Source of the DNA: Candidatus Petromonas tenebris
GTDB lineage: Bacteria > Bacillota > Clostridia > Peptostreptococcales > Caminicellaceae
DNA: 59,183 nt
Reading direction: 5' to 3'
Assembly (NCBI GenBank): GCA_014236755.1
Contig: JACCKY010000010.1
Location: 1 to 59,183 of the forward strand
Below the pieces are notes generated by a model that was not told where the DNA came from, did no database searches, and worked only from the letters and a program-made list of their open reading frames with translations. Position 1 is the stretch's first letter. Each line of letters starts with the position of its first letter. The position numbers and the translations under genes are program-made. Shown here in pieces: positions 1 to 59,183 of this stretch.

Positions 1-111
1 GCAAATGCCATTGAAGAAATAAAACAAATGGCAGACATCATTACAGAGGGAACTAATAACGAGGACGGTGTAGCAGAAGTTGTAGAAAAATACATATTAA
101 AAAAAGGCTAG
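1..111 (+). CDS. C-terminal fragment of an unidentified protein
   Basis: The first reading frame is open from base 1 and ends at TAG 109-111, giving 36 residues that finish EVVEKYILKKG. The start lies outside the window. The fragment is charged and helical-looking, as at the end of many enzymes, but too short to assign. It converges on gpmI and shares the strong hairpin at 124-160 as its terminator. That the frame is real is inferred from the immediate terminator and normal codon use. Confidence 0.5.
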   Translation, partial: ANAIEEIKQMADIITEGTNNEDGVAEVVEKYILKKG

Positions 112-123
112 TGAGTTAAAGAA

Positions 124-160
124 TAAGGAGCATCTACAAACATCTTGCAGATGCTCCTTA
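124..160. terminator. bidirectional terminator hairpin
   Basis: A perfect 12-bp inverted repeat (TAAGGAGCATCT at 124-135, AGATGCTCCTTA at 149-160) lies between the partial + gene and the - strand gpmI. A-rich and T-rich edges on both sides suit termination in either direction. Confidence 0.75.
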
Positions 161-206
161 AAACATTAAATCGTAATAACAGAACTTTAAACATGTAATT
201 TACAAT

Positions 207-1769
207 CTATGCAGTAACGTCTCCAGTAGCATATGCAGGTTCAAGTAATAATGAACTACCCGTCATTTCTATTGGTTTAGGTAGCTCCATAAGTTCAAGT
301 AGAGTTGGAGCTATATCACATAATTTCCCTTCAGAAAGTGAATATTCTTTAGCTGCATTTATTAATATAATTGGTACAGGATTTGTAGAATGGGCTGTAA
401 TAGTGTTACCTTCTTTATCTAGCATTTCATCAGAGTTACCGTGGTCAGCTGTAATAAGAATTTGACCATCCTTTTCTATAACAGCGTCTACAACCCTTCC
501 AACGCACTCATCTACAACTTCAACTGCCTTTACAGCTGCATCAAAATCTCCAGTATGACCTACCATATCAGGATTTGCATAGTTTACAATAATTAAGTCA
601 TATATGTCTTTATCGATCTCTTCAATAAGCTTTTCAGTTACTTCATAGGCACTCATTTCAGGCTGCATATCGTATGTTGCAACCTTTGGTGAAGGGATTA
701 ATATCCTAGTTTCATTTTTGTTTGGCTCTTCAACTCCACCGTTAAAGAAGAAAGTTACATGGGCATATTTTTCAGTCTCAGCAATTCGAAGCTGCTTTAA
801 ACCTTTATTGGCAATATATTCTCCTAAGGTATTTTTTAATTTTTGTGGTGGATAAGCTACATGAACATTTGGCATAGTTACATCATATTGCGTCATGCAA
901 ACATAATGTACTGGAAATAATCCATTAGCTCTATTGAAACCATCAAATTTAGGATCAACAAAAGCTCTTGTGATTTGTCTAGCTCTATCAGGTCTGAAGT
1001 TAAACATAATAATTGAATCATTAGATGAAACGGTGCTAATAGGATTACCATTTTCAAGAATAACTGTTGGTTTTACAAACTCATCTACTACATCTTGGGA
1101 ATAGGAATTTTTCACAGCTTCTACTGCAGAATTGGCCGTCTCACCTTCACCTAGTACCAATGCATTGTAAGCGAGCTCTGTTCTTTCCCATCTTTTGTCA
1201 CGGTCCATTGCATAATAACGACCAGAGATAGTTGCAATCTTTCCAACGCCTATTTCTCTCATTTTTTCTTCCAATTCTTCAATATATCTTACTGCACTTG
1301 AAGGGGGAACATCACGGCCATCTAAGAAACCATGTACATATACCTTTTCAATTCCCTTATTCTTTGCTAGTTTTAGTAAGGCGTATAGATGAGTATTATG
1401 GCTATGAACCCCACCATCGGATAATAGTCCCCAAAGGTGAATCGAAGAATCGTGTTTCTTTGCGTTTTTTATGGCTTCAAGAAAAACTTCATTTTCAAAG
1501 AAATCTCCGTCTTTAATTGCTTTACTTATACGAGTGAAATCTTGGTATACAATTCTCCCTGCTCCAATATTTAAGTGTCCTACTTCAGAGTTTCCCATTT
1601 GTCCATCTGGAAGACCAACATTCATTCCGCTTGAATGAACAATATTATTTGGGTACTCTTCAAAGTATCTATCAAGATTTGGAGTATTGGCTTGCTTAAT
1701 GGCATTGCCATAATTATTTTCATTTAATCCATATCCATCTAGAATCATTAATACAGTTGGTTTTTTCAT
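207..1769 (-). CDS. gpmI: 2,3-bisphosphoglycerate-independent phosphoglycerate mutase
   Basis: Cytosolic glycolytic enzyme that interconverts 3- and 2-phosphoglycerate with two Mn ions. The 520 residues are the normal family length. Visible motifs are the metal-binding start LMILDGYG (Asp11), the phospho-serine loop MGNSEVGH (Ser61), [43 protein letters not shown] and [10 protein letters not shown], covering the phosphatase-like and phosphotransferase domains. ATG at 1767-1769 follows AAAGGGAGG at good spacing. It is the only - strand gene here and faces the end of the upstream gene. The usual glycolytic neighbours (gap, pgk, tpi) are not in the window. Identification is secure. Confidence 0.97.
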
Positions 1770-1985
1770 CTGAATCCTCCCTTTTAAAAATTTAATCTCT
1801 ATAAGAATTATATATTAAATTTTCTAAAAACTGAAGATGATAACGTTTTTTGATTTTGAAAATAATAAGCAGAATTGAAGTTGTTTTAATAGCTATTTTG
1901 GCTTCATGAAGGATTTTTAGGTTTAACTATAGAATAAATCATGCTAGTGCCAAGGATCAATATGTTTTAAGCAGGGAGGAAGAAT

Positions 1986-2129
1986 ATGAAGGATAATAAG
2001 TTAACACTTTTGGAGTGTTTTATAAAAGTGGCTTTTTATATTAATACACTGATAACTAAAGACACAGCTGCTTTTGCTACTGACAAACAAAAATATTTGT
2101 GTTATTATTCTGCCAAACAGCTGAATTAA
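1986..2129 (+). CDS. small hypothetical protein (47 aa)
   Basis: ATG at 1986 follows a good ribosome binding site (GGGAGGA, 7 bases away) and opens a 47-codon frame ending TAA 2127-2129. The product begins MKDNKLTLLECFIKVAFYIN, with a short hydrophobic stretch, and ends YYSAKQLN. No family is recognised. It stands alone between gpmI and the next membrane protein. The binding site is the main support; it could also be a fragment or chance ORF. Confidence 0.35.
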   Translation: MKDNKLTLLECFIKVAFYINTLITKDTAAFATDKQKYLCYYSAKQLN

Positions 2130-2225
2130 GGAAGTGAATTTCTATAAATAACGTAAGGTGTCATAACGTGTGATTCAAAGCAATATCTTGAAGCTATTGT
2201 ATGTACTGATTGGGGGGCAGGGTAT

Positions 2226-2585
2226 ATGGATAAAGCTATTCTGAAGTTTGCTGCAGCATTATTGCTATTATTTATTATTATCATTAGAAAGCAAAAAGGT
2301 CAAAAGGGATTAACTACTTTCATAGAAAATAAACTTTATGATTCAGATAAAGAAAGGCTAACTTTTGAGACATGGATTTCAAAAATAGGATTTGTCTATT
2401 TAGTTTTAGGAGAATTTATCCAAGTAGTTTATTCGAATAGTGATATTCTTAAACTAAAATATGAACATCCTATTATACGTGGGATTTTAGTTGTGTTAGC
2501 AGGTGAATTATTAGCTTATATGGCAATAGTGATTGCTAAAAATATTACTGATGCCGAGGAAAAATCCCATGATTCTACAAAATAG
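2226..2585 (+). CDS. small membrane protein, unknown function
   Basis: Encodes 119 residues with an N-terminal hydrophobic helix (about 5-20), a second apolar segment (about 53-67) and a third (about 83-104), and a charged tail rich in Glu, Lys and Asp. An RKQKGQKG basic stretch after helix 1 suggests a cytoplasmic loop. The start has GGGGGG/CAGGG-like pairing sequence upstream. No family is recognised. It is not tightly linked to either neighbour. Confidence 0.65.
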   Translation: MDKAILKFAAALLLLFIIIIRKQKGQKGLTTFIENKLYDSDKERLTFETWISKIGFVYLVLGEFIQVVYSNSDILKLKYEHPIIRGILVVLAGELLAYMAIVIAKNITDAEEKSHDSTK

Positions 2586-2703
2586 GATAAATATGTGTAA
2601 TCTATCTTTGTTTTAATGGAATAAGGAGGGGTTATTTTTATCTTACACAGTAGTAGATAGAATTGGAGGATATCCGACACTTATTGGACATTTTCAATCC
2701 TTC

Positions 2704-2731
2704 TTTATGAAAGGTATAAAAAGTGTATAAT
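2704..2731 (+). promoter_or_regulatory. candidate promoter for the Gfo/Idh/MocA gene
   Basis: A perfect -10 (TATAAT, 2726-2731) with a weak -35 (TTTATG, 2704-2709) and 16-base spacer lies about 70 bases before the start at 2804. Prediction by eye only. Confidence 0.4.
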
Positions 2732-2803
2732 GTAAAAAGAAACATGTATATATATCTATAAATGAATAATATTACATAAATAATTGTGCGAGGGGGATAT
2801 AAA

Positions 2804-3862
2804 ATGACAAAAAAAATTAAAGTAGGTATAATTGGATTTGGAATGGCGGGAAGAGTATTCCATGCGCCTATTATTAATAGTACTAAAGAATTAGAGCTAT
2901 CTAAAATTGTGTCATCTAGAAAGGAAACCTTTGATACAGTTAAAAAGCTTTATCCACAAGTGGAAGTGGTTTCTGATATAGATGAACTTTTAAGGGATGA
3001 CACGATAGACCTTGTAGTAATCACTTCACCTAACATATATCATGTAGAACTGGCTGAAAAGGCACTGTTGGCCAATAAGCATGTAGTAGTTGAAAAGCCC
3101 TTTACAATTACTTCAAAGGAAGCTGATAAACTTATAGAACTTTCTAAAAAACAAAAACGGGTATTAACAGTAAATCAAAACAGACGATGGGATAGTGACT
3201 TTTTAACCGTAAAAAAAATAATAGAGGATGGCTTGTTAGGAAGAATAGTTGAATATGAAGCTCATTTTGACCGGTTTAGAAATTACTTTAAAAATAACTG
3301 GAGAGAAGAAAAGATACCAGGCTCTGGAATATTGTACGATTTAGGAAGTCACTTAATAGACCAGGCCCAATGTTTATTTGGTCTTCCTAAAGAGATTATG
3401 GCTGATATTCGAATCCAAAGAAAAGGAGGAGTAACTGATGACTCCTTTGAAGTAATTTTGCATTATGAAAAAATAAAGGTGACTTTGAAAGCAGGTATGC
3501 TGGTGAGAGAGCCTCTGCCTCGTTTTATTGTACTTGGAGATAAAGGGTCCTTTGTGAAATATGGTCTTGACGTTCAGGAGGCTGCATTAAAAAAAGGCAA
3601 GTTTCCTAATAATGTTCAAAACTGGGGAGAAGAACCGGAGGAGCTATGGGGAGTTTTAAATACTAATATAAAAGGTCTTCATTTTAGAGGCAAAGTAGAA
3701 AGTTTAAGAGGAGATTACAGGAAATTTTATGAGAATGTATACAAAACAATATTAGGTGAGGAAGAATTGAAAGTGAAACCTGAAGAAGCTAGAAACACAA
3801 TACGCATTATTGAACTTGCTATGGAAAGCAGTAATCAAAAACGTACAGTTAAATTTTCATAA
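2804..3862 (+). CDS. Gfo/Idh/MocA family NAD(P)-dependent oxidoreductase, probably inositol dehydrogenase-like
   Basis: A two-domain sugar/polyol dehydrogenase. The Rossmann motif GIIGFGMAGR is at the N terminus and the family signature EKPFTI near residue 100 supplies the conserved Lys. The second domain begins with NQNRRWDSDF and contains GSGILYDLGSHLIDQA. NRRWD-SDF and GGVTDDSFEV resemble scyllo-inositol 2-dehydrogenases of the IolW/YvaA type, but substrate cannot be proven. ATG 2804 is chosen over the GTG at 2786 because the GAGGGGG ribosome binding site lies between them. The result is 352 residues, normal length. It ends at the terminator 3895-3934. Confidence 0.88.
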   Translation: MTKKIKVGIIGFGMAGRVFHAPIINSTKELELSKIVSSRKETFDTVKKLYPQVEVVSDIDELLRDDTIDLVVITSPNIYHVELAEKALLANKHVVVEKPFTITSKEADKLIELSKKQKRVLTVNQNRRWDSDFLTVKKIIEDGLLGRIVEYEAHFDRFRNYFKNNWREEKIPGSGILYDLGSHLIDQAQCLFGLPKEIMADIRIQRKGGVTDDSFEVILHYEKIKVTLKAGMLVREPLPRFIVLGDKGSFVKYGLDVQEAALKKGKFPNNVQNWGEEPEELWGVLNTNIKGLHFRGKVESLRGDYRKFYENVYKTILGEEELKVKPEEARNTIRIIELAMESSNQKRTVKFS

Positions 3863-3894
3863 GAATAACAAAAAAGAGTCTATACTTTAATTGT

Positions 3895-3934
3895 AAAATC
3901 CTTTAAACATTTTTAGTTTAGGGGATTTTGTTTT
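3895..3934 (+). terminator. rho-independent terminator
   Basis: AAAATCCTTTAAAC (3895-3908) pairs with GTTTAGGGGATTTT (3916-3929) over 14 positions with two G-T wobbles, ending in a T-rich stretch. It closes the oxidoreductase transcript. Confidence 0.65.
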
Positions 3935-4075
3935 GCAGTTTATGCATAAATATTCGATAACATCCAATATTTATACATAAAATAAAGCGCGCCCAAGGAT
4001 AACGTTTTCATAGCGAAACTAGAAAAATCAATAGTTAAAAAGTTATTATTTTTCACAAAAAAATATTTTAATATA

Positions 4076-4104
4076 TTGAACACAATGAATAAATATGATA
4101 AAAT
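4076..4104 (+). promoter_or_regulatory. sigma-A-type promoter of gltB
   Basis: TTGAAC (4076-4081), a 17-base spacer and TAAAAT (4099-4104) lie 74 bases upstream of the gltB start. A ribosome binding site (AAAGAAAGGAAGG) precedes ATG 4178. Confidence 0.6.
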
Positions 4105-4177
4105 TAACACTAACGAAATTTTCTGAAAATTTAGAATCGAATTACTTTTAGACTTCAAAGAAAGGAAGGAAAAGAAT

Positions 4178-7100
4178 ATGAACAGATATGGGTTGCCAGA
4201 GAAACAAGGTTTATATAATCCAATCATGGAAAAAGATAATTGTGGAGTTGGATTTATAACGAACATAAAAGGAAAGAAGTCCCATTACATAGTTAAGCAA
4301 GGCCTTCAGATTCTAAAGAATTTAAAGCATAGGGGTGCTGTGGGTGCCGATGCCAGCACCGGTGATGGATCGGGAATTATGATTCAGATACCCCATGATT
4401 TTTTCAAAAAACAGACTGAAAAACTAGGAATAAATCTGCCGGATATTGGTGATTATGCCGTTGGTATGATTTTTCTTCCTAGGGAGCCGAATGCTCGGCT
4501 GTTTTGTGAGGGGGTATTTGAAAGAATACTCAGAGAAGAAAATCAAAAATTAATAGGTTGGAGGGAAGTGCCTGTAAATGAAAAGGCATGCGGTGAGTCA
4601 GCCAGAGCAACGAGACCGGCTGTTATGCAAGTCTTTATTGATAGAAATGGACAAGCAAAGGACGTATTTGAGAGAAAACTTTTAATTGTTAGAAAGCGTG
4701 TACAAAAAACAATTAGAGATTCTAAAAAACCCTATACGGAAGCCTTTTATATTTGCAGTTTATCTAGCAGCACAATAGTGTATAAAGGACAGATATTGGG
4801 ATATAAGTTGGAAGATTTCTATTTGGACCTGTTAGATGAAACTATAAAAACATCTATAATAATTGTTCATGAAAGATATAGCACAAATACTTTTCCTTCA
4901 TGGAAACTTGCACAGCCTTTTAGGTATATTGCACATAACGGAGAAATTAATACGATCAGGGGAAATATTAATTGGATGAATGCAAGGGAAGGGGTTATGC
5001 ACTCAAAGTTATTTGGAGAAGATTTTAAAAAAATACTGCCTGTGATTGAACCTGGTGGGAGTGATTCTGCGTCATTAGATAATGCCTTAGAACTATTTGC
5101 AGCTAATGGACACCCTTTGGAAAATATAATGATGATGCTTATACCGGAAGCGTGGCAAAAAGATCCAAAGATGGGGAGAGATAAAAGAGGATTTTATGAG
5201 TATCATGCAAGAGTAATGGAACCCTGGGATGGGCCTGCAACCATTGCCTTTACCAACGGAGTGAAGATTGGAGCGATGGTAGATAGAAACGGGTTGAGAC
5301 CTGCAAGGTATTTGATAACAAAGGATGATCTAGTTATCATGGCTTCAGAAGCTGGTGCTGTTTATGTTGAGCCTGATATGATAGTTAGTAAGGGTCGTAT
5401 AGAACCTGGAAAGATTTTATTAGTCGATACTGAAGAGGGGCGTATTATTCCTGATGACGAAATTAAGACTCACGCGTCCACAAGAAAACCCTTTGCTGAT
5501 TGGACTCAGAAAAACAGATTAACTCTTAAGGATATCGAAAAATCTGGTGAAGTAAGAAAGATGAGTTATGAAACTCTCCATAGAAAGCAGCTTGTTTTCG
5601 GATTTACTAAAGAAGAGCTGGAAAAGGTAATTGGATATATGGCCGAAAACGGAAAAGAACCAATTGGTTCAATGGGTATAGATACTCCTCTTGCTGTACT
5701 GTCTGAAAGGCCCCAGCTTTTATTTAACTACTTTAAGCAAAAATTTGCCCAAGTAACTAATCCTCCTATAGACCCTATAAGAGAAGATATGGTAATGTCT
5801 TTGATACAGTTTATCGGTAGCCACGGTAAACTACTCGATGAGATAGAAACGGAAAAAGATAATAAATATATTATGCTTGAGCACCCGATTTTAAAAAATA
5901 GCGAGCTTGAAAGCTTAAGAAAGATTAATACAGAAGACTTCAAAGCTATTACAATTCCGGCTGTTTTCCAAGCCGATCGTGAAAATGATGGATTAAAGGA
6001 GGCTTTAGATTATCTTTGCAAGAGGGCAGAAGAAAATGTTAAGCTTGGATACAATATACTTATCTTAAGTGATAGAAATGCTGACATGTATAATGCCCCT
6101 ATTCCAAGCCTGTTGGCTTTAAGTGCCGTACATCATCATTTGGTAAGGAAAAAGCTAAGGACGGCAGTTGATTTAATAGTAGAGGCCGGTGATGCAAGGG
6201 ATGTTATGCATATGGCTCTTTTAGTAGGGTTCGGTGCTAAAGCAATCAATCCATATATGGCCTTCGAAACAATATACAATATGGTGGAGAATAAAAAATA
6301 CGTTAAGAAGATTAAATCTATAGATGAAGCCTATGATAATTATATTAAAGCAATTTGTTCAGGTCTATTAAAAATAATTTCAAGGATGGGTATTTCAACA
6401 ATACAAAGCTATAGTGGTGCTCAGATTTTTGAAGCAGTTGGCATAAATCAGGATGTAATTGATCAGTACTTTACCGATACACCGTCAGTAATTCCAGGTA
6501 TTGGATTAAATACTATATCAAAGGAAGTGCTGCTAAGGCAAAATTCAGCATATCATAAATTTGTAAATTTAGATGTAGGGGGAGAGATATATTATAAGCA
6601 TGGAGGTGAACGGCATACCTTTTATCCTGAAGCGGCTAAAAAGTTGAGGATGGCAAGTGTAGAAAACGATTATGATATATACAAAGAATATGCCAATCAT
6701 GCTAATGAGCAGAATGGACAGGCGACAACAATCCGTGACCTGTTAAAGTTCAAGGATAGCGAAAGTATACCTATTGAAGAGGTTGAGCCAATAGAAAATA
6801 TCTTAAAGAGGTTTGTAATTTCAGGGATGTCCTTTGGATCTCTAAGTATAGAGGCCCATGAAACTCTAGCAATAGCCATGAATAGGTTAGGTGCTAAAAG
6901 CAACTGTGGTGAAGGAGGAGAAGATCCTGACAGATATAGACTTTCTCATAACGGAGAAAATTATAGAAGTGCAATAAAGCAGGTGGCATCAGGAAGATTC
7001 GGAGTAACATCAAGTTATCTGGTAAACTGTGATGAACTACAGATTAAAATGGCTCAAGGAGCAAAACCAGGAGAAGGGGGGCATTTACCTGGAAATAAAG

Positions 7101-8671
7101 TGACCCCAGAAATTGCAAAGGTTCGTCATTCTGCTCCGGGAATAGATCTTATTTCGCCTCCACCTCACCATGATATTTATTCAATAGAGGATTTATCTCA
7201 GCTAATCTTCGATTTGAAAAATGCTAATCCGAGGGCTAAAATCGGCGTAAAATTAGTATCACAAATAGGTATAGGAACAGTAGCGGCAGGAGTTGCAAAG
7301 GCCCATGCAGATATCATTTTGATCAGCGGTCACGATGGTGGTACGGGTGCTTCCCCTATCAGTTCCATGAAATATGTAGGATTACCATGGGAATTAGGGC
7401 TTGCTGAAGCCCAGCAGACATTATTATTAAATGATTTGAGAAGCAGGGTAACTTTAAGGGTTGACGGAAAGATGAGAACTGGAAGGGATGTAGCAATTGC
7501 TGCACTTATGGGAGCTGAAGAATATGGCTTTGCTACTTCAGCCCTGGTAGCCTGTGGGTGTATAATGTGTAGACAGTGTCATCTGAATAAATGCCCGGTC
7601 GGAATTGCAACTCAAGATTCTAAGCTCCGAGAAAAATTCAAAGGCAAACCAGAACACTTAATAAACTATCTGACATTCGTTGCTCGAGAAGTTCGTGAGA
7701 TAATGGCCAAACTTGGATTCAGAACAATTGACGAAATGATTGGGAGGGTTGACTTATTAGAAGCTAAACAAATCAATAAAAACAAAATTAAACATTGTGA
7801 TCTATCTTCAGTATTATATAAACCAGAAATACCATCACGTATTGCAGAAAAATGTATCATTAGTCAAGATCATAAGATAGATGGTGTTATGGATAAATAT
7901 TTGATAGAAAATTCACTGACTGCATTAGAAAAGGGAGAAAAGATTGAGCATACACTAAATATCAAGAATACTGATCGTGCTTTTGGAACAATGTTAAGTG
8001 GCGAGATTACAAAACGTTATGGCGATAAGGGGTTGCCCGATGATACCATAAAAATCAACCTAAAGGGTTCTGCTGGTCAAAGTTTCGGTGCCTTTGCATC
8101 AAAAGGGTTGACGTTAATTCTTGAAGGAGATGCAAATGATTATCTTGGTAAAGGGTTGTCCGGAGGTAAAATTATTTTAATTCCCCCTAAGGAATCTACA
8201 TTTAATCCAAGTGAAAACATCATTGCAGGAAATACATTACTCTATGGGGCAACTTCCGGTGAGGTGTATATTAAGGGGAAAGTAGGACAAAGATTTTGTA
8301 TCCGCAACAGCGGTGCAGTAGCTGTTGTAGAAGGAATTGGTGATCACGGGTGTGAATATATGACTGGAGGTACAGTTATTATACTTGGTTCAATAGGAAA
8401 GAACTTTGGAGCCGGAATGAGTGGAGGTGTAGCTTATATATTGGATGAAAATGAAGAGATTGAAGATAAATGCAATAAACAAATGGTTGAAATAAACAGA
8501 TTAGACAATTCCTACGATGCAGATCAGATTAAAAAGCTTATTGAAAATCATTATAAATATACTGGCAGTTTAAAGGCTAGAGCAGTACTTGATAATTGGG
8601 ATTATTACCTAAAGAAGTTTTGTAAAGTTAGCTCTCCCACCTACAAAAAACAATTAGAATGTATAAGTTAA
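4178..8671 (+). CDS. gltB: glutamate synthase, large subunit
   Basis: Makes two glutamates from glutamine and 2-oxoglutarate. The 1497 residues have the standard order: a class II glutamine amidotransferase domain whose nucleophile Cys22 (in KDNCGVGF) is exposed after removal of a short propeptide; a central domain; an FMN/2-oxoglutarate synthase domain (GEGGEDPDR, KPGEGGHLPG, SGHDGGTGASP); a 3Fe-4S motif with Cys1128, Cys1134 and Cys1139; and the C-terminal beta-helix domain of repeated glycines (GKGLSGGKI, GAGMSGGVAY). Length is full and no break is seen. The usual partner gltD is not adjacent; a terminator follows directly. The enzyme may use a distant small subunit or another electron donor. 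Confidence 0.97.
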   Translation: MNRYGLPEKQGLYNPIMEKDNCGVGFITNIKGKKSHYIVKQGLQILKNLKHRGAVGADASTGDGSGIMIQIPHDFFKKQTEKLGINLPDIGDYAVGMIFLPREPNARLFCEGVFERILREENQKLIGWREVPVNEKACGESARATRPAVMQVFIDRNGQAKDVFERKLLIVRKRVQKTIRDSKKPYTEAFYICSLSSSTIVYKGQILGYKLEDFYLDLLDETIKTSIIIVHERYSTNTFPSWKLAQPFRYIAHNGEINTIRGNINWMNAREGVMHSKLFGEDFKKILPVIEPGGSDSASLDNALELFAANGHPLENIMMMLIPEAWQKDPKMGRDKRGFYEYHARVMEPWDGPATIAFTNGVKIGAMVDRNGLRPARYLITKDDLVIMASEAGAVYVEPDMIVSKGRIEPGKILLVDTEEGRIIPDDEIKTHASTRKPFADWTQKNRLTLKDIEKSGEVRKMSYETLHRKQLVFGFTKEELEKVIGYMAENGKEPIGSMGIDTPLAVLSERPQLLFNYFKQKFAQVTNPPIDPIREDMVMSLIQFIGSHGKLLDEIETEKDNKYIMLEHPILKNSELESLRKINTEDFKAITIPAVFQADRENDGLKEALDYLCKRAEENVKLGYNILILSDRNADMYNAPIPSLLALSAVHHHLVRKKLRTAVDLIVEAGDARDVMHMALLVGFGAKAINPYMAFETIYNMVENKKYVKKIKSIDEAYDNYIKAICSGLLKIISRMGISTIQSYSGAQIFEAVGINQDVIDQYFTDTPSVIPGIGLNTISKEVLLRQNSAYHKFVNLDVGGEIYYKHGGERHTFYPEAAKKLRMASVENDYDIYKEYANHANEQNGQATTIRDLLKFKDSESIPIEEVEPIENILKRFVISGMSFGSLSIEAHETLAIAMNRLGAKSNCGEGGEDPDRYRLSHNGENYRSAIKQVASGRFGVTSSYLVNCDELQIKMAQGAKPGEGGHLPGNKVTPEIAKVRHSAPGIDLISPPPHHDIYSIEDLSQLIFDLKNANPRAKIGVKLVSQIGIGTVAAGVAKAHADIILISGHDGGTGASPISSMKYVGLPWELGLAEAQQTLLLNDLRSRVTLRVDGKMRTGRDVAIAALMGAEEYGFATSALVACGCIMCRQCHLNKCPVGIATQDSKLREKFKGKPEHLINYLTFVAREVREIMAKLGFRTIDEMIGRVDLLEAKQINKNKIKHCDLSSVLYKPEIPSRIAEKCIISQDHKIDGVMDKYLIENSLTALEKGEKIEHTLNIKNTDRAFGTMLSGEITKRYGDKGLPDDTIKINLKGSAGQSFGAFASKGLTLILEGDANDYLGKGLSGGKIILIPPKESTFNPSENIIAGNTLLYGATSGEVYIKGKVGQRFCIRNSGAVAVVEGIGDHGCEYMTGGTVIILGSIGKNFGAGMSGGVAYILDENEEIEDKCNKQMVEINRLDNSYDADQIKKLIENHYKYTGSLKARAVLDNWDYYLKKFCKVSSPTYKKQLECIS

Positions 8672-8687
8672 AAAATACGATTTAAAG

Positions 8688-8726
8688 TTATCCTCTAAAA
8701 CGTAAGATTTTAGAGGATAATTTTTT
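8688..8726 (+). terminator. rho-independent terminator after gltB
   Basis: A perfect 13-bp stem (TTATCCTCTAAAA 8688-8700 with TTTTAGAGGATAA 8708-8720), a 7-base loop and six Ts. It shows that gltB is a single-gene transcript. Confidence 0.9.
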
Positions 8727-8817
8727 AAATTCCATTTATAAAAATTTTCAGTAAAATAAATTTGTGATAGTATATAACAGGAGACAAATTTATATATAAG
8801 GGGGATTAGATTTACAA

Positions 8818-10029
8818 ATGACACGGGAAATAACTGAATATATTAACAAGGGCAGGGTGGTAGATATTCTTACAAACCTCATACAAATCTATAGTCCTTA
8901 TTTTAAAGAAGATAAGGTTATGGAGTATGCATATGAATGGTTTAAGGAGAAGGATCTGCCCGTAGAATATCACAGATATAATGAAGAGAGGATAACAAAG
9001 TTCAGAGGAATCAATGTTATTGGAAGGCTTAAAGGAAGTAGAAAAGGCCCTACGGTGCTGCTCAATGGACATTTAGATACTGTGGAAATATGTGAAGGAT
9101 GGACCAAGGACCCTCTAAAGGCTGAAATAGAAGGGGACAAGCTCTACGGAGTAGGTGCTCTTGATATGAAAAGTGGAGTAGCGGCTATTATGATTGCCAT
9201 AGAAGCCTTTAAAAACACGGTTGATGATTTCGATGGTGAGGTGCTTTATACCCTGGTATCTGATGAGGAAGGACCCTATGGTCTTGGAACCGATGCTCTT
9301 ATTCTAGACGGAATTACAGATGATGCTGATGTTGCCATTGTTCCAGAACCTAGTAGTGGGTTTACAGGAGAGGAATTCCCATGTCTTTGTCTTGGAGCGA
9401 GGGGAGGATGGAACTATACTGTAAATGTTTTAGGGAAATCTGCTCATGCAGCTAATCCTGAAAAAGGTATAAGTGCAATAATTGAAGCTTCGAAATTAAT
9501 GCTTGAGCTTAAAAATTCAGAATTAAGAGAAGATGATAAGCTTGGTAAAGGTTCTATCTGTATAATTAGTTCTAGTGGAGGAGGAGCTGCGTGCAGTGTT
9601 GCCGATAAGGCTTCCTTTACGGTGTTTAGACATGTTGTAAGGGGTGAGGATAAGGATTATCTTAAAAAAGAAGTTGAAAAGGCAGCTAAAAGAGCAAACA
9701 TAAAAGGAAAAGTATCCATGGCTTTTAGAGATGCTCCACATCTGGACAACGGAGGCTTTCATCCATACATAGTTGATGAAGATAGTCCTTATACAAAAAT
9801 GATTAGGAAAAGCATATTAGAAGTTACAGGTCAAGAGGGAAAAATAGCGTATTTTTCAAGTATAGGAGACTTTAACTACCTAGGTTCAAGGGTAAAAATA
9901 CCTACCTTCGTATTTGGACCAAACGGTGAAAACTATCATACAGCCGATGAATACGTATCTATAGAAAGTGTAGTTAAAACAGCAGAAGTAATATATGATT
10001 TTCTTCTAAAGACTTTAGTAAATAAGTAG
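8818..10029 (+). CDS. ygeY: M20 metallohydrolase, YgeY family
   Basis: A zinc-dependent M20 (ArgE/DapE) hydrolase of 403 residues. Metal-binding motifs are LLNGHLDTVE (about 80-89), GVGALDMKSG (Asp ligand), SDEEGPYG (catalytic and ligand Glu pair) and a C-terminal His in FGPNGENYHTADEYV. The dimerisation lid starts around GKSAHAANPEKG. The sequence fits YgeY-type proteins, which are often found with selenium-dependent purine or hydantoin metabolism genes; that is known of the family, and the substrate is not established. ATG 8818 follows GGGGGATT. It stands between its own terminators, ahead of a second M20 gene. Confidence 0.88.
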   Translation: MTREITEYINKGRVVDILTNLIQIYSPYFKEDKVMEYAYEWFKEKDLPVEYHRYNEERITKFRGINVIGRLKGSRKGPTVLLNGHLDTVEICEGWTKDPLKAEIEGDKLYGVGALDMKSGVAAIMIAIEAFKNTVDDFDGEVLYTLVSDEEGPYGLGTDALILDGITDDADVAIVPEPSSGFTGEEFPCLCLGARGGWNYTVNVLGKSAHAANPEKGISAIIEASKLMLELKNSELREDDKLGKGSICIISSSGGGAACSVADKASFTVFRHVVRGEDKDYLKKEVEKAAKRANIKGKVSMAFRDAPHLDNGGFHPYIVDEDSPYTKMIRKSILEVTGQEGKIAYFSSIGDFNYLGSRVKIPTFVFGPNGENYHTADEYVSIESVVKTAEVIYDFLLKTLVNK

Positions 10030-10037
10030 ATAAAAAC

Positions 10038-10073
10038 AATCTTCCGTGATTAACGCGGGAGATTACTTTGTTT
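10038..10073 (+). terminator. probable terminator after ygeY
   Basis: AATCTTCCGTG (10038-10048) pairs with CGCGGGAGATT (10054-10064) over 11 positions with G-T wobbles, followed by ACTTTGTTT. Confidence 0.55.
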
Positions 10074-10237
10074 CTGTAGACTAAAGTTATATAGTTTAGT
10101 TTGTATATAAATCTACAAGATTATTTAGAATATAGTTTGTTGAATAAGTATTCTTTTTACAAAATTATTATAAGAAAAGAGGAAACTTATTAATGACGTT
10201 GAATAAATATAAACAACTATAACTCTAGGAGGAGATT

Positions 10238-11404
10238 GTGATGATTGATAACGTTAGAAAAATTATAGAACAGACAAAGGATGAACTTATTCAGCTTAAT
10301 GAATTTATTTTTAGCAATCCCGAATTAGGATACGAGGAATATAAAGCCTGTAAGGCTCATGTAGACTTGCTTAAGAAGCATGGTTTTGAAGTGGAAGAAG
10401 AGTATATGGACATAAAAACAGCCTTTAAGGCCGAGTTCGACAGTGGCAAAGAGGGCCCTGTTATAGCATATCTTGCAGAATATGATGCACTGCCAGGAAT
10501 AGGTCACGGGTGTGGGCATAATATACTGGGTGTTGTCAGCACAGGAGCGGGAATTGTATTAAGTAAGATTATAGGAGAATATGGAGGGAAGGTTATTGTA
10601 TTCGGAACACCAGCTGAGGAGACGGGAGGTGCCAAGGTTGATATGGTAGAAGGGGGAAGTTTTAATGATGTGGATATAGCTATGATTGTCCATCCAAGTG
10701 ATAAATATTATAAAAGCGGCAAAACTCTTGCTATGGAGGCCATACAGTTTACATTTAAAGGAAAATCCGCCCATGCAGCGGCTGAACCGGAAAAGGGAAT
10801 TAATGCCCTAGATGCAGCAATTAATACTTTTAATAATATAAATGCATTGAGGGAACATATTAAACCTGATTCAAGGGTACACGGCATAATAGTGGAAGGC
10901 GGAAAGGCAGCCAATATAGTACCAGATCTTGCTATAGCACAGTTTTATGTAAGGGCATCAACTAAAACCTATCTGAATGAGTTGGTAGAAATGGTGAAAA
11001 ACTGTGCAAGGGGAGCATCGTTAGCTGCGGGCACGGAGCTGGAAATTACTAACTATGAAGCTTCCTATGACAATTTAGTTACCAATCAAACCTTATCAGA
11101 GGTCTTTACTCGTAGACTTTACGATATGGGAGTAGAAAATATATACGAACCCAAGGAGAGTTTTGGTTCATCAGATGCCGGAAACGTGAGTCATGTTTGT
11201 CCCACAATCCATCCATATTTTTCGATAAGCAATGAGAATGTGACAGGACACACTAAAGAATTTGCTGAGGCTACAACTAAACCTTCTGCCTACGACAACA
11301 TGTGTAAAACTATGGGAGCCCTCGTGTTAACAAGTATTGATATAATTGAAGACAAAACTCTTTTGAAAAAAATAAAAAAAGAGTTTGAAACTGTCAAAAA
11401 ATAA
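10238..11404 (+). CDS. M20 family amidohydrolase (ACY1L2/AbgB-like)
   Basis: A 388-residue zinc hydrolase of the M20D type. Motifs are FSNPELGYEEYKA, AEYDALPGIGHGCGHN (metal-binding Cys/His), FGTPAEETGGAK (catalytic Glu pair), MIVHPSD and the lid segment GKSAHAAAEPEKGINALDA. The family cleaves N-acyl or aminobenzoyl amino acids and dipeptide-like amides; the true substrate is unknown. AGGAGGAG lies just before ATG 10238. The adjacent YgeY-type gene and the D-aminopeptidase relic downstream suggest peptide or amino acid salvage. Confidence 0.88.
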   Translation: MMIDNVRKIIEQTKDELIQLNEFIFSNPELGYEEYKACKAHVDLLKKHGFEVEEEYMDIKTAFKAEFDSGKEGPVIAYLAEYDALPGIGHGCGHNILGVVSTGAGIVLSKIIGEYGGKVIVFGTPAEETGGAKVDMVEGGSFNDVDIAMIVHPSDKYYKSGKTLAMEAIQFTFKGKSAHAAAEPEKGINALDAAINTFNNINALREHIKPDSRVHGIIVEGGKAANIVPDLAIAQFYVRASTKTYLNELVEMVKNCARGASLAAGTELEITNYEASYDNLVTNQTLSEVFTRRLYDMGVENIYEPKESFGSSDAGNVSHVCPTIHPYFSISNENVTGHTKEFAEATTKPSAYDNMCKTMGALVLTSIDIIEDKTLLKKIKKEFETVKK

Positions 11405-11405
11405 A

Positions 11406-11445
11406 AAAACTCCTATGAAGAATTACAGCTTCATAGGAGTTTTTA
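11406..11445 (+). terminator. rho-independent terminator
   Basis: A perfect 15-bp stem (AAAACTCCTATGAAG 11406-11420 with CTTCATAGGAGTTTT 11429-11443) followed by Ts. Confidence 0.9.
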
Positions 11446-11611
11446 CATATATAAAAAGGAAAATATGAAATAATAAAATTTTGTTTTAGTACAAACTGTA
11501 AATACATACATATTTATTAATATAAATGATATCTGTTTATATTTACAAAAAGTTATGTAGTTTGTATTTGGTTTAGAAAAAAGTTGGCTTTTAAAGGAGG
11601 CATAGAATAAT

Positions 11612-13534
11612 ATGGTTGATTTTTCTCAGCTTATACAAAAAGATAGAGAAGAAAGAATAAAAAAACATTTTGAAGGAACTTTTCTAGATTATTTGGAAAT
11701 AGTAAAAAAAGATACAAGTGTATGCATGTTGGCCCATGAAAGGATGTATAGGACAATAGTTGACCAGGAAGTAGAGATTATTAATACGGTAGAAAATCCT
11801 AGATTGAGAAGAATATACGGAAATGATGTAATAAAAAGATACAACTTTTTTAAGGATAACTTTTTTGGTATTGACAAGGTATTGATGAAAATCGTCAGGT
11901 ATTTTAATACTGCAGCAATGAAGGGAGAAGAGTCTAGGCAAGTTCTATATCTTGTAGGACCGGTAGGGGCTGGCAAATCTTCGATTATGGAAGCTTTAAA
12001 GAAAGGGCTTGAAATGAGTGATCCTATATACGCTATCAAAGGATGTCCAATGAGGGAAGAACCTCTTCATCTAGTTCCCAATCATCTTAGGGAAAAATTT
12101 GAAGATTTACTAAATGTAAAAATTGAAGGAGACTTGTGCCCAGTCTGTAGATATAGGCTTAAAAATGAATATGATGGAGAATTTGAAAGATTTCCAATAG
12201 AGACAGTAGATTTTAGTATTAGATCAAGGAAGGGCATAGGAGTAGTTCCGCCTGTTGACCCAAATAATCAGGATACTTCAGTACTTGTAGGATCTGTGGA
12301 TATATCCAAGTTAGACCTTTATCCGGAGGACGATCCGAGGGTAATGTCATTAAATGGAGCCTTTAACGTTGGAAACAGAGGCATTGTAGAATTTATAGAG
12401 GTATTTAAAAATGAAGTAGAATATCTTCATACCATGATTACGGCAACACAGGAAAAAAGTATTCCAGCTCCAGGGAAGTCTTCAATGATTTATTTTGATG
12501 GAATAATTGTGGCCCATTCGAATGAGGCAGAATGGAATAAATTTAAATCAGACCATACTAATGAAGCTATACTTGATAGAATAGTTAAAATAGAGGTGCC
12601 CTATTGCCTTGAATTGAATGAAGAAATAAAAATATATAATAAAACTTTAAATAAAAGCAACTTCACTGCTCATGTTGCACCCCATACAATAGAAGTCGCT
12701 TCAATGTTTGCTATTTTAACGAGACTTACACCTTCAAACAAGGTTAACCCACTGATAAAACTAAAGATCTATAATGGTGAAGAAATTGTGGAAAAGGGAT
12801 CTGCAAAAAAAATAGATATACAGGAGCTCAGAGAAGAGGCCCCAAGGGAAGGGATGACTGGAATATCTCCAAGATTTATTATGAAGGCCCTAGATCAAGC
12901 TATAGCTGAGTCAGAGCATGATTGTATCAATCCTATTGGACTTTTGGAGACATTGATTAAAGAAGTAAAAGAGCTATCCATTGGTGATGATACTAAGAAA
13001 AGTTATCTTAATTTCCTTCAGAATGTTATAAAAAAAGAATATAATGAGATCCTTGAAAATGAAGTTACAAAGGCTTTTATCCATGGATACAGAGAGCAGG
13101 CAGAGGATTTGTTTAATAACTACTTGGACCATGCAGAAGCCTATGTAAATAAGACAAAAATAAAGGATGTAAGTACTGGTGAGGAGCTTGAGCCAGATGA
13201 AACTTTTTTAAAGTCTATAGAAGAGCAAATTAATATAACAAGCACCGCGGCCAAAGGATTCAGACAGGATGTTACTTCATATATGTTCTATGTCATGAGA
13301 AATGGCGGGAAAATTGATTATACATGTTATCAGCCTTTAAAAGAAGCTATAGAAAAGAAACTAACTGTATCCGTTAGAGAACTCAGTCGGGTTGTTACTC
13401 AAACTAAGGTAAGGGATAAGGAGCAAAAAGAAAAGTACAACGCAATGGTGGAAGAAATGAAGAAAAATGGTTATTGTGAACACTGCTGCAATGTGATTCT
13501 CAAATATGCTTCTAATAATTTATGGAAGGATTAA
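11612..13534 (+). CDS. prkA: PrkA family serine protein kinase
   Basis: A 640-residue AAA+ protein of the PrkA/YeaG family. The P-loop GPVGAGKSS starts near residue 116. The PrkA AAA domain includes the zinc-like cluster CPVCRYRL and the Walker B-like MIYFDGIIVAHSN, and is followed by the C-terminal PrkA domain (REGMTGISPRFIMKALDQA). Length is normal. In spore formers the family acts in sporulation control; in enterobacteria it forms a unit with YeaH and YcgB, the homologues of the next two genes here. AAAGGAGG precedes ATG 11612. The three genes probably form an operon, although 165 bases of hairpin-rich DNA separate prkA from yhbH. Confidence 0.96.
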   Translation: MVDFSQLIQKDREERIKKHFEGTFLDYLEIVKKDTSVCMLAHERMYRTIVDQEVEIINTVENPRLRRIYGNDVIKRYNFFKDNFFGIDKVLMKIVRYFNTAAMKGEESRQVLYLVGPVGAGKSSIMEALKKGLEMSDPIYAIKGCPMREEPLHLVPNHLREKFEDLLNVKIEGDLCPVCRYRLKNEYDGEFERFPIETVDFSIRSRKGIGVVPPVDPNNQDTSVLVGSVDISKLDLYPEDDPRVMSLNGAFNVGNRGIVEFIEVFKNEVEYLHTMITATQEKSIPAPGKSSMIYFDGIIVAHSNEAEWNKFKSDHTNEAILDRIVKIEVPYCLELNEEIKIYNKTLNKSNFTAHVAPHTIEVASMFAILTRLTPSNKVNPLIKLKIYNGEEIVEKGSAKKIDIQELREEAPREGMTGISPRFIMKALDQAIAESEHDCINPIGLLETLIKEVKELSIGDDTKKSYLNFLQNVIKKEYNEILENEVTKAFIHGYREQAEDLFNNYLDHAEAYVNKTKIKDVSTGEELEPDETFLKSIEEQINITSTAAKGFRQDVTSYMFYVMRNGGKIDYTCYQPLKEAIEKKLTVSVRELSRVVTQTKVRDKEQKEKYNAMVEEMKKNGYCEHCCNVILKYASNNLWKD

Positions 13535-13560
13535 TTATAGATTAAGTGAAACTTAGTTTA

Positions 13561-13670
13561 GATGGAGTTCAGGACTCTTGCTGAACTGTAGCCAAGCTAA
13601 TCCAGGGACTGTAACTTCTCTTTATCTTCCACTTGTAGAAGTGAGAGTATTAGAGCAGTCAGTTATCGGA
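13561..13670. other. hairpin-rich intergenic element between prkA and yhbH
   Basis: Non-coding. AGTTCAG (13566-13572) pairs with CTGAACT (13581-13587). A nested structure follows, with GACTG/CAGTC outside, CTCT/AGAG inside and CACTT-GTAG-AAGTG at the tip (13630-13643). No T-run follows, so it is not a plain terminator. It could be a processed operon leader or the scar of an IS200/IS605-type element end. Strand is undetermined. Confidence 0.4.
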
Positions 13671-13699
13671 TAAAATGTGCTTTACTAGGAGGTGCCAAA

Positions 13700-14887
13700 G
13701 TGGGCGTATTTAGAGAAATCGACAGCAGTGGAAGTGATAGAGCTTCGGGAGATAGGCGTAGACATAGAAAGCTAGTAGAAGATTCCATAAAGAAGAACAT
13801 AGGAGGTATAATAGCGGAAGAAAGTATTATTGGTGAAAATAAAGATAAAAAAATAAAGATTCCAATCAAAGGAATCAAAGAATATAGATTTATATATGGA
13901 AAAAATAAACCTGGCGTTGGCTCAGGAAAGGGAGGAGAACAAAGAGGAGATAAAATAGGTAGTGATCAGATTCAGCAGGGACAAGGAGAGCAGCAGGCTG
14001 GAAACAATGAAGGTGAAGAAGTTTACGAGACGGAAATTACCCTTGAGGAACTGATCAACTATCTGTTTGATGATCTTGATCTACCCTATATGGATAGAAA
14101 GAAATTCAATGAAATAGAGTCGGAAAAAAAATTCAAGAGATTAGGTTATCAAAAGAAGGGAATTAAACCTAGATTGGCTAAAAAAAGATCTGTAATCGAA
14201 AAGATAAAAAGAGAGAAGGCAACACAGCGGGGCAAAGATGTTGAGCTAGAGACAGATGGTAATGAGGAAGAAAGAGAAAGATTTCCTTTTAAGGAAGAGG
14301 ATCTTAGATACTATCATATTAGAAATGATATAAAACGTGAGAGCAATGCTGTCGTCATCTGTATCATGGATACTTCGAGTTCAATGGATATTAGCAAAAA
14401 ATATATAGCTCGAAGCTTTTATTTTCTTCTATATCAGTTTGTAAGATTAAAGTATGTAAATGTGGAAGTAGTTTTTGTATCCCACTCAACGGTAGCAAAG
14501 GAAGTAAATGAAGACGAGTTTTTTCACAGGGGAGAATCAGGAGGAACCTATATCAGCAGTGGTTATGAAAAGGTCTTAGAGATAATTGAAGAGAGATATA
14601 ATCCCGCCATATGGAATATATATGCATTTCACTGCAGTGATGGAGATAACTGGCGAGAGGACAACGAAAAGGCGGTTAAGTTTGCAAAGAAATTATGTGA
14701 AACCTGTAACTTATTTGGATATGGACAAATAAGTAGCAGTGGGTATATACCTTCGAGCACAATAAAATCCGAGTTCACATCAAAGGTAAAGTATTCCAAT
14801 TTCTCAATTGTGAACATGTCGAGAAAGGAGGATATTATTCCTGCTCTTAAGAAAATGTTAGAAAAAGAAGAGGGGCTAGGGGAATAA
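13700..14887 (+). CDS. yhbH: sporulation protein YhbH (DUF444/YeaH family)
   Basis: A 395-residue protein with a charged, Gly/Gln-rich low-complexity N-terminal third and a von Willebrand A-like C-terminal domain. The metal-site-like motif MDTSSSMD is around residue 223, with further conserved HCSDGDNW and GESGGTYIS. It starts at GTG 13700, directly behind a good AGGAGGTG site. YhbH/YeaH proteins act with PrkA and SpoVR; the molecular activity is not established. It ends 4 bases before spoVR, so the two are probably translated together. Confidence 0.93.
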   Translation: MGVFREIDSSGSDRASGDRRRHRKLVEDSIKKNIGGIIAEESIIGENKDKKIKIPIKGIKEYRFIYGKNKPGVGSGKGGEQRGDKIGSDQIQQGQGEQQAGNNEGEEVYETEITLEELINYLFDDLDLPYMDRKKFNEIESEKKFKRLGYQKKGIKPRLAKKRSVIEKIKREKATQRGKDVELETDGNEEERERFPFKEEDLRYYHIRNDIKRESNAVVICIMDTSSSMDISKKYIARSFYFLLYQFVRLKYVNVEVVFVSHSTVAKEVNEDEFFHRGESGGTYISSGYEKVLEIIEERYNPAIWNIYAFHCSDGDNWREDNEKAVKFAKKLCETCNLFGYGQISSSGYIPSSTIKSEFTSKVKYSNFSIVNMSRKEDIIPALKKMLEKEEGLGE

Positions 14888-14891
14888 TAGT

Positions 14892-16274
14892 TTGCTTATG
14901 ATGGAATATACTTTTAAGCAGCTTGAAGAATGGGATAGTAAGATTTATAAAATTATAGAATCGGAAGGCTTGGACTGTTTTCCTCAGGAATATGAGATTT
15001 GCAGATATGAGGATATGATATGCTTTGAAGCCTATGCTGGGATGCCATCTCGCTATCCGCACTGGAGTTTTGGTAAAGCCTATGAAAGAAAAAAGACTCT
15101 TTATAGATATAATCTGGAGGGGCTGCCCTATGAAATGGTGATTAACTCGGACCCTTGCATTGCGTATCTCATGAAGGATAATACCTTACTTTTACAAATA
15201 CTTACTATAGCCCATGTATATGGACACAACGATTTCTTTAAAAATAACAGGTTATTTGCAGAAGGTACCAGGGCTAGGAATACTATAGAAATGTTTAAAA
15301 ATCATGCAGATAGAGTAAGAAGCTATGTATCGGAGCCTGCCATAGGGTATGAGAAAGTGGAGAGGATAATGGACGCAGCCCATGGCTTAAGATATCATAC
15401 AACTAGGGTCATAGGGCTAAAGGAATTGTCCATAGAAGAAATGAAAAAGAGACTGCTCCAAAAATACCATAATGATATAAAAGTAGAGGGGCCTTTAGAT
15501 GAAAAAAAGGATATTCCGTTTCCTAACTTAAATAAAGTACCTCTCGAACCTACCGATGACATCATGGGATTTTTAATTGAATACAGCAAACTTGAAGATT
15601 GGGAAAAGGACATAATTGAAATCGTAAATGAGGAAACAAAATATTTTATTCCACAAATCGAAACTAAAATAATGAACGAAGGTTGGGCAAGTTACTGGCA
15701 CTATAAAATATTAAATAAACTAGAGCTTCCTCAAAGCCTTCATATGGAGTTTTTAAACAGACATAATCAGGTTATACGACCCTTTATTGGAGGGATAAAT
15801 CCGTATTTTGTAGGTTTTAAGATGTTCGAGGATATTGAAAAAAGATACGGCCTAGACAAGATATTTGAAGTTCGTAAATTGGAAAGAGATCAGTCCTTTA
15901 TTAGGAAATACCTTACGGAAGATTTGTGTAAAGATATGAATATGTTTCAGTATAATAAAAAGGGTAGTGATTACGTAATAGAGGAAATTTCAGATAAAGA
16001 GGGATGGAAAAAAATTAGAGATACACTAGCTAATAATGTTGGAATGGAAGGCATTCCCTATATCAGAGTAGTGGAAGTTTCCACTAAGGATAATTTGCTC
16101 ACATTGGAACATGAATATGATGGCAGGGAACTGGATCTTACCTATGCCTATGAAACCCTGAAATATCTTTCTACTCTCTGGGGAGGAAAGGTGAAATTAA
16201 GGACATATATCAATAATGTCAAAAAATTTATCACCTGCAATGAAGATAAGACTATATCTATAACGAAATTTTAA
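14892..16274 (+). CDS. spoVR: SpoVR family protein
   Basis: A 460-residue member of the SpoVR/YcgB family, involved in spore cortex or late sporulation in Bacillus. Typical motifs are FEAYAGMPSRYPHWSFGKAYE, AYLMKDNTLLLQILTIAHV, YGHNDFFKNN, NEGWASYWHYKI and NPYFVGFKMFEDIE. TTG 14892 is preferred because it lies 9 bases after AGGGG; ATG 14898 or 14901 are alternatives. Third gene of the prkA-yhbH-spoVR set, closed by the terminator at 16284. Confidence 0.94.
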   Translation: MLMMEYTFKQLEEWDSKIYKIIESEGLDCFPQEYEICRYEDMICFEAYAGMPSRYPHWSFGKAYERKKTLYRYNLEGLPYEMVINSDPCIAYLMKDNTLLLQILTIAHVYGHNDFFKNNRLFAEGTRARNTIEMFKNHADRVRSYVSEPAIGYEKVERIMDAAHGLRYHTTRVIGLKELSIEEMKKRLLQKYHNDIKVEGPLDEKKDIPFPNLNKVPLEPTDDIMGFLIEYSKLEDWEKDIIEIVNEETKYFIPQIETKIMNEGWASYWHYKILNKLELPQSLHMEFLNRHNQVIRPFIGGINPYFVGFKMFEDIEKRYGLDKIFEVRKLERDQSFIRKYLTEDLCKDMNMFQYNKKGSDYVIEEISDKEGWKKIRDTLANNVGMEGIPYIRVVEVSTKDNLLTLEHEYDGRELDLTYAYETLKYLSTLWGGKVKLRTYINNVKKFITCNEDKTISITKF

Positions 16275-16283
16275 AAAATAAAT

Positions 16284-16340
16284 AAAAAGCAAGGGGAGCA
16301 TATTACATATCACATTCTTGGAGTGTTTCCTTGCTTTTTA
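16284..16340 (+). terminator. rho-independent terminator after spoVR
   Basis: AAAAAGCAAGG (16284-16294) pairs with CCTTGCTTTTT (16329-16339), with a long partly paired loop between, ending in a T-run. Confidence 0.75.
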
Positions 16341-16458
16341 TAAACTACAATATCCCGAGGGAAAATATACCACCAGCTAATTTTATAGTGAAGATATATG
16401 ATAAAATATAAAATAGGATTAAAAAATTACAGCTAAAAAAAGAAATGGGGGAGAACTA

Positions 16459-16668
16459 ATGAAAATTTATATTTCAGCAGATATTGAAAGAATAAGTGGA
16501 GTAGTAAACAGGAGTCATACTTCTACTAAAGGAAACAATTATGAGCGAGCTAGAGAGCTGATGACTAATGAAGTTAATGTATCTATTGAGGGAGCAATAA
16601 AGGCAGGAAGTATACTAGAAGCCTATAGAGCCAGAATGGTTATGACTGCCCTTGCAAGTGAAGTGTAG
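16459..16668 (+). pseudogene. D-aminopeptidase (DppA, M55) relic with an internal deletion
   Basis: The 69-codon frame begins MKIYISADIERISGVV and continues NYERARELMTNEVNVSIEGA, a good match to the N terminus of M55 DppA-type D-aminopeptidases. It then jumps to EAYRARMVMTALASEV, which looks like the C-terminal helix of the same family. About 200 middle residues with the remaining zinc ligands are missing, and DIEGISG has become DIERISG. The start still has GGGGGAG upstream. A non-functional product is inferred. It sits 18 bases before the sodium symporter gene, matching a peptide-salvage pairing. Confidence 0.75.
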
Positions 16669-16686
16669 AAGAAAAGAGATGATCCC

Positions 16687-18102
16687 ATGGTAAATTCTGC
16701 TTATGTTATTAGCACGATTTTAACACTTTTAATGGTATCCTTATTTGGCCTAAGGGCTAGTAAAAAAATCAAAAACTCCAGTGACTTTGCAGTGGGAGGA
16801 AGACGGCTTAGCAGCTCACAGGTAGCGGGAAGCATAATAGCTACCATTGTAGGAGGGGCGTCAACTATTGGAACGGCTCAGTTAGCCTTCAGCAAAGGCA
16901 TCAATGCCATGTGGTTTACTCTAGGAGCAAGTATAGCTTGTCTCTTTTTGGGTATGTTTCTAGCAAGGCCCCTTCGAAGGGCAGAAGTTGACACCATATC
17001 TGAATTTTTAGTGCGGTATTATGGTAAGAAAGCAGGTATAATTACTAGCATTTTGACATCCATGGCAATTTTTATACATATAACGGGACAAACATTATCA
17101 TCGGTGGCTATATTTACTTCAATGTTTTTTATGAAGGCAAATATTGCAGTAATCACAACTATGTTTCTTATAGTTTCCTATATAATTTTTGGAGGTTTTT
17201 GGGGAACCAGTATAGTTGGTATCTTGAAAACTTTTTTATTGTACTTTACGCTGATATTTAGTGGAGTTTTAGTATTAAGGGAAGTTGGCGGTATGTATGG
17301 AATTATAACTGCGCTTCCAGAAGAGCCATGGTTTAACCTGTTCAGTGGAGGTAAATGGGAAGGAATTGCTCAGGGATTTTCAATGGTTGTGGGAATATCA
17401 GCAACTCAAACCTACCTTCAGGCAATGTTTGCAGGCAAAAATGAGAAAGTATCAAGAAATGGAGCTTTTATATCGGCTTTTTTAATACCTCCAATAGGTG
17501 TGATATGCTCCTTGATAGGTATGTTTATGAGGATTAATCATCCCAATATTCTTTCCAAGCAGGCACTACCTAGTTTTATTTTAAACTATCTAAATCCATG
17601 GATTGGCGGGATTATGATAGCTGCACTAATAATTTCCGTAGTGGGAACAGGGGCAGGATTAACCCTTGGTATAAGTACTATGATCAGTAGAGACATATAC
17701 AGTAAGGTAATAAATCCAGAAGCCGATGATAAAAAACAGTTAATAGTGTTGCGGATATCGGTATTTAGTGTATCTTTTTTAACGATGATAATGGTATTTT
17801 TCAATATAGATTCACTTATATTGAAATGGGGATTCTTGTCAATGGCCCTAAGAGGAACCGTTATATTTTTTCCTTTGATTTTGGCAATAATTTTTAAAGA
17901 GAAAGTTAACAAAAGGGCAGGCATTGTTTCAATGGCGTCAGCACCTTTAGTGACTATAATTCTGGCAGTAACTAATGTAATCTCAATACATCCTTTATAT
18001 ATTGGATTGGCAACAAGCATGGGTGTTTATCTTGTGGGTTGTATTATCAGTGTAACATCATCCTATATAAAGAAAGGCTTAACAAATTTAAGTATACACT
18101 AG
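16687..18102 (+). CDS. sodium:solute symporter family protein
   Basis: An integral membrane transporter of 471 residues with about 13 apolar helices spread over the whole length, as in the SSF/SLC5 family. Family features include the early SSDFAVGGRRLS segment, the GGASTIGTAQLAF helix and RPLRRAEVDTISEFLVRYYG. Such proteins use the sodium gradient to take up amino acids, sugars or carboxylates; the substrate is not readable. ATG 16687 has only a weak AAGAGATGA site, so it may depend on translation of the relic gene just upstream. Closed by the terminator at 18134. Confidence 0.9.
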   Translation: MVNSAYVISTILTLLMVSLFGLRASKKIKNSSDFAVGGRRLSSSQVAGSIIATIVGGASTIGTAQLAFSKGINAMWFTLGASIACLFLGMFLARPLRRAEVDTISEFLVRYYGKKAGIITSILTSMAIFIHITGQTLSSVAIFTSMFFMKANIAVITTMFLIVSYIIFGGFWGTSIVGILKTFLLYFTLIFSGVLVLREVGGMYGIITALPEEPWFNLFSGGKWEGIAQGFSMVVGISATQTYLQAMFAGKNEKVSRNGAFISAFLIPPIGVICSLIGMFMRINHPNILSKQALPSFILNYLNPWIGGIMIAALIISVVGTGAGLTLGISTMISRDIYSKVINPEADDKKQLIVLRISVFSVSFLTMIMVFFNIDSLILKWGFLSMALRGTVIFFPLILAIIFKEKVNKRAGIVSMASAPLVTIILAVTNVISIHPLYIGLATSMGVYLVGCIISVTSSYIKKGLTNLSIH

Positions 18103-18133
18103 CTATTTAAAATGAAGAAAGAACATTACCATT

Positions 18134-18158
18134 ACCACGGATCCTTGCCGTGGTTTTT
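18134..18158 (+). terminator. rho-independent terminator
   Basis: ACCACGG (18134-18140) and CCGTGGT (18148-18154) form a 7-bp GC-rich stem followed by Ts. Confidence 0.85.
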
Positions 18159-18246
18159 GCTTTGTTGATGCAGAACCAATTTTCCAGTATAATATTTCCT
18201 GAAATCTTATTTGAATATGAAAATATTTACATTTAGGAGGAAGTAC

Positions 18247-19497
18247 ATGGGGATAGATCGATCTACAGTTAAAAGTAGCGTAAAAAAGACTTTTAAGGAA
18301 ATGAGCAAAAGAGAATTAATTATAATGGGAATTATTATAGTTTTGATTTTTACAGATGTATTTATTATCAAAGATTACTTGATTACAAAAGACCCTATTA
18401 AGAGAATTGTTTACGGATATGAAAAATTAAATAAAACATATGCTTTGAAGACTAAGTCTGTCTTATCAGTGGATTTTAGTGATTATTTTTATCGACCAGA
18501 AACTAGTATGGTAGTAGACTTGATGGAAAAGACCGAGATTATAGTCAACTCAAAGGTAAACAGAAGGGAAAACAAATATTGGAAAAAAATTGAACTTAAA
18601 GCAGATAAACATTCATTAGCTGATATGACACTGTATTCAGATAAAGAAATAATAGGAGTTCATATACCTCTTTTGATACAAAAATGGGTTTATTTAAAAC
18701 CCGATGAATTAGGTAACTTACTGAATGAACTTACAGGGGGAAGGATAACTAAATTCGACATTCAGATCTATAGGGCACTGTCGGATTTTAGCGGAATAGG
18801 CAATTTAGAAGAAGTAAAAAAGGATTATTTAGAATTTTTAAGTAAAAATTTAAATAAATATGCAGAAGAAGGAAGAAAAAAGGTAAATGTTAAAGTAGTA
18901 AATGAAGAAAAAGAAAGCATATTAAAATGTGAAGAAGTGATCGTGAAAATGAATAAAACAGAGATTCTTGAGTTTTATGAAAAACTTATGAATAAAGTTA
19001 GGGAAGATGACCGTATAAAGGAAGTAATAAAGTTAAGGCTTTATCAATTTATTAATAAGGCTAAAAGAAATGGGAATATGAAAGATATAGATGAAAAGTG
19101 GATGGAGGAAAACTTTGATAATGTATATAATAAAATCATAAAAGGTATCAATGAGTTGAAAATAGCGCTGCAAGAAGGCCCAAATTTAAGTTTCATGTAT
19201 AGGTTCAGATTTGACTCAAAACATGTATTGAGAAATATAGTCTATGAAATGACTATGAACTATGATGATGCCGATAAGCTTACAAAGGCTGATATAAAAA
19301 TTATAAACAATTTTATAGTTAATTCAATAAATCAAAGGATTGAGATTGATAAACCTAATGTCAGCATGGGATATAATTATTCCCAAAATCCAGAGCAAAT
19401 TTCCCAAGAGATTTCTAGAGCATTTAAATTCGACTTAATTAAAAATTTAATGGCAAATGATAAATTATTAGAGTTGTTTGATACTATAAGTCCTTAA
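18247..19497 (+). CDS. membrane-anchored protein of unknown function
   Basis: 416 residues. A basic cytoplasmic N terminus (KKTFKEMSKRE) is followed by one hydrophobic helix (IIMGIIIVLIFTDVFII, about residues 26-42). The rest is a large, charged, Lys/Glu-rich extracytoplasmic domain ending IKNLMANDKLLELFDTISP. No cleavable signal or lipobox is seen, so a type II single-pass anchor is inferred. ATG 18247 is chosen because TTAGGAGG lies 6 bases before it; the upstream ATG 18211 has no such site. No family is recognised. Confidence 0.75.
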   Translation: MGIDRSTVKSSVKKTFKEMSKRELIIMGIIIVLIFTDVFIIKDYLITKDPIKRIVYGYEKLNKTYALKTKSVLSVDFSDYFYRPETSMVVDLMEKTEIIVNSKVNRRENKYWKKIELKADKHSLADMTLYSDKEIIGVHIPLLIQKWVYLKPDELGNLLNELTGGRITKFDIQIYRALSDFSGIGNLEEVKKDYLEFLSKNLNKYAEEGRKKVNVKVVNEEKESILKCEEVIVKMNKTEILEFYEKLMNKVREDDRIKEVIKLRLYQFINKAKRNGNMKDIDEKWMEENFDNVYNKIIKGINELKIALQEGPNLSFMYRFRFDSKHVLRNIVYEMTMNYDDADKLTKADIKIINNFIVNSINQRIEIDKPNVSMGYNYSQNPEQISQEISRAFKFDLIKNLMANDKLLELFDTISP

Positions 19498-19499
19498 AG

Positions 19500-19543
19500 G
19501 GTATAAGCCTAAAGGGAGCCGATTAGTTCCATTAGCTTATACC
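19500..19543. repeat. inverted repeat downstream of the membrane-anchored gene
   Basis: GGTATAAGC (19500-19508) and GCTTATACC (19535-19543) form a 9-bp stem that can extend with one bulge. There is no T-run on either side. It may act as a shared transcript end for the + gene and the - strand frames that follow. Confidence 0.45.
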
Positions 19544-19638
19544 TCGAAAAGCCTCCTCCAACTCCTCCAATCAATGTAAATAATAAGACCTGCAATTAAA
19601 ATACTACGTTTTTTAAACATTGGTATTGTCATGGGCAT
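19537..19638 (-). pseudogene. possible small frameshifted membrane protein
   Basis: A 33-codon - strand frame begins MPMTIPMFKKRSILIAGL. A neighbouring frame continues the same stretch as TLIGGVGGGFSRYKLMELIGSL before stopping near 19,510. Together they would make a short single-helix protein, suggesting a frameshift. There is no strong ribosome binding site. Low confidence; it may be non-coding. Confidence 0.2.
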
Positions 19639-19660
19639 TAGCTGTGGATTTTTTTATGTA

Positions 19661-19933
19661 TCAAGTGGTATGACCACCAAAAATGCCTCCCCCTGAATCT
19701 AAATTGATAGTAAAATCTATTGTTGTAGTTGGATTTATAAAAATTGATAGTTCGATTGCTGGAGCATCTCTTCGAGTACCGGGTGAAAATATTATATTAA
19801 AGGGAATAGAAGCTGCAACCAGTATTTTCATAATTGCACAAAGTTCCGTAATCAAAAGGCTGTCAGAATTCAGTAGTTTTATAAAGGCTTCAGTTTTTAG
19901 TAGCGATTCAAATTCCTTAGGAAATTTAGCCAT
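19661..19933 (-). CDS. hypothetical protein (90 aa)
   Basis: A - strand frame starting MAKFPKEFESLLKTEAFIKL, with AGAAAGGG 6-7 bases before the ATG. It has a charged N terminus, an apolar middle and a Gly-rich end (SGGGIFGGHTT). The overlapping + strand frame (19683-19982) lacks a convincing ribosome binding site and reads like a shadow. No family is recognised. It stands in an otherwise gene-poor stretch. Confidence 0.45.
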   Translation of the reverse strand: MAKFPKEFESLLKTEAFIKLLNSDSLLITELCAIMKILVAASIPFNIIFSPGTRRDAPAIELSIFINPTTTIDFTINLDSGGGIFGGHTT

Positions 19934-20000
19934 TTCAATACCCTTTCTTCTCTTAATATTTTTTTACTATATATTATCATGAAATTTGATTTGTCGGAAT

Positions 20001-20043
20001 AGCTTTAGGGTAAATATACTATTCAAGAAACCCTCAGTAAGCT
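20001..20043 (+). other. two-step hairpin in the leader region of the activator gene
   Basis: AGCTT/AAGCT (20001-20005, 20039-20043) encloses AGGGT/ACCCT (20007-20011, 20030-20034). A second small hairpin (GTAGTC-GTT-GACTGC) and a T-rich run follow near 20,080-20,110. The stretch 19,934-20,267 holds no gene. It may be part of a regulatory leader, but no known riboswitch class is recognised. Confidence 0.3.
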
Positions 20044-20267
20044 CAATTGAATTATGATATGGGGATATGGTTTAAAAGTAGTCGTTGACTGCGATACAGT
20101 TTTTTATTTTTTTATAAAAATTATGACAAAACCTATATTCAAATAAAATAAAAAGTTATATTATAGAAGAATAGAAATATAAATAACTATAAGTTAAGTA
20201 CCATGTAAAGTTGTTAAATCTTTATAATAAACCCTTATTAGACACCTAAAGCAAGGAGGGCACATAT

Positions 20268-23200
20268 ATGTATAAGGATTTGAGTATTGGACTTGATATA
20301 GGATCAACAACGGTAAAAATGATTGTCCTAGATAACTCGAAAAATATTGTATACAAAGAGTATAAAAGGCACTTATCCGATATAAAGAACACTATTATTT
20401 CCATATTTGACAATGCAAAACTTATTTTAGATAAAAAATTTGTAAGTTTAATGATTACTGGATCTGGAGGACTTAATATTTCTAAAAGTTTAGAGGTACC
20501 ATTTATTCAGGAAGTAATAGCATGTACTATGACTATTAAAATGTTGATTCCGAATACAGATGTGGCCATAGAGCTTGGTGGGGAAGATGCCAAGATTACT
20601 TATTTAGGAGATTCTATAGAGCAGAGAATGAACGGAACATGTGCCGGCGGTACGGGAGCTTTTATTGATCAGATGGCTTCACTGCTGCAGACCGATGCAT
20701 TGGGGCTGAATGAACTGGCTAAAAACCATAAAGTTATATACCCTATTGCATCGAGGTGTGGAGTTTTTGCCAAAACTGATATTCAATCCTTATTGAATGA
20801 AGGAGTGTCCAAAGAAGATATTGCCGCCTCTGTATTTCAGGCCGTAGTAAACCAAACCATTAGCGGATTGGCTCAGGGAAAGCCTATCAGAGGTAATGTT
20901 GCTTTTTTAGGTGGGCCACTACACTTCATGTCAGAGCTTAGAAAAAGGTTTATTTACACATTAAAGTTAAATAAAAAAAATGTTATTTTTCCCAAGAATT
21001 CTCAATATTTCGTAGCTATAGGTGCGGCTTTAGCATCTATAGAAGAAAAATTTTACTCCTCTGAGCTATTATATGAAAAAATTAACAGAATTAGAAACAT
21101 GAAAAATAGTGATAGTAAAAAATTTAAGCCGTTGTTTATAAGTAATGAGGAATATAACGAATTTAAAAAAAGACACGCTAAACATAAAGTGAAAAGAGTA
21201 GATATTAATACCTATGAAGGAAATGCTTATTTAGGTATTGATGCAGGATCTACAACTACAAAGATAGCCCTTATAGATGATGAAGGAGGACTTCTTTACT
21301 CCTACTATGGTAGTAATCTGGGAACGCCTTTGGAATCTGCCATTTGCGCCTTGAAAGATATGTATGAAAGGTTAAGTGGCAAGATAAGAATTGTCAACTC
21401 TGCTGTAACTGGATACGGAGAGCACTTACTAAAATCTGCTCTTAAAGTAGACATCGGTGAAATTGAAACTGTTGCTCATTATAAGGCAGCGAATTTTTTC
21501 CTGCCTGGAGTGGATTTCGTAATAGATATCGGTGGACAGGATATGAAAAGTCTCAGTATACGTGATGGAGTAATAGAAACGGTTATGCTCAATGAGGCCT
21601 GTTCTTCAGGATGCGGTTCCTTTATTGAAACCTTTGGAAGGTCTTTAGGCTTGAGTGTGAAAGATTTTGCAGAAGCTGGGATTAGTGCTGAAAGTCCCAT
21701 AGACTTGGGGACAAGATGTACCGTGTTTATGAATTCAAAGGTAAAACAGGCTCAAAAAGAAGGTGCAGATCTGAAGGATATTTCTGCAGGAATATCTATT
21801 TCTGTCATAAAGAATGCTTTATATAAAGTTATTAAACTGAGAAATCCCGATGAGCTAGGAGAAAAGATTGTCGTACAGGGTGGAACATTCTACAATGATG
21901 CAGTACTGCGAGCCCTTGAAAAGATTACGAGAAAAGAAGTAGTAAGACCAGATATAGCTGGTATAATGGGAGCCTTTGGAGCCGCTTTAATTGCCAAAGA
22001 AAGGTTTCGAGAGGGATATAGAACGAGCATTTTAAATAAGGAAGAATTGGAATGCTTTAGTGTGAAAAGAGAAATGAAACGCTGCGGATTATGTGGCAAT
22101 AATTGTCTGCTTACCATAAGTCGTTTTTCAGATGGCCGCAAGTTTATATCTGGCAATAGATGTGAAAGAGGAGCTAGTTGTCATGGTAGCAAAAAAGATA
22201 TACCGGATCTCTATAGATATAAATATAAAAGGGTTTTCAACTATACACCACTTTCGTTAGAAGAGGCACCAAGAGGGATAATAGGAATTCCGAGGGTCCT
22301 GAACATATACGAAGATTATCCTTTTTGGTTTACCTTTTTTACTCAGTTAGGATATAGGGTTGTGCTGTCAAGTCACTCATCTAAGAGTATATATGAGCTG
22401 GGAATGGAAACTATACCATCGGAATCGGTTTGTTATCCTGCTAAACTTGTACATGGACACATTATGGATTTAATTGATAAAGGAGTAAGGACTATCTTCT
22501 ACCCCTCTATACCATTAAATAGAGAAGAGGACAAAGAGGCAGGGAATCATTATAATTGCCCAATAGTTACATCCTATGCGGAAGCTGTAAATGCAAATAT
22601 TGAAACCCTAAGAAAAGATAAAATTACCTTTTATCACCCCTTCCTACCCCTTGATGATCCGAAAAAAATGGTAAAAAGATTAGTACAAGAGTTAAGGTGT
22701 GAAAATATTACTCAAAAAGAAATAATAGAGGCAGTAAAAAAAGCATATGAGGAACTTGACAAATATAGGGAAGATGTAAGAAAAAAGGGAGAAGAAACTT
22801 TAAAATATATAAATGAACACGGTATTAAGGGTATTGTGTTAGCAGGAAGGCCTTACCACATTGATCCGGAGATTAATCATGGAATTCCAGATATGATTAA
22901 ATCCTTTGGTTTTGCAGTATTATCAGAGGATTCAATAAATCATCTTGCAAAAATAGAGAGACCACTACGGGTTGTAGATCAGTGGGTATACCATTCAAGG
23001 ATGTATGCAGCGGCAACCTATGTAGCAAAACAAAAAAATCTTGAACTGGTCCAGTTAAATTCCTTCGGATGTGGATTAGATGCTATAACCACAGACCAGA
23101 TTCAGGAAATACTAGAGCGCTTTGGCAAAATCTATACAGCACTTAAAATAGACGAAATCAACAATTTAGGAGCAGCGAGAATTCGAATCAGGTCACTGAT

Positions 23201-24551
23201 TGCAGCCATAAAGGAAAGGGATAGAAAAAATTTTAGCCCTAGGGAGTTATATAAAAATCCTGAGAGAATCCTATTTACCAAGGAGATGAAGAAAAAACAC
23301 ACCATACTAGCACCACAAATGTCTCCGATTCATTTTCAATTTTTAGATATAGCCTTCCAGAAGGCCGGATATAACATTGAAGTTCTTCCTAAGGTAGATA
23401 TGGCATCTGTAGATGAAGGACTAAGATATGTAAATAACGATGCTTGCTATCCCTCGATTATTGTAGTAGGTCAGATTATAAATGCATTGAAATCTGGAAA
23501 ATATGATTTGAACAATACTTCAGTATTGATTTCTCAAACTGGGGGAGGTTGTAGAGCAACCAATTATATAGCTTTTATAAAAAAAGCTTTAAAGGATGCG
23601 GGGCTAGAGCGTGTGCCGGTCATATCACTTAATGCTTTAGGTTTGGAGAAAAATCCAGGATTTAAGATATCTCTTTCCATGGCAGATGATTTGCTTAAGG
23701 GACTCATATATGGAGATCTCTTAATGAGGGTGTTATACAGGGTAAGGCCCTATGAAAAGATACCTGGTTCTGCTAATAAGCTCCACGATTACTGGGTTGA
23801 AAGATGTAGGGAATCACTGTTGAGAGAAGGAAGAAAAGAGTTTAAAGAGAACATATACCGTATAGTAAAGGACTTTGATAGTTTGGAAATTAAGGAAGAT
23901 TTAATTAAGCCTAAGATAGGAATCGTAGGAGAGATTTTAGTTAAATTCCATCCTTTTGCGAATAATTACATTGTAGAGCTTTTGGAAGATGAAGGAGCAG
24001 AAGCAGTAGTACCAGATCTTACTGATTTTTTACTTTACTGTGCTTATAATAGTCAGGTCAAGTATGATTTACTGTCGGGAAGCTTGTGGAAAGCCATCCT
24101 TGGACGAGTAGCTATTAGGTCAATTGAGTTGTATAGGCGGGATATGAAAAAAGCCTTAGATGAAAGTAAACGATTCACACCACCAAAAGAAATTAAGGAA
24201 GTGGCAAAGGGTGCCTCCAGGCATTTATCCCTTGGAAATATGACTGGAGAAGGTTGGCTTTTAACTGGCGAAATGGTTGAGCTTATAGAAAGTGGCGTAG
24301 AAAATATTCTCTGTCTCCAACCATTTGCTTGCCTGCCGAACCATGTAACAGGTAAGGGGATGATTAAAGAGCTCAAAAGAGTGTATCCTTTTGTAAATAT
24401 CATGGCTATAGATTACGACCCCGGTGCCAGCGAAGTTAATCAGCTGAATCGTATAAAATTGGCACTGTCCATAGCAAACAAAAATCTTAAAAATGATCAG
24501 AGGTTAAGGAAAGATGAAAATTTGGAAACTTATTTTGTAAGAACAAGTTAA
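20268..24551 (+). CDS. fused 2-hydroxyacyl-CoA dehydratase activator-like protein (BcrAD/BadFG + DUF2229 + HgdB-like)
   Basis: A single 1427-residue protein. Two ASKHA ATPase modules come first: [11 protein letters not shown] at residue 8 and [10 protein letters not shown] near 325. Each carries the cysteine signature of a dehydratase activase that holds a 4Fe-4S cluster (Cys125 in CAGGTGAF and a Cys near 164; CSSGCGSF from 445 and [10 protein letters not shown] near 484). A DUF2229-type region (about 670-880, with [14 protein letters not shown] and [15 protein letters not shown]) and an HgdB/dehydratase-like C-terminal part with NDACYPSI and GGGCRATNY follow. Classical activases are about 260 residues and make ATP-driven low-potential electrons for 2-hydroxyacyl-CoA dehydration. 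The role of the long fused form is not established. ATG 20268 follows AAGGAGGG. Confidence 0.9.
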
Positions 24552-24582
24552 GACCTACACATTTTTAGACCTACACATTTTT
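24551..24582 (+). repeat. tandem 16-bp duplication at the terminator
   Basis: AGACCTACACATTTTT occurs twice back to back (24551-24566, 24567-24582). The second copy supplies the left arm of the terminator that follows. Confidence 0.85.
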
Positions 24583-24598
24583 GTGTAGTTTTTTTTTT
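24571..24598 (+). terminator. rho-independent terminator
   Basis: CTACACA (24571-24577) and TGTGTAG (24582-24588) form a 7-bp stem with a TTTT loop, followed by ten Ts. Confidence 0.9.
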
Positions 24599-24614
24599 AT
24601 AAAATTATAAAGTT

Positions 24615-24884
24615 TCAATATCTATCGTTTTCAACCATTTTCACAATTATTTTTGATAAAACTTTTCTATCTTCATTATCTCCAACCTTTCAGAGTTCCT
24701 GAAGTACTCTTTGTTCTCGATTTTCAGGATCAACAGATGAAGAAAGAAAGTTTCCAATTTTGACTCCAATCTTACTTATAGTTTCTTCCGACAAACCGAC
24801 CATTTCACCCATCTCGACAGATTTGGCCAATGTCCTTTTCCATTTCTCCCAATCACTCAGATTATCTACATTTTTCAAATCCAT
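24615..24884 (-). pseudogene. DUF3243 family protein interrupted by an in-frame TGA
   Basis: From ATG 24884 (strong GGAGGTGG site) the frame encodes 64 residues beginning MDLKNVDNLSDWEKWKRTLA and ending NREQRVLQEL, then stops at TGA (24690-24692). Translation past it stays in the same frame for 24 more residues (KVGDNEDRKVLSKII, then VKMVENDRY) to a second TGA at 24615. DUF3243/YmfJ proteins (about 85 residues) have Trp exactly at this position (LW before the KVGD-like segment). A single TGG-to-TGA change, or a sequencing error, is the simplest reading. The 64-residue form might still be made. No SECIS-like hairpin follows, so selenocysteine is unlikely. Confidence 0.7.
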
Positions 24885-25127
24885 AATACCACCTCCATAT
24901 AATACTTATTTATTATTTGCTTAAAATTTTGTAAAAATACAAAATTAAATTATAATTACTTAAAGGTAAAGTTTAAGCAATTGATTAAAAAGTTAAAAAT
25001 TAGGAATATAATTAAATAATTATGCACATATTTTATGATAAAATATATGTATTAAATCCTTTGAGGGATTATCATGGATGAGAAAAGAAAGCCTTTATTT
25101 TCATATTTTAGAAAGGGTGGAAGGATG

Positions 25128-26069
25128 ATAAAGGTACTTTTTACATACGATTATGGAAAGGAAAAAATGGACTCAGTAAGGAAGTTAGGGTATGATTTAA
25201 AATATGTCCATGAAAAGAAGATTGCCAATAGGAAAGATGTTGAAGACATAGAAATATTAGTCTGCTATGATCCTTTTAAAAAGTTTGATATTTCGAAGCT
25301 TGAAAATCTAAAGTGGATTCAATTATCGAGCATAGGTATAGATCAGGTCCCTTTAGACTATGTCAAGGAAAAGGGAATTATACTCACAAATAACAAGGGC
25401 GGATATAGTATACCTATGGGAGAATGGATTATACTAAAGATATTAGAGATATATAAGGATAGCAAATATTTTTATAACAATCAAAAAGAAAAAAAGTGGA
25501 AGTATAATACTAACTTGCTGGAACTATACGGAAAGACAGTAGGGTTTTTAGGCACGGGAACGATATCTACTGAAGCTGCTAAAAGGTTGAAGGGTTTTGG
25601 TGTGGATATTCTTGGTCTTAATACAAACGGCAGAGATATAAAGTATTTTGATAAATGTTATCCAATTTCGAAAATAGATAATTTTTTATCAATATGCGAT
25701 ATCGTTGTTTGTGCAATTCCCTATACAGACAAGACCCATCATCTAATGAATGAAAAAAGGCTAAATCAGATGAAGGAAGGATCTGTTCTCATAAATGTAT
25801 CAAGGGGAAGTATCATCGATGAAAAGGCTTTAATAGATGTAATTAAAGATGGAAAGTTTTTGGGAGTTGCATTGGACGTATTTGAAAAAGAGCCTCTGCC
25901 CGAAAGTAGTCCTCTTTGGGAGTTTGAAAATGTTTTTATTACTCCTCATAATTCATGGATATCGGAGATGAGAAATGAAAGAAGATTTAATCTCATCTAT
26001 GAAAATCTAAAAAGGTATAAGGATAACAAAGAATTGCTAAACGTGGTAAATCTAGAAAAGGGATATTAG
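25128..26069 (+). CDS. D-isomer-specific 2-hydroxyacid dehydrogenase (phosphoglycerate dehydrogenase-like)
   Basis: An NAD-dependent dehydrogenase of about 313 residues. Features are the Rossmann motif VGFLGTGTIS, the substrate Arg in NVSRGSIIDEKAL, the Glu in DVFEKEPLPESSPLWE and the catalytic His in FITPHNSW. The family interconverts 2-hydroxy and 2-keto acids; the substrate is not known. The start is uncertain: ATG 25128 (MIKVLFTYDYG) fits the family's N terminus and follows AAAGGGTGG; ATG 25074 also has a weak GAGGG site and would add 18 residues. It stands alone after the DUF3243 gene. Confidence 0.88.
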   Translation: MKVLFTYDYGKEKMDSVRKLGYDLKYVHEKKIANRKDVEDIEILVCYDPFKKFDISKLENLKWIQLSSIGIDQVPLDYVKEKGIILTNNKGGYSIPMGEWIILKILEIYKDSKYFYNNQKEKKWKYNTNLLELYGKTVGFLGTGTISTEAAKRLKGFGVDILGLNTNGRDIKYFDKCYPISKIDNFLSICDIVVCAIPYTDKTHHLMNEKRLNQMKEGSVLINVSRGSIIDEKALIDVIKDGKFLGVALDVFEKEPLPESSPLWEFENVFITPHNSWISEMRNERRFNLIYENLKRYKDNKELLNVVNLEKGY

Positions 26070-26199
26070 CATAAATATATAAGAGGTGATGTTGTTATAA
26101 TTATTACATTGACATTAGGATGATTGAATCTTTGAAATAGGATATTCTATTTATGAAGAGGCCAGCGGTTACTTAGAATAAATAGGGGGTAAGATATTA

Positions 26200-26949
26200 A
26201 TGAAATTTGTGTTAGATACTCATATACATACTATTGCTAGTGGTCATGCTTATAGTACTGTGCATGATTATGTGGAGGTCGCTAAGAAAAAAGGGTTTGA
26301 ATTGATAGCACTTACGGACCATGGTCCTGCAATGCCGGGAGGTCCTAATATTTTTCACATTGGAAATCAGAGAGTTATACCTGACGAAATTGATGGAGTA
26401 GAGATTTTAAGAGGGGTAGAGGCAAATATAATAGATTATGATGGAAATATTGATATCCCTGAAATATATCTACAAAGACTAGATTTAGTAGTTGCCAGTT
26501 TTCATGATGTTTGTATAGAGCCGGGAAGCGAGGATGAAAACACTAGAGCTCTTATAAAGGCTATGGACAATAAATATGTGGATATAATAGCCCACTCAGG
26601 AAATCCTAAATTTCCAATCAATATAGATAAATTTATGATGGCTGCAAAGGAAAAGAATGTCTTAATTGAAATTAATAATAGTTCCTTTACAAACCCCGGA
26701 AGAAGTGGAAGCAGGGATAATTGCGTAGAGATAGCAAGAAAGGCTAAGGATCTGGGGATAAAGGTTGTTGCAGGAAGCGATGCCCATATATCCTTTGATC
26801 TTGGAAATTTTGATAAGGTAATAGAGGTTTTTGAATTGGTAGAAATGCCTGAAGAGCTTGTTATGAATACTTCAAAGGAAAAACTAAAAAATTATCTTAA
26901 ATCAAAGGGCAAGGTCATAGGCAGAAGTGGTAGTATTATAATCAGGTGA
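26200..26949 (+). CDS. PHP domain phosphoesterase (YcdX-like)
   Basis: 249 residues, one PHP domain. Metal-binding motifs are LDTHIHTIASGHAYST at the N terminus (HxH), ALTDHGPAMPGG, EILRGVEANI, VASFHD, IAHSGNP and the C-terminal VVAGSDAHISFDLG. This is close to YcdX/histidinol-phosphatase-like proteins that hydrolyse phosphate esters with a trinuclear metal site. TAGGGGG lies before ATG 26200. It is 30 bases upstream of the nitroreductase gene, so co-transcription is likely. Confidence 0.9.
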   Translation: MKFVLDTHIHTIASGHAYSTVHDYVEVAKKKGFELIALTDHGPAMPGGPNIFHIGNQRVIPDEIDGVEILRGVEANIIDYDGNIDIPEIYLQRLDLVVASFHDVCIEPGSEDENTRALIKAMDNKYVDIIAHSGNPKFPINIDKFMMAAKEKNVLIEINNSSFTNPGRSGSRDNCVEIARKAKDLGIKVVAGSDAHISFDLGNFDKVIEVFELVEMPEELVMNTSKEKLKNYLKSKGKVIGRSGSIIIR

Positions 26950-26979
26950 GATAAGCTTTGTTAAATAAAGGAGGATACT

Positions 26980-27717
26980 ATGAACAGTGTAATTGAGCTT
27001 TTAAAAACCCATAGATCTATCAGAAAGTTCAAGGAGGATCCCGTTGAGGATGAGAAGTTGAAGGCAATAATAGAAGCTGCCCAGTGTGCATCGACTTCTA
27101 GTTTTATTCAGGCATATACGATTATTAGAGTAAATAATAGGAAGATAAGGAAGGAGATTGCAGCTCTTAGTGGAGATCAATATTATGTAGAGCAATGTCC
27201 TATATTTTTAGTGTTTTGTGCAGACTTGAACAGATTAGGTTTAGCTTGCAGAATGAATGACGAGGAAATGATAGAGGGATATACTGAAACCTTTATAATA
27301 GCAACTGTTGATACGGCCCTTGCAGCTCAAAATGCCATGATAGCAGCAGAGTCGTTGGGATTAGGTGGAGTTTATATAGGAGGAATCAGGAATGATCCAA
27401 GTAAGGTATGCAAGCTTTTGGATATTCCGAAAAATGTATATCCTGTATTTGGTATGTGCCTAGGATATCCAAATCATGATCCTGAAACAAAGCCGCGTTT
27501 GCCATTAGATGTAGTATTTAAAAATGATATATACTCTACAGAAGGTGACGAAGACAAGATAAAAGAATATGATAAAGCAGTTAAAGAATATTATATAAAA
27601 AGAACTAAAGGTAAAAGGGATGATACATGGACACAGCAAATGACGGACAAGATGAGTCAAGAGCTTAGACCACATATGAAGGAGTTTTTAAGGGACCAGG
27701 GATTTGAAATGAAGTAG
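26980..27717 (+). CDS. nfsA: oxygen-insensitive NADPH nitroreductase (NfsA/FRP family)
   Basis: 245 residues of the nitroreductase fold, FMN-dependent. The family start ELLKTHRSIRKFKEDPVEDE holds the FMN phosphate-binding Arg residues. AAQCASTSSFIQAYTIIRV and GLGGVYIGGIRNDPSKVCKLLDIP follow, and the C-terminal region TDKMSQELRPHMKEFLRDQGF is typical of NfsA-type enzymes. AAAGGAGG precedes ATG 26980. It probably reduces nitro groups, flavins or quinones in the cytosol; the physiological substrate is unknown. Confidence 0.9.
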   Translation: MNSVIELLKTHRSIRKFKEDPVEDEKLKAIIEAAQCASTSSFIQAYTIIRVNNRKIRKEIAALSGDQYYVEQCPIFLVFCADLNRLGLACRMNDEEMIEGYTETFIIATVDTALAAQNAMIAAESLGLGGVYIGGIRNDPSKVCKLLDIPKNVYPVFGMCLGYPNHDPETKPRLPLDVVFKNDIYSTEGDEDKIKEYDKAVKEYYIKRTKGKRDDTWTQQMTDKMSQELRPHMKEFLRDQGFEMK

Positions 27718-27745
27718 AACAAATGCGTCGTCAGATGCATTTGTT
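27718..27745. terminator. hairpin after nfsA
   Basis: AACAAATGC (27718-27726) pairs with GCATTTGTT (27737-27745). The 9-bp stem directly follows the nfsA stop codon. There is no strong T-run. Confidence 0.5.
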
Positions 27746-27750
27746 AGGTC

Positions 27751-27912
27751 CTATGTTATATCGGAGACTGATTGTATTTTAATCTCTTCTGTAAGGGTAG
27801 CAGAGCATATGTTTTTGAACATTTTGAGTGTTTGCACTGTTTTTTCTATTCTATCGGGTTTTAGCTCTAGGTTCTCGTCTAAACTTTTTTTGACCAGACT
27901 AAGAGAATACAC
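27751..27912 (-). pseudogene. small - strand coding remnant
   Basis: A 53-codon frame from GTG 27912 to TAG 27751 contains a protein-like stretch (KKSLDENLELKPDRIEKTVQ, then TLKMFKNICSATLTEEIKI). No ribosome binding site precedes it and no family is recognised. It resembles the C-terminal part of a lost gene in this 270-base gap. Confidence 0.25.
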
Positions 27913-27993
27913 AAATTTAGAGAAAGTAAAAAGAACGTTTACTCCGACAAGGATTTAGAGAAAACTAAATGCTAAATGAAAGGGAATGATTAT

Positions 27994-28911
27994 ATGGATG
28001 AGAAAAAGAAAATTTATTCATTAATGGTAACATGTACGTTGTTCTGGGCGGGAGCCTTTATAGCTGGTAAAGTAGGTGTCAAGGAAATACCTCCATTTTC
28101 CCTGGCCTTCTTTAGATTTTTATTTGCAACTGCAATAATTTTTCCTATTATGATTAAATATGAGAAAAAGGATTGGAAGCTAAAAAAAGCTGATTTTCCT
28201 TCTATAATTTTCTTAGGCGTTGTAGGAATGTTTGGATATCATGTACTGTTTTTCACAGCGCTAAAATATACTACAGCAATAAACTCATCAATGATTGCAG
28301 CTACTAATCCACTGATTACTTCTATTATAGCTTCTATATTGATAGGAGAGATGCTTGACCAAAAAAGACTAGGTGCATTACTCTTAGCTTTGACGGGGGT
28401 TTTCATGACCATAACAAATGGTCAAATAGAAGTAATACGAACAATAGACTTCAATATAGGAGATATTATTATGCTTGGAGCAGTAGTATGCTGGGCTGCA
28501 TATAGTGTAGTGAGTAAAAAGGTGATGCCCAAGTATTCCCCACTTATAATTACTTCCTACAGCTTTTTAGTATGCCTTGTGGGGTTAATTCCCTTCGTTA
28601 TTTATGAAAAACCCATGACCTATCTTCCAAATGTTACATGGAAGGGGTGGGCATCTGTTATATATATGGCCGTATTTGCATCGGTTATAGGATACCTAGT
28701 GCAGCAGATTTCTATTAAGGCCATTGGACCCAGCAAAACTATGGCATTTATTAATCTAGTTCCTGTTTTCTCTATAATTCTTTCTGTATTGATACTAGGG
28801 GAAAGCATTACATTTATAAAGATATTAAGTGCTACAATTATAATCACAGGTGTATATATAAATTCTACTTTGAAAAATATAAATAGTAAAGTAGGGGTAT
28901 TAAACAAATAG
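27994..28911 (+). CDS. EamA/DMT family transporter
   Basis: About 305 residues with ten apolar helices arranged as two EamA repeats (first about 10-140, second about 155-290). Each has the family-type segment, such as TTAINSSMIAATNPLITSII and KTMAFINLVPVFSIILSVLI. It exports or exchanges small metabolites across the cytoplasmic membrane; the substrate is unknown. ATG 27994 is chosen over 27976 because AAAGGGA lies 8 bases before it. It lies 19 bases before rlmN. Confidence 0.9.
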   Translation: MDEKKKIYSLMVTCTLFWAGAFIAGKVGVKEIPPFSLAFFRFLFATAIIFPIMIKYEKKDWKLKKADFPSIIFLGVVGMFGYHVLFFTALKYTTAINSSMIAATNPLITSIIASILIGEMLDQKRLGALLLALTGVFMTITNGQIEVIRTIDFNIGDIIMLGAVVCWAAYSVVSKKVMPKYSPLIITSYSFLVCLVGLIPFVIYEKPMTYLPNVTWKGWASVIYMAVFASVIGYLVQQISIKAIGPSKTMAFINLVPVFSIILSVLILGESITFIKILSATIIITGVYINSTLKNINSKVGVLNK

Positions 28912-28930
28912 TAACAAGTGAGGAGATTTT

Positions 28931-29977
28931 ATGGATAAAAAAATAGACCTTAGAAATAAAACTGTTAAAGAACTTGAAGAACTATCAGTTTCCTTAGGTG
29001 AGAAGAAATTTAGAGGAAAGCAGATTTTTAGTTGGGTATATAAAGGAACAAGCGATATAGATAATATGAACAATTTGCCGAAAAAGTTTAAAGATGACCT
29101 TAAAAGGGTATCATATTTGAAAAATATGGATATATTAAAAGTATTAGAATCAAAGATTGACGGAACGAAAAAGTATCTGTTTACGTTAAAGGATGGAAAT
29201 ATAATAGAAAGTGTGCTAATGAAATACAGACATGGAAACACAGTATGTGTATCGACCCAGGTGGGGTGCAGAATGGGCTGTGGTTTCTGTGCTTCAACTA
29301 TTGATGGTGTAGTTAGAAACTTGACATCAGGGGAGATCATAGGGCAAGTACTAACAATACAAAAGGACATTGGAGAGAGAATTTCAAACGTAGTACTTAT
29401 GGGAAGCGGAGAACCACTTGATAACTATGATGAAGTAATCAAGTTTTTAGGTATAATTAATCATCCTTTAGGATTAAATATTAGTATGAGGAATATTACA
29501 ATATCTACATGTGGTATCGTACCTAAAATCTTAGATTTAGCTAATATGAATCTTCAGATTACTTTAGCAATTTCTCTCCATGCTCCTAGTAATGAACTTA
29601 GAAATCAGACTATGCCAATTAATAAAGTTTATAACATAGATGAGCTTTTAAAGACCTGTAGATATTATACTGAAAAAACCAATCGAAGAATAACCTTTGA
29701 GTATGCTTTAATAAAGGGATTTAATGATCAACCATCCCATGCCTATGAATTGTCGAAAAAACTACAAAAAATGTTGTGCCATGTAAATCTCATCCCTTTA
29801 AATGAAGTTAAAGAAAGAAAATTTAAAGCTTCTACAGATAAAAGTGCTAAAGAATTTCAAAGTATACTTAAAAAAAGGGGTATTGAGGCAACTATCCGCA
29901 GAGAATTAGGTAGTGATATTGATGCTGCCTGCGGGCAACTCAGAAAAAATTATATTGATAGAATAAATCAAAAATAA
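28931..29977 (+). CDS. rlmN: 23S rRNA (adenine-2503-C2)-methyltransferase (also tRNA A37)
   Basis: A radical SAM methyltransferase of 348 residues. The 4Fe-4S motif CRMGCGFCAST gives Cys113, Cys117 and Cys120. Other family motifs are SVLMKYRHGNTVCVSTQVGC, MGSGEPLDNYDEV, ISTCGIVP, LAISLHAPSNELR and ALIKGFNDQ. The C-terminal RRELGSDIDAACGQL carries the methyl-carrying Cys. GTGAGGAG precedes ATG 28931. It is probably in one transcript with the EamA gene. Confidence 0.97.
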   Translation: MDKKIDLRNKTVKELEELSVSLGEKKFRGKQIFSWVYKGTSDIDNMNNLPKKFKDDLKRVSYLKNMDILKVLESKIDGTKKYLFTLKDGNIIESVLMKYRHGNTVCVSTQVGCRMGCGFCASTIDGVVRNLTSGEIIGQVLTIQKDIGERISNVVLMGSGEPLDNYDEVIKFLGIINHPLGLNISMRNITISTCGIVPKILDLANMNLQITLAISLHAPSNELRNQTMPINKVYNIDELLKTCRYYTEKTNRRITFEYALIKGFNDQPSHAYELSKKLQKMLCHVNLIPLNEVKERKFKASTDKSAKEFQSILKKRGIEATIRRELGSDIDAACGQLRKNYIDRINQK

Positions 29978-30118
29978 ACGAATATTAATATCATAAAATA
30001 AATAAATGTTTTTGAAGGATTTCAGGGAAACTTATCGAAGTAGTCATAAAGAATATTCGAAATATTCTTTAATGATAAAAAGTTCTTTCTCTATCAAATT
30101 AAAAGGGAGGAGATTCAA

Positions 30119-30553
30119 ATGGTTAATATTATTGCTGGACCAAAAGGTACCGGAAAAACTAAGAAGTTAATTAAAATGGCAAACGAAGAGGTTAAAAGAG
30201 TAACGGGTCACGTAATATTTGTAGATGATGACAAAAGACATATGTATGATTTGAAGCATGACGTGAGGTTTATTAGTATGGACGAATATCCCTTGAAAAC
30301 GACGGAAGAGTTTTTTGGTTTTTTATGCGGCATCATCTCAAATGATTACGATATAGATACGATTTATATAGATGGACTTTTAAAGGTAATGAAAGCAAAT
30401 TGTAAGGACATACCCGAGTTTATTAACAAGCTGGCAAACGTTTCCGAAAAATATGGGATTGATTTTATCACGACAATTAGTTGTTTTAAAGAAGAACTTG
30501 ATAAGGACCTACATCAGTACTTAGTACAGGAGGAAGTGGCCATTTCAATATAA
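30119..30553 (+). CDS. P-loop NTP-binding protein of unknown function
   Basis: 144 residues beginning with a clear Walker A loop (IIAGPKGTGKTKKLIKMA) and ending QYLVQEEVAISI. A possible Walker B lies in IDTIYIDGLL. The protein has little beyond a minimal P-loop core. Similar short ATPases are common in Clostridia but their role is not known to me. AAGGGAGGAG lies just before ATG 30119. Closed by a strong terminator. Confidence 0.75.
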   Translation: MVNIIAGPKGTGKTKKLIKMANEEVKRVTGHVIFVDDDKRHMYDLKHDVRFISMDEYPLKTTEEFFGFLCGIISNDYDIDTIYIDGLLKVMKANCKDIPEFINKLANVSEKYGIDFITTISCFKEELDKDLHQYLVQEEVAISI

Positions 30554-30567
30554 ATATAAAAGGGGCC

Positions 30568-30602
30568 AAGAGTAGGGAATAAAATTCCTCTACTCTTTTT
30601 TT
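30568..30602 (+). terminator. rho-independent terminator
   Basis: AAGAGTAGGGAAT and ATTCCTCTACTCTT pair around a short A-rich loop, followed by seven Ts. It also lies near the end of the convergent - strand gene. Confidence 0.85.
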
Positions 30603-30639
30603 ATCTCATGTAGCATATTTAAGTTTTTTAAATGATTTT

Positions 30640-30885
30640 TTACTCGGGAAGAAAGGATTTGCCTAAATATTTTTTTATATCTTCTTGGTCGCTGGAGAAA
30701 TTAAGGAGAATTTCTTTTCCATTCTCCTCGAAGATAATTAAAACTTCAGCTTTACCTTCCTTAAAAAATTTACTTACTGTATCTTCTTTGATTTCTCTAA
30801 TTTTATTTTTGTGGTGTTTTTTTTTCTTGTACTCCTTAGAAAAATAAGAGCCGGTCAGACCTATGACCTTAGTATACCTATCCAT
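30640..30885 (-). CDS. hypothetical protein (81 aa)
   Basis: A - strand gene with an ideal AGGAGG site before ATG 30885. The product is very basic in the first half (KEYKKKKHHKNKIREIKED) and ends EDIKKYLGKSFLPE. The second half (KAEVLIIFEENGKEILLNFS) looks like a small beta fold. No family is recognised. The + strand frame over the same bases has no ribosome binding site and is rejected. Confidence 0.7.
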   Translation of the reverse strand: MDRYTKVIGLTGSYFSKEYKKKKHHKNKIREIKEDTVSKFFKEGKAEVLIIFEENGKEILLNFSSDQEDIKKYLGKSFLPE

Positions 30886-31010
30886 ATTATACCTCCTGTC
30901 AAATGTCTATGAAATAGTATACCACTTAAATCCCATTTTATAAAGTATGGTGGAACAATATATTTCATATATGTATAAAATAGTAATAAAGGCTATTAGG
31001 GGGTAGAAAA

Positions 31011-32282
31011 TTGAGGACATTAAAGCTAGGGTCAAGGGGCCCTGATGTAATGGAGATACAAGCTTTACTTAAGAAGATTGGATATAATCCAGGTCCGATA
31101 GATGGAATACTTGGAAGACAAACCAGACAAGCGGTAATAAATTTCCAGAGAAATAACGAACTCGTTCCTGATGGGATAATTGGACCTCAAACCTATAGGG
31201 TACTTGAGCCATTATTAATGGGATATGATACCTATTATATTCAACCAGGTGATACCCTTTGGGAAATAGCAAGAAAATATTACACTACAGTGCAGAGGAT
31301 AGTAACTGCTAATCCAGGCATTAACCCTTATCAGCTTAGGATAGGTCAAAAAATAATAGTACCCTATGGTATAGATGTAGTTGATACAAATGTTGAGTAT
31401 ACCTATGAAATAATGGAAAGAGATATCAGGGGGCTTAAAGTAAGATATCCATTCATAGAAGTAGGGGTTGCCGGGCAAAGTGTATTGGGGAAAAACTTAT
31501 ATTATATTAAGCTTGGAGAGGGCCCTAACCAAGTATTTTACAATGGAGCCCACCATGCCCTTGAGTGGATTACCGTTTCCCTTCTCATGAAATTTACTGA
31601 AAACTTTTCAAAGGCTTATGCTGAAGGAAGAAGCATAAGGGGCTATGATGTAGAAAGCATCTGGAACCAAAGTACCATATATATTTTGCCTATGGTTAAT
31701 CCCGATGGAGTGAATCTAGTATTGAAAGGATTAGATCCTTCAAATCCATATTATGATGAACTGTTAAGATGGAATGATACGGGGCTTCCCTTTTCACAAG
31801 TTTGGCAGGCCAATATTAGGGGAGTAGATATAAATCACAATTATAATGCTCTATGGCAAACATATAAGGAATTAGCAGAAGAATTAGGATTTGATGAGCC
31901 TGGACCATACAGATACCCAGGTCCCTATCCGGAATCTGAGCCGGAAACAAGGGCGGTTGTAAGTTTTACAAGAAACCACAACTTCAGATTGGTTTTAGCA
32001 TATCATAGTCAGGGGCAAGTAATATACTGGAACTTTCAAAACCTGGCTCCACCAGAGGCAAGAAGAATTGGTGAAATGTTTGCAGCGGTCAGCGGATATG
32101 TATTGGCTGAGCCCTTTGGCACTGCGTCTTATTCAGGATATAAGGATTGGTTTATACAAGAGTATAGAAGACCAGGATACACAATAGAAGTAGGCAGAGG
32201 TAGAAATCCCTTGCCGATATCACAATTTGACATGATTTACAATAATAATGAAGAGTTACTTTTACTTGCAGCTGTTGTATAG
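31011..32282 (+). CDS. M14 zinc carboxypeptidase with PG-binding and LysM domains
   Basis: 423 residues. A peptidoglycan-binding domain 1 (about 1-65, LKLGSRGPDVMEIQALLKKI) and a LysM domain (about 72-120, YYIQPGDTLWEIARKYY) precede an M14 peptidase domain. That domain has NGAHHALEWI (zinc His and Glu), LPMVNPDGVNLV, the substrate Arg region, AYHSQGQ (zinc His) and the catalytic Glu in PGYTIEVGRG. The layout matches gamma-D-glutamyl-diamino acid endopeptidase I, which trims cell-wall peptides in spore formers. No signal peptide is seen, so action after mother-cell lysis or in the forespore is inferred. TTG 31011 follows AGGGGGT. Confidence 0.9.
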   Translation: MRTLKLGSRGPDVMEIQALLKKIGYNPGPIDGILGRQTRQAVINFQRNNELVPDGIIGPQTYRVLEPLLMGYDTYYIQPGDTLWEIARKYYTTVQRIVTANPGINPYQLRIGQKIIVPYGIDVVDTNVEYTYEIMERDIRGLKVRYPFIEVGVAGQSVLGKNLYYIKLGEGPNQVFYNGAHHALEWITVSLLMKFTENFSKAYAEGRSIRGYDVESIWNQSTIYILPMVNPDGVNLVLKGLDPSNPYYDELLRWNDTGLPFSQVWQANIRGVDINHNYNALWQTYKELAEELGFDEPGPYRYPGPYPESEPETRAVVSFTRNHNFRLVLAYHSQGQVIYWNFQNLAPPEARRIGEMFAAVSGYVLAEPFGTASYSGYKDWFIQEYRRPGYTIEVGRGRNPLPISQFDMIYNNNEELLLLAAVV

Positions 32283-32408
32283 CATTAAGAAATCGTAAAA
32301 AGTGTTTAAAGAAACAATAATTATAGTATAATATAAATAGGGCGAATATAATAAAATAGGGATTAAAGTAACCCAATTTTACGGTATTTTGCCGGAAAGG
32401 GGTATGAT

Positions 32409-32822
32409 ATGAAAAGAACAAAGAAGAATATTATGGTTTGCGTAACACAACAAAAATCATGTGAGAGACTTATTAGTAGGGGTGCTGAGATAAGAGATCG
32501 CTATAATGGAGAGCTCCATGTTATCCATGTAGTGAAAGAAGGATGGAAATACTTTAGTAAATTAAAGGAATCCGATGCTTTAGAGTATTTATTTGACATA
32601 TCTAAATCCTATGGAGCAGATTTAACAGTTATAAAGGCACCGGATATAGAGGAAACTCTCAAAAAATTTGCTGAAAAGAATGATATTGAAATTATAGTTA
32701 TGGGAGAATCTCTTGAAAAATCTGCTCAACAGAATATGATAAAAAGATTTAAGAAGAAGATAAATAAAGATATATTTATAGATGTTGTTCCCTATGAAGA
32801 TATAGGTGAAAAAGTTGTATAA
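32409..32822 (+). CDS. universal stress protein-like (Usp domain)
   Basis: 137 residues with the Usp alpha/beta fold: strand 1 NIMVCVTQQKSCERLI, the HVIHVV strand, YGADLTVIKAPDIEETLKKF and EIIVMGES. It resembles the Usp part of KdpD-type proteins more than classic UspA; the nucleotide-binding GxxGx9GS loop is replaced by GESLEKSAQQNMIKRF, so ATP binding is doubtful. ATG 32409 follows GGAAAGGGG. Single gene with its own terminator. Confidence 0.75.
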   Translation: MKRTKKNIMVCVTQQKSCERLISRGAEIRDRYNGELHVIHVVKEGWKYFSKLKESDALEYLFDISKSYGADLTVIKAPDIEETLKKFAEKNDIEIIVMGESLEKSAQQNMIKRFKKKINKDIFIDVVPYEDIGEKVV

Positions 32823-32827
32823 AGAAG

Positions 32828-32860
32828 AATGGATATGTTGACTAAGCATATCCATTTTTC
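32828..32860 (+). terminator. rho-independent terminator
   Basis: AATGGATATG (32828-32837) and CATATCCATT (32847-32856) form a perfect 10-bp stem followed by Ts. Confidence 0.9.
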
Positions 32861-32995
32861 TTTTTGGCTGAAATATTTATAATTTTCTGGAAAAAATCAA
32901 AAATTATAAAGGAAAATTCTTACTTACATAGAATAGTATACATGAAAATATTTCTTTGTAATAAAAATATAATATGTTAAAGGAGGTATTGAAAA

Positions 32996-35900
32996 ATGTT
33001 TAAAACTAAAAAGCTGAGTCTATTACTTGTTCTGATGTTGGTTCTCACTTCAGTTTTTGCGAATCCTTTCTTCGTGAGTGCTGAAGCAAATGAACAGGTA
33101 ACGATTACCGTATTGGGTACTACAGATATCCATGGCAATATTTATGACTGGTCCTATGAGGATCAGGATACAGATGACGATGTAGGTTTGGCAAAGGTTT
33201 ATACTATTGTAAAGCAGGTAAGAGCTGAAAATCCAAACACAATACTAATTGATAATGGGGATACACTTCAGGGAACTATTCTAACGGACGATCTTTATAA
33301 TAATGATTTTACACAGCCAAATCCTATGATTGACGTAATGAATTTTATGGGCTATGATGTAATGACCCTTGGAAACCATGAATTTAATTTTGGATTGGAA
33401 TTAATTAAAAAGGCTGTTGATGAAGCTGAGTTTCCAATAATTTCTGCCAATATTTACAATAAAGCAGACGGGACTAATTTTGTCAAGCCGTACGTTGTAA
33501 AGGTAGTTGGAGGAGTTAGGGTAGGAATTTTAGGTCTTACTACTCCGAATATACCTTTATGGGATGGGCCTAATGTAACAAGTCTTGAATTTAAGCATAT
33601 GGCAGATGAGGCAGAAAAATATGTTAAGATTCTTAGGGAAAAAGAAAAGGTAGATCTTATTATTGCTAGCGCTCACGCAGGTCTTGAAGGAAGATATGAT
33701 CCAAATGAAGGAGATGCAGTCAAGCATGTATTGGCTAGGGCTCCTGAAATTAAAGCTATTCTAATAGGACATGATCACAAGGAAATAGCAGAGGAAATCA
33801 ATGGTACATTGGTTGGTGCTGCAGATGACAAGGGAAATCAAGTGGTGAGATTTGATTTAACCTTGGAAAATAAAAATGGCACATGGGCTGTTACAAACAA
33901 AAAAGTTCAACTTATAGACACTAAAGGTGTCGAAGCTTCCCAAGAAGTTAAGGATTACGCAGCCAAGTATCATGAGGCAACTCTTGAATTCTTAAAGAAA
34001 ACCTTGGGTATGGCAACTGGAAATTTCCATCCAGAAAGTGAAGTGCCTGGTATTCCAGAAGCTCAAATCAGAGATACGGCAGTAATAGATTTGATAAATG
34101 AAGTTCAGCTTAAATATACAGGAGCAGATGTTGCTGCTGCTGCATTGTTTAAACCTGATTCCAATATTGAAAAAGGGCCTGTAACCTATAGTGACATATT
34201 TGATATATATAAATATCCCAACACACTTTATGCTGTAGAAGTTACCGGTAAGCAGCTTAAAGAATACATGGAATGGTCCGCAAGCTACTATAATACATAC
34301 AAGCCGGGAGATGTGACAATAAGCTTTAATCCCGATATAAGAGGATACAACTACGATATGTTTGCAGGTGTAGAGTATAAGATTGATATATCTAAACCAC
34401 CAGGTGAAAGAATAGTTGATCTTACTTTTAAAGGTAAACCTGTAGAAGATGACCAGATCTTTAAGCTTGCAGTTAATAATTATAGATTTGGAAGTACTCT
34501 TCAAAGTAAAGGTATGGTAAGTAAAGAGCCTTATTTTAAATCTGATCCCGTATCCTTGAGAAGTTATATTGCAGAATATATTGAAGAAAAAGGTACTATT
34601 GAACCTAAAGTTGACAACAATTGGGAAATTATAGGTGCAGATTTAAATCACCCACTTAGAGATTATATAATAGAACAGGTTAAGGCAGGCAATATTGAAG
34701 TACCTACTTCAGAGGATGGCAGAACTCCAAATGTTAAATCACTTAACGTATATGAATTGATAAGAGAAGGGAAAATACCTCAGGAAAAGCTTGATGAGTT
34801 GGGTATTGACTATACACCTTTGACAATAATTCATACTAATGATACCCATGCAAGAATTGAAGAAGGCAAATACGATGGAATGGGATTTGCTAAAATAGCG
34901 ACTAAGGTTAAACAATTAAGGAAGCAAAATAAAAATGTATTAGTCCTTGATGCAGGTGATACTTTCCATGGACAGACAATAGCTTCATTGGTTAAAGGAG
35001 AAAGTATCGTTAAGATAATGAATACTATAGGCTATGATGCTATGGTACCTGGTAACCATGATTTTAACTATGGATGGGAAAGACTTGTTGAGTTATCACA
35101 AATGAGTGATTATCCAATACTAGCAGCAAACGTAGTTAAGGAAGATGGAACTGCATTGTTGAGTCCTTATATAATAAAGAAAATTGGTGGACTCAACATA
35201 GGCATTTTTGGATTAGCTACTCCTGAAACCACCTATAAGACTCATCCAAAGAATGTAGAAGGACTTACTTTTAAAGATCCTGTTGAAACTGCAAAGGAAA
35301 TAGTTGCTGAGCTTAAGGATAAAGCGGATATTATAATAGCTCTAACCCATTTGGGAATGGATGAAAGTAGTACTGATACAAGTATAAAACTTGCTAAAGA
35401 AGTCGGCGGCATAGATTTAATTGTTGACGGTCATAGCCATACTGCACTGTCTGAAGGCAAAAAAGTAAATGGAACATTAATTGTTCAAGCCGGTGAATAC
35501 GACAAAAATTTAGGTATAGTGAATTTAGTATATCAAGATGGAAAAATTACTTCTATACAGGCTTCTTTACTGACTAAGGAAGAAGCGGTAGATATTCCGG
35601 AGGATAAAGAAGTGATGACAGCCATTAAAGAAATCAAGGCTGAAAATGATAAGATTATTTCAGTTGTGGTAGGCAATACAGATATATATCTTGATGGTGA
35701 AAGGAGTCACGTAAGAAGCGGAGAAACTAACATTGGAAACCTGATAGCTACTGCAATGATTCAGGCAACAGGTGCAGACATAGCTCTAACAAATGGAGGT
35801 GGAATAAGGGCATCGATAGAACCAGGTGAAATAACAAAGGGTGATATAATAGCAGTGCTGCCCTTTGGTAACTATGTAGTAGTTAAGGAAGTGAAAGGTT

Positions 35901-36406
35901 CAGATATTCTTGCAGCTCTAGAACATGGGATATCTTCATACCCTGAAGCAAAGGGGGCATTTCCACACGTTGCAGGCATGACATTCCGATTTGATCCATC
36001 TAAACCAGCCGGAAGCAGATTGGTAGAAGTTAAAGTTGCCGGAAAGCCTCTGGATCCTGACAAGACATATAAGTTGGCAACAAATGATTTCTTAGCAGCA
36101 GGTGGCGACGAGTATACAATGTTTGCCGATGATAAGATTCTTGGTGAATATCCAGGCTTAGATGAAATAGTTATCGCCCATATTCAAAAATATGGCGTTG
36201 CCGATGCCAAAACTGATGGAAGAGTGAAGGTATATAAAACAGCAGTTGATGGAAACATAGAGACATACATTGTTAAACCGGGAGATGTTTTATGGAAAAT
36301 AGCCAAGAAATTCGGTTTAGCTTGGGAAAAATTAGCTAAGTACAATAAAATGAAAAATCCAAGCCTAATATTCCCAGGACAGAAGATATTGATACCAGTA
36401 AAATAA
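32996..36406 (+). CDS. secreted bifunctional nucleotidase / cyclic phosphodiesterase with LysM
   Basis: 1136 residues. A signal peptide (KTKKLSLLLVLMLVLTSVFA) directs export. Two complete metallophosphatase plus 5'-nucleotidase C-terminal units follow. The first has TTDIHGNIYDW, DNGDTLQGT, GNHEFNFG and GHDHKEIAE (CpdB-like). The second has HTNDTHARIEEG, DAGDTFHGQ, GNHDFNYGW, VDGHSHTALSEG and LTNGGGIRASIEPGE (UshA/YfkN-like). A C-terminal LysM (YIVKPGDVLWKIAKKF, about 1089-1134) should hold it on peptidoglycan. The pair would hydrolyse 2',3'-cyclic nucleotides and nucleotides to nucleoside and phosphate outside the cell. AAAGGAGG precedes ATG 32996. Confidence 0.95.
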   Translation: MFKTKKLSLLLVLMLVLTSVFANPFFVSAEANEQVTITVLGTTDIHGNIYDWSYEDQDTDDDVGLAKVYTIVKQVRAENPNTILIDNGDTLQGTILTDDLYNNDFTQPNPMIDVMNFMGYDVMTLGNHEFNFGLELIKKAVDEAEFPIISANIYNKADGTNFVKPYVVKVVGGVRVGILGLTTPNIPLWDGPNVTSLEFKHMADEAEKYVKILREKEKVDLIIASAHAGLEGRYDPNEGDAVKHVLARAPEIKAILIGHDHKEIAEEINGTLVGAADDKGNQVVRFDLTLENKNGTWAVTNKKVQLIDTKGVEASQEVKDYAAKYHEATLEFLKKTLGMATGNFHPESEVPGIPEAQIRDTAVIDLINEVQLKYTGADVAAAALFKPDSNIEKGPVTYSDIFDIYKYPNTLYAVEVTGKQLKEYMEWSASYYNTYKPGDVTISFNPDIRGYNYDMFAGVEYKIDISKPPGERIVDLTFKGKPVEDDQIFKLAVNNYRFGSTLQSKGMVSKEPYFKSDPVSLRSYIAEYIEEKGTIEPKVDNNWEIIGADLNHPLRDYIIEQVKAGNIEVPTSEDGRTPNVKSLNVYELIREGKIPQEKLDELGIDYTPLTIIHTNDTHARIEEGKYDGMGFAKIATKVKQLRKQNKNVLVLDAGDTFHGQTIASLVKGESIVKIMNTIGYDAMVPGNHDFNYGWERLVELSQMSDYPILAANVVKEDGTALLSPYIIKKIGGLNIGIFGLATPETTYKTHPKNVEGLTFKDPVETAKEIVAELKDKADIIIALTHLGMDESSTDTSIKLAKEVGGIDLIVDGHSHTALSEGKKVNGTLIVQAGEYDKNLGIVNLVYQDGKITSIQASLLTKEEAVDIPEDKEVMTAIKEIKAENDKIISVVVGNTDIYLDGERSHVRSGETNIGNLIATAMIQATGADIALTNGGGIRASIEPGEITKGDIIAVLPFGNYVVVKEVKGSDILAALEHGISSYPEAKGAFPHVAGMTFRFDPSKPAGSRLVEVKVAGKPLDPDKTYKLATNDFLAAGGDEYTMFADDKILGEYPGLDEIVIAHIQKYGVADAKTDGRVKVYKTAVDGNIETYIVKPGDVLWKIAKKFGLAWEKLAKYNKMKNPSLIFPGQKILIPVK

Positions 36407-36419
36407 AATAAAAATAATG

Positions 36420-36446
36420 AGGCAGCCTACGGGCTGTCTTATTTTT
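36420..36446 (+). terminator. rho-independent terminator
   Basis: AGGCAGCC (36420-36427) and GGCTGTCT (36432-36439) form an 8-bp stem with a tetraloop, followed by TATTTTT. Confidence 0.8.
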
Positions 36447-36496
36447 ATAAATGTTATTCAAAATGATATACTATAAATGTGCCACTAAATTAATCT

Positions 36497-36663
36497 CTTG
36501 TGCTAGTTACTCTAACAGTATAGCTTTAAATATCCTTCAATGTTTCCTCTGAAGCGACTTTGAAGAGCTGTTTTTCCCTCTAAATTTTTTATATTAAAAC
36601 AGATCTTCTACGGAGCCTGAAGAGGATTATTGAAGGATATCTATAAGGAACTAGCGAGGCAAG
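36497..36663 (+). ncRNA. candidate structured RNA (long bulged rod) or MITE-like element
   Basis: A 167-base non-coding stretch folds into one long rod. CTTG-GCTAGTT (36497-36508) pairs with AACTAGC...CAAG (36649-36663); TATAG with CTATA; a perfect 12-bp stem ATATCCTTCAAT (36530-36541) with ATTGAAGGATAT (36629-36640); TCCTCT with AGAGGA; and a 13-bp apical stem with one mismatch (36562-36574 with 36596-36608). TATACT near 36,470 could be its -10. Rod shape, size and an internal bubble are 6S-RNA-like, but I do not recognise the conserved 6S sequence. A miniature transposon is the alternative. Strand is inferred from the candidate -10. Confidence 0.45.
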
Positions 36664-36743
36664 TTAAATTAAGTCCATAGAATCATACAAAATCTTTAGG
36701 TTTACAGTTACTGCTGAACATAATTTAATGAAAGGAAATTGCT

Positions 36744-37706
36744 ATGGAAAAAAGTAAAGAGAGATATAGAAAGTATTCTACTTATCTAAAAGAAAAATAC
36801 GGTGAAAAGGTCTATAAAATTCCCATAAACCTTCCTGTCACTTGCCCAAACCGCGATGGGATACTGGGAACAGGAGGATGTGCATTTTGCGGTGATGTAG
36901 GAGCTGGTTTTGAAAGTCTAGAGAATACGATATCTGTTAAAGAACAGCTAAATAAAAACATTCAATACATAAGTAAAAAATACAAAGCAAAAAAGTATAT
37001 AGCCTACTTTCAAAACTTTACTAATACCTATATGCCTTTGGACAGTTTTAAAAATTATATTGAAGAGGCTGCTCAAATGGAAGATGTAGTAGAGATATGT
37101 GTTTCCACTAGACCTGACTGTGTAAATGATAAATACTTGTATGTATTAAATATAATAAAAAATAGTTATAATAAAGAAATAACTATTGAACTGGGCCTGC
37201 AGACAGTGAATTATAAGACCCTCAAAAGGATAAATAGGGGGCATACTCTTGCTGAGTTTATAGATGCAATGATTAGAATAAATAGGTATGGATTTGAAAG
37301 TTGCTGTCACTTAATACTGAATCTACCTTGGGACAGCATGGAAGATATAATAGAGGCTTCCAAAATAGTATCATCACTAGGGGTAGGGCAAGTAAAACTC
37401 CACTCACTCTATATACTCAGAAATACTAAGTTGGGAGAGATGTATGAAAATAATGAGTTTTCTATAATACCTGTTGAATCCTATGTGGATAGGGTGGTAG
37501 AGTTCTTAAAATACCTAAAGCCCGATATAGCCCTGCAAAGGCTAGTAGGAAGGGCGCCAAAAGAAGAAACATTATTTTGCAACTGGGATATGAGTTGGTG
37601 GAAAATTCAAGATATGATAGATGAAAAACTTAAGACTATGAATATTTATCAAGGGCTAGCATATGATTATCTGAACGGAAAAGCAGTAAAAAGGTTTGTC
37701 AAGTAA
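36744..37706 (+). CDS. radical SAM protein, YhcC/TIGR01212 family
   Basis: 320 residues. The cluster Cys residues lie in the spaced motif CPNRDGILGTGGCAFCG (about 33-49), typical of YhcC proteins rather than the plain CxxxCxxC. The barrel shows YFQNFTNTYMPL, CVSTRPDCVN, IELGLQTVNYKTLKRINRGH and KLHSLYILRNT. Function in the family is not firmly established; a modification or redox role has been proposed. GAAAGGAAA precedes ATG 36744. It ends at a strong terminator shared with the convergent selenoprotein gene. Confidence 0.9.
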   Translation: MEKSKERYRKYSTYLKEKYGEKVYKIPINLPVTCPNRDGILGTGGCAFCGDVGAGFESLENTISVKEQLNKNIQYISKKYKAKKYIAYFQNFTNTYMPLDSFKNYIEEAAQMEDVVEICVSTRPDCVNDKYLYVLNIIKNSYNKEITIELGLQTVNYKTLKRINRGHTLAEFIDAMIRINRYGFESCCHLILNLPWDSMEDIIEASKIVSSLGVGQVKLHSLYILRNTKLGEMYENNEFSIIPVESYVDRVVEFLKYLKPDIALQRLVGRAPKEETLFCNWDMSWWKIQDMIDEKLKTMNIYQGLAYDYLNGKAVKRFVK

Positions 37707-37710
37707 AATG

Positions 37711-37741
37711 GAAAACTTCCTGCAAACTACAGGAAGTTTTC
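37711..37741. terminator. bidirectional terminator
   Basis: A perfect 12-bp stem (GAAAACTTCCTG 37711-37722, CAGGAAGTTTTC 37730-37741). It overlaps the last codons of the - strand selenoprotein and ends the radical SAM gene. Confidence 0.9.
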
Positions 37742-37948
37742 TATCTCTTCGTTTTCAGGGAATCTGCCTGTTTCTTTTTTAGAGAATATGAGTTTTCCAT
37801 CTAAGGTAACCTCAAATACTCCTCCAGAAGATGGAATCAATTCAAAGGATTCAATTTCATTTTTATATTTTCCTAATAAGTGTTCAGCCAAGCCTATGGC
37901 CTTTGGTCTGTAACCTCAGCTTGTACAGTATTCTAATTTAAGTTTCAT
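37727..37948 (-). CDS. SelW/Rdx-type selenoprotein (TGA read as selenocysteine)
   Basis: Reading from ATG 37948 (GGAGGGATT upstream) gives MKLKLEYCTS, then TGA (37916-37918), then GYRPKAIGLAEHLLGKYKNE and on to TAG at 37727: 73 residues with Sec at 11. Cys8-Thr-Ser-Sec11 is the CxxU redox motif of the SelT/SelW/SelH (Rdx) thioredoxin-like family. LIPSSGGVFEVTLDGKLIFS and KKETGRFPE match the family body. A hairpin directly after the TGA supports recoding. The family is thought to act in thiol redox reactions. ORF prediction with TGA as stop would miss it. A nonsense mutation is much less likely, because the codon stands exactly where Cys or Sec belongs. Confidence 0.88.
37882..37914 (-). promoter_or_regulatory. 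bacterial SECIS-like hairpin
   Basis: On the - strand, one base after the TGA, the arm GTTaCAGaCCAAagGCC pairs through three small bulges with GGCTTGGCTGAAC around an ATA loop: 13 base pairs. Position and size fit a bacterial SECIS read by SelB. Confidence 0.75.
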
Positions 37949-38126
37949 AATAATCCCTCCAAAATAGATTTTAGTTACATATTTAATAATTTACCCAATA
38001 ATATATTTATTAATCACTCTAACTATAGGGTTTGCTTTAGAATAAATTGACAATGAATAAACTTAAAAAGATATTGCATATGTTATAATATAATGGTAAG
38101 ATTATGCCTGCATTGAGGAGGAGAAT

Positions 38127-38813
38127 ATGGAGAAGGTTTTACTTATTTGGGATATAGATGGAACTTTAATAAACAGTAAAGGCTGTGGAAGAAGAGCTAT
38201 GGACAAAGCTTTTCTTAAGCTATACAATATAAAGGACGGATTTAGCAGAGTGAACATGGCGGGAAGACTTGATTGGCAAATAGTAAGGGATGCCCTTGAG
38301 ATAAATAATATAAAAGAAGATGATATATTTAGTTTTTTAGATAATTATGGTGAAAGTTTGAAGGAAGAACTAATAAAAAATCCTTTATGCGAAATACTCC
38401 CAGGTATAAATGAAATCTTAGTAGAGACCTGGGAAGATCAAAACATTTACCATGCTTTAGGTACGGGAAATTGTGAAATTGGTGCTCGACTAAAGTTATC
38501 CCATTTAGGACTAGATAGATATTTTGAAGTCGGGGGCTTCGGTGATGAAGATTTAGAGCGATGGGAGCTTATTGATAAAGTTATAAAAAAAGCGAGTGAA
38601 TATTATAATACAAACTTTAAGAAGGAAAATATTTATGTTATAGGAGATACACCTTTGGATATAGAGTGCGGTAAAAAGTTGGGAGTTAAATCGGTTGCGG
38701 TTGCTACAGGCGCCTATAAATATGAAGAATTACAAAAACATTTACCTGACTTTATTTTTAGAAATTTTGCTGACTTTCATGATTTTATATCTATCATAAA
38801 GGATATAAAATAA
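38127..38813 (+). CDS. HAD superfamily hydrolase (phosphoglycolate phosphatase-like)
   Basis: 228 residues. HAD motif I is LIWDIDGTLINSKG (Asp nucleophile and Asp acid), motif II is HALGTGNCE, the motif III Lys is near ERWELIDKVIKK, and motif IV is VIGDTPLDIECGKKLG. An alpha-helical cap lies between I and II. The family removes phosphate from small metabolites; the substrate is unknown. GAGGAGGAG precedes ATG 38127. It is 45 bases from the alarmone synthetase gene and may be co-transcribed with it. Confidence 0.9.
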   Translation: MEKVLLIWDIDGTLINSKGCGRRAMDKAFLKLYNIKDGFSRVNMAGRLDWQIVRDALEINNIKEDDIFSFLDNYGESLKEELIKNPLCEILPGINEILVETWEDQNIYHALGTGNCEIGARLKLSHLGLDRYFEVGGFGDEDLERWELIDKVIKKASEYYNTNFKKENIYVIGDTPLDIECGKKLGVKSVAVATGAYKYEELQKHLPDFIFRNFADFHDFISIIKDIK

Positions 38814-38858
38814 TGATGAAAAAATACTTATAAAAAAATCGATACTGGAGGGGTCCAT

Positions 38859-39665
38859 ATGCATAGAATAAGACATTGGAAAGAAATTTTAATCCCCTAT
38901 GAGCAAGCTGTGGAAGAACTGAAGGTCAAATTTAAATCTATTAGAAATGAGTTTAGGGATATGAATGAATACTCTCCTATAGAGTTTGTAACAGGCAGAG
39001 TTAAAAAAATATCCAGTATATTGGAGAAGGCTAAAAGAAGAAACATTCCTGAAGATAGGATCGAAGATGAAATTGAAGATATTGCAGGAATAAGAATAAT
39101 GTGCCAGTTTGAAGACGATATTTATAAGGTTGTAGACCTTATTCGAAAAAGAGACGGTAAAGACCTTAAAATCGTATATGAAAAGGATTATATAAAAAAT
39201 AAAAAGGAAAGCGGATACAGAAGTTATCATATTATAATTAGATATCCTGTGCAGACTGCATTGGGTGAAAAGGAAATACTTGCAGAGCTGCAGATAAGAA
39301 CTCTTGCCATGAATTTTTGGGCAACAATTGAACATTCCTTAAACTATAAGTATAAAAAGAACATACCTGAGAATATCAGAGTAAGATTGAGAAAGTCTGC
39401 TGAAGCTGCATACTCTTTGGATCAGGAGATGTGTGAAATAAGAGATGAAATTATAAATGCCCAAAAAATGTTTGAAGAAAAGTCAAACAATGTTTCTGAC
39501 ATAGTTAATAACATACAGCTTTTAAATTTAATTGGATATGAAAAAGAAGCTAAGGATTTTCAGGATAAGTTTGAACAAATATGGGAAAATGGAAGCTTGG
39601 CTGAGCTTGAAAAACTTTCTGAAACAATCAGATATGTAGTTAGAAGATATCAGACATTTGATTAG
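38859..39665 (+). CDS. small alarmone synthetase, RelA/SpoT domain (RelQ/YjbM-like)
   Basis: 268 residues holding only the synthetase domain, with no hydrolase or ACT domain. Motifs are DEIEDIAGIRIMCQFEDD, KESGYRSYHIIIRYPV and LAELQIRTLAMNFWATIEHS, the conserved RelA/SpoT GTP-binding and catalytic segments. It transfers pyrophosphate from ATP to GTP or GDP to make (p)ppGpp. A helical C-terminal tail probably forms the tetramer contacts. TGGAGGGG precedes ATG 38859. Confidence 0.93.
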   Translation: MHRIRHWKEILIPYEQAVEELKVKFKSIRNEFRDMNEYSPIEFVTGRVKKISSILEKAKRRNIPEDRIEDEIEDIAGIRIMCQFEDDIYKVVDLIRKRDGKDLKIVYEKDYIKNKKESGYRSYHIIIRYPVQTALGEKEILAELQIRTLAMNFWATIEHSLNYKYKKNIPENIRVRLRKSAEAAYSLDQEMCEIRDEIINAQKMFEEKSNNVSDIVNNIQLLNLIGYEKEAKDFQDKFEQIWENGSLAELEKLSETIRYVVRRYQTFD

Positions 39666-39806
39666 AAAGGATAAAAATAAACAGATGAAGAAAATAATGT
39701 AGGCTTGGAAGTTTTACACCTATATAAGGGAAAAAAGTAATTACTTCACTTAGTAATATAAATATGAAAAATTTATGGAAACAGAGAAGGGATAGTTGGT
39801 GATGGC

Positions 39807-40499
39807 ATGGCGCTGTTTGCGATTGGAGATTTGCACCTTAGCTTATCCGCTGATAAGCCTATGGATATATTTGGAAAAAAATGGGAAAAGCATGCTGGAA
39901 AGATTAAGGATAACTGGCTCCAAAATATAGGAGACGAAGATACCGTTCTTATACCGGGAGATATTTCATGGGCCATGAAGCTAGAGGATGCCTTATGTGA
40001 TTTGGAATGGATAAGCTGTCTTCCAGGCAAGAAAATTTTACTTAGGGGAAATCATGACTATTGGTGGTCATCATTGTCTAAAATGAATAATCTATTTGAC
40101 AATATGTATTTTTTGCAGAATAATTATTATAGATATAAAGATTATGCTATATGTGGTACAAGAGGATGGACTTGTCCTAATGAAGTAAAATTCAATGAGC
40201 ATGATAGAAAAATATATGAGAGAGAGATTCATCGGTTAAGGTTATCTATAGAAGCTGCAAGTAAGAATGGGTTAGAAAAGTATATTGTAATGATTCATTA
40301 CCCTCCTACAAATGAAAAGCACGAAAAGTCAGGCTTCATAGAAATATTTGAAGAGTACAAAGTAGAGAAAGTTATTTATGGCCATTTGCATGGAACTGAT
40401 TCCTTTAAAGTTGGAATTAAAGGTATACATAACGGGATAGAATATATATTAGCTTCCAGTGATTATATAGATTTTAATCCGATAAAAGTATTACTTTAA
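39807..40499 (+). CDS. metallophosphoesterase
   Basis: 230 residues of the calcineurin-like family. Metal motifs in order are FAIGDLHLS, IPGDISWAM, LRGNHDYWW, MIHYPPT and IYGHLHG, giving a complete dinuclear site. The substrate is not known. ATG 39807 has only a weak GGTG site. The 140-base gap before it holds nothing recognisable. The next gene is a small unknown protein. Confidence 0.9.
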   Translation: MALFAIGDLHLSLSADKPMDIFGKKWEKHAGKIKDNWLQNIGDEDTVLIPGDISWAMKLEDALCDLEWISCLPGKKILLRGNHDYWWSSLSKMNNLFDNMYFLQNNYYRYKDYAICGTRGWTCPNEVKFNEHDRKIYEREIHRLRLSIEAASKNGLEKYIVMIHYPPTNEKHEKSGFIEIFEEYKVEKVIYGHLHGTDSFKVGIKGIHNGIEYILASSDYIDFNPIKVLL

Positions 40500-40540
40500 A
40501 TATTTATAATAATTAAATTTTATTTAGATTGGGTGTTAAA

Positions 40541-41098
40541 ATGTTAAGACATAGGTCTGAAGATAATGTCTTTGATAGGTTTTTTGAAAATAGGGATTCT
40601 TTGATAATTCAGTTTAAAAATGGAGATATAACTAAAAGGGAATTTATAGAAGAACATTACTATTTTATTCAGAAACTAAATTTAAAGCCCTTTAAAAATG
40701 GAATAGATTCCTTTGAAAAGGGCATTTACAATTATCAATATTATAATATGGTTGCCAAGTATTGCTATATGAAATCTAAGGACAGACGATTGATAGAAAA
40801 ACATCCTCATGTTGCTAGAAAGTATGGGAGAAAAGCTGGCTACTATTATAATCAAAAAGACTGGTCAACTCTGAAGCTATTGGAGCACTTGGATTTTCAA
40901 AATGTAGAAGCCTATTTTATAAAGGTGAATTCTAAGGCTTTAAAGGATAAACTATATGAGATAGTACTTAAGGACTTTGAAAGTGTCATACTTCACTCTA
41001 AGAGCGAATACATGCTAAAAAGGTTGAGAGAAGAAGGAGTATTTGTAGAAGGTGTAAGAAGATCCTTGATAGATAGTTATATTAATCAAAAATATTAA
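40541..41098 (+). CDS. hypothetical protein, Tyr/Lys-rich (185 aa)
   Basis: 185 residues from ATG 40541, which has GGGTG upstream; the TTG at 40529 is less likely. The sequence is soluble, helical and rich in Tyr, Lys and Phe (FEKGIYNYQYYNMVAKYCYM, KYGRKAGYYYNQKDW). No metal, nucleotide or membrane motif is seen and I do not recognise the family. It ends at a strong terminator shared with the - strand gene that follows. Confidence 0.75.
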   Translation: MLRHRSEDNVFDRFFENRDSLIIQFKNGDITKREFIEEHYYFIQKLNLKPFKNGIDSFEKGIYNYQYYNMVAKYCYMKSKDRRLIEKHPHVARKYGRKAGYYYNQKDWSTLKLLEHLDFQNVEAYFIKVNSKALKDKLYEIVLKDFESVILHSKSEYMLKRLREEGVFVEGVRRSLIDSYINQKY

Positions 41099-41118
41099 TT
41101 ATAATACATTAATCGGGT

Positions 41119-41154
41119 GGCAATAACAAAGTAATCATTTGCTTTGTTATTGCC
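41119..41154. terminator. bidirectional terminator
   Basis: A perfect 13-bp stem: GGCAATAACAAAG (41119-41131) with CTTTGTTATTGCC (41142-41154), between converging genes. Confidence 0.85.
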
Positions 41155-41166
41155 TATTATATTAAG

Positions 41167-41340
41167 TTAGTCTATCCATTCAGAAGGATTAAAATGATCT
41201 GTTTTACTTTCAAAGGTATCTTTTTCATAGATCTCTCTTTCCTTATTCTTTTTTGATTTACGCTTAGTAGGTTTTCCATCAAGCAAGTCATAAAAAATTA
41301 CTTCATTAGTATTGACAAAAATACCATGGTCTTTTTTCAT
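41167..41340 (-). CDS. small basic hypothetical protein (57 aa)
   Basis: A - strand gene with AAAGGAGTG upstream of ATG 41340. The product starts MKKDHGIFVNTNEVIFYDLL, has a Lys-rich middle (KPTKRKSKKNKERE) and ends DHFNPSEWID. No family is recognised. Confidence 0.65.
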   Translation of the reverse strand: MKKDHGIFVNTNEVIFYDLLDGKPTKRKSKKNKEREIYEKDTFESKTDHFNPSEWID

Positions 41341-41468
41341 AGATAGCAACACTCCTTTATTTTATTTTGCGTATTTTTTTATTACATATTAGTTTAAATT
41401 TCTTGAAATATTTTCAATTATGTATATTACCCGGGAAATGAGCAAAAAAATTTAGGGGGATTTTTATA

Positions 41469-41640
41469 CTGAGATTATTTGGTAAAAGGATTATGCTTAG
41501 AGAATATAGGAGAGAAGATTTTCCATATATTCGAAGCTGTAAAATTGTTACTTGAATTTTGCTTTGACAGACTTGGCTTAAACAGAGTAGAACTTGAGGT
41601 TAGAGAATACAATAAAAAAGCAATGGTAAGAAAAGGATAA
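41469..41640 (+). pseudogene. GNAT acetyltransferase relic with an internal deletion
   Basis: The first frame reads LRLFGKRIMLREYRREDFPY, the N terminus of a RimJ/RimL-like N-acetyltransferase. It runs out, and a shifted frame reads AVKLLLEFCFDRLGLNRVEL then EVREYNKKAMVRKG, which matches the later acetyl-CoA-binding region. The central part is missing and the parts are out of frame. Stop TAA is at 41638-41640. No complete ORF exists here. Confidence 0.7.
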
Positions 41641-41701
41641 GTTAAAATAATCTATTTTGCAAATAATATTATCATAAGCTGCTTTTGAAAGGGTGCTTAT
41701 G

Positions 41702-42406
41702 ATGAATACAAGATTGTTTATTATTGCAATAACGCCTGGAATAGCGTTGGCACTTTCTATTTACTTTACAGACAGGTATGATAAAGAACCTCTATCTTTA
41801 TTGCTAAAAGTTTTTATACTGGGTGCAATTTCAGTAGTACCTACAGCTATTGTAGAAAGGTTTCTTCTGTCCTTTAATATATTTGCAGGCTTATTAAGTG
41901 CTGCTTTTACAGCACTTATAGTAGCTGGGTTAACTGAAGAATTTTTCAAAAGAGCAGTAGTTTTAAGTACAGCCTTTAAAAGCAAGGCCTTTGATGAAAA
42001 ACTGGATGGAATAATATATGCGATATTTTCAGCCTTAGGATTTGCTACGGTGGAGAATGTAATGTATGTGGTCTTTAGATTTACTAATAATCCTCATATA
42101 GGACTTTACAGGGGAATATTTTCCGTGCCAGCTCATATGTTATTTGCTGTCACTATGGGATACTATTTATCCTTGGCTAAATTTGCTATAGATAAAAAAG
42201 AGGAAAGAAGGTATCGTAGGAAATCATTAATTGTACCAGCTACGTTACATGGAATTTTTAATTTTATTCTAATGGCTGATATTCCGGCTGTATTTTTAAT
42301 ATTTATCCCATACGTTATTTATCTTTGGGTAATAAATCTAAGAAAACTAAATGAGTATTATGCAGAATCTAAAATACTTTACAATAGAAAGATTAGGATA
42401 GAATAA
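41702..42406 (+). CDS. prsW: PrsW family intramembrane protease
   Basis: About 235 residues with seven or eight apolar helices. Family motifs are FTDRYDKEPLSLLLKVF at the first loop, LTEEFFKRAVVL (the paired Glu), ALGFATVENVMYV, FSVPAHMLFAV (His) and TLHGIFNFIL (His). PrsW-type proteases cut membrane proteins such as anti-sigma factors; the target here is unknown. GAAAGGG lies 8 bases before ATG 41702 and 5 before ATG 41699. Confidence 0.92.
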   Translation: MNTRLFIIAITPGIALALSIYFTDRYDKEPLSLLLKVFILGAISVVPTAIVERFLLSFNIFAGLLSAAFTALIVAGLTEEFFKRAVVLSTAFKSKAFDEKLDGIIYAIFSALGFATVENVMYVVFRFTNNPHIGLYRGIFSVPAHMLFAVTMGYYLSLAKFAIDKKEERRYRRKSLIVPATLHGIFNFILMADIPAVFLIFIPYVIYLWVINLRKLNEYYAESKILYNRKIRIE

Positions 42407-42426
42407 AAATAAGATGTTATATTTTA

Positions 42427-42452
42427 TGGACACTCAAAGTGTCTATTTTTTT
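42427..42452 (+). terminator. rho-independent terminator
   Basis: GACACT-CAA-AGTGTC (42429-42443), extended by two weaker pairs, followed by a run of seven Ts. Confidence 0.8.
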
Positions 42453-42550
42453 ATAAGATAAATTATATCCTTTAAATGTTAGAAAATTTGAATAAATTCA
42501 ATTGGTAAAGGTATAAATATAATATTAGAACTATGAAAGGGGAGAGAATT

Positions 42551-42976
42551 ATGCTAGAAGTTCCTAAACTTGAAGTTGGAAGCAATTTAACAATACAGAG
42601 AAAAATAAAAAAGGAAGATACTGCCCTTAATTATGGCAGCGGAAAATTGGATAAATTACTTGCTACACCTAGTTTAGTTGCATTGATGATAGAAGCAGCA
42701 GTAAAATTGATAGACGATGAACTTCCAGAAGGTTTCATAACGGTAGGAAAAATGGCAAAGATAGTACATGAAGAGCCGACTATTTTAGGAGAAACTGTGA
42801 GTATTAAAGTTGAAGTAAAGGATTTTAACGGAAGTAGAATACTGCTAGATATGGTAGCTTATGATGAAATAGGTGTAATTGGAAGAGGTACCCATGAAAG
42901 ATTTATAGTAAATAAGAATAGCTTGCTTGAAAAAGCTAACAAAAGAGCTGAAAAATTAAAGAATATGGATTTTTAA
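42551..42976 (+). CDS. hotdog-fold thioesterase (FlK-like)
   Basis: 141 residues. The single hotdog domain resembles fluoroacetyl-CoA-thioesterase-like proteins: LDKLLATPSLVALMIEAAVK, ITVGKMAKIVHEEPTILGET and GVIGRGTHERFIVNK. It probably hydrolyses a small acyl-CoA in the cytosol. AAGGGGAG lies before ATG 42551, preferred over ATG 42533. Confidence 0.85.
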   Translation: MLEVPKLEVGSNLTIQRKIKKEDTALNYGSGKLDKLLATPSLVALMIEAAVKLIDDELPEGFITVGKMAKIVHEEPTILGETVSIKVEVKDFNGSRILLDMVAYDEIGVIGRGTHERFIVNKNSLLEKANKRAEKLKNMDF

Positions 42977-43000
42977 TTGACTAGCTGAAAATATAATATT

Positions 43001-43041
43001 AAAATAATATGAACCGGGACATCCCGGTTCATATTATTTTA
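43001..43041. terminator. strong terminator hairpin
   Basis: A perfect 18-bp stem (43001-43018 with 43023-43040; core ATGAACCGGG/CCCGGTTCAT) with an ACAT loop and flanking A and T runs. Confidence 0.9.
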
Positions 43042-43130
43042 CCGAATTATCTTCTTTACTAAATCTAGTTTCGGGTATATTATATCATAAGGAATGAGAA
43101 TCTATATGAAAAGTTGGAGGAGTGTATAAA

Positions 43131-44495
43131 TTGAAAAGAGGACAGATAATAGAATTAGAAATAAAAGATATGGAATTTCCTGCAAAGGGAGTAGGATATC
43201 TTAAAGATAAAAAAGTATACGTGAAAAATGCCCTTAAAGGCCAAAAAGTAAAGGCTAGAATTAAAAAAAACAGAAAAAATTATGCCGAGGGTAAGCTGAT
43301 AGAGGTCATAGAGAGAGCACCCTTTGAATCTAATCCTTTTTGTCAGCACTTTGGATCCTGTGGAGGATGTTCGCGTCAAACAGTTCCCTATGAAACCCAG
43401 ATTAAAATAAAGGCAAAAATGGTTAAAAAACTTATTGATGACGCTGGGATAGATGGGTATGAGTTTTTAGGAATTGAGCCAAGTCCAGATGTTCACGGAT
43501 ATAGAAATAAGATGGAATATTCCTTTGGCGATGAGGTAAAGGGTGGAGAAATGACCTTGGGAATGCATAAAAGAGGTCAGTTTTATTCTGTGGTAACCGT
43601 TAATCAATGCAAATTAGTAGAGGAAGACTTCAACAGGATATTGGAAAATACACTTGATTATTTTAAAGAAAGAGAAATACCAGCTTATAATAATAAAGCC
43701 CATAAAGGATACTTAAGGAATTTAATTGTAAGAAAGGGTATAAAGACAGGTGAAATCCTTGTAGGCTTAGTCACCTCATCTCAACTGGATACAGATTTAA
43801 GTGATTATGCAAAGGAACTGAGAAATTTGAATCTAGATGGTCAGATTAAAGGGATTTTGCATATATATAATGACGGATTGGCTGATGCTGTCAAATGCGA
43901 TAGATTGGAAGTTTTATGGGGACAGGATTTCTTTTATGAGGAGATTTTAGGACTAAAGTTTAAGATATATCCATTTTCATTTTTTCAGACGAACTCATTA
44001 GGTGCAGAGGTTCTTTATAGTACTGCTTTGGACTTTATAGAAGATGCAGACAATAAAACTGTATTTGATCTGTATTGCGGCACTGGAACTATAGGACAGA
44101 TAGTTGCAAAAAAAGCTGCAAAGGTTATTGGAATAGAGATAGTTGAAGAGGCTGTTAAGGCAGCCAACGAGAATGCTAAGATGAATGGGCTGGAAAATTG
44201 TAAATTTATAGCAGGGGATGTGTTCAAAAAGATAGATGAGATAGAAGAAACCCCGGATATAATCATACTTGACCCTCCAAGGGCAGGAGTTAATCCAAAG
44301 GCTCTAGATAAGATTTTAAAATATCAGGCAAATGAAATCGTGTATATATCTTGTAATCCTAAAACACTAACTGAAAACCTAAAGCAGATAAATGAAGCAG
44401 GATATAGGGTGGAAAAGGTAAAGTGTATAGATATGTTTCCACATACGCCGCATGTGGAGTGCGTGGTACGACTACGTCTGAAGAACCGCTCATAA
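43131..44495 (+). CDS. rlmD: 23S rRNA (uracil-1939-C5)-methyltransferase RlmD/RumA type
   Basis: About 454 residues. An N-terminal TRAM domain (about 1-60), a 4Fe-4S cluster motif (CQHFGSCGGC), and a SAM methyltransferase domain with FDLYCGTGTIGQIV, PDIIILDPPRAG and the catalytic Cys in VYISCNPKT. TTG 43131 is chosen because TTGGAGG lies 10 bases before it; GTG 43122 would be too close. Firmicutes usually have two or three paralogues (RlmCD-like), so the exact uridine is uncertain. Confidence 0.93.
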   Translation: MKRGQIIELEIKDMEFPAKGVGYLKDKKVYVKNALKGQKVKARIKKNRKNYAEGKLIEVIERAPFESNPFCQHFGSCGGCSRQTVPYETQIKIKAKMVKKLIDDAGIDGYEFLGIEPSPDVHGYRNKMEYSFGDEVKGGEMTLGMHKRGQFYSVVTVNQCKLVEEDFNRILENTLDYFKEREIPAYNNKAHKGYLRNLIVRKGIKTGEILVGLVTSSQLDTDLSDYAKELRNLNLDGQIKGILHIYNDGLADAVKCDRLEVLWGQDFFYEEILGLKFKIYPFSFFQTNSLGAEVLYSTALDFIEDADNKTVFDLYCGTGTIGQIVAKKAAKVIGIEIVEEAVKAANENAKMNGLENCKFIAGDVFKKIDEIEETPDIIILDPPRAGVNPKALDKILKYQANEIVYISCNPKTLTENLKQINEAGYRVEKVKCIDMFPHTPHVECVVRLRLKNRS

Positions 44496-44499
44496 TCCT

Positions 44500-44697
44500 T
44501 GAATTTACAAGGTTTGAGGAGTTTTATACATTTAGCAGAAATGAGCTAAATTTCGAAGAAAAGACCCACATAAGGGGTATAACAGTGCTTGTTGGTATAT
44601 AATGTGGTGTTGGGAAACACGTAGATGGATAATTGAATATAAGATAGAAAAAAGCCAGGAAATTGATTTTCAAATCACAAAACTTCGTGGCTTTTTT
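44500..44697 (+). ncRNA. candidate small structured RNA ending in a terminator
   Basis: About 200 non-coding bases after rlmD with a series of stems: CCTTG/CAAGG, ATTTAGC/GCTAAAT, CACAT/ATGTG and GTGTT/AACAC. They end in a terminator (AAAAAAGCCA 44648-44657 with TGGCTTTTTT 44688-44697). It may be the 3' region of the rlmD transcript, an independent small RNA or an element scar. From 44,698 to 44,915 nothing else is seen. Confidence 0.35.
44648..44697 (+). terminator. rho-independent terminator downstream of rlmD
   Basis: A ten-base arm AAAAAAGCCA pairs with TGGCTTTTTT around a loop that holds a further small stem (GATTT/AAATC). Confidence 0.75.
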
Positions 44698-44915
44698 ATG
44701 TTTTATAAATTAAAGAAATGCATTCTTACGGCTATGTTTTTAAATTGTTATTTCGTTAAAGAGCACAGATTGTTTTGAAAAAATATGTTTTTTTTAAAAT
44801 AAATAGATAATCATAGTTATATATGAACATACTATAAATAAATTTAATAATATATACTGAAAATATATATTTATCTTTAAAATACCAATATAAAGCGTTA
44901 TAATTAGCTGGAGTC

Positions 44916-44944
44916 TTGATTAATATATATTTTAGATATATAAT
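44916..44944 (+). promoter_or_regulatory. promoter of the Xre-ImmA-PIN cassette
   Basis: TTGATT (44916-44921), 17-base spacer, TATAAT (44939-44944), 49 bases before ATG 44994. A near-consensus sigma-A promoter. Confidence 0.7.
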
Positions 44945-44993
44945 TAATGTAAAGGAGAAGTGAAATTTAATCTGCTAAAAAGGAGTGGGAATT

Positions 44994-45336
44994 ATGTCAA
45001 AAATTGACATTAACAAAATTTCTCAAATATGTTTGGACTATAAAAAAGAGAATGGACTGACTCAAATAGATATGGCAAATTTACTTTCAATTAATAAATG
45101 GCAGAATTGAAAGAGGGCAGCATTTACCTAAATTAGAACAATTAGAGAGGATTCTAGAAGTAACCGGGAAAGAGTTTGCTGATATTCTCGAAACTGAAAA
45201 GCAAGATGTATTTGTTGCATTAAAAGGTGAAGCTAAATCAGAGGAAGAGGTTAGAGTATTTGATGAATTGATAGAAATGATATTATGCTTGGATAAGCAC
45301 AAAAATATAAGGGAAAATAATTATGGAAGATATTAA
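44994..45336 (+). pseudogene. Xre-type HTH antitoxin/repressor gene, frameshifted
   Basis: ATG 44994 (AAAGGAGTG site) encodes MSKIDINKISQICLDYKKEN, GLTQIDMANLLSIN and then WQN-stop at 45108. The +1 frame from 45103 carries on as RIERGQHLPKLEQLERILEV and further to TAA 45336. LLSIN followed by RIERG is the recognition-helix part of an Xre HTH, so one extra base near 45,095-45,102 has split the gene. The restored gene would overlap the peptidase gene by 14 bases, as expected for coupled genes. It could also be a sequencing error. Confidence 0.75.
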
Positions 45337-46135
45337 AAGAACTACTTTAACACCCAAAGAAGAATTAGATATAGTGGAGTTAGCCAGAACAGAAAGAAGA
45401 AAGCTGGATCTTGGAATGGGCCCATTAGGTGAAAAAATTTTCGCAGTTTTAAGAGATAATAATATACAGTTGCTTTATTTTACATTAGAACCTAAGGATT
45501 CAAAGGGATTAGCAGCCTTCTATTTAAAAAAATATAGTTCTGTTACAGGGATTCATTCATATTATATTGCAATCAATACTTCTATTCCTCTAGATTTGCA
45601 AATTTTTAATGCTTGTCATGAATATTATCATCATATTGATGAGATAGATGATAGTTTACACTTGCGTAGAATGGGGGAGCCTGATGATGAATTAATTGAT
45701 GCAAAGGCTAATAGATTTGCAGCTGAGTTTTTACTTCCTACAGAATCATTAACTACTTACGTTAAAAAGCATAATAGGGGAGAAGTTTTCCTTAAAAACT
45801 GGAGTAAAAATGCAATTTTAAGGTTAATTGCTCAGATACAGATAGACTACCAAGTACCGTATAGAATGATTGTTAAGAGATTATACGAGGTGGATTCAAT
45901 AAATAGCATTGAAAAAGAAGATTTATTAGCCATAGATGAAAGAAACGAAAATAGTGTATATTATAAAATCGGAAAAACAATGAATGATTATATTTTCAAA
46001 AAGTTAAATACGGCAACTTTAAAATCTGGGGTGGATTCTGAAGCATTAAATGTAATACTTCAAAACTATGATGAAGGTATTATCACAGTAGATACGACAG
46101 TAAAAGACTTGAAGTTATTTCAATTGATATATTAG
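45323..46135 (+). CDS. ImmA/IrrE family metallo-endopeptidase
   Basis: 270 residues. The gluzincin motif ACHEYYHHIDE (His99, Glu100, His103) and the downstream ligand Glu135 in DAKANRFAAEFLLP are intact. This family cleaves repressors or antitoxins. The frame ends at TAG 46133-46135 as KLFQLIY. A shifted frame continues as QLILEEDIDELNDLFEDDK and ends with TAATG overlapping the next start. So a two-base gain (ATATAT for ATAT) may have removed an acidic tail of about 16 residues. The catalytic part is unaffected. Confidence 0.85.
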   Translation: MEDIKRTTLTPKEELDIVELARTERRKLDLGMGPLGEKIFAVLRDNNIQLLYFTLEPKDSKGLAAFYLKKYSSVTGIHSYYIAINTSIPLDLQIFNACHEYYHHIDEIDDSLHLRRMGEPDDELIDAKANRFAAEFLLPTESLTTYVKKHNRGEVFLKNWSKNAILRLIAQIQIDYQVPYRMIVKRLYEVDSINSIEKEDLLAIDERNENSVYYKIGKTMNDYIFKKLNTATLKSGVDSEALNVILQNYDEGIITVDTTVKDLKLFQLIY

Positions 46136-46181
46136 AAGAAGATATTGATGAGTTAAATGATTTATTTGAGGATGATAAATA

Positions 46182-46910
46182 ATGGCAAAAATAATCATCC
46201 CAAACCAAAGCTTTATAGAGTTGTTAAAAGATATTAATCAAACAGTTGTAATTGATGCTAACCTTATTATTCCCCCAGACAGATCAAATTTAACTAATAG
46301 TGTACCTAGAATAGGATTCGATAAATATAAAAATATTTTTATTGAACCTATGCTTAGAATACTACCAAATATCGCAATTCATGAAGCTGTTTATTCGGAA
46401 ATCTCTGTTCAGCCATCATTAAAAGATTATATTGATTTAAAAATTCAAGAAGATAGTATTATATTGTTAAAAGACTCTGATTTAAATGATTCGGAAAGAT
46501 TTATTCGTAATACTATAGAAGAGAAAATTGCTCAGTTTACTAAATATAACCCAAGTTTGAATAATTCAAGCGATCGTGGAGAAGTTAAATCGATTTCTTT
46601 TGCTGTTGCGAAGAATTTAATTTATTTTTCAACAAATGATTCGAATGTAATATCTTTAATTGAAAGAAGGGAATTGGAGCCGTATTTACATTCATTAGGG
46701 GCTATCAGATTATATGAACTGATTTATTTAATCAAAATTAATAAAGGAAATTCCAAAGCTTTAAGAGGATTATATAAACTATTGTATTATTTAACTACAA
46801 ATGAAAAAGAACACAACCTTGATTGGGCTTCGTTCATTGAAGAATGTAATAGGTATTATGCTCAATATTTTGACGGAAACGTTAAACTCTCTCCCCGTTC
46901 TCAAAAATAA
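46182..46910 (+). CDS. PIN-domain-like protein, probable RNase toxin/effector
   Basis: 242 residues. The first acidic residue lies in TVVIDANLIIPPD, further acids in IHEAVYSEI and SSDRGEVKSISFAVA, and the last in YFSTNDSNVISL: the spacing expected of a PIN nuclease fold. The C-terminal half is helical. ATG 46182 overlaps the stop of the repaired upstream frame, pointing to a three-gene Xre / ImmA / PIN operon. RNase activity and a toxin or defence role are inferred. Its end overlaps the converging Xre gene by 29 bases. Confidence 0.65.
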   Translation: MAKIIIPNQSFIELLKDINQTVVIDANLIIPPDRSNLTNSVPRIGFDKYKNIFIEPMLRILPNIAIHEAVYSEISVQPSLKDYIDLKIQEDSIILLKDSDLNDSERFIRNTIEEKIAQFTKYNPSLNNSSDRGEVKSISFAVAKNLIYFSTNDSNVISLIERRELEPYLHSLGAIRLYELIYLIKINKGNSKALRGLYKLLYYLTTNEKEHNLDWASFIEECNRYYAQYFDGNVKLSPRSQK

Positions 46911-47097
46911 AATAACCTTCAAAACGACATCCAAGAGCTTCAGCAATCTGCTGAAGTTCTTTTTCTGAGAAATTATCTCGGTTTAATTTATTTGTTAAGT
47001 TTTGACGAGATGTACCAATGGCAGTCGCTAAATCAGTGATTGTCATTTTTTTTCGTCTAAGTACAATACGAATTTTTTCGCCCATTGAAAAAGCCAT
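46882..47097 (-). CDS. Xre family HTH transcriptional regulator
   Basis: 71 residues comprising one Cro/CI-type HTH: MGEKIRIVLRRKKMTITDLA, TAIGTSRQNLTNKLNRDNFS and EKELQQIAEALGCRFEGYFI. GGAAGGTG lies before ATG 47097. It is divergent from parA, with palindromes between them, so autorepression and parA control are plausible. It overlaps the 3' end of the PIN-like gene. Confidence 0.88.
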   Translation of the reverse strand: MAFSMGEKIRIVLRRKKMTITDLATAIGTSRQNLTNKLNRDNFSEKELQQIAEALGCRFEGYFIFENGERV

Positions 47098-47124
47098 AAA
47101 ATCACACCTTCCAAAGATTATTTA

Positions 47125-47137
47125 TATAGTAACTATA
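47125..47137. promoter_or_regulatory. palindrome, candidate operator
   Basis: TATAGT-A-ACTATA, a perfect 13-base palindrome just upstream of the Xre gene start. Confidence 0.45.
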
Positions 47138-47188
47138 CACTAAATTATGTACTGAGGCAATAAATTTGATTCTAAAGAAACTTTACAG

Positions 47189-47217
47189 TTTACACTATTA
47201 TTGACATAAGATATAAT
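47189..47217 (+). promoter_or_regulatory. promoter of parA
   Basis: TTTACA (47189-47194), 17-base spacer, TATAAT (47212-47217), about 50 bases before the parA start. Confidence 0.65.
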
Positions 47218-47232
47218 AAAATATACAAAGAC

Positions 47233-47242
47233 ACTAATTAGT
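47233..47242. promoter_or_regulatory. palindrome, candidate operator in the parA leader
   Basis: ACTAATTAGT, a perfect 10-base palindrome between the predicted -10 and the ribosome binding site. Confidence 0.35.
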
Positions 47243-47269
47243 TTACAAAAAAGATTGGAGGAAAATTAA

Positions 47270-48049
47270 ATGTCAGGAAAAGTAATAGCCATTGCCAACC
47301 AAAAAGGTGGCGTAGGCAAAACCACAACTACAATGAATCTTGGATATGCTTTAGCAGAACAAGGCAAGAAAGTTTTGTTAATCGACTTTGATCCTCAAAG
47401 CAACTTAACAATGTGCATGGGAATTGATCGACCAGAAGAGCTTGATACTACGATTTATCATCTTATGATGGCAGTGATTGAAGAAAAGAAGTTGCAATCA
47501 AAAGAGCAATTTATCATTTCTAATGGTAAATTGGACTTCATACCCTGTAGTATCGAACTTTCAGCTATAGAGGTTAATTTGGTCAATGCAATGAGTAGGG
47601 AGCTAACACTTAAGTCAATAATCCAAGAAGTTAAAGATGACTATGATTACATTATCATTGACTGTATGCCTTCCCTTGGAATGCTAACGATTAATGCTTT
47701 AGTCGCATGCAATAGTGTATTAATAACTGCAACTCCTCAGTATCTATCCGCTAAGGGACTTGAGCTTCTTTTAAAAACGATTCTTAAAGTCAAAAGAAGA
47801 ATAAATCCAAGTATTGAGATTGATGGCATTCTCATCACCATGTTTACTGAAAGAACGATTCTTTCGAAAGAAATTGTAAATCTAATTGATGAAGCCTATG
47901 GAAAACAGATTAAAGTATTTGAAAATAAGATACCTGCCTCGGTTAAAGTAGGGGAATCAAATCTTAAGAATAAAAGTATTATTGAATATCAACCAGGGCA
48001 TAAAGTGGCTGTAGCCTATACTAAATTTGTGGAGGAATATTTAAGATGA
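47270..48049 (+). CDS. parA: ParA/Soj family partition ATPase
   Basis: 259 residues. Deviant Walker A ANQKGGVGKTTTTMNL at the N terminus, Walker A' LLIDFDPQSNLT and Walker B YDYIIIDCMPSLG. It is the short plasmid/ICE form without an N-terminal HTH. It partitions DNA with ParB by ATP-dependent nucleoid binding. TTGGAGGA precedes ATG 47270. It overlaps parB by 4 bases (ATGA). The chromosomal soj/spo0J genes have a different context, so this copy probably came with a mobile element. Confidence 0.95.
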   Translation: MSGKVIAIANQKGGVGKTTTTMNLGYALAEQGKKVLLIDFDPQSNLTMCMGIDRPEELDTTIYHLMMAVIEEKKLQSKEQFIISNGKLDFIPCSIELSAIEVNLVNAMSRELTLKSIIQEVKDDYDYIIIDCMPSLGMLTINALVACNSVLITATPQYLSAKGLELLLKTILKVKRRINPSIEIDGILITMFTERTILSKEIVNLIDEAYGKQIKVFENKIPASVKVGESNLKNKSIIEYQPGHKVAVAYTKFVEEYLR

Positions 48050-49023
48050 GTGAAAAGAAATTACAAAGTTTTGAAGAGATTTTTGGAAAAATAGAAGAGC
48101 CAACTGAAAATACTGGTGTCATTGAACTCGATATTGATACACTTAAACCTTTTCATAATCATCCTTTCAAAATTTACGAAGGTAAACGCCTAGATGATAT
48201 GGTCCAAAGCATTAAAGAAATGGGCGTTATGCTACCGATTATCGTTCGAAAATCTGAAAATGAAACTTATGAAATACTTTCAGGGCATAACAGGGTAAAT
48301 GCTGCAAGACTTGCAGGGTTAGACAAGGTTCCAGCCGTCATAAAAGATAATCTTACAGATGATGAAGCCATGCTTGTTGTTACTGAAACAAACCTTATGC
48401 AGCGTTCATTTTCAGATATGCTTCCATCAGAGAGGGCTAAATCATTAAAAGCTCATCATGATGCACTGAGTCAGCAAGGCGTGAGAACGGACTTGATCAA
48501 TGAAATAAAAAACCTTGTAAATGCTGATAAAATAGAGGATTCTGAAACTTCTTCGCAAGTTGCGAAGAAGTTAACAAGTCTAGAAAAAGTCGGTCAAAAT
48601 TATGATTTGTCTAAAGATACAGTAGCAAGATATATCAGGCTTAATTACCTAATCGATGAATTATTAAAGAAAGTGGATGATGGAGAGATTGCTTTTATTC
48701 CTGCTGTGTCAATATCTTATTTGAATGAAAATGAACAAGGACTGGTTCATGAAATTACAAACGAAAATAATTATAAAGTTGATTTAAAGAAAGCAGAACT
48801 ACTTAAGGCATATTCAAAGTCAGGAAAATTAAATCCTGAAACAATCGAAGGTATATTATCTGGTGAAATTGATCAAAAGAAGAAAAAGAAAAAAGCTTCT
48901 GTTTTCAAGTTGAAAAGAGAACTTATCTATCGATTTTTTGACGAGAACCAAAAGTCCAAGGAAATTGAAGAAATCATTGAAAAAGCTTTAGAAATGTATT
49001 TTGATCAGAACAAGGAGGTGTGA
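48046..49023 (+). CDS. parB: ParB/Spo0J family partition protein
   Basis: 325 residues. An N-terminal ParB CTPase-type domain with LDIDTLKPFHNHPFKIYEGK and LSGHNRVNAARLAGLDKVPA, a middle HTH region (LEKVGQNYDLSKDTVARYIR), and a Lys-rich C-terminal segment. It is longer than Spo0J and of plasmid/ICE type. Translation is coupled to parA by overlap. No parS site is recognised by eye. Confidence 0.93.
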   Translation: MSEKKLQSFEEIFGKIEEPTENTGVIELDIDTLKPFHNHPFKIYEGKRLDDMVQSIKEMGVMLPIIVRKSENETYEILSGHNRVNAARLAGLDKVPAVIKDNLTDDEAMLVVTETNLMQRSFSDMLPSERAKSLKAHHDALSQQGVRTDLINEIKNLVNADKIEDSETSSQVAKKLTSLEKVGQNYDLSKDTVARYIRLNYLIDELLKKVDDGEIAFIPAVSISYLNENEQGLVHEITNENNYKVDLKKAELLKAYSKSGKLNPETIEGILSGEIDQKKKKKKASVFKLKRELIYRFFDENQKSKEIEEIIEKALEMYFDQNKEV

Positions 49024-49025
49024 GC

Positions 49026-49265
49026 ATGCTAAAGAATTTTGAAGAACGTGAAAATGAATATAAACCAGATTTATCACATCTTCCAGAAAAGAAAAGAAAC
49101 AGATTTAAATATGCAGTGCAACTTGCTCTTTTAGATCAATTGAAGTTAGAAGGTCTCATTACAGAAATTGAATATAAAAAGGTTAATCAATTTATGATAA
49201 AAAAGTATAAGATTGATCCATTGGACAATCCATTTAATCCGTTTCCTATAGCCACTGATAAATAA
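49026..49265 (+). CDS. small hypothetical protein of the par operon (79 aa)
   Basis: ATG 49026 follows AAGGAGGTG at ideal spacing; the GTG at 49020 overlaps the binding site. The product is charged and ends IDPLDNPFNPFPIATDK. Its middle (LALLDQLKLEGLITEIEYKK) resembles a SHOCT-like oligomerisation helix pair. Third gene of the par operon; the terminator hairpin overlaps its last codons. Confidence 0.75.
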   Translation: MLKNFEERENEYKPDLSHLPEKKRNRFKYAVQLALLDQLKLEGLITEIEYKKVNQFMIKKYKIDPLDNPFNPFPIATDK

Positions 49266-49279
49266 TCGGTGGCTTTTTT
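49251..49279 (+). terminator. rho-independent terminator of the par operon
   Basis: GCCACTGAT (49251-49259) and ATCGGTGGC (49265-49273) with one wobble, followed by six Ts. Confidence 0.85.
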
Positions 49280-49315
49280 GATGAATAAATACAATAACAA
49301 AGGAGGTGAGATAAA

Positions 49316-50058
49316 ATGAATAGTCTTATTAAAGATTTAAAGGAGTTAAAGCTTTCTGGAATAGCAAAAACCTATGATGTTAGAAATGAACAAGCCATAA
49401 AAGAAAAACTTTCTTATATGGAATTTTTAGAACCTCTCATCGAAGATGAGATGTCTAATAGGAAGGATAATAGCTATAAGAAAAGAACAACACAAGCCAA
49501 ATTTCTATCAATTAAGACCTTAGAAGAATATGACTTTAACTTTCAACCCAAACTTAATAGACAAGAAATATATAATCTTGCCACTGGTGAGTATATAAGA
49601 AAAAGAGAAAATATAGTATTTGTAGGCCCTCCAGGGATTGGCAAAAGTCATTTGTCCGTAAGTCTTGGTGTTAAAGCTCTACAGCAAGGTTACAAGGTTT
49701 TGTTCACTTCAGTATCAGAAATTATGGAGACACTCTTTGAAGCTAAGGCAGATAACTCTTATCATAGAAAACTTAAATACTACCTTACACCAGATTTATT
49801 AATATTAGATGAACTTGGTTTTAAAAAGCTTAGTGAAAATATCGTAGATTTATTTTACGAAATTATCTCTAAAAGATATGAAACAGGCTCAGTTATTATT
49901 ACTTCAAACAAGCCCTTTGACGATTGGGGAGCATATTTCATGATAAAATTCTTGCTACCGCAATTCTTGATAGGATAGTGCATCATTGCCATCTGATTCT
50001 GATAAAGGGTGACAGTTATAGAATGAAAGAGCAAAAACAACGGATAAAACAAAGCTAA
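49316..50058 (+). pseudogene. istB: IS21-family istB helper ATPase, frameshifted
   Basis: ATG 49316 (AAGGAGGTG site) encodes an IstB/DnaC-type AAA+ ATPase with Walker A FVGPPGIGKSHLSVS and Walker B LLILDELGFK. After SNKPFDDWG the frame goes wrong and stops at 49978. A shifted frame continues IFHDKILATAILDRIVHHCH and then GDSYRMKEQKQRIKQS to TAA 50058, exactly the missing IstB C terminus. A +1 change near 49,930 is the cause. The istA transposase gene is absent. The shortened protein keeps the ATPase core. Confidence 0.85.
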
Positions 50059-50100
50059 TTTTTTTATGCTGAGGTGGTGGATTTTCCTTCCCTTTTTTGC

Positions 50101-50122
50101 GGGTTTTCCCTTGACACTAACA
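50101..50122. mobile_element. probable right end of an IS21-like element
   Basis: Read inward, the sequence starts TGTTAGTGTCAAGGG, with the TGT tip typical of IS21-family ends, about 45 bases beyond istB. No matching left end is seen upstream of istB, so the element is truncated. Confidence 0.45.
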
Positions 50123-50148
50123 ATTTAAAGTCAAATAGCAAATAGAAA

Positions 50149-50174
50149 TAATTCAACTTTTCAACCCTGACCCC
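50149..50174 (-). repeat. left copy of a 26-bp inverted repeat flanking the PTS island
   Basis: Its reverse complement, GGGGTCAGGGTTGAAAAGTT then GAATTA, matches 57646-57671 in 25 of 26 positions. A GTCAGAA motif also lies inside each copy. The pair encloses 7.5 kb. Confidence 0.85.
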
Positions 50175-50291
50175 TATTACACTATTTCCTACTTTCTGAC
50201 AAAAAGCTTAGAGTCAGTAATGACGGAGGTTTCTTTGACCTTTTTGGCCTATAACTTTAAAAGAGTTATAAATATATTAGGAGTAAATGAA

Positions 50292-50372
50292 ATGAAGAAG
50301 AAATTAGAAGCAGTAACAAGCTATACCAATCTCCTTTTTTACATATACTACCATATGGTTGAAAATTACTAA
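50292..50372 (+). CDS. possible leader peptide (26 aa)
   Basis: ATG 50292 follows TTAGGAGTAAATGA and encodes MKKKLEAVTSYTNLLFYIYY and six more residues. A TATAACT/AGTTATA hairpin lies just upstream. It is in the long leader region before the PTS regulator. The rest of 50,059-50,740 holds only the IS21 end, the inverted repeat and a terminator-like hairpin. Confidence 0.25.
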   Translation: MKKKLEAVTSYTNLLFYIYYHMVENY

Positions 50373-50546
50373 TAGCTATCATATTATTCCAAGCAACAAT
50401 ATTTTGGTAAATTACGGTGTTTTTACACATTCTGACGTCCCTTTGATATTATTGATATTACAGATCAAGACCAAGTAAATAATCTATTCGCTTTGTGGTA
50501 AAATTTGCTAACTTATCTTAAAATTCCCAAAAACTTAACATATCTG

Positions 50547-50574
50547 CTCGCATCTGTAAAGGTGCGGGTTTTTT
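50547..50574 (+). terminator. terminator or attenuator upstream of the PTS regulator
   Basis: CTCGCATC (50547-50554) and GGTGCGGG (50561-50568) with two G-T pairs, followed by six Ts. It is about 170 bases before the regulator start. Confidence 0.65.
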
Positions 50575-50740
50575 GACGTTTACGTTTATACAATTTGACC
50601 CTATTTCCTAAAGTACAATTTTGCAAATTGCTTAGTGACACATTTGGTCTTTTTTTAAAAAAATGTTTGCATATAATCTAAGTAAGACATAATACTTAAG
50701 GATTTAGTTCTAAGACTTATGTTTGAGGTGGGGCGATAAA

Positions 50741-52849
50741 ATGGACCAAAGAAGTTTTGCAGTTTTAAATCAGCTTGTTCTGGCAAATACTTATGTTACA
50801 TTCCAGGAACTTGCACAAACATTTAATGTTTCGAGACGAACAATATACAATGATATAGCCAAAATTAATGATTGGCTAAAGGAGAGTGGATATCACACAG
50901 TTAGAAAAGTACGAGGACAAGGACTTTATCTTGATGAAAATGCAAAAGAAAAATTGAGAACACAATTACATGTAAGAAATTATCCGTACTACGAATATTC
51001 TCCTAATGAAAGAAGAGCTTGGATTTTTATTTTTATTATTGCTCAAGACCATCCCATTTTTTTAAATGACTTTATAGAACTGTTCCTAGTGAGTAGAAAT
51101 ACGATACTAGAAGATATTAAGAAATTAAAAGAGGAAGTTAATGATTTTCAATTACAAATAGTTTCAGAACGTCACCAGGGTTATACAATTAAAGGTGATG
51201 AAAATGATATAAGACAAGTGTTGATTCATTATTTAGCGTTTGTAACACCTGAAAGTGGATGGTATAAAATTATCGTTGATTCAGCCTTAGCAAATAAGTC
51301 AAATCAAGAACAATTGCTTCGACCTTATTTATTATTCAATAATGATGAATTACTTTTATTAAAGAATCTATTAATTGAATATGAAAGAAATTTCCATATA
51401 GAATTCACCGATGAAATATTGAATAATCTTATTGTTTGGTTTTATTTATTTTCTAGACGGATACGGCAGGAACAATATGTTGGAATTGACCCAATTGAAA
51501 AAGAAGTTATAAATTCTACCGAAGAATTTAAAGGTGCTAAAACTTTATGCTCCCATCTATCAAAAGACATGAATATTAACATTCCAGATGTTGAAGTTTG
51601 TTACATTACCAAATATTTATTAAGTGCTAAGGTGAATTATGATTTAAAACCTATATATAAAAATGATGAATTGAAATTGTTGTATCACGTAGTTGAAAAT
51701 ATGGTTTCCGATTTTCAACTATATGCAGCAGTAAATTTTTCTAAAAAAGAACAAATAATTAAGAACCTACTTGTCCATTTAAAGCCTGCTTATTATCGAA
51801 TAAGGTATGGAATTAAGATAGAAAATATTTTGCATGATTCTGTTGAGCAAAACTATCCGGAAGTATTTTGTCTAACTAAAAAAGTTATTCATCATTTTGA
51901 AAGCCTCATTAATCAACCAGTAAATGATAGTGAAATTGCTTATATAGCAATGCATTTTGGAGGATGGTTGCGAAGAGAAGGAATTACTTTAAGTTCGATT
52001 CGAAAAAAGTTGTTGATTGTATGTACGAGTGGATTAGGAACTTCCCGAATACTGGAATCGCAGATAAAAGAGCTAATATCAAATATTGATATTGTTGGAG
52101 TAATTTCTTTAAGGGATTATGAAAAACAGGAACTATCTGTAGATTTTATTGTATCAACTGTTCCTCTTCCCGATAAAGGTATCCCCGTTTTCGTAGTTAA
52201 ACCGATATTGAACAATAAAGATAAAGAACGGTTGCTAAGATTATTTAATAGTTTAAATAATGAAACAGATACTGATCAACTATATTCAGTTGATACAATA
52301 ATGGATATAGTAAAACGTTATGCAATAGTAGAGAAAGAAGAAGCGTTAAAACAGGAACTTAGAAGATATATACAATCTCCAATTGCTATAGAAAACGAAA
52401 GAAGAAAACCATCTTTAGGTGATTTGTTGAAATCTGAAAAAATTGTTAAAATTAGTCAGGTGTCTGATTGGAAGGAAGCTATTAAACAAGCTGCGTTACC
52501 TTTATTGGATCAGGGTTATATAAACATGAACTATGTGGAAAAAATGATTGAAAACGTTTTAAAGCTTGGTTCTTATATAGTTATATCTGAACAGTTTGCG
52601 CTTCCGCATTCAGCACCTGCAGATGGAGTTAATAAAACTGGAATGAGCATGTTACTTCTTGAAAATCCGGTTGATTTAATGGGTGAATCAGTTCGAATTT
52701 TTGTTGTATTGGCATCATGGGATAATGAACAACATTTAAAGGCACTAGAACAATTAATAAAATTATTAAAGGAGAACCGAAAAGAAATGTTGTGTGCCAA
52801 ATGTAAGGAAGAAATTATAAAACTAATTCAAACCTATTCAACCAGGTAG
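50741..52849 (+). CDS. PRD-containing transcriptional regulator (MtlR/LicR type) with EIIB and EIIA domains
   Basis: About 702 residues. HTH (FQELAQTFNVSRRTIYNDIA) and a second Mga-like HTH (LFLVSRNTILEDIKKLKEE); two PRD domains (about 175-400), the second with FESLINQPVNDSEIAYIAMH; a GatB-like EIIB domain with Cys in IVCTSGLGTSRI; and a mannitol-type EIIA domain with the phospho-His in EQFALPHSAP. Such proteins activate PTS operons when their PRDs are phosphorylated by HPr and dephosphorylated by the cognate EII. ATG 50741 follows GAGGTGGGG. It directly precedes the PTS genes it probably controls. Confidence 0.93.
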   Translation: MDQRSFAVLNQLVLANTYVTFQELAQTFNVSRRTIYNDIAKINDWLKESGYHTVRKVRGQGLYLDENAKEKLRTQLHVRNYPYYEYSPNERRAWIFIFIIAQDHPIFLNDFIELFLVSRNTILEDIKKLKEEVNDFQLQIVSERHQGYTIKGDENDIRQVLIHYLAFVTPESGWYKIIVDSALANKSNQEQLLRPYLLFNNDELLLLKNLLIEYERNFHIEFTDEILNNLIVWFYLFSRRIRQEQYVGIDPIEKEVINSTEEFKGAKTLCSHLSKDMNINIPDVEVCYITKYLLSAKVNYDLKPIYKNDELKLLYHVVENMVSDFQLYAAVNFSKKEQIIKNLLVHLKPAYYRIRYGIKIENILHDSVEQNYPEVFCLTKKVIHHFESLINQPVNDSEIAYIAMHFGGWLRREGITLSSIRKKLLIVCTSGLGTSRILESQIKELISNIDIVGVISLRDYEKQELSVDFIVSTVPLPDKGIPVFVVKPILNNKDKERLLRLFNSLNNETDTDQLYSVDTIMDIVKRYAIVEKEEALKQELRRYIQSPIAIENERRKPSLGDLLKSEKIVKISQVSDWKEAIKQAALPLLDQGYINMNYVEKMIENVLKLGSYIVISEQFALPHSAPADGVNKTGMSMLLLENPVDLMGESVRIFVVLASWDNEQHLKALEQLIKLLKENRKEMLCAKCKEEIIKLIQTYSTR

Positions 52850-52949
52850 TTTCATTTTTGATCGAGAATAGACGGCTATTTTCCAACTAATAGAATGGAG
52901 ATCAACTATCTATATAAAATTTGTAAATAAGAATTTAGGAGATGAAATC

Positions 52950-53378
52950 GTGTTAAAGCAATATATATATGATGACCTTGTTTTTTGGGATAAAGAATAC
53001 AAAGACTATGAGGATTTATTGTCCCATATTATGGAAACACTAGTTAGCAAAAATTATGTTGAAAAGGAATTTGAAGAAGCACTAATAATACGTGAAAAGG
53101 AATTTCCAACAGGACTGCAATTAGATGGATATGCTGTAGCTATTCCGCACGGAGGTTCCCAATATGTGAAAAAAGATTTTGTTTCCGTGGTTACTTTAAG
53201 AAATCCGATTTTTATGAATCGGATGGATAACCCTGAAGAATCATTGGAGATAGATATCTTATTTATCTTAGGATTTGGTAAATCAGAAACCCATTTGCAA
53301 GTATTAAAAGAATTAATGGGTCTTATTCAAAATCCAAAGGTAATTGAAGAATTGAAAAAAGGGACTTTGATACTGTAA
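52950..53378 (+). CDS. PTS EIIA component (fructose/mannitol fold, galactitol type)
   Basis: 142 residues. The phosphorylated His lies in YAVAIPHGGSQYVKKD, and VSVVTLRNPIFMNRMDNPEE and FILGFGKSETHLQVLKELMG follow the EIIA-2 fold. It starts at GTG 52950 behind AGGAGATG. It takes phosphate from HPr and passes it to the EIIB encoded 70 bases downstream. The match to GatA-type proteins is inferred from the GatB/GatC-like neighbours. Confidence 0.9.
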   Translation: MLKQYIYDDLVFWDKEYKDYEDLLSHIMETLVSKNYVEKEFEEALIIREKEFPTGLQLDGYAVAIPHGGSQYVKKDFVSVVTLRNPIFMNRMDNPEESLEIDILFILGFGKSETHLQVLKELMGLIQNPKVIEELKKGTLIL

Positions 53379-53448
53379 ATTTTTTGAATAATTTAAAAAT
53401 CACAATTTGAAATACATTTACACTTATCAAAGAATAGGAGGAGTTAAT

Positions 53449-53748
53449 ATGGCAAATTCAAAAATTGAAATCGTAGTAGCTTGTGGAAGTGGTGTAGCAA
53501 CTTCTACTATCGCAGCAGATGCAGTGAAAGATCTTTTAAAAGAGTTAGGAATTCAAAATTACAATCTTGTTAAAACAAGCATGACGGAATTACCTAATAT
53601 TATTGATAGTGCTGATGTTATTTTGACAACGAATAACTATAAAACGGATAAAAAGCCATGTTTCAACGTCATGTCATTTATAACAGGAATTAATGAAGAG
53701 AGCTTAAAGAGTGAGTTGGCTGATATATTCTTGAAACTTAATAACTAA
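53449..53748 (+). CDS. PTS EIIB component (galactitol type)
   Basis: 99 residues from ATG 53449, behind AGGAGGAG; the TTG at 53407 lacks a site. The P-loop VVACGSGVATSTIAAD holds the phosphorylated Cys12. VKTSMTELPNIIDSADVILT and the length agree with GatB-like subunits. It ends directly before the EIIC gene. Confidence 0.92.
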   Translation: MANSKIEIVVACGSGVATSTIAADAVKDLLKELGIQNYNLVKTSMTELPNIIDSADVILTTNNYKTDKKPCFNVMSFITGINEESLKSELADIFLKLNN

Positions 53749-53769
53749 TTGATGGGAGGAGTAAAACGT

Positions 53770-55020
53770 ATGGATGCAATGTTTAATGTGATAAAATCAA
53801 TCTTCGATTTGGGAGCTACAGCTATTTTGCCGATTATAATCACAATTTTAGGTTTGTTTTTCCGGATTAAATTGGGAAAGGCTATTAAGTCCGGACTTTT
53901 AGTTGGGGTAGGGTTTACAGGTTTAGGACTAGTTATCGGTTTATTAAATTCTTCACTTAAACCAGCAGTAGATTATTATGCTGAAAGTGGTTCTGGTTTT
54001 ACAATTACAGATGTTGGTTGGCCTGCTGTTGGAGCAGCTGCTTGGACAGTTCCCTTTGCAGCATTAGCAATTCCTTTGGGGTTAATTATTAATTTAGCAT
54101 TAGTACGACTTAAATGGACAAAAACGTTAAATGTAGATATATGGAATTATATGCACTTCATAATTCCAGGTGCATTGGCTTACTATCTTTTCAACAGTTT
54201 CTGGTTAGGATTAACAATAACCTTGGCGATGTCTATTGCTGCATTATTTCTTGGTGATAGAATAGCTCATAAGTGGCAGGAATACTTTGGTTTGCAAGGT
54301 ACAACTTGTACAACAATTATTTTCACAGGTTGGGTTTATCCTATTGCTTGGGTAACAAATAAAATTATTGATTTCATTCCTGGCCTAAACAAATTGGATC
54401 TTTCCTTAGAAAAAATCAATAAAAAAATGGGCGTTTTTGGAGAACCAGTCATTATTGGGGTTATTGTTGGGTTAATCTTAGGTGTCATTACTAAAAGACC
54501 TCTAACTGAAATTATTCCAATGGCTGTAGGAATAGCTGGAGTTATGGTTTTAATGCCAAAAATGGTTGCAGTAATGATGGATGGATTATCTCCAATTGGA
54601 AAAGCAGCTAAAGACTTTATGTTTAAACACATGGGAGAGTCCGAACTAAATGTTGGGATGGATATTGCTCTAGGATTAGGCGATCCTACTACTATTACAA
54701 CTACAGTTATTTCAATTCCGATCGTTATATTATTTGCACTTGTTTTACCTGGAGTTCAATTCTTTCCTATTGGCTTGTTAATGTCTATTACTTATATTTC
54801 TGTATTGTGTACATTAGCAAGTAAAGGAAATCTTTTCCGTTCTATTGCTTCGACGGTAGTACTTTGTATTATTACTTTTTATCTTGAAGTATATGTCGCA
54901 CCAGGTGCAACAAAAATGCTTAATGGTGCAGGTGTTGGAGTAGAAGGTTTAGGATCAGATTTTACCTTCTCTGAGATATGGAACGTAGTTATCTATTGGG
55001 CAAGAACATTAGTAAAATAA
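53770..55020 (+). CDS. PTS EIIC component (galactitol family permease)
   Basis: About 416 residues with nine or ten membrane helices. GatC-type features are LGATAILPIIITILGLFFRI, GFTGLGLVIGLLNSSLKPAV, DVGWPAVGAAAWTVPFA and LGDPTTITTTVISIPIVILF. It carries and helps phosphorylate a sugar alcohol or related sugar during import; the substrate is unknown. ATG 53770 follows GGGAGGAG (ATG 53779 possible). One operon with EIIA, EIIB and the enzymes downstream. Confidence 0.93.
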   Translation: MDAMFNVIKSIFDLGATAILPIIITILGLFFRIKLGKAIKSGLLVGVGFTGLGLVIGLLNSSLKPAVDYYAESGSGFTITDVGWPAVGAAAWTVPFAALAIPLGLIINLALVRLKWTKTLNVDIWNYMHFIIPGALAYYLFNSFWLGLTITLAMSIAALFLGDRIAHKWQEYFGLQGTTCTTIIFTGWVYPIAWVTNKIIDFIPGLNKLDLSLEKINKKMGVFGEPVIIGVIVGLILGVITKRPLTEIIPMAVGIAGVMVLMPKMVAVMMDGLSPIGKAAKDFMFKHMGESELNVGMDIALGLGDPTTITTTVISIPIVILFALVLPGVQFFPIGLLMSITYISVLCTLASKGNLFRSIASTVVLCIITFYLEVYVAPGATKMLNGAGVGVEGLGSDFTFSEIWNVVIYWARTLVK

Positions 55021-55039
55021 TAAACTAGGAGGAACAGTA

Positions 55040-55681
55040 ATGAATCAGATTTTGCCATCAGTATTTGCAGCTGATTTAATGAATTTAAAAGAAGAGTGCG
55101 ATTTTTTATATGAAAAAGGGTTTAAAGTACTTCATGTAGATATGATGGATGGAAATTTTGTCCCTCACATTGCATTTGGTTCAGCACAAATTAAAAGTAT
55201 CAAAAAGCAAGTGAAGATGAAATTAGATGTTCATATGATGGTATCTGCCCTAGAGCAAAAAATATCGAGTGTCTTGGAGACTGGAGCAGAAATGATTTCT
55301 GTACACTATGAATCAACTCCACATGTTAGATATGTTATTGATCAAATAAAGCAGCATGGAAGGAAAGCGGGGGTCGTAATTAATCCGGGAACTGACACCT
55401 CATTATTAAAACCCCTTCTAAATACTATTGATTATATTTTAATTATGTCTATCAATCCGGGAAGACCTGGACAATCTTTTATAGAAGAAACCATTGATAG
55501 AATTAGAGAGGTAAAAGCAATGGTAGGTGATCGAGATATTCAAATTGAGGTGGATGGCGGCATTGATGAACAAATAGCGATCAGGTGTATAGAAGCAGGT
55601 GCTTCAATGATTGTTATCGGGTCTTATTTATTTACTGATAACAAGGCACATCTAAAAAATCTTAAAAGGCTAGAAAAATAA
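55040..55681 (+). CDS. ribulose-phosphate 3-epimerase family protein
   Basis: 213 residues, TIM barrel. Family motifs are LPSVFAADLMNLKEECDFL, VLHVDMMDGNFVPHIAFG (metal His and Asp), LDVHMMV, INPGTDTSLL, IMSINPGRPGQSFI, IEVDGGID and VIGSYLF. All metal and catalytic residues are present. In this context it may epimerise a six-carbon ketose phosphate (as AlsE does) rather than ribulose 5-phosphate. CTAGGAGGA precedes ATG 55040. Confidence 0.92.
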   Translation: MNQILPSVFAADLMNLKEECDFLYEKGFKVLHVDMMDGNFVPHIAFGSAQIKSIKKQVKMKLDVHMMVSALEQKISSVLETGAEMISVHYESTPHVRYVIDQIKQHGRKAGVVINPGTDTSLLKPLLNTIDYILIMSINPGRPGQSFIEETIDRIREVKAMVGDRDIQIEVDGGIDEQIAIRCIEAGASMIVIGSYLFTDNKAHLKNLKRLEK

Positions 55682-55691
55682 TAAGGAAAGG

Positions 55692-55831
55692 TTGATTGGA
55701 AAGTATTCATTTAAATTATACTGCTCAAGAGATTTACGTTTTGAGGAAAAAAACCGCAATTAGTGGGTGAGAATGATGTAATCGTAAAAGTCGGAACATT
55801 ACTATATTATGCATTTGCAAGAGGAAATTGA
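55692..55831 (+). pseudogene. N-terminal remnant of a Zn-dependent (polyol) dehydrogenase
   Basis: From TTG 55692 one frame reads CSRDLRFEEK, and a frame shifted within a run of seven As reads KPQLVGENDVIVKVG before decaying to a TGA at 55829. Together DLRFEEK-KPQLVGENDVIVKV is the classic N terminus of medium-chain alcohol/polyol dehydrogenases such as galactitol-1-phosphate dehydrogenase. The rest of the gene is gone. Confidence 0.6.
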
Positions 55832-56052
55832 TTTTTTAGAAAAAGAAAGAACAAAAATTCTTCATGTCAATATGTAGATGGTAATTTTGTATTTAATATT
55901 ACATTTGATTCAAATCAAATTGAAGTTGACGAGAGCATCAATGACGTAATCGCTAAAAAATGTAAAGAAGCAGGCAGATTTAATTATTGGCGGAGTTTTT
56001 TGTTCTCGAAGGAGCTAAGTCCTCAATATCAAAAATTAAGAGAAGCAAATAA
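55809..56052 (+). pseudogene. decayed second ribulose-phosphate-epimerase-like gene
   Basis: MHLQEEIDFLEKERTKILHV is followed after a frameshift by DGNFVFNITFDSNQIEVDES and KKCKEAG, then in other frames DLIIGGVF and FEGAKSSISKIKRSK. These align in order with the intact epimerase gene just upstream (DFLYEKGFKVLHVDMMDGNF, the C-terminal GG-SLF region). The barrel's middle is missing and at least three frameshifts are present. Confidence 0.65.
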
Positions 56053-56075
56053 ATAGAAGGGAGATTTGATAAAAA

Positions 56076-56828
56076 ATGGGAAATTTCGAAGGAAAAGTTG
56101 CATTAATTACAGGCGCAGGACAGGGAATCGGGAAAGGAATTGCTAGAAAATTTGCGGAAGCGGGCGCAAATACAGTAATTGTAGATTATAATGCTGAAAC
56201 AGGTGAAGAAACAGCAAAGGAGATTACAAAGGAATTTATTAAATCAATTTTTATTCAAGCTGATGTATCGGATCCAGAAGCTTTAGTACGAGTTCGTGAT
56301 AAAGTCTTTGAAAAATTTGGTCGTATTGATATCCTTGTTCTAAATGCAGGTGTAGCTTTTGCTAATAAAGTTAATGACATTTCGTTTGAAGAATGGAATA
56401 AAACGATAAGTATTAATTTAACTGGGCTTTTCAACACAGTGAAAGCTTTCTATAATGATTTTCTAACGAATAAAGGGTCAATTGTATATATCAGTTCTGG
56501 TTCTGCTTTGAGCGGTACAGGTGGTGGTGTTTCTTATCCAGCTTCTAAAGTAGGGGGAGAAGGCTTGATTCGTGGATTGGCTAAAGAACTTGGGCCGAAA
56601 GGCGTCAATGTTAATGCAATCGCACCTCGATTAATTGATTCAGGAAAAATGATGAGAGTTAATTATCCAACAGAAGAAAGTCTAAATGCAGTCTTGGAAA
56701 AAATTCCTGTTCGCCGCTTTGGAACAATAGAAGACGTTGCAAATTTGACTCTATTCTTGGCTGATAAAGCTAATTCATACATTCAAGGGCAAACAATTTT
56801 ATTGGATGGTGGCAGAACAATCGCTTAG
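56076..56828 (+). CDS. short-chain dehydrogenase/reductase
   Basis: 250 residues, classical SDR. Cofactor motif ALITGAGQGIGKGIARKF, NAG motif LVLNAGVAFAN, catalytic Ser in YISSGSALSG and YPASK (Tyr and Lys), C-terminal IQGQTILLDGG. VDYNAE after strand 2 favours NAD. It probably oxidises the imported polyol phosphate at one carbon. AAGGGAGA precedes ATG 56076. Confidence 0.93.
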   Translation: MGNFEGKVALITGAGQGIGKGIARKFAEAGANTVIVDYNAETGEETAKEITKEFIKSIFIQADVSDPEALVRVRDKVFEKFGRIDILVLNAGVAFANKVNDISFEEWNKTISINLTGLFNTVKAFYNDFLTNKGSIVYISSGSALSGTGGGVSYPASKVGGEGLIRGLAKELGPKGVNVNAIAPRLIDSGKMMRVNYPTEESLNAVLEKIPVRRFGTIEDVANLTLFLADKANSYIQGQTILLDGGRTIA

Positions 56829-56843
56829 TAGAGGAGCAATACG

Positions 56844-56900
56844 ATGAAAAATTATACGTTGGAAAGTTTAAATGAATTAACCAATAAGGAAAAGTTATAA
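56844..56900 (+). pseudogene. 18-codon stub after the SDR gene
   Basis: ATG 56844 behind GAGGAGCAA encodes MKNYTLESLNELTNKEKL and stops. The good ribosome binding site suggests the truncated start of a lost operon gene rather than chance. No family can be named. Confidence 0.35.
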
Positions 56901-56942
56901 TATATCTTGATAAATAAATAATGGTGAAATAAAGGTGAAATT

Positions 56943-57506
56943 ATGGATAAATTAATAAGACAGATGGAAGCTATCATGAAAGAACTAGATAATGGAATTT
57001 CCTTAATAGATGCTCAGGAAAGTGAAGAAATTATACAAGCCATGAATAATGCAAAACGAATTTTCCTTGCTGGCTCTGGAAGATCTGGTTTAGTAATTCG
57101 TGCTTTCGCTAACCGATTGATGCACTTAGGAAATACGGTTTATGTTGTAGGTGATATTACCACTCCAAGCATTGGGGAAGAAGATATTTTATTTATTGGT
57201 TCTGGTTCAGGAGAAACTGCTGGTCTAATAGTAAATGCTAAAAAAGCAAAGCAGTTAGGAGCAACGGTAATTCTTAATACAACTAATCCCCAGTCCACTT
57301 TAGGGAAATTAGCTGATTTCAAGCTTATAATCAATGCTGCTAATAAAGAAACAGAGATGATGCAAAAGAAATCTTCTATCCAACCTATGGGGTAGACATT
57401 TGAACAATTAAGTTTTCTATTGTATGATGCCATTGTTTTGGAATGGATGACTACTTTTAATCAAACTCATGATTATATGAAAGCAAGACATGCCAATTTA
57501 GAATAA
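56943..57506 (+). pseudogene. hxlB: 6-phospho-3-hexuloisomerase (HxlB/PHI) with an in-frame TAG
   Basis: A SIS-domain isomerase: IFLAGSGRSGLVIRAFANRL, FIGSGSGETAGLIVNAKKA, TVILNTTNPQSTLG. After SIQPMG the codon TAG (57393-57395) stands where the family has Ser or Thr (PMGxxFEQ). The same frame then continues TFEQLSFLLYDAIVLEWM to MKARHANLE and TAA 57504-57506. The full-length reading would be 187 residues, the normal PHI length. The truncated 150-residue form lacks the C-terminal helix with a catalytic region. The enzyme turns hexulose 6-phosphate into fructose 6-phosphate. Confidence 0.85.
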
Positions 57507-57586
57507 ATTTGAATAAGGAAAAAGTGGTACTTTGAACTGATCCATGTCAAGTAGATAGGTAATTTAATTAAAATTTATGCACAATG

Positions 57587-57625
57587 GAGTGCTTGATTAC
57601 GATGGTTCATCGGAGCCAAGCACTC
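57587..57625. other. large perfect-ended hairpin after the PTS island
   Basis: GAGTGCTTG (57587-57595) pairs with CAAGCACTC (57617-57625) and encloses a second stem CGATG-GTT-CATCG. It lies 20 bases inside the right 26-bp repeat. There is no T-run, so it may belong to an element end. Confidence 0.55.
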
Positions 57626-57645
57626 AAAATTTAGGTCAGAAGAAT

Positions 57646-57671
57646 GGGGACAGGGTTGAAAAGTTGAATTA
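57646..57671 (+). repeat. right copy of the 26-bp inverted repeat
   Basis: GGGGACAGGGTTGAAAAGTT then GAATTA; one mismatch to the inverted left copy at 50149-50174. It lies 37 bases upstream of the RAYT stub. Confidence 0.85.
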
Positions 57672-57708
57672 AATTAATAATATGGTGTAGTGAAAAATGG
57701 TGATTAAA

Positions 57709-57768
57709 ATGCCAAGAAAACCAAGGATACATTATGATGGCGTACTATGTCATGAGATATTGAGCTGA
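57709..57768 (+). pseudogene. N-terminal stub of an IS200-like / REP-associated (RAYT) transposase
   Basis: MPRKPRIHYDGVLCHEILS then stop. MPRKPRIHY-x-G-x-x-xH is the characteristic start of Y1 transposases of the REP-associated type. No catalytic HUH or Tyr region follows in any frame. Confidence 0.65.
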
Positions 57769-57861
57769 TTATTTAAGGTAATTAAAAGTATGAAAACAAA
57801 TATGATTATCCATTATAAACCTATTTAGGTTGTTGAATAACTAAAATTACCAATAAAAAAA

Positions 57862-57919
57862 GTCGTCACTTTCTAGTATCATGTTAAGTGCCAAGCAAAC
57901 AAACACTAGAAAGGACGAC
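57862..57919 (+). promoter_or_regulatory. hairpin sequestering the transposase ribosome binding site
   Basis: GTCGTCACTTTCTAGT (57862-57877) pairs with ACTAGAAAGGACGAC (57905-57919) with one bulge. The right arm contains the AAAGG binding site for ATG 57924, so read-through RNA would hide the start. Confidence 0.65.
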
Positions 57920-57923
57920 CAAA

Positions 57924-58862
57924 ATGATTATATCACTTAACATGATAAAAGATAACCCCTTTTATAAAGTTTGTAAAAAATTACAAAAAATATTTGATAA
58001 ATTTGTATCTAAAACTAATCATAAAAAGGTAGGTAGACTTAAGAAATATTCAGATTTGCAGATAATACAATGTTTAATGTATAAAGTTATGAAAAAAATC
58101 TGTTGCTTAAGAGAATTAGAATGGGAATTATCTAACGATGCTTTAGCTATTAAGATTATAGGATTAACAGATATTCCGGATCATTCTACCTTTTCTATTA
58201 GAATTAAGCAGATTGAAGATAGTTTGTTTTATCAAATATACAGATTGTTTGTATTATTGTTAAATCCTGACTTGAGAGTTTGTTCTATAGATTCAACTGC
58301 ATTAAGAAGTTCTAAATTTGACTCTGAAGCTAAAAAAGGAAAATCTACCCGATTAGGGTGGTATAAAGGATATAAACTTCATTTAGTCAGTTCGTCAGAC
58401 TCGATTCCCATAGCTTTCAATTTTACTACTGCAAATGTTTACGATAGTAATTGTAAAAAGTTAATTAAGGAATTAGATGATTATGACATATTCGTACTGC
58501 TAGGTGATGCTGCTTATGACAGTGTTAAATTATTTGAATTATGTGATGAACTTTCAATTAATTTATTAACTGACATAAACCTTCGTAAAGCTAAATCTAT
58601 AGATTCTATAAAAAATGAATACAGAAAAAAGAATGTACTATATCTACAATCCCCTATTGGGGAGAAAATATATAAAAAACGAATTACAATTGAAAGATTA
58701 TTTGCAGTATTAAAACAACGCTATAACTTAGAAAATCCTAGATTATATGGTCATACCAGATACAAATCTCACGTAATGTGGACTCTATTACTATATTTAA
58801 TTGAGAAATTAATTGACCAAGAAAAAGGGGTTAATAGTCTAAAATTTCCTTGGAATAAATAG
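57924..58862 (+). CDS. DDE transposase (IS4/IS5-type, DDE_Tnp_1-like)
   Basis: 312 residues from ATG 57924, with AAAGGA 9 bases upstream; the GTG at 57888 lies inside the hairpin. DDE acids are visible in VCSIDSTALRSS, VLLGDAAYDSVKL and KRITIERLFAVLKQRYNLEN. The N-terminal part RLKKYSDLQIIQCLMYKVMK is helical DNA-binding. Family placement (IS4/IS5 superfamily) is by motif only. The frame is complete, so the element could be active. Confidence 0.88.
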   Translation: MIISLNMIKDNPFYKVCKKLQKIFDKFVSKTNHKKVGRLKKYSDLQIIQCLMYKVMKKICCLRELEWELSNDALAIKIIGLTDIPDHSTFSIRIKQIEDSLFYQIYRLFVLLLNPDLRVCSIDSTALRSSKFDSEAKKGKSTRLGWYKGYKLHLVSSSDSIPIAFNFTTANVYDSNCKKLIKELDDYDIFVLLGDAAYDSVKLFELCDELSINLLTDINLRKAKSIDSIKNEYRKKNVLYLQSPIGEKIYKKRITIERLFAVLKQRYNLENPRLYGHTRYKSHVMWTLLLYLIEKLIDQEKGVNSLKFPWNK

Positions 58863-59132
58863 GTAATAGTTAAACTAGGTAAACCTATCGGTTGTTATAC
58901 AATAATTATTCAACAAGCTATTAATAGCATAACTATTAAAATAATATGTTTTTGGCAAGTATAAATTCTTGCATTCCGGAAAAAAATTTTTCTAGCACCC
59001 TAGTTACCAAATATGTAATATAATGGATAATGCGTTTTTAGTTTATGTAAATCGTGATTTGTACTATTTTATTGTATTGATTTTTGAATTTTTAAGTCTG
59101 AAACTACTTCCGGAAAATATAAGTAGGTGACT

Positions 59133-59183
59133 ATGATGAATAACTCTATCAATTATTGCACTAGTAAGTTTTTCATCATAAAA
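59133..59183 (+). CDS. start of a gene running off the window
   Basis: ATG 59133 (or 59136) follows AAGTAGGTG and opens 17 codons, MMNNSINYCTSKFFIIK, to the window edge. Its position right behind an IS suggests another accessory or transposase gene, but this is a guess. The stretch 58,918-59,132 holds nothing recognisable apart from two TTCCGGAAAA-like motifs. Confidence 0.4.
   Translation, partial: MMNNSINYCTSKFFIIK

Follow-up and report, generated by a model that had tools for sequence, protein, structure and literature searches.

SelW-like proteins with a CxxU motif are an established bacterial selenoprotein family. SelW-like genes have been counted in two large sequence sets, with 48 from the Sargasso Sea (PMC1088965) and 427 from GOS (PMC2398784). 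A SelW-like selenoprotein is listed for the clostridia Alkaliphilus metalliredigenes and Desulfotomaculum reducens and for Symbiobacterium in PMC1794560, where Cys homologues are given as scarce or absent among organisms that use Sec. The bacterial SelW-like selenoprotein is also covered in PMC13188914. For Campylobacter jejuni SelW (CJnc60), translation past the Sec UGA has been reported from Ribo-seq and proteomics (PMC11955535); C. jejuni is a distant organism, and its protein has 80-81 residues compared to 73 here, while NF041051, the best NCBIfam model for the present protein, has the short name SelTWH_Campy. Cys-type Rdx proteins (loci L051-L060 and Atu0228, PDB 2fa8) belong to the same family by sequence and carry CxxC instead of the CxxU found here. 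The gene at 37727-37948 is an ordinary member of the SelW-like family (SELENOW-like, PF10262): it has the CxxU motif with Sec near the N terminus, and no essential difference was found. What does differ between the clades compared here is the register of the hairpin 3' of the UGA.

The gene lies in a window of 59,183 nucleotides (the whole stretch of DNA analysed), which corresponds to contig C68 of the genome (2.94 Mb, 99.95 % complete, 120 contigs) and contains the only Rdx match in that genome. The original prediction was of a minus-strand gene with a good ribosome binding site, a TGA at the second redox position of a CTSU motif and an Rdx body continuing to a normal stop, and all of this was recovered (Table 1). 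The frame runs from ATG at 37948-37946 through the in-frame TGA at 37918-37916 to TAG at 37729-37727, and when TGA is read as Sec it gives a 73-residue product, MKLKLEYCTSUGYRPKAIG...ENFL, with CTSU as residues 8-11. It was also correctly anticipated that the gene would be missed when TGA is called as a stop: with table 11 the frame is listed only as a 54-aa piece starting from an internal TTG, and the case thus adds one correct gene which plain ORF calling shortens to a fragment without the redox motif. We consider the locus to be a single-copy SelW-like (Rdx) selenoprotein gene, the UGA of which would be decoded as Sec via SelB and a downstream stem-loop, with a probability of about 0.96. 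Judged from its sequence, the gene is very probably a working one.

Table 1 Features of the SelW-type locus in the window (SECIS positions are counted with the T of TGA as 1)
Feature	Position	Strand	Basis and remarks
SelW/Rdx-type selenoprotein gene	37727..37948	-	73 codons + TAG; reading frame and family profiles
In-frame TGA, read as Sec (U11 of CTSU)	37916..37918	-	Same column in 29 other loci read
Shine-Dalgarno-like GGAGGG	37955..37960	-	6 nt before ATG; seen directly
Short SECIS candidate, conserved	37886..37901	-	5-bp stem 18-22/29-33, loop TAGGCT holding GG
Long bulged hairpin	37877..37918	-	MFE fold of single sequence; not conserved
Intrinsic terminator-like stem-loop	37711..37741	-	Overlaps last codons and stop of SelW; + strand match 37708-37744

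By its profile scores the product is a member of the Rdx/SelW family. It scored 85.5 bits with Pfam Rdx (cut-off 22.6), 100.2 bits with NCBIfam NF041051 (cut-off 88) and 77.8 bits with TIGR02174 (cut-off 34.2), and the NCBI models for the family already carry the name '(seleno)protein'. Eight sequences of solved structures were matched at an E value of 0.1 or better, including Atu0228 (2fa8, the best match, E 5e-13), selenoprotein W (2npb, E 3e-6) and other Rdx-type proteins. The product presumably has a thioredoxin-like fold. Both the Cys and the Sec column of the motif near the N terminus, C8-T-S-U11, are invariant in the 30 sequences.

The TGA is conserved among relatives. When 148 genomes, all of the order and including the present one, were searched, 35 Rdx matches were found in 34 genomes, and every match contained exactly one in-frame TGA. 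Loci were available for 30 of these matches (the present gene and 29 others); on reading them, CxxU was found at the identical column in all 30, and five alignment columns were invariant. In a sample of 398 genomes of the phylum, again with the present one included, Rdx occurred in 31 genomes and one TGA was found in 28 of the 31 matches. The three matches without TGA were L071, which has CxxC, one which spans profile positions 45-72 only, and L085, which was not placed. The alignment pattern missed L057, L073, L075, L077 and L085, of which L073 and L077 were restored and the other three left out. L071, from genome G499, is a Cys-type Rdx inside the phylum, and the Sec form occurs in G362, which belongs to the same family as G499. 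A contig scan for Cys-type genes, the pattern of which had Cys at the Sec site and could find Cys forms only, returned ten loci; the nine that were read came from entries named Cyanobacteriota, cyanobacterium, Obscuribacter(ales), Melainabacteria or uncultured bacterium. The reported scarcity of Cys homologues in Sec users was matched here.

When the present gene was compared with five relatives over the region past the TGA, dN was 0.21-0.39 and dS at least 1.1 (saturated in one of the five pairs); by these estimates, purifying selection goes on downstream of the TGA. If the gene were really a Cys-type Rdx gene, one base change from TGT or TGC, whether misread in sequencing or arisen recently as a nonsense mutation, would be enough to give the TGA, and the assembly is in 120 contigs. 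The TGA is not a sequencing error, since the same codon was read in 29 other loci, so that a corrected read giving TGT or TGC, as had been allowed for originally, is not to be expected. The genome also reads Sec, by sequence, in SelD, GrdA and GrdB. We give practically no credence to an error or pseudogene, which is ruled out by the conservation of the TGA together with the selection past it.

Within the order, selA was present in 33 of the 34 genomes with Rdx and in 87 of the 114 without it (one of the 87 being below the cut-off), a co-occurrence with a one-sided Fisher p of 0.003 when relatedness is ignored. The Rdx genome without a selA match, G049, is 79 % complete. No Rdx match was found in the four other genomes of the organism's own family, all of which have selA, and the distribution of the SelW gene is therefore patchy.

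The gene supports Sec decoding by the organism. A working Sec system had been predicted from the SelW gene, and the search for selA, selB, selC and selD, the absence of which would have spoken against it, found all four. On contig C113, selD, selA (C113:57942), selB (C113:59344) and tRNA-Sec (C113:68453) all lie within about 13.5 kb. The tRNA was called SeC with anticodon tca by ARAGORN, which called a second match above the gathering score of the tRNA-Sec model, on contig C7, as tRNA-Ser. The selD gene is itself of the Sec type (TSGUAAK). Reading of the UGA as Trp, Cys or a near-cognate amino acid, either by general reassignment or by readthrough without SelB, has in our view a very slight chance of being correct, and nothing specific speaks for it. 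TGA terminates other ORFs in the window (3 of 38 with 150 aa or more in a mechanical listing), on which ground general reassignment was rejected, the tca tRNA on C113 was called tRNA-SeC, and at the phylum level a hairpin 3' of the UGA covaries strongly.

With Sec decoding as the preferred reading, we infer from the sequence that the UGA would be translated through, that SelB would bind the hairpin and that the protein may have a redox role. Ribosomes at the UGA would not all stop; the stem-loop just 3' of it would recruit SelB with Sec-tRNA(UCA), and Sec would enter as the final residue of CxxU to give the 73-residue protein. Cys8 and Sec11 could then act on thiols or peroxides as a redox pair that forms a selenenylsulfide.

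As a separate observation, the same genome contains a glycine reductase cluster on contig C65 (L090, 131-3430), in which GrdA has Sec (CFVU). A second gene of this cluster, named GrdB by eye, reads TSTUGTC, also with Sec.

The original prediction also described a 13-bp bulged hairpin starting one base after the TGA. A hairpin adjoining the TGA does exist as the minimum free energy fold (-14.5 kcal/mol, z -3.67; none of 200 dinucleotide shuffles was as stable), but the description was only approximate, as the fold consists of 17 pairs and includes the TGA, and the hairpin is not conserved in the 15 sequences of the own clade. Several properties could be taken to favour it as the functional SECIS. 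Only 0.8 % of 2000 synonymous recodings of the 45-nt segment were as stable, and 0.75-2.2 % across five segment lengths, with the codon usage of the window. In the free 45-nt RNA its apical pairs have probabilities of 0.96-0.98, and masking 9 nt leaves its upper part as the most stable fold (-6.9 kcal/mol). However, over the 15 own-clade sequences only 62.7 % of cells are paired and the covariation equals that of shuffles, the apical loop AUA is without G, RNAalifold chooses another stem, and it is the shorter stem-loop that folds best with 12 or 15 nt masked. The recoding test itself gave values under 5 % for two of ten other 42-nt SelW segments, one overlapping the hairpin and the other (2.4 %) clear of it. 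A SECIS function of the long hairpin is thus regarded as unlikely.

For the own clade, RNAalifold predicted pairs 18-21/30-33, and with 22-29 added 90.7 % of cells are paired and two pairs have one double change each. Sixteen of 500 shuffles were as good, and sliding the stem by -1 gave four double-change cells, at 42.7 % paired, compared to two in place; the support for the short stem is therefore modest. Ala17 is encoded by GCC in 14 of the 15 sequences, and the sole sequence with GCT has a matching G-to-A change at +30; GCC makes up 153 of the 877 Ala codons in window ORFs of at least 200 aa. In the free 45-nt RNA the pair probability of the short stem is about 0, while with 12 or 15 nt masked it is the best fold, at -6.7 kcal/mol. 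A ribosome at the UGA would mask about 12-15 nt of the mRNA. The short stem-loop is a better conserved candidate for the SECIS than the long hairpin, though a weak one.

The bacterial SECIS model given in PMC13188914 has a loop of 3-9 nt that begins with G within its positions 1-2, a stem of 4-16 bp, a spacing of 16-37 nt and an MFE of at most -7.5 kcal/mol. The short stem lies within the ranges for loop (6 nt), stem (5 bp) and spacing (19 nt) and, at -6.7 kcal/mol, misses the energy limit. Its hexaloop UAGGCU has G at positions 3-4 and not in the first two, and the G position fits only with a bulged U and an A-U-closed GGC loop, at -2.1 kcal/mol. The long fold (-14.5 kcal/mol) passes the energy limit, without G in the loop and without conservation. 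When the model was coded as a rule at -7.5 kcal/mol, it was fitted by 33 of 56 Sec genes compared to 5 of 10 Cys genes and did not separate the two; as half of the Cys genes fit it, passing the rule would prove little. A search of 37600-38100 with Rfam gave five matches, all under the gathering scores.

For comparison across the phylum, the 56 Sec genes were first split by eye into three register groups of 30, 15 and 11 and then counted, an order that biases the counts towards the structure of each group; L071, being of the Cys type, was left out. Shuffles, slides and RNAalifold were applied to the first two groups, and the third was counted only. The largest group was picked by eye for its register and comprises 30 sequences, of which 28 are distinct. 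Its hairpin, 19-25/29-35, has 24 double-change cells; shuffles averaged 5.5 and none reached 24, and sliding the structure gave 4-14. Of the cells of this hairpin 85.2 % are paired, compared to 25-58 % after sliding. Less weight attaches to the four pairs that show a double change, a number reached by 43 of 500 shuffles. RNAalifold on the same 30 sequences gave pairs 20-24/30-34. In the third group, the loop lies at +22 to +24 and 80 % of cells are paired. There is thus good support in the SelW family for a hairpin 3' of the UGA, with a register that varies by clade, and the evidence is weakest for the version of the own clade. The SelW orthologues across the phylum suggest that the SECIS loop can shift its place in the message relative to a fixed UGA. 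The wider use of the finding is modest, the orthologues being well suited to covariation analysis of bacterial SECIS elements.

The two structures could be combined in a two-way fold, in which a strong hairpin over the UGA in free mRNA would be opened by a ribosome at the UGA, freeing a short SECIS; the register of its loop would have shifted from clade to clade (+22, +24/25, +26) with the UGA fixed. Such a switch, opened by the ribosome, would tune Sec insertion. We regard this as improbable.

Downstream of the SelW gene, a convergent gene at 36744-37706 of the window encodes a radical SAM protein (PF04055 and PF16199). The terminator-like stem at the end of SelW probably works both ways and may serve the two genes. 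In 13 of the 15 own-clade loci, a radical SAM gene or homologue follows SelW downstream in convergent orientation, in most of them with a small gene between. A functional link, considered on the basis of neighbourhood clustering, is not claimed, the partner being convergent rather than co-directional.

In six loci of the same phylum (L083, L084, L086, L087, L088 and L089), a Sec-type SelW domain is followed in the same protein by a DUF2703 domain (PF10865, CxxC) at the C terminus; no paper in the set searched contains both the words DUF2703 and selenoprotein. Further along the window, positions 32996-36406 hold an ORF of 1136 aa which, judged by eye, consists of two 5'-nucleotidase-like domains in tandem with a LysM-like end.
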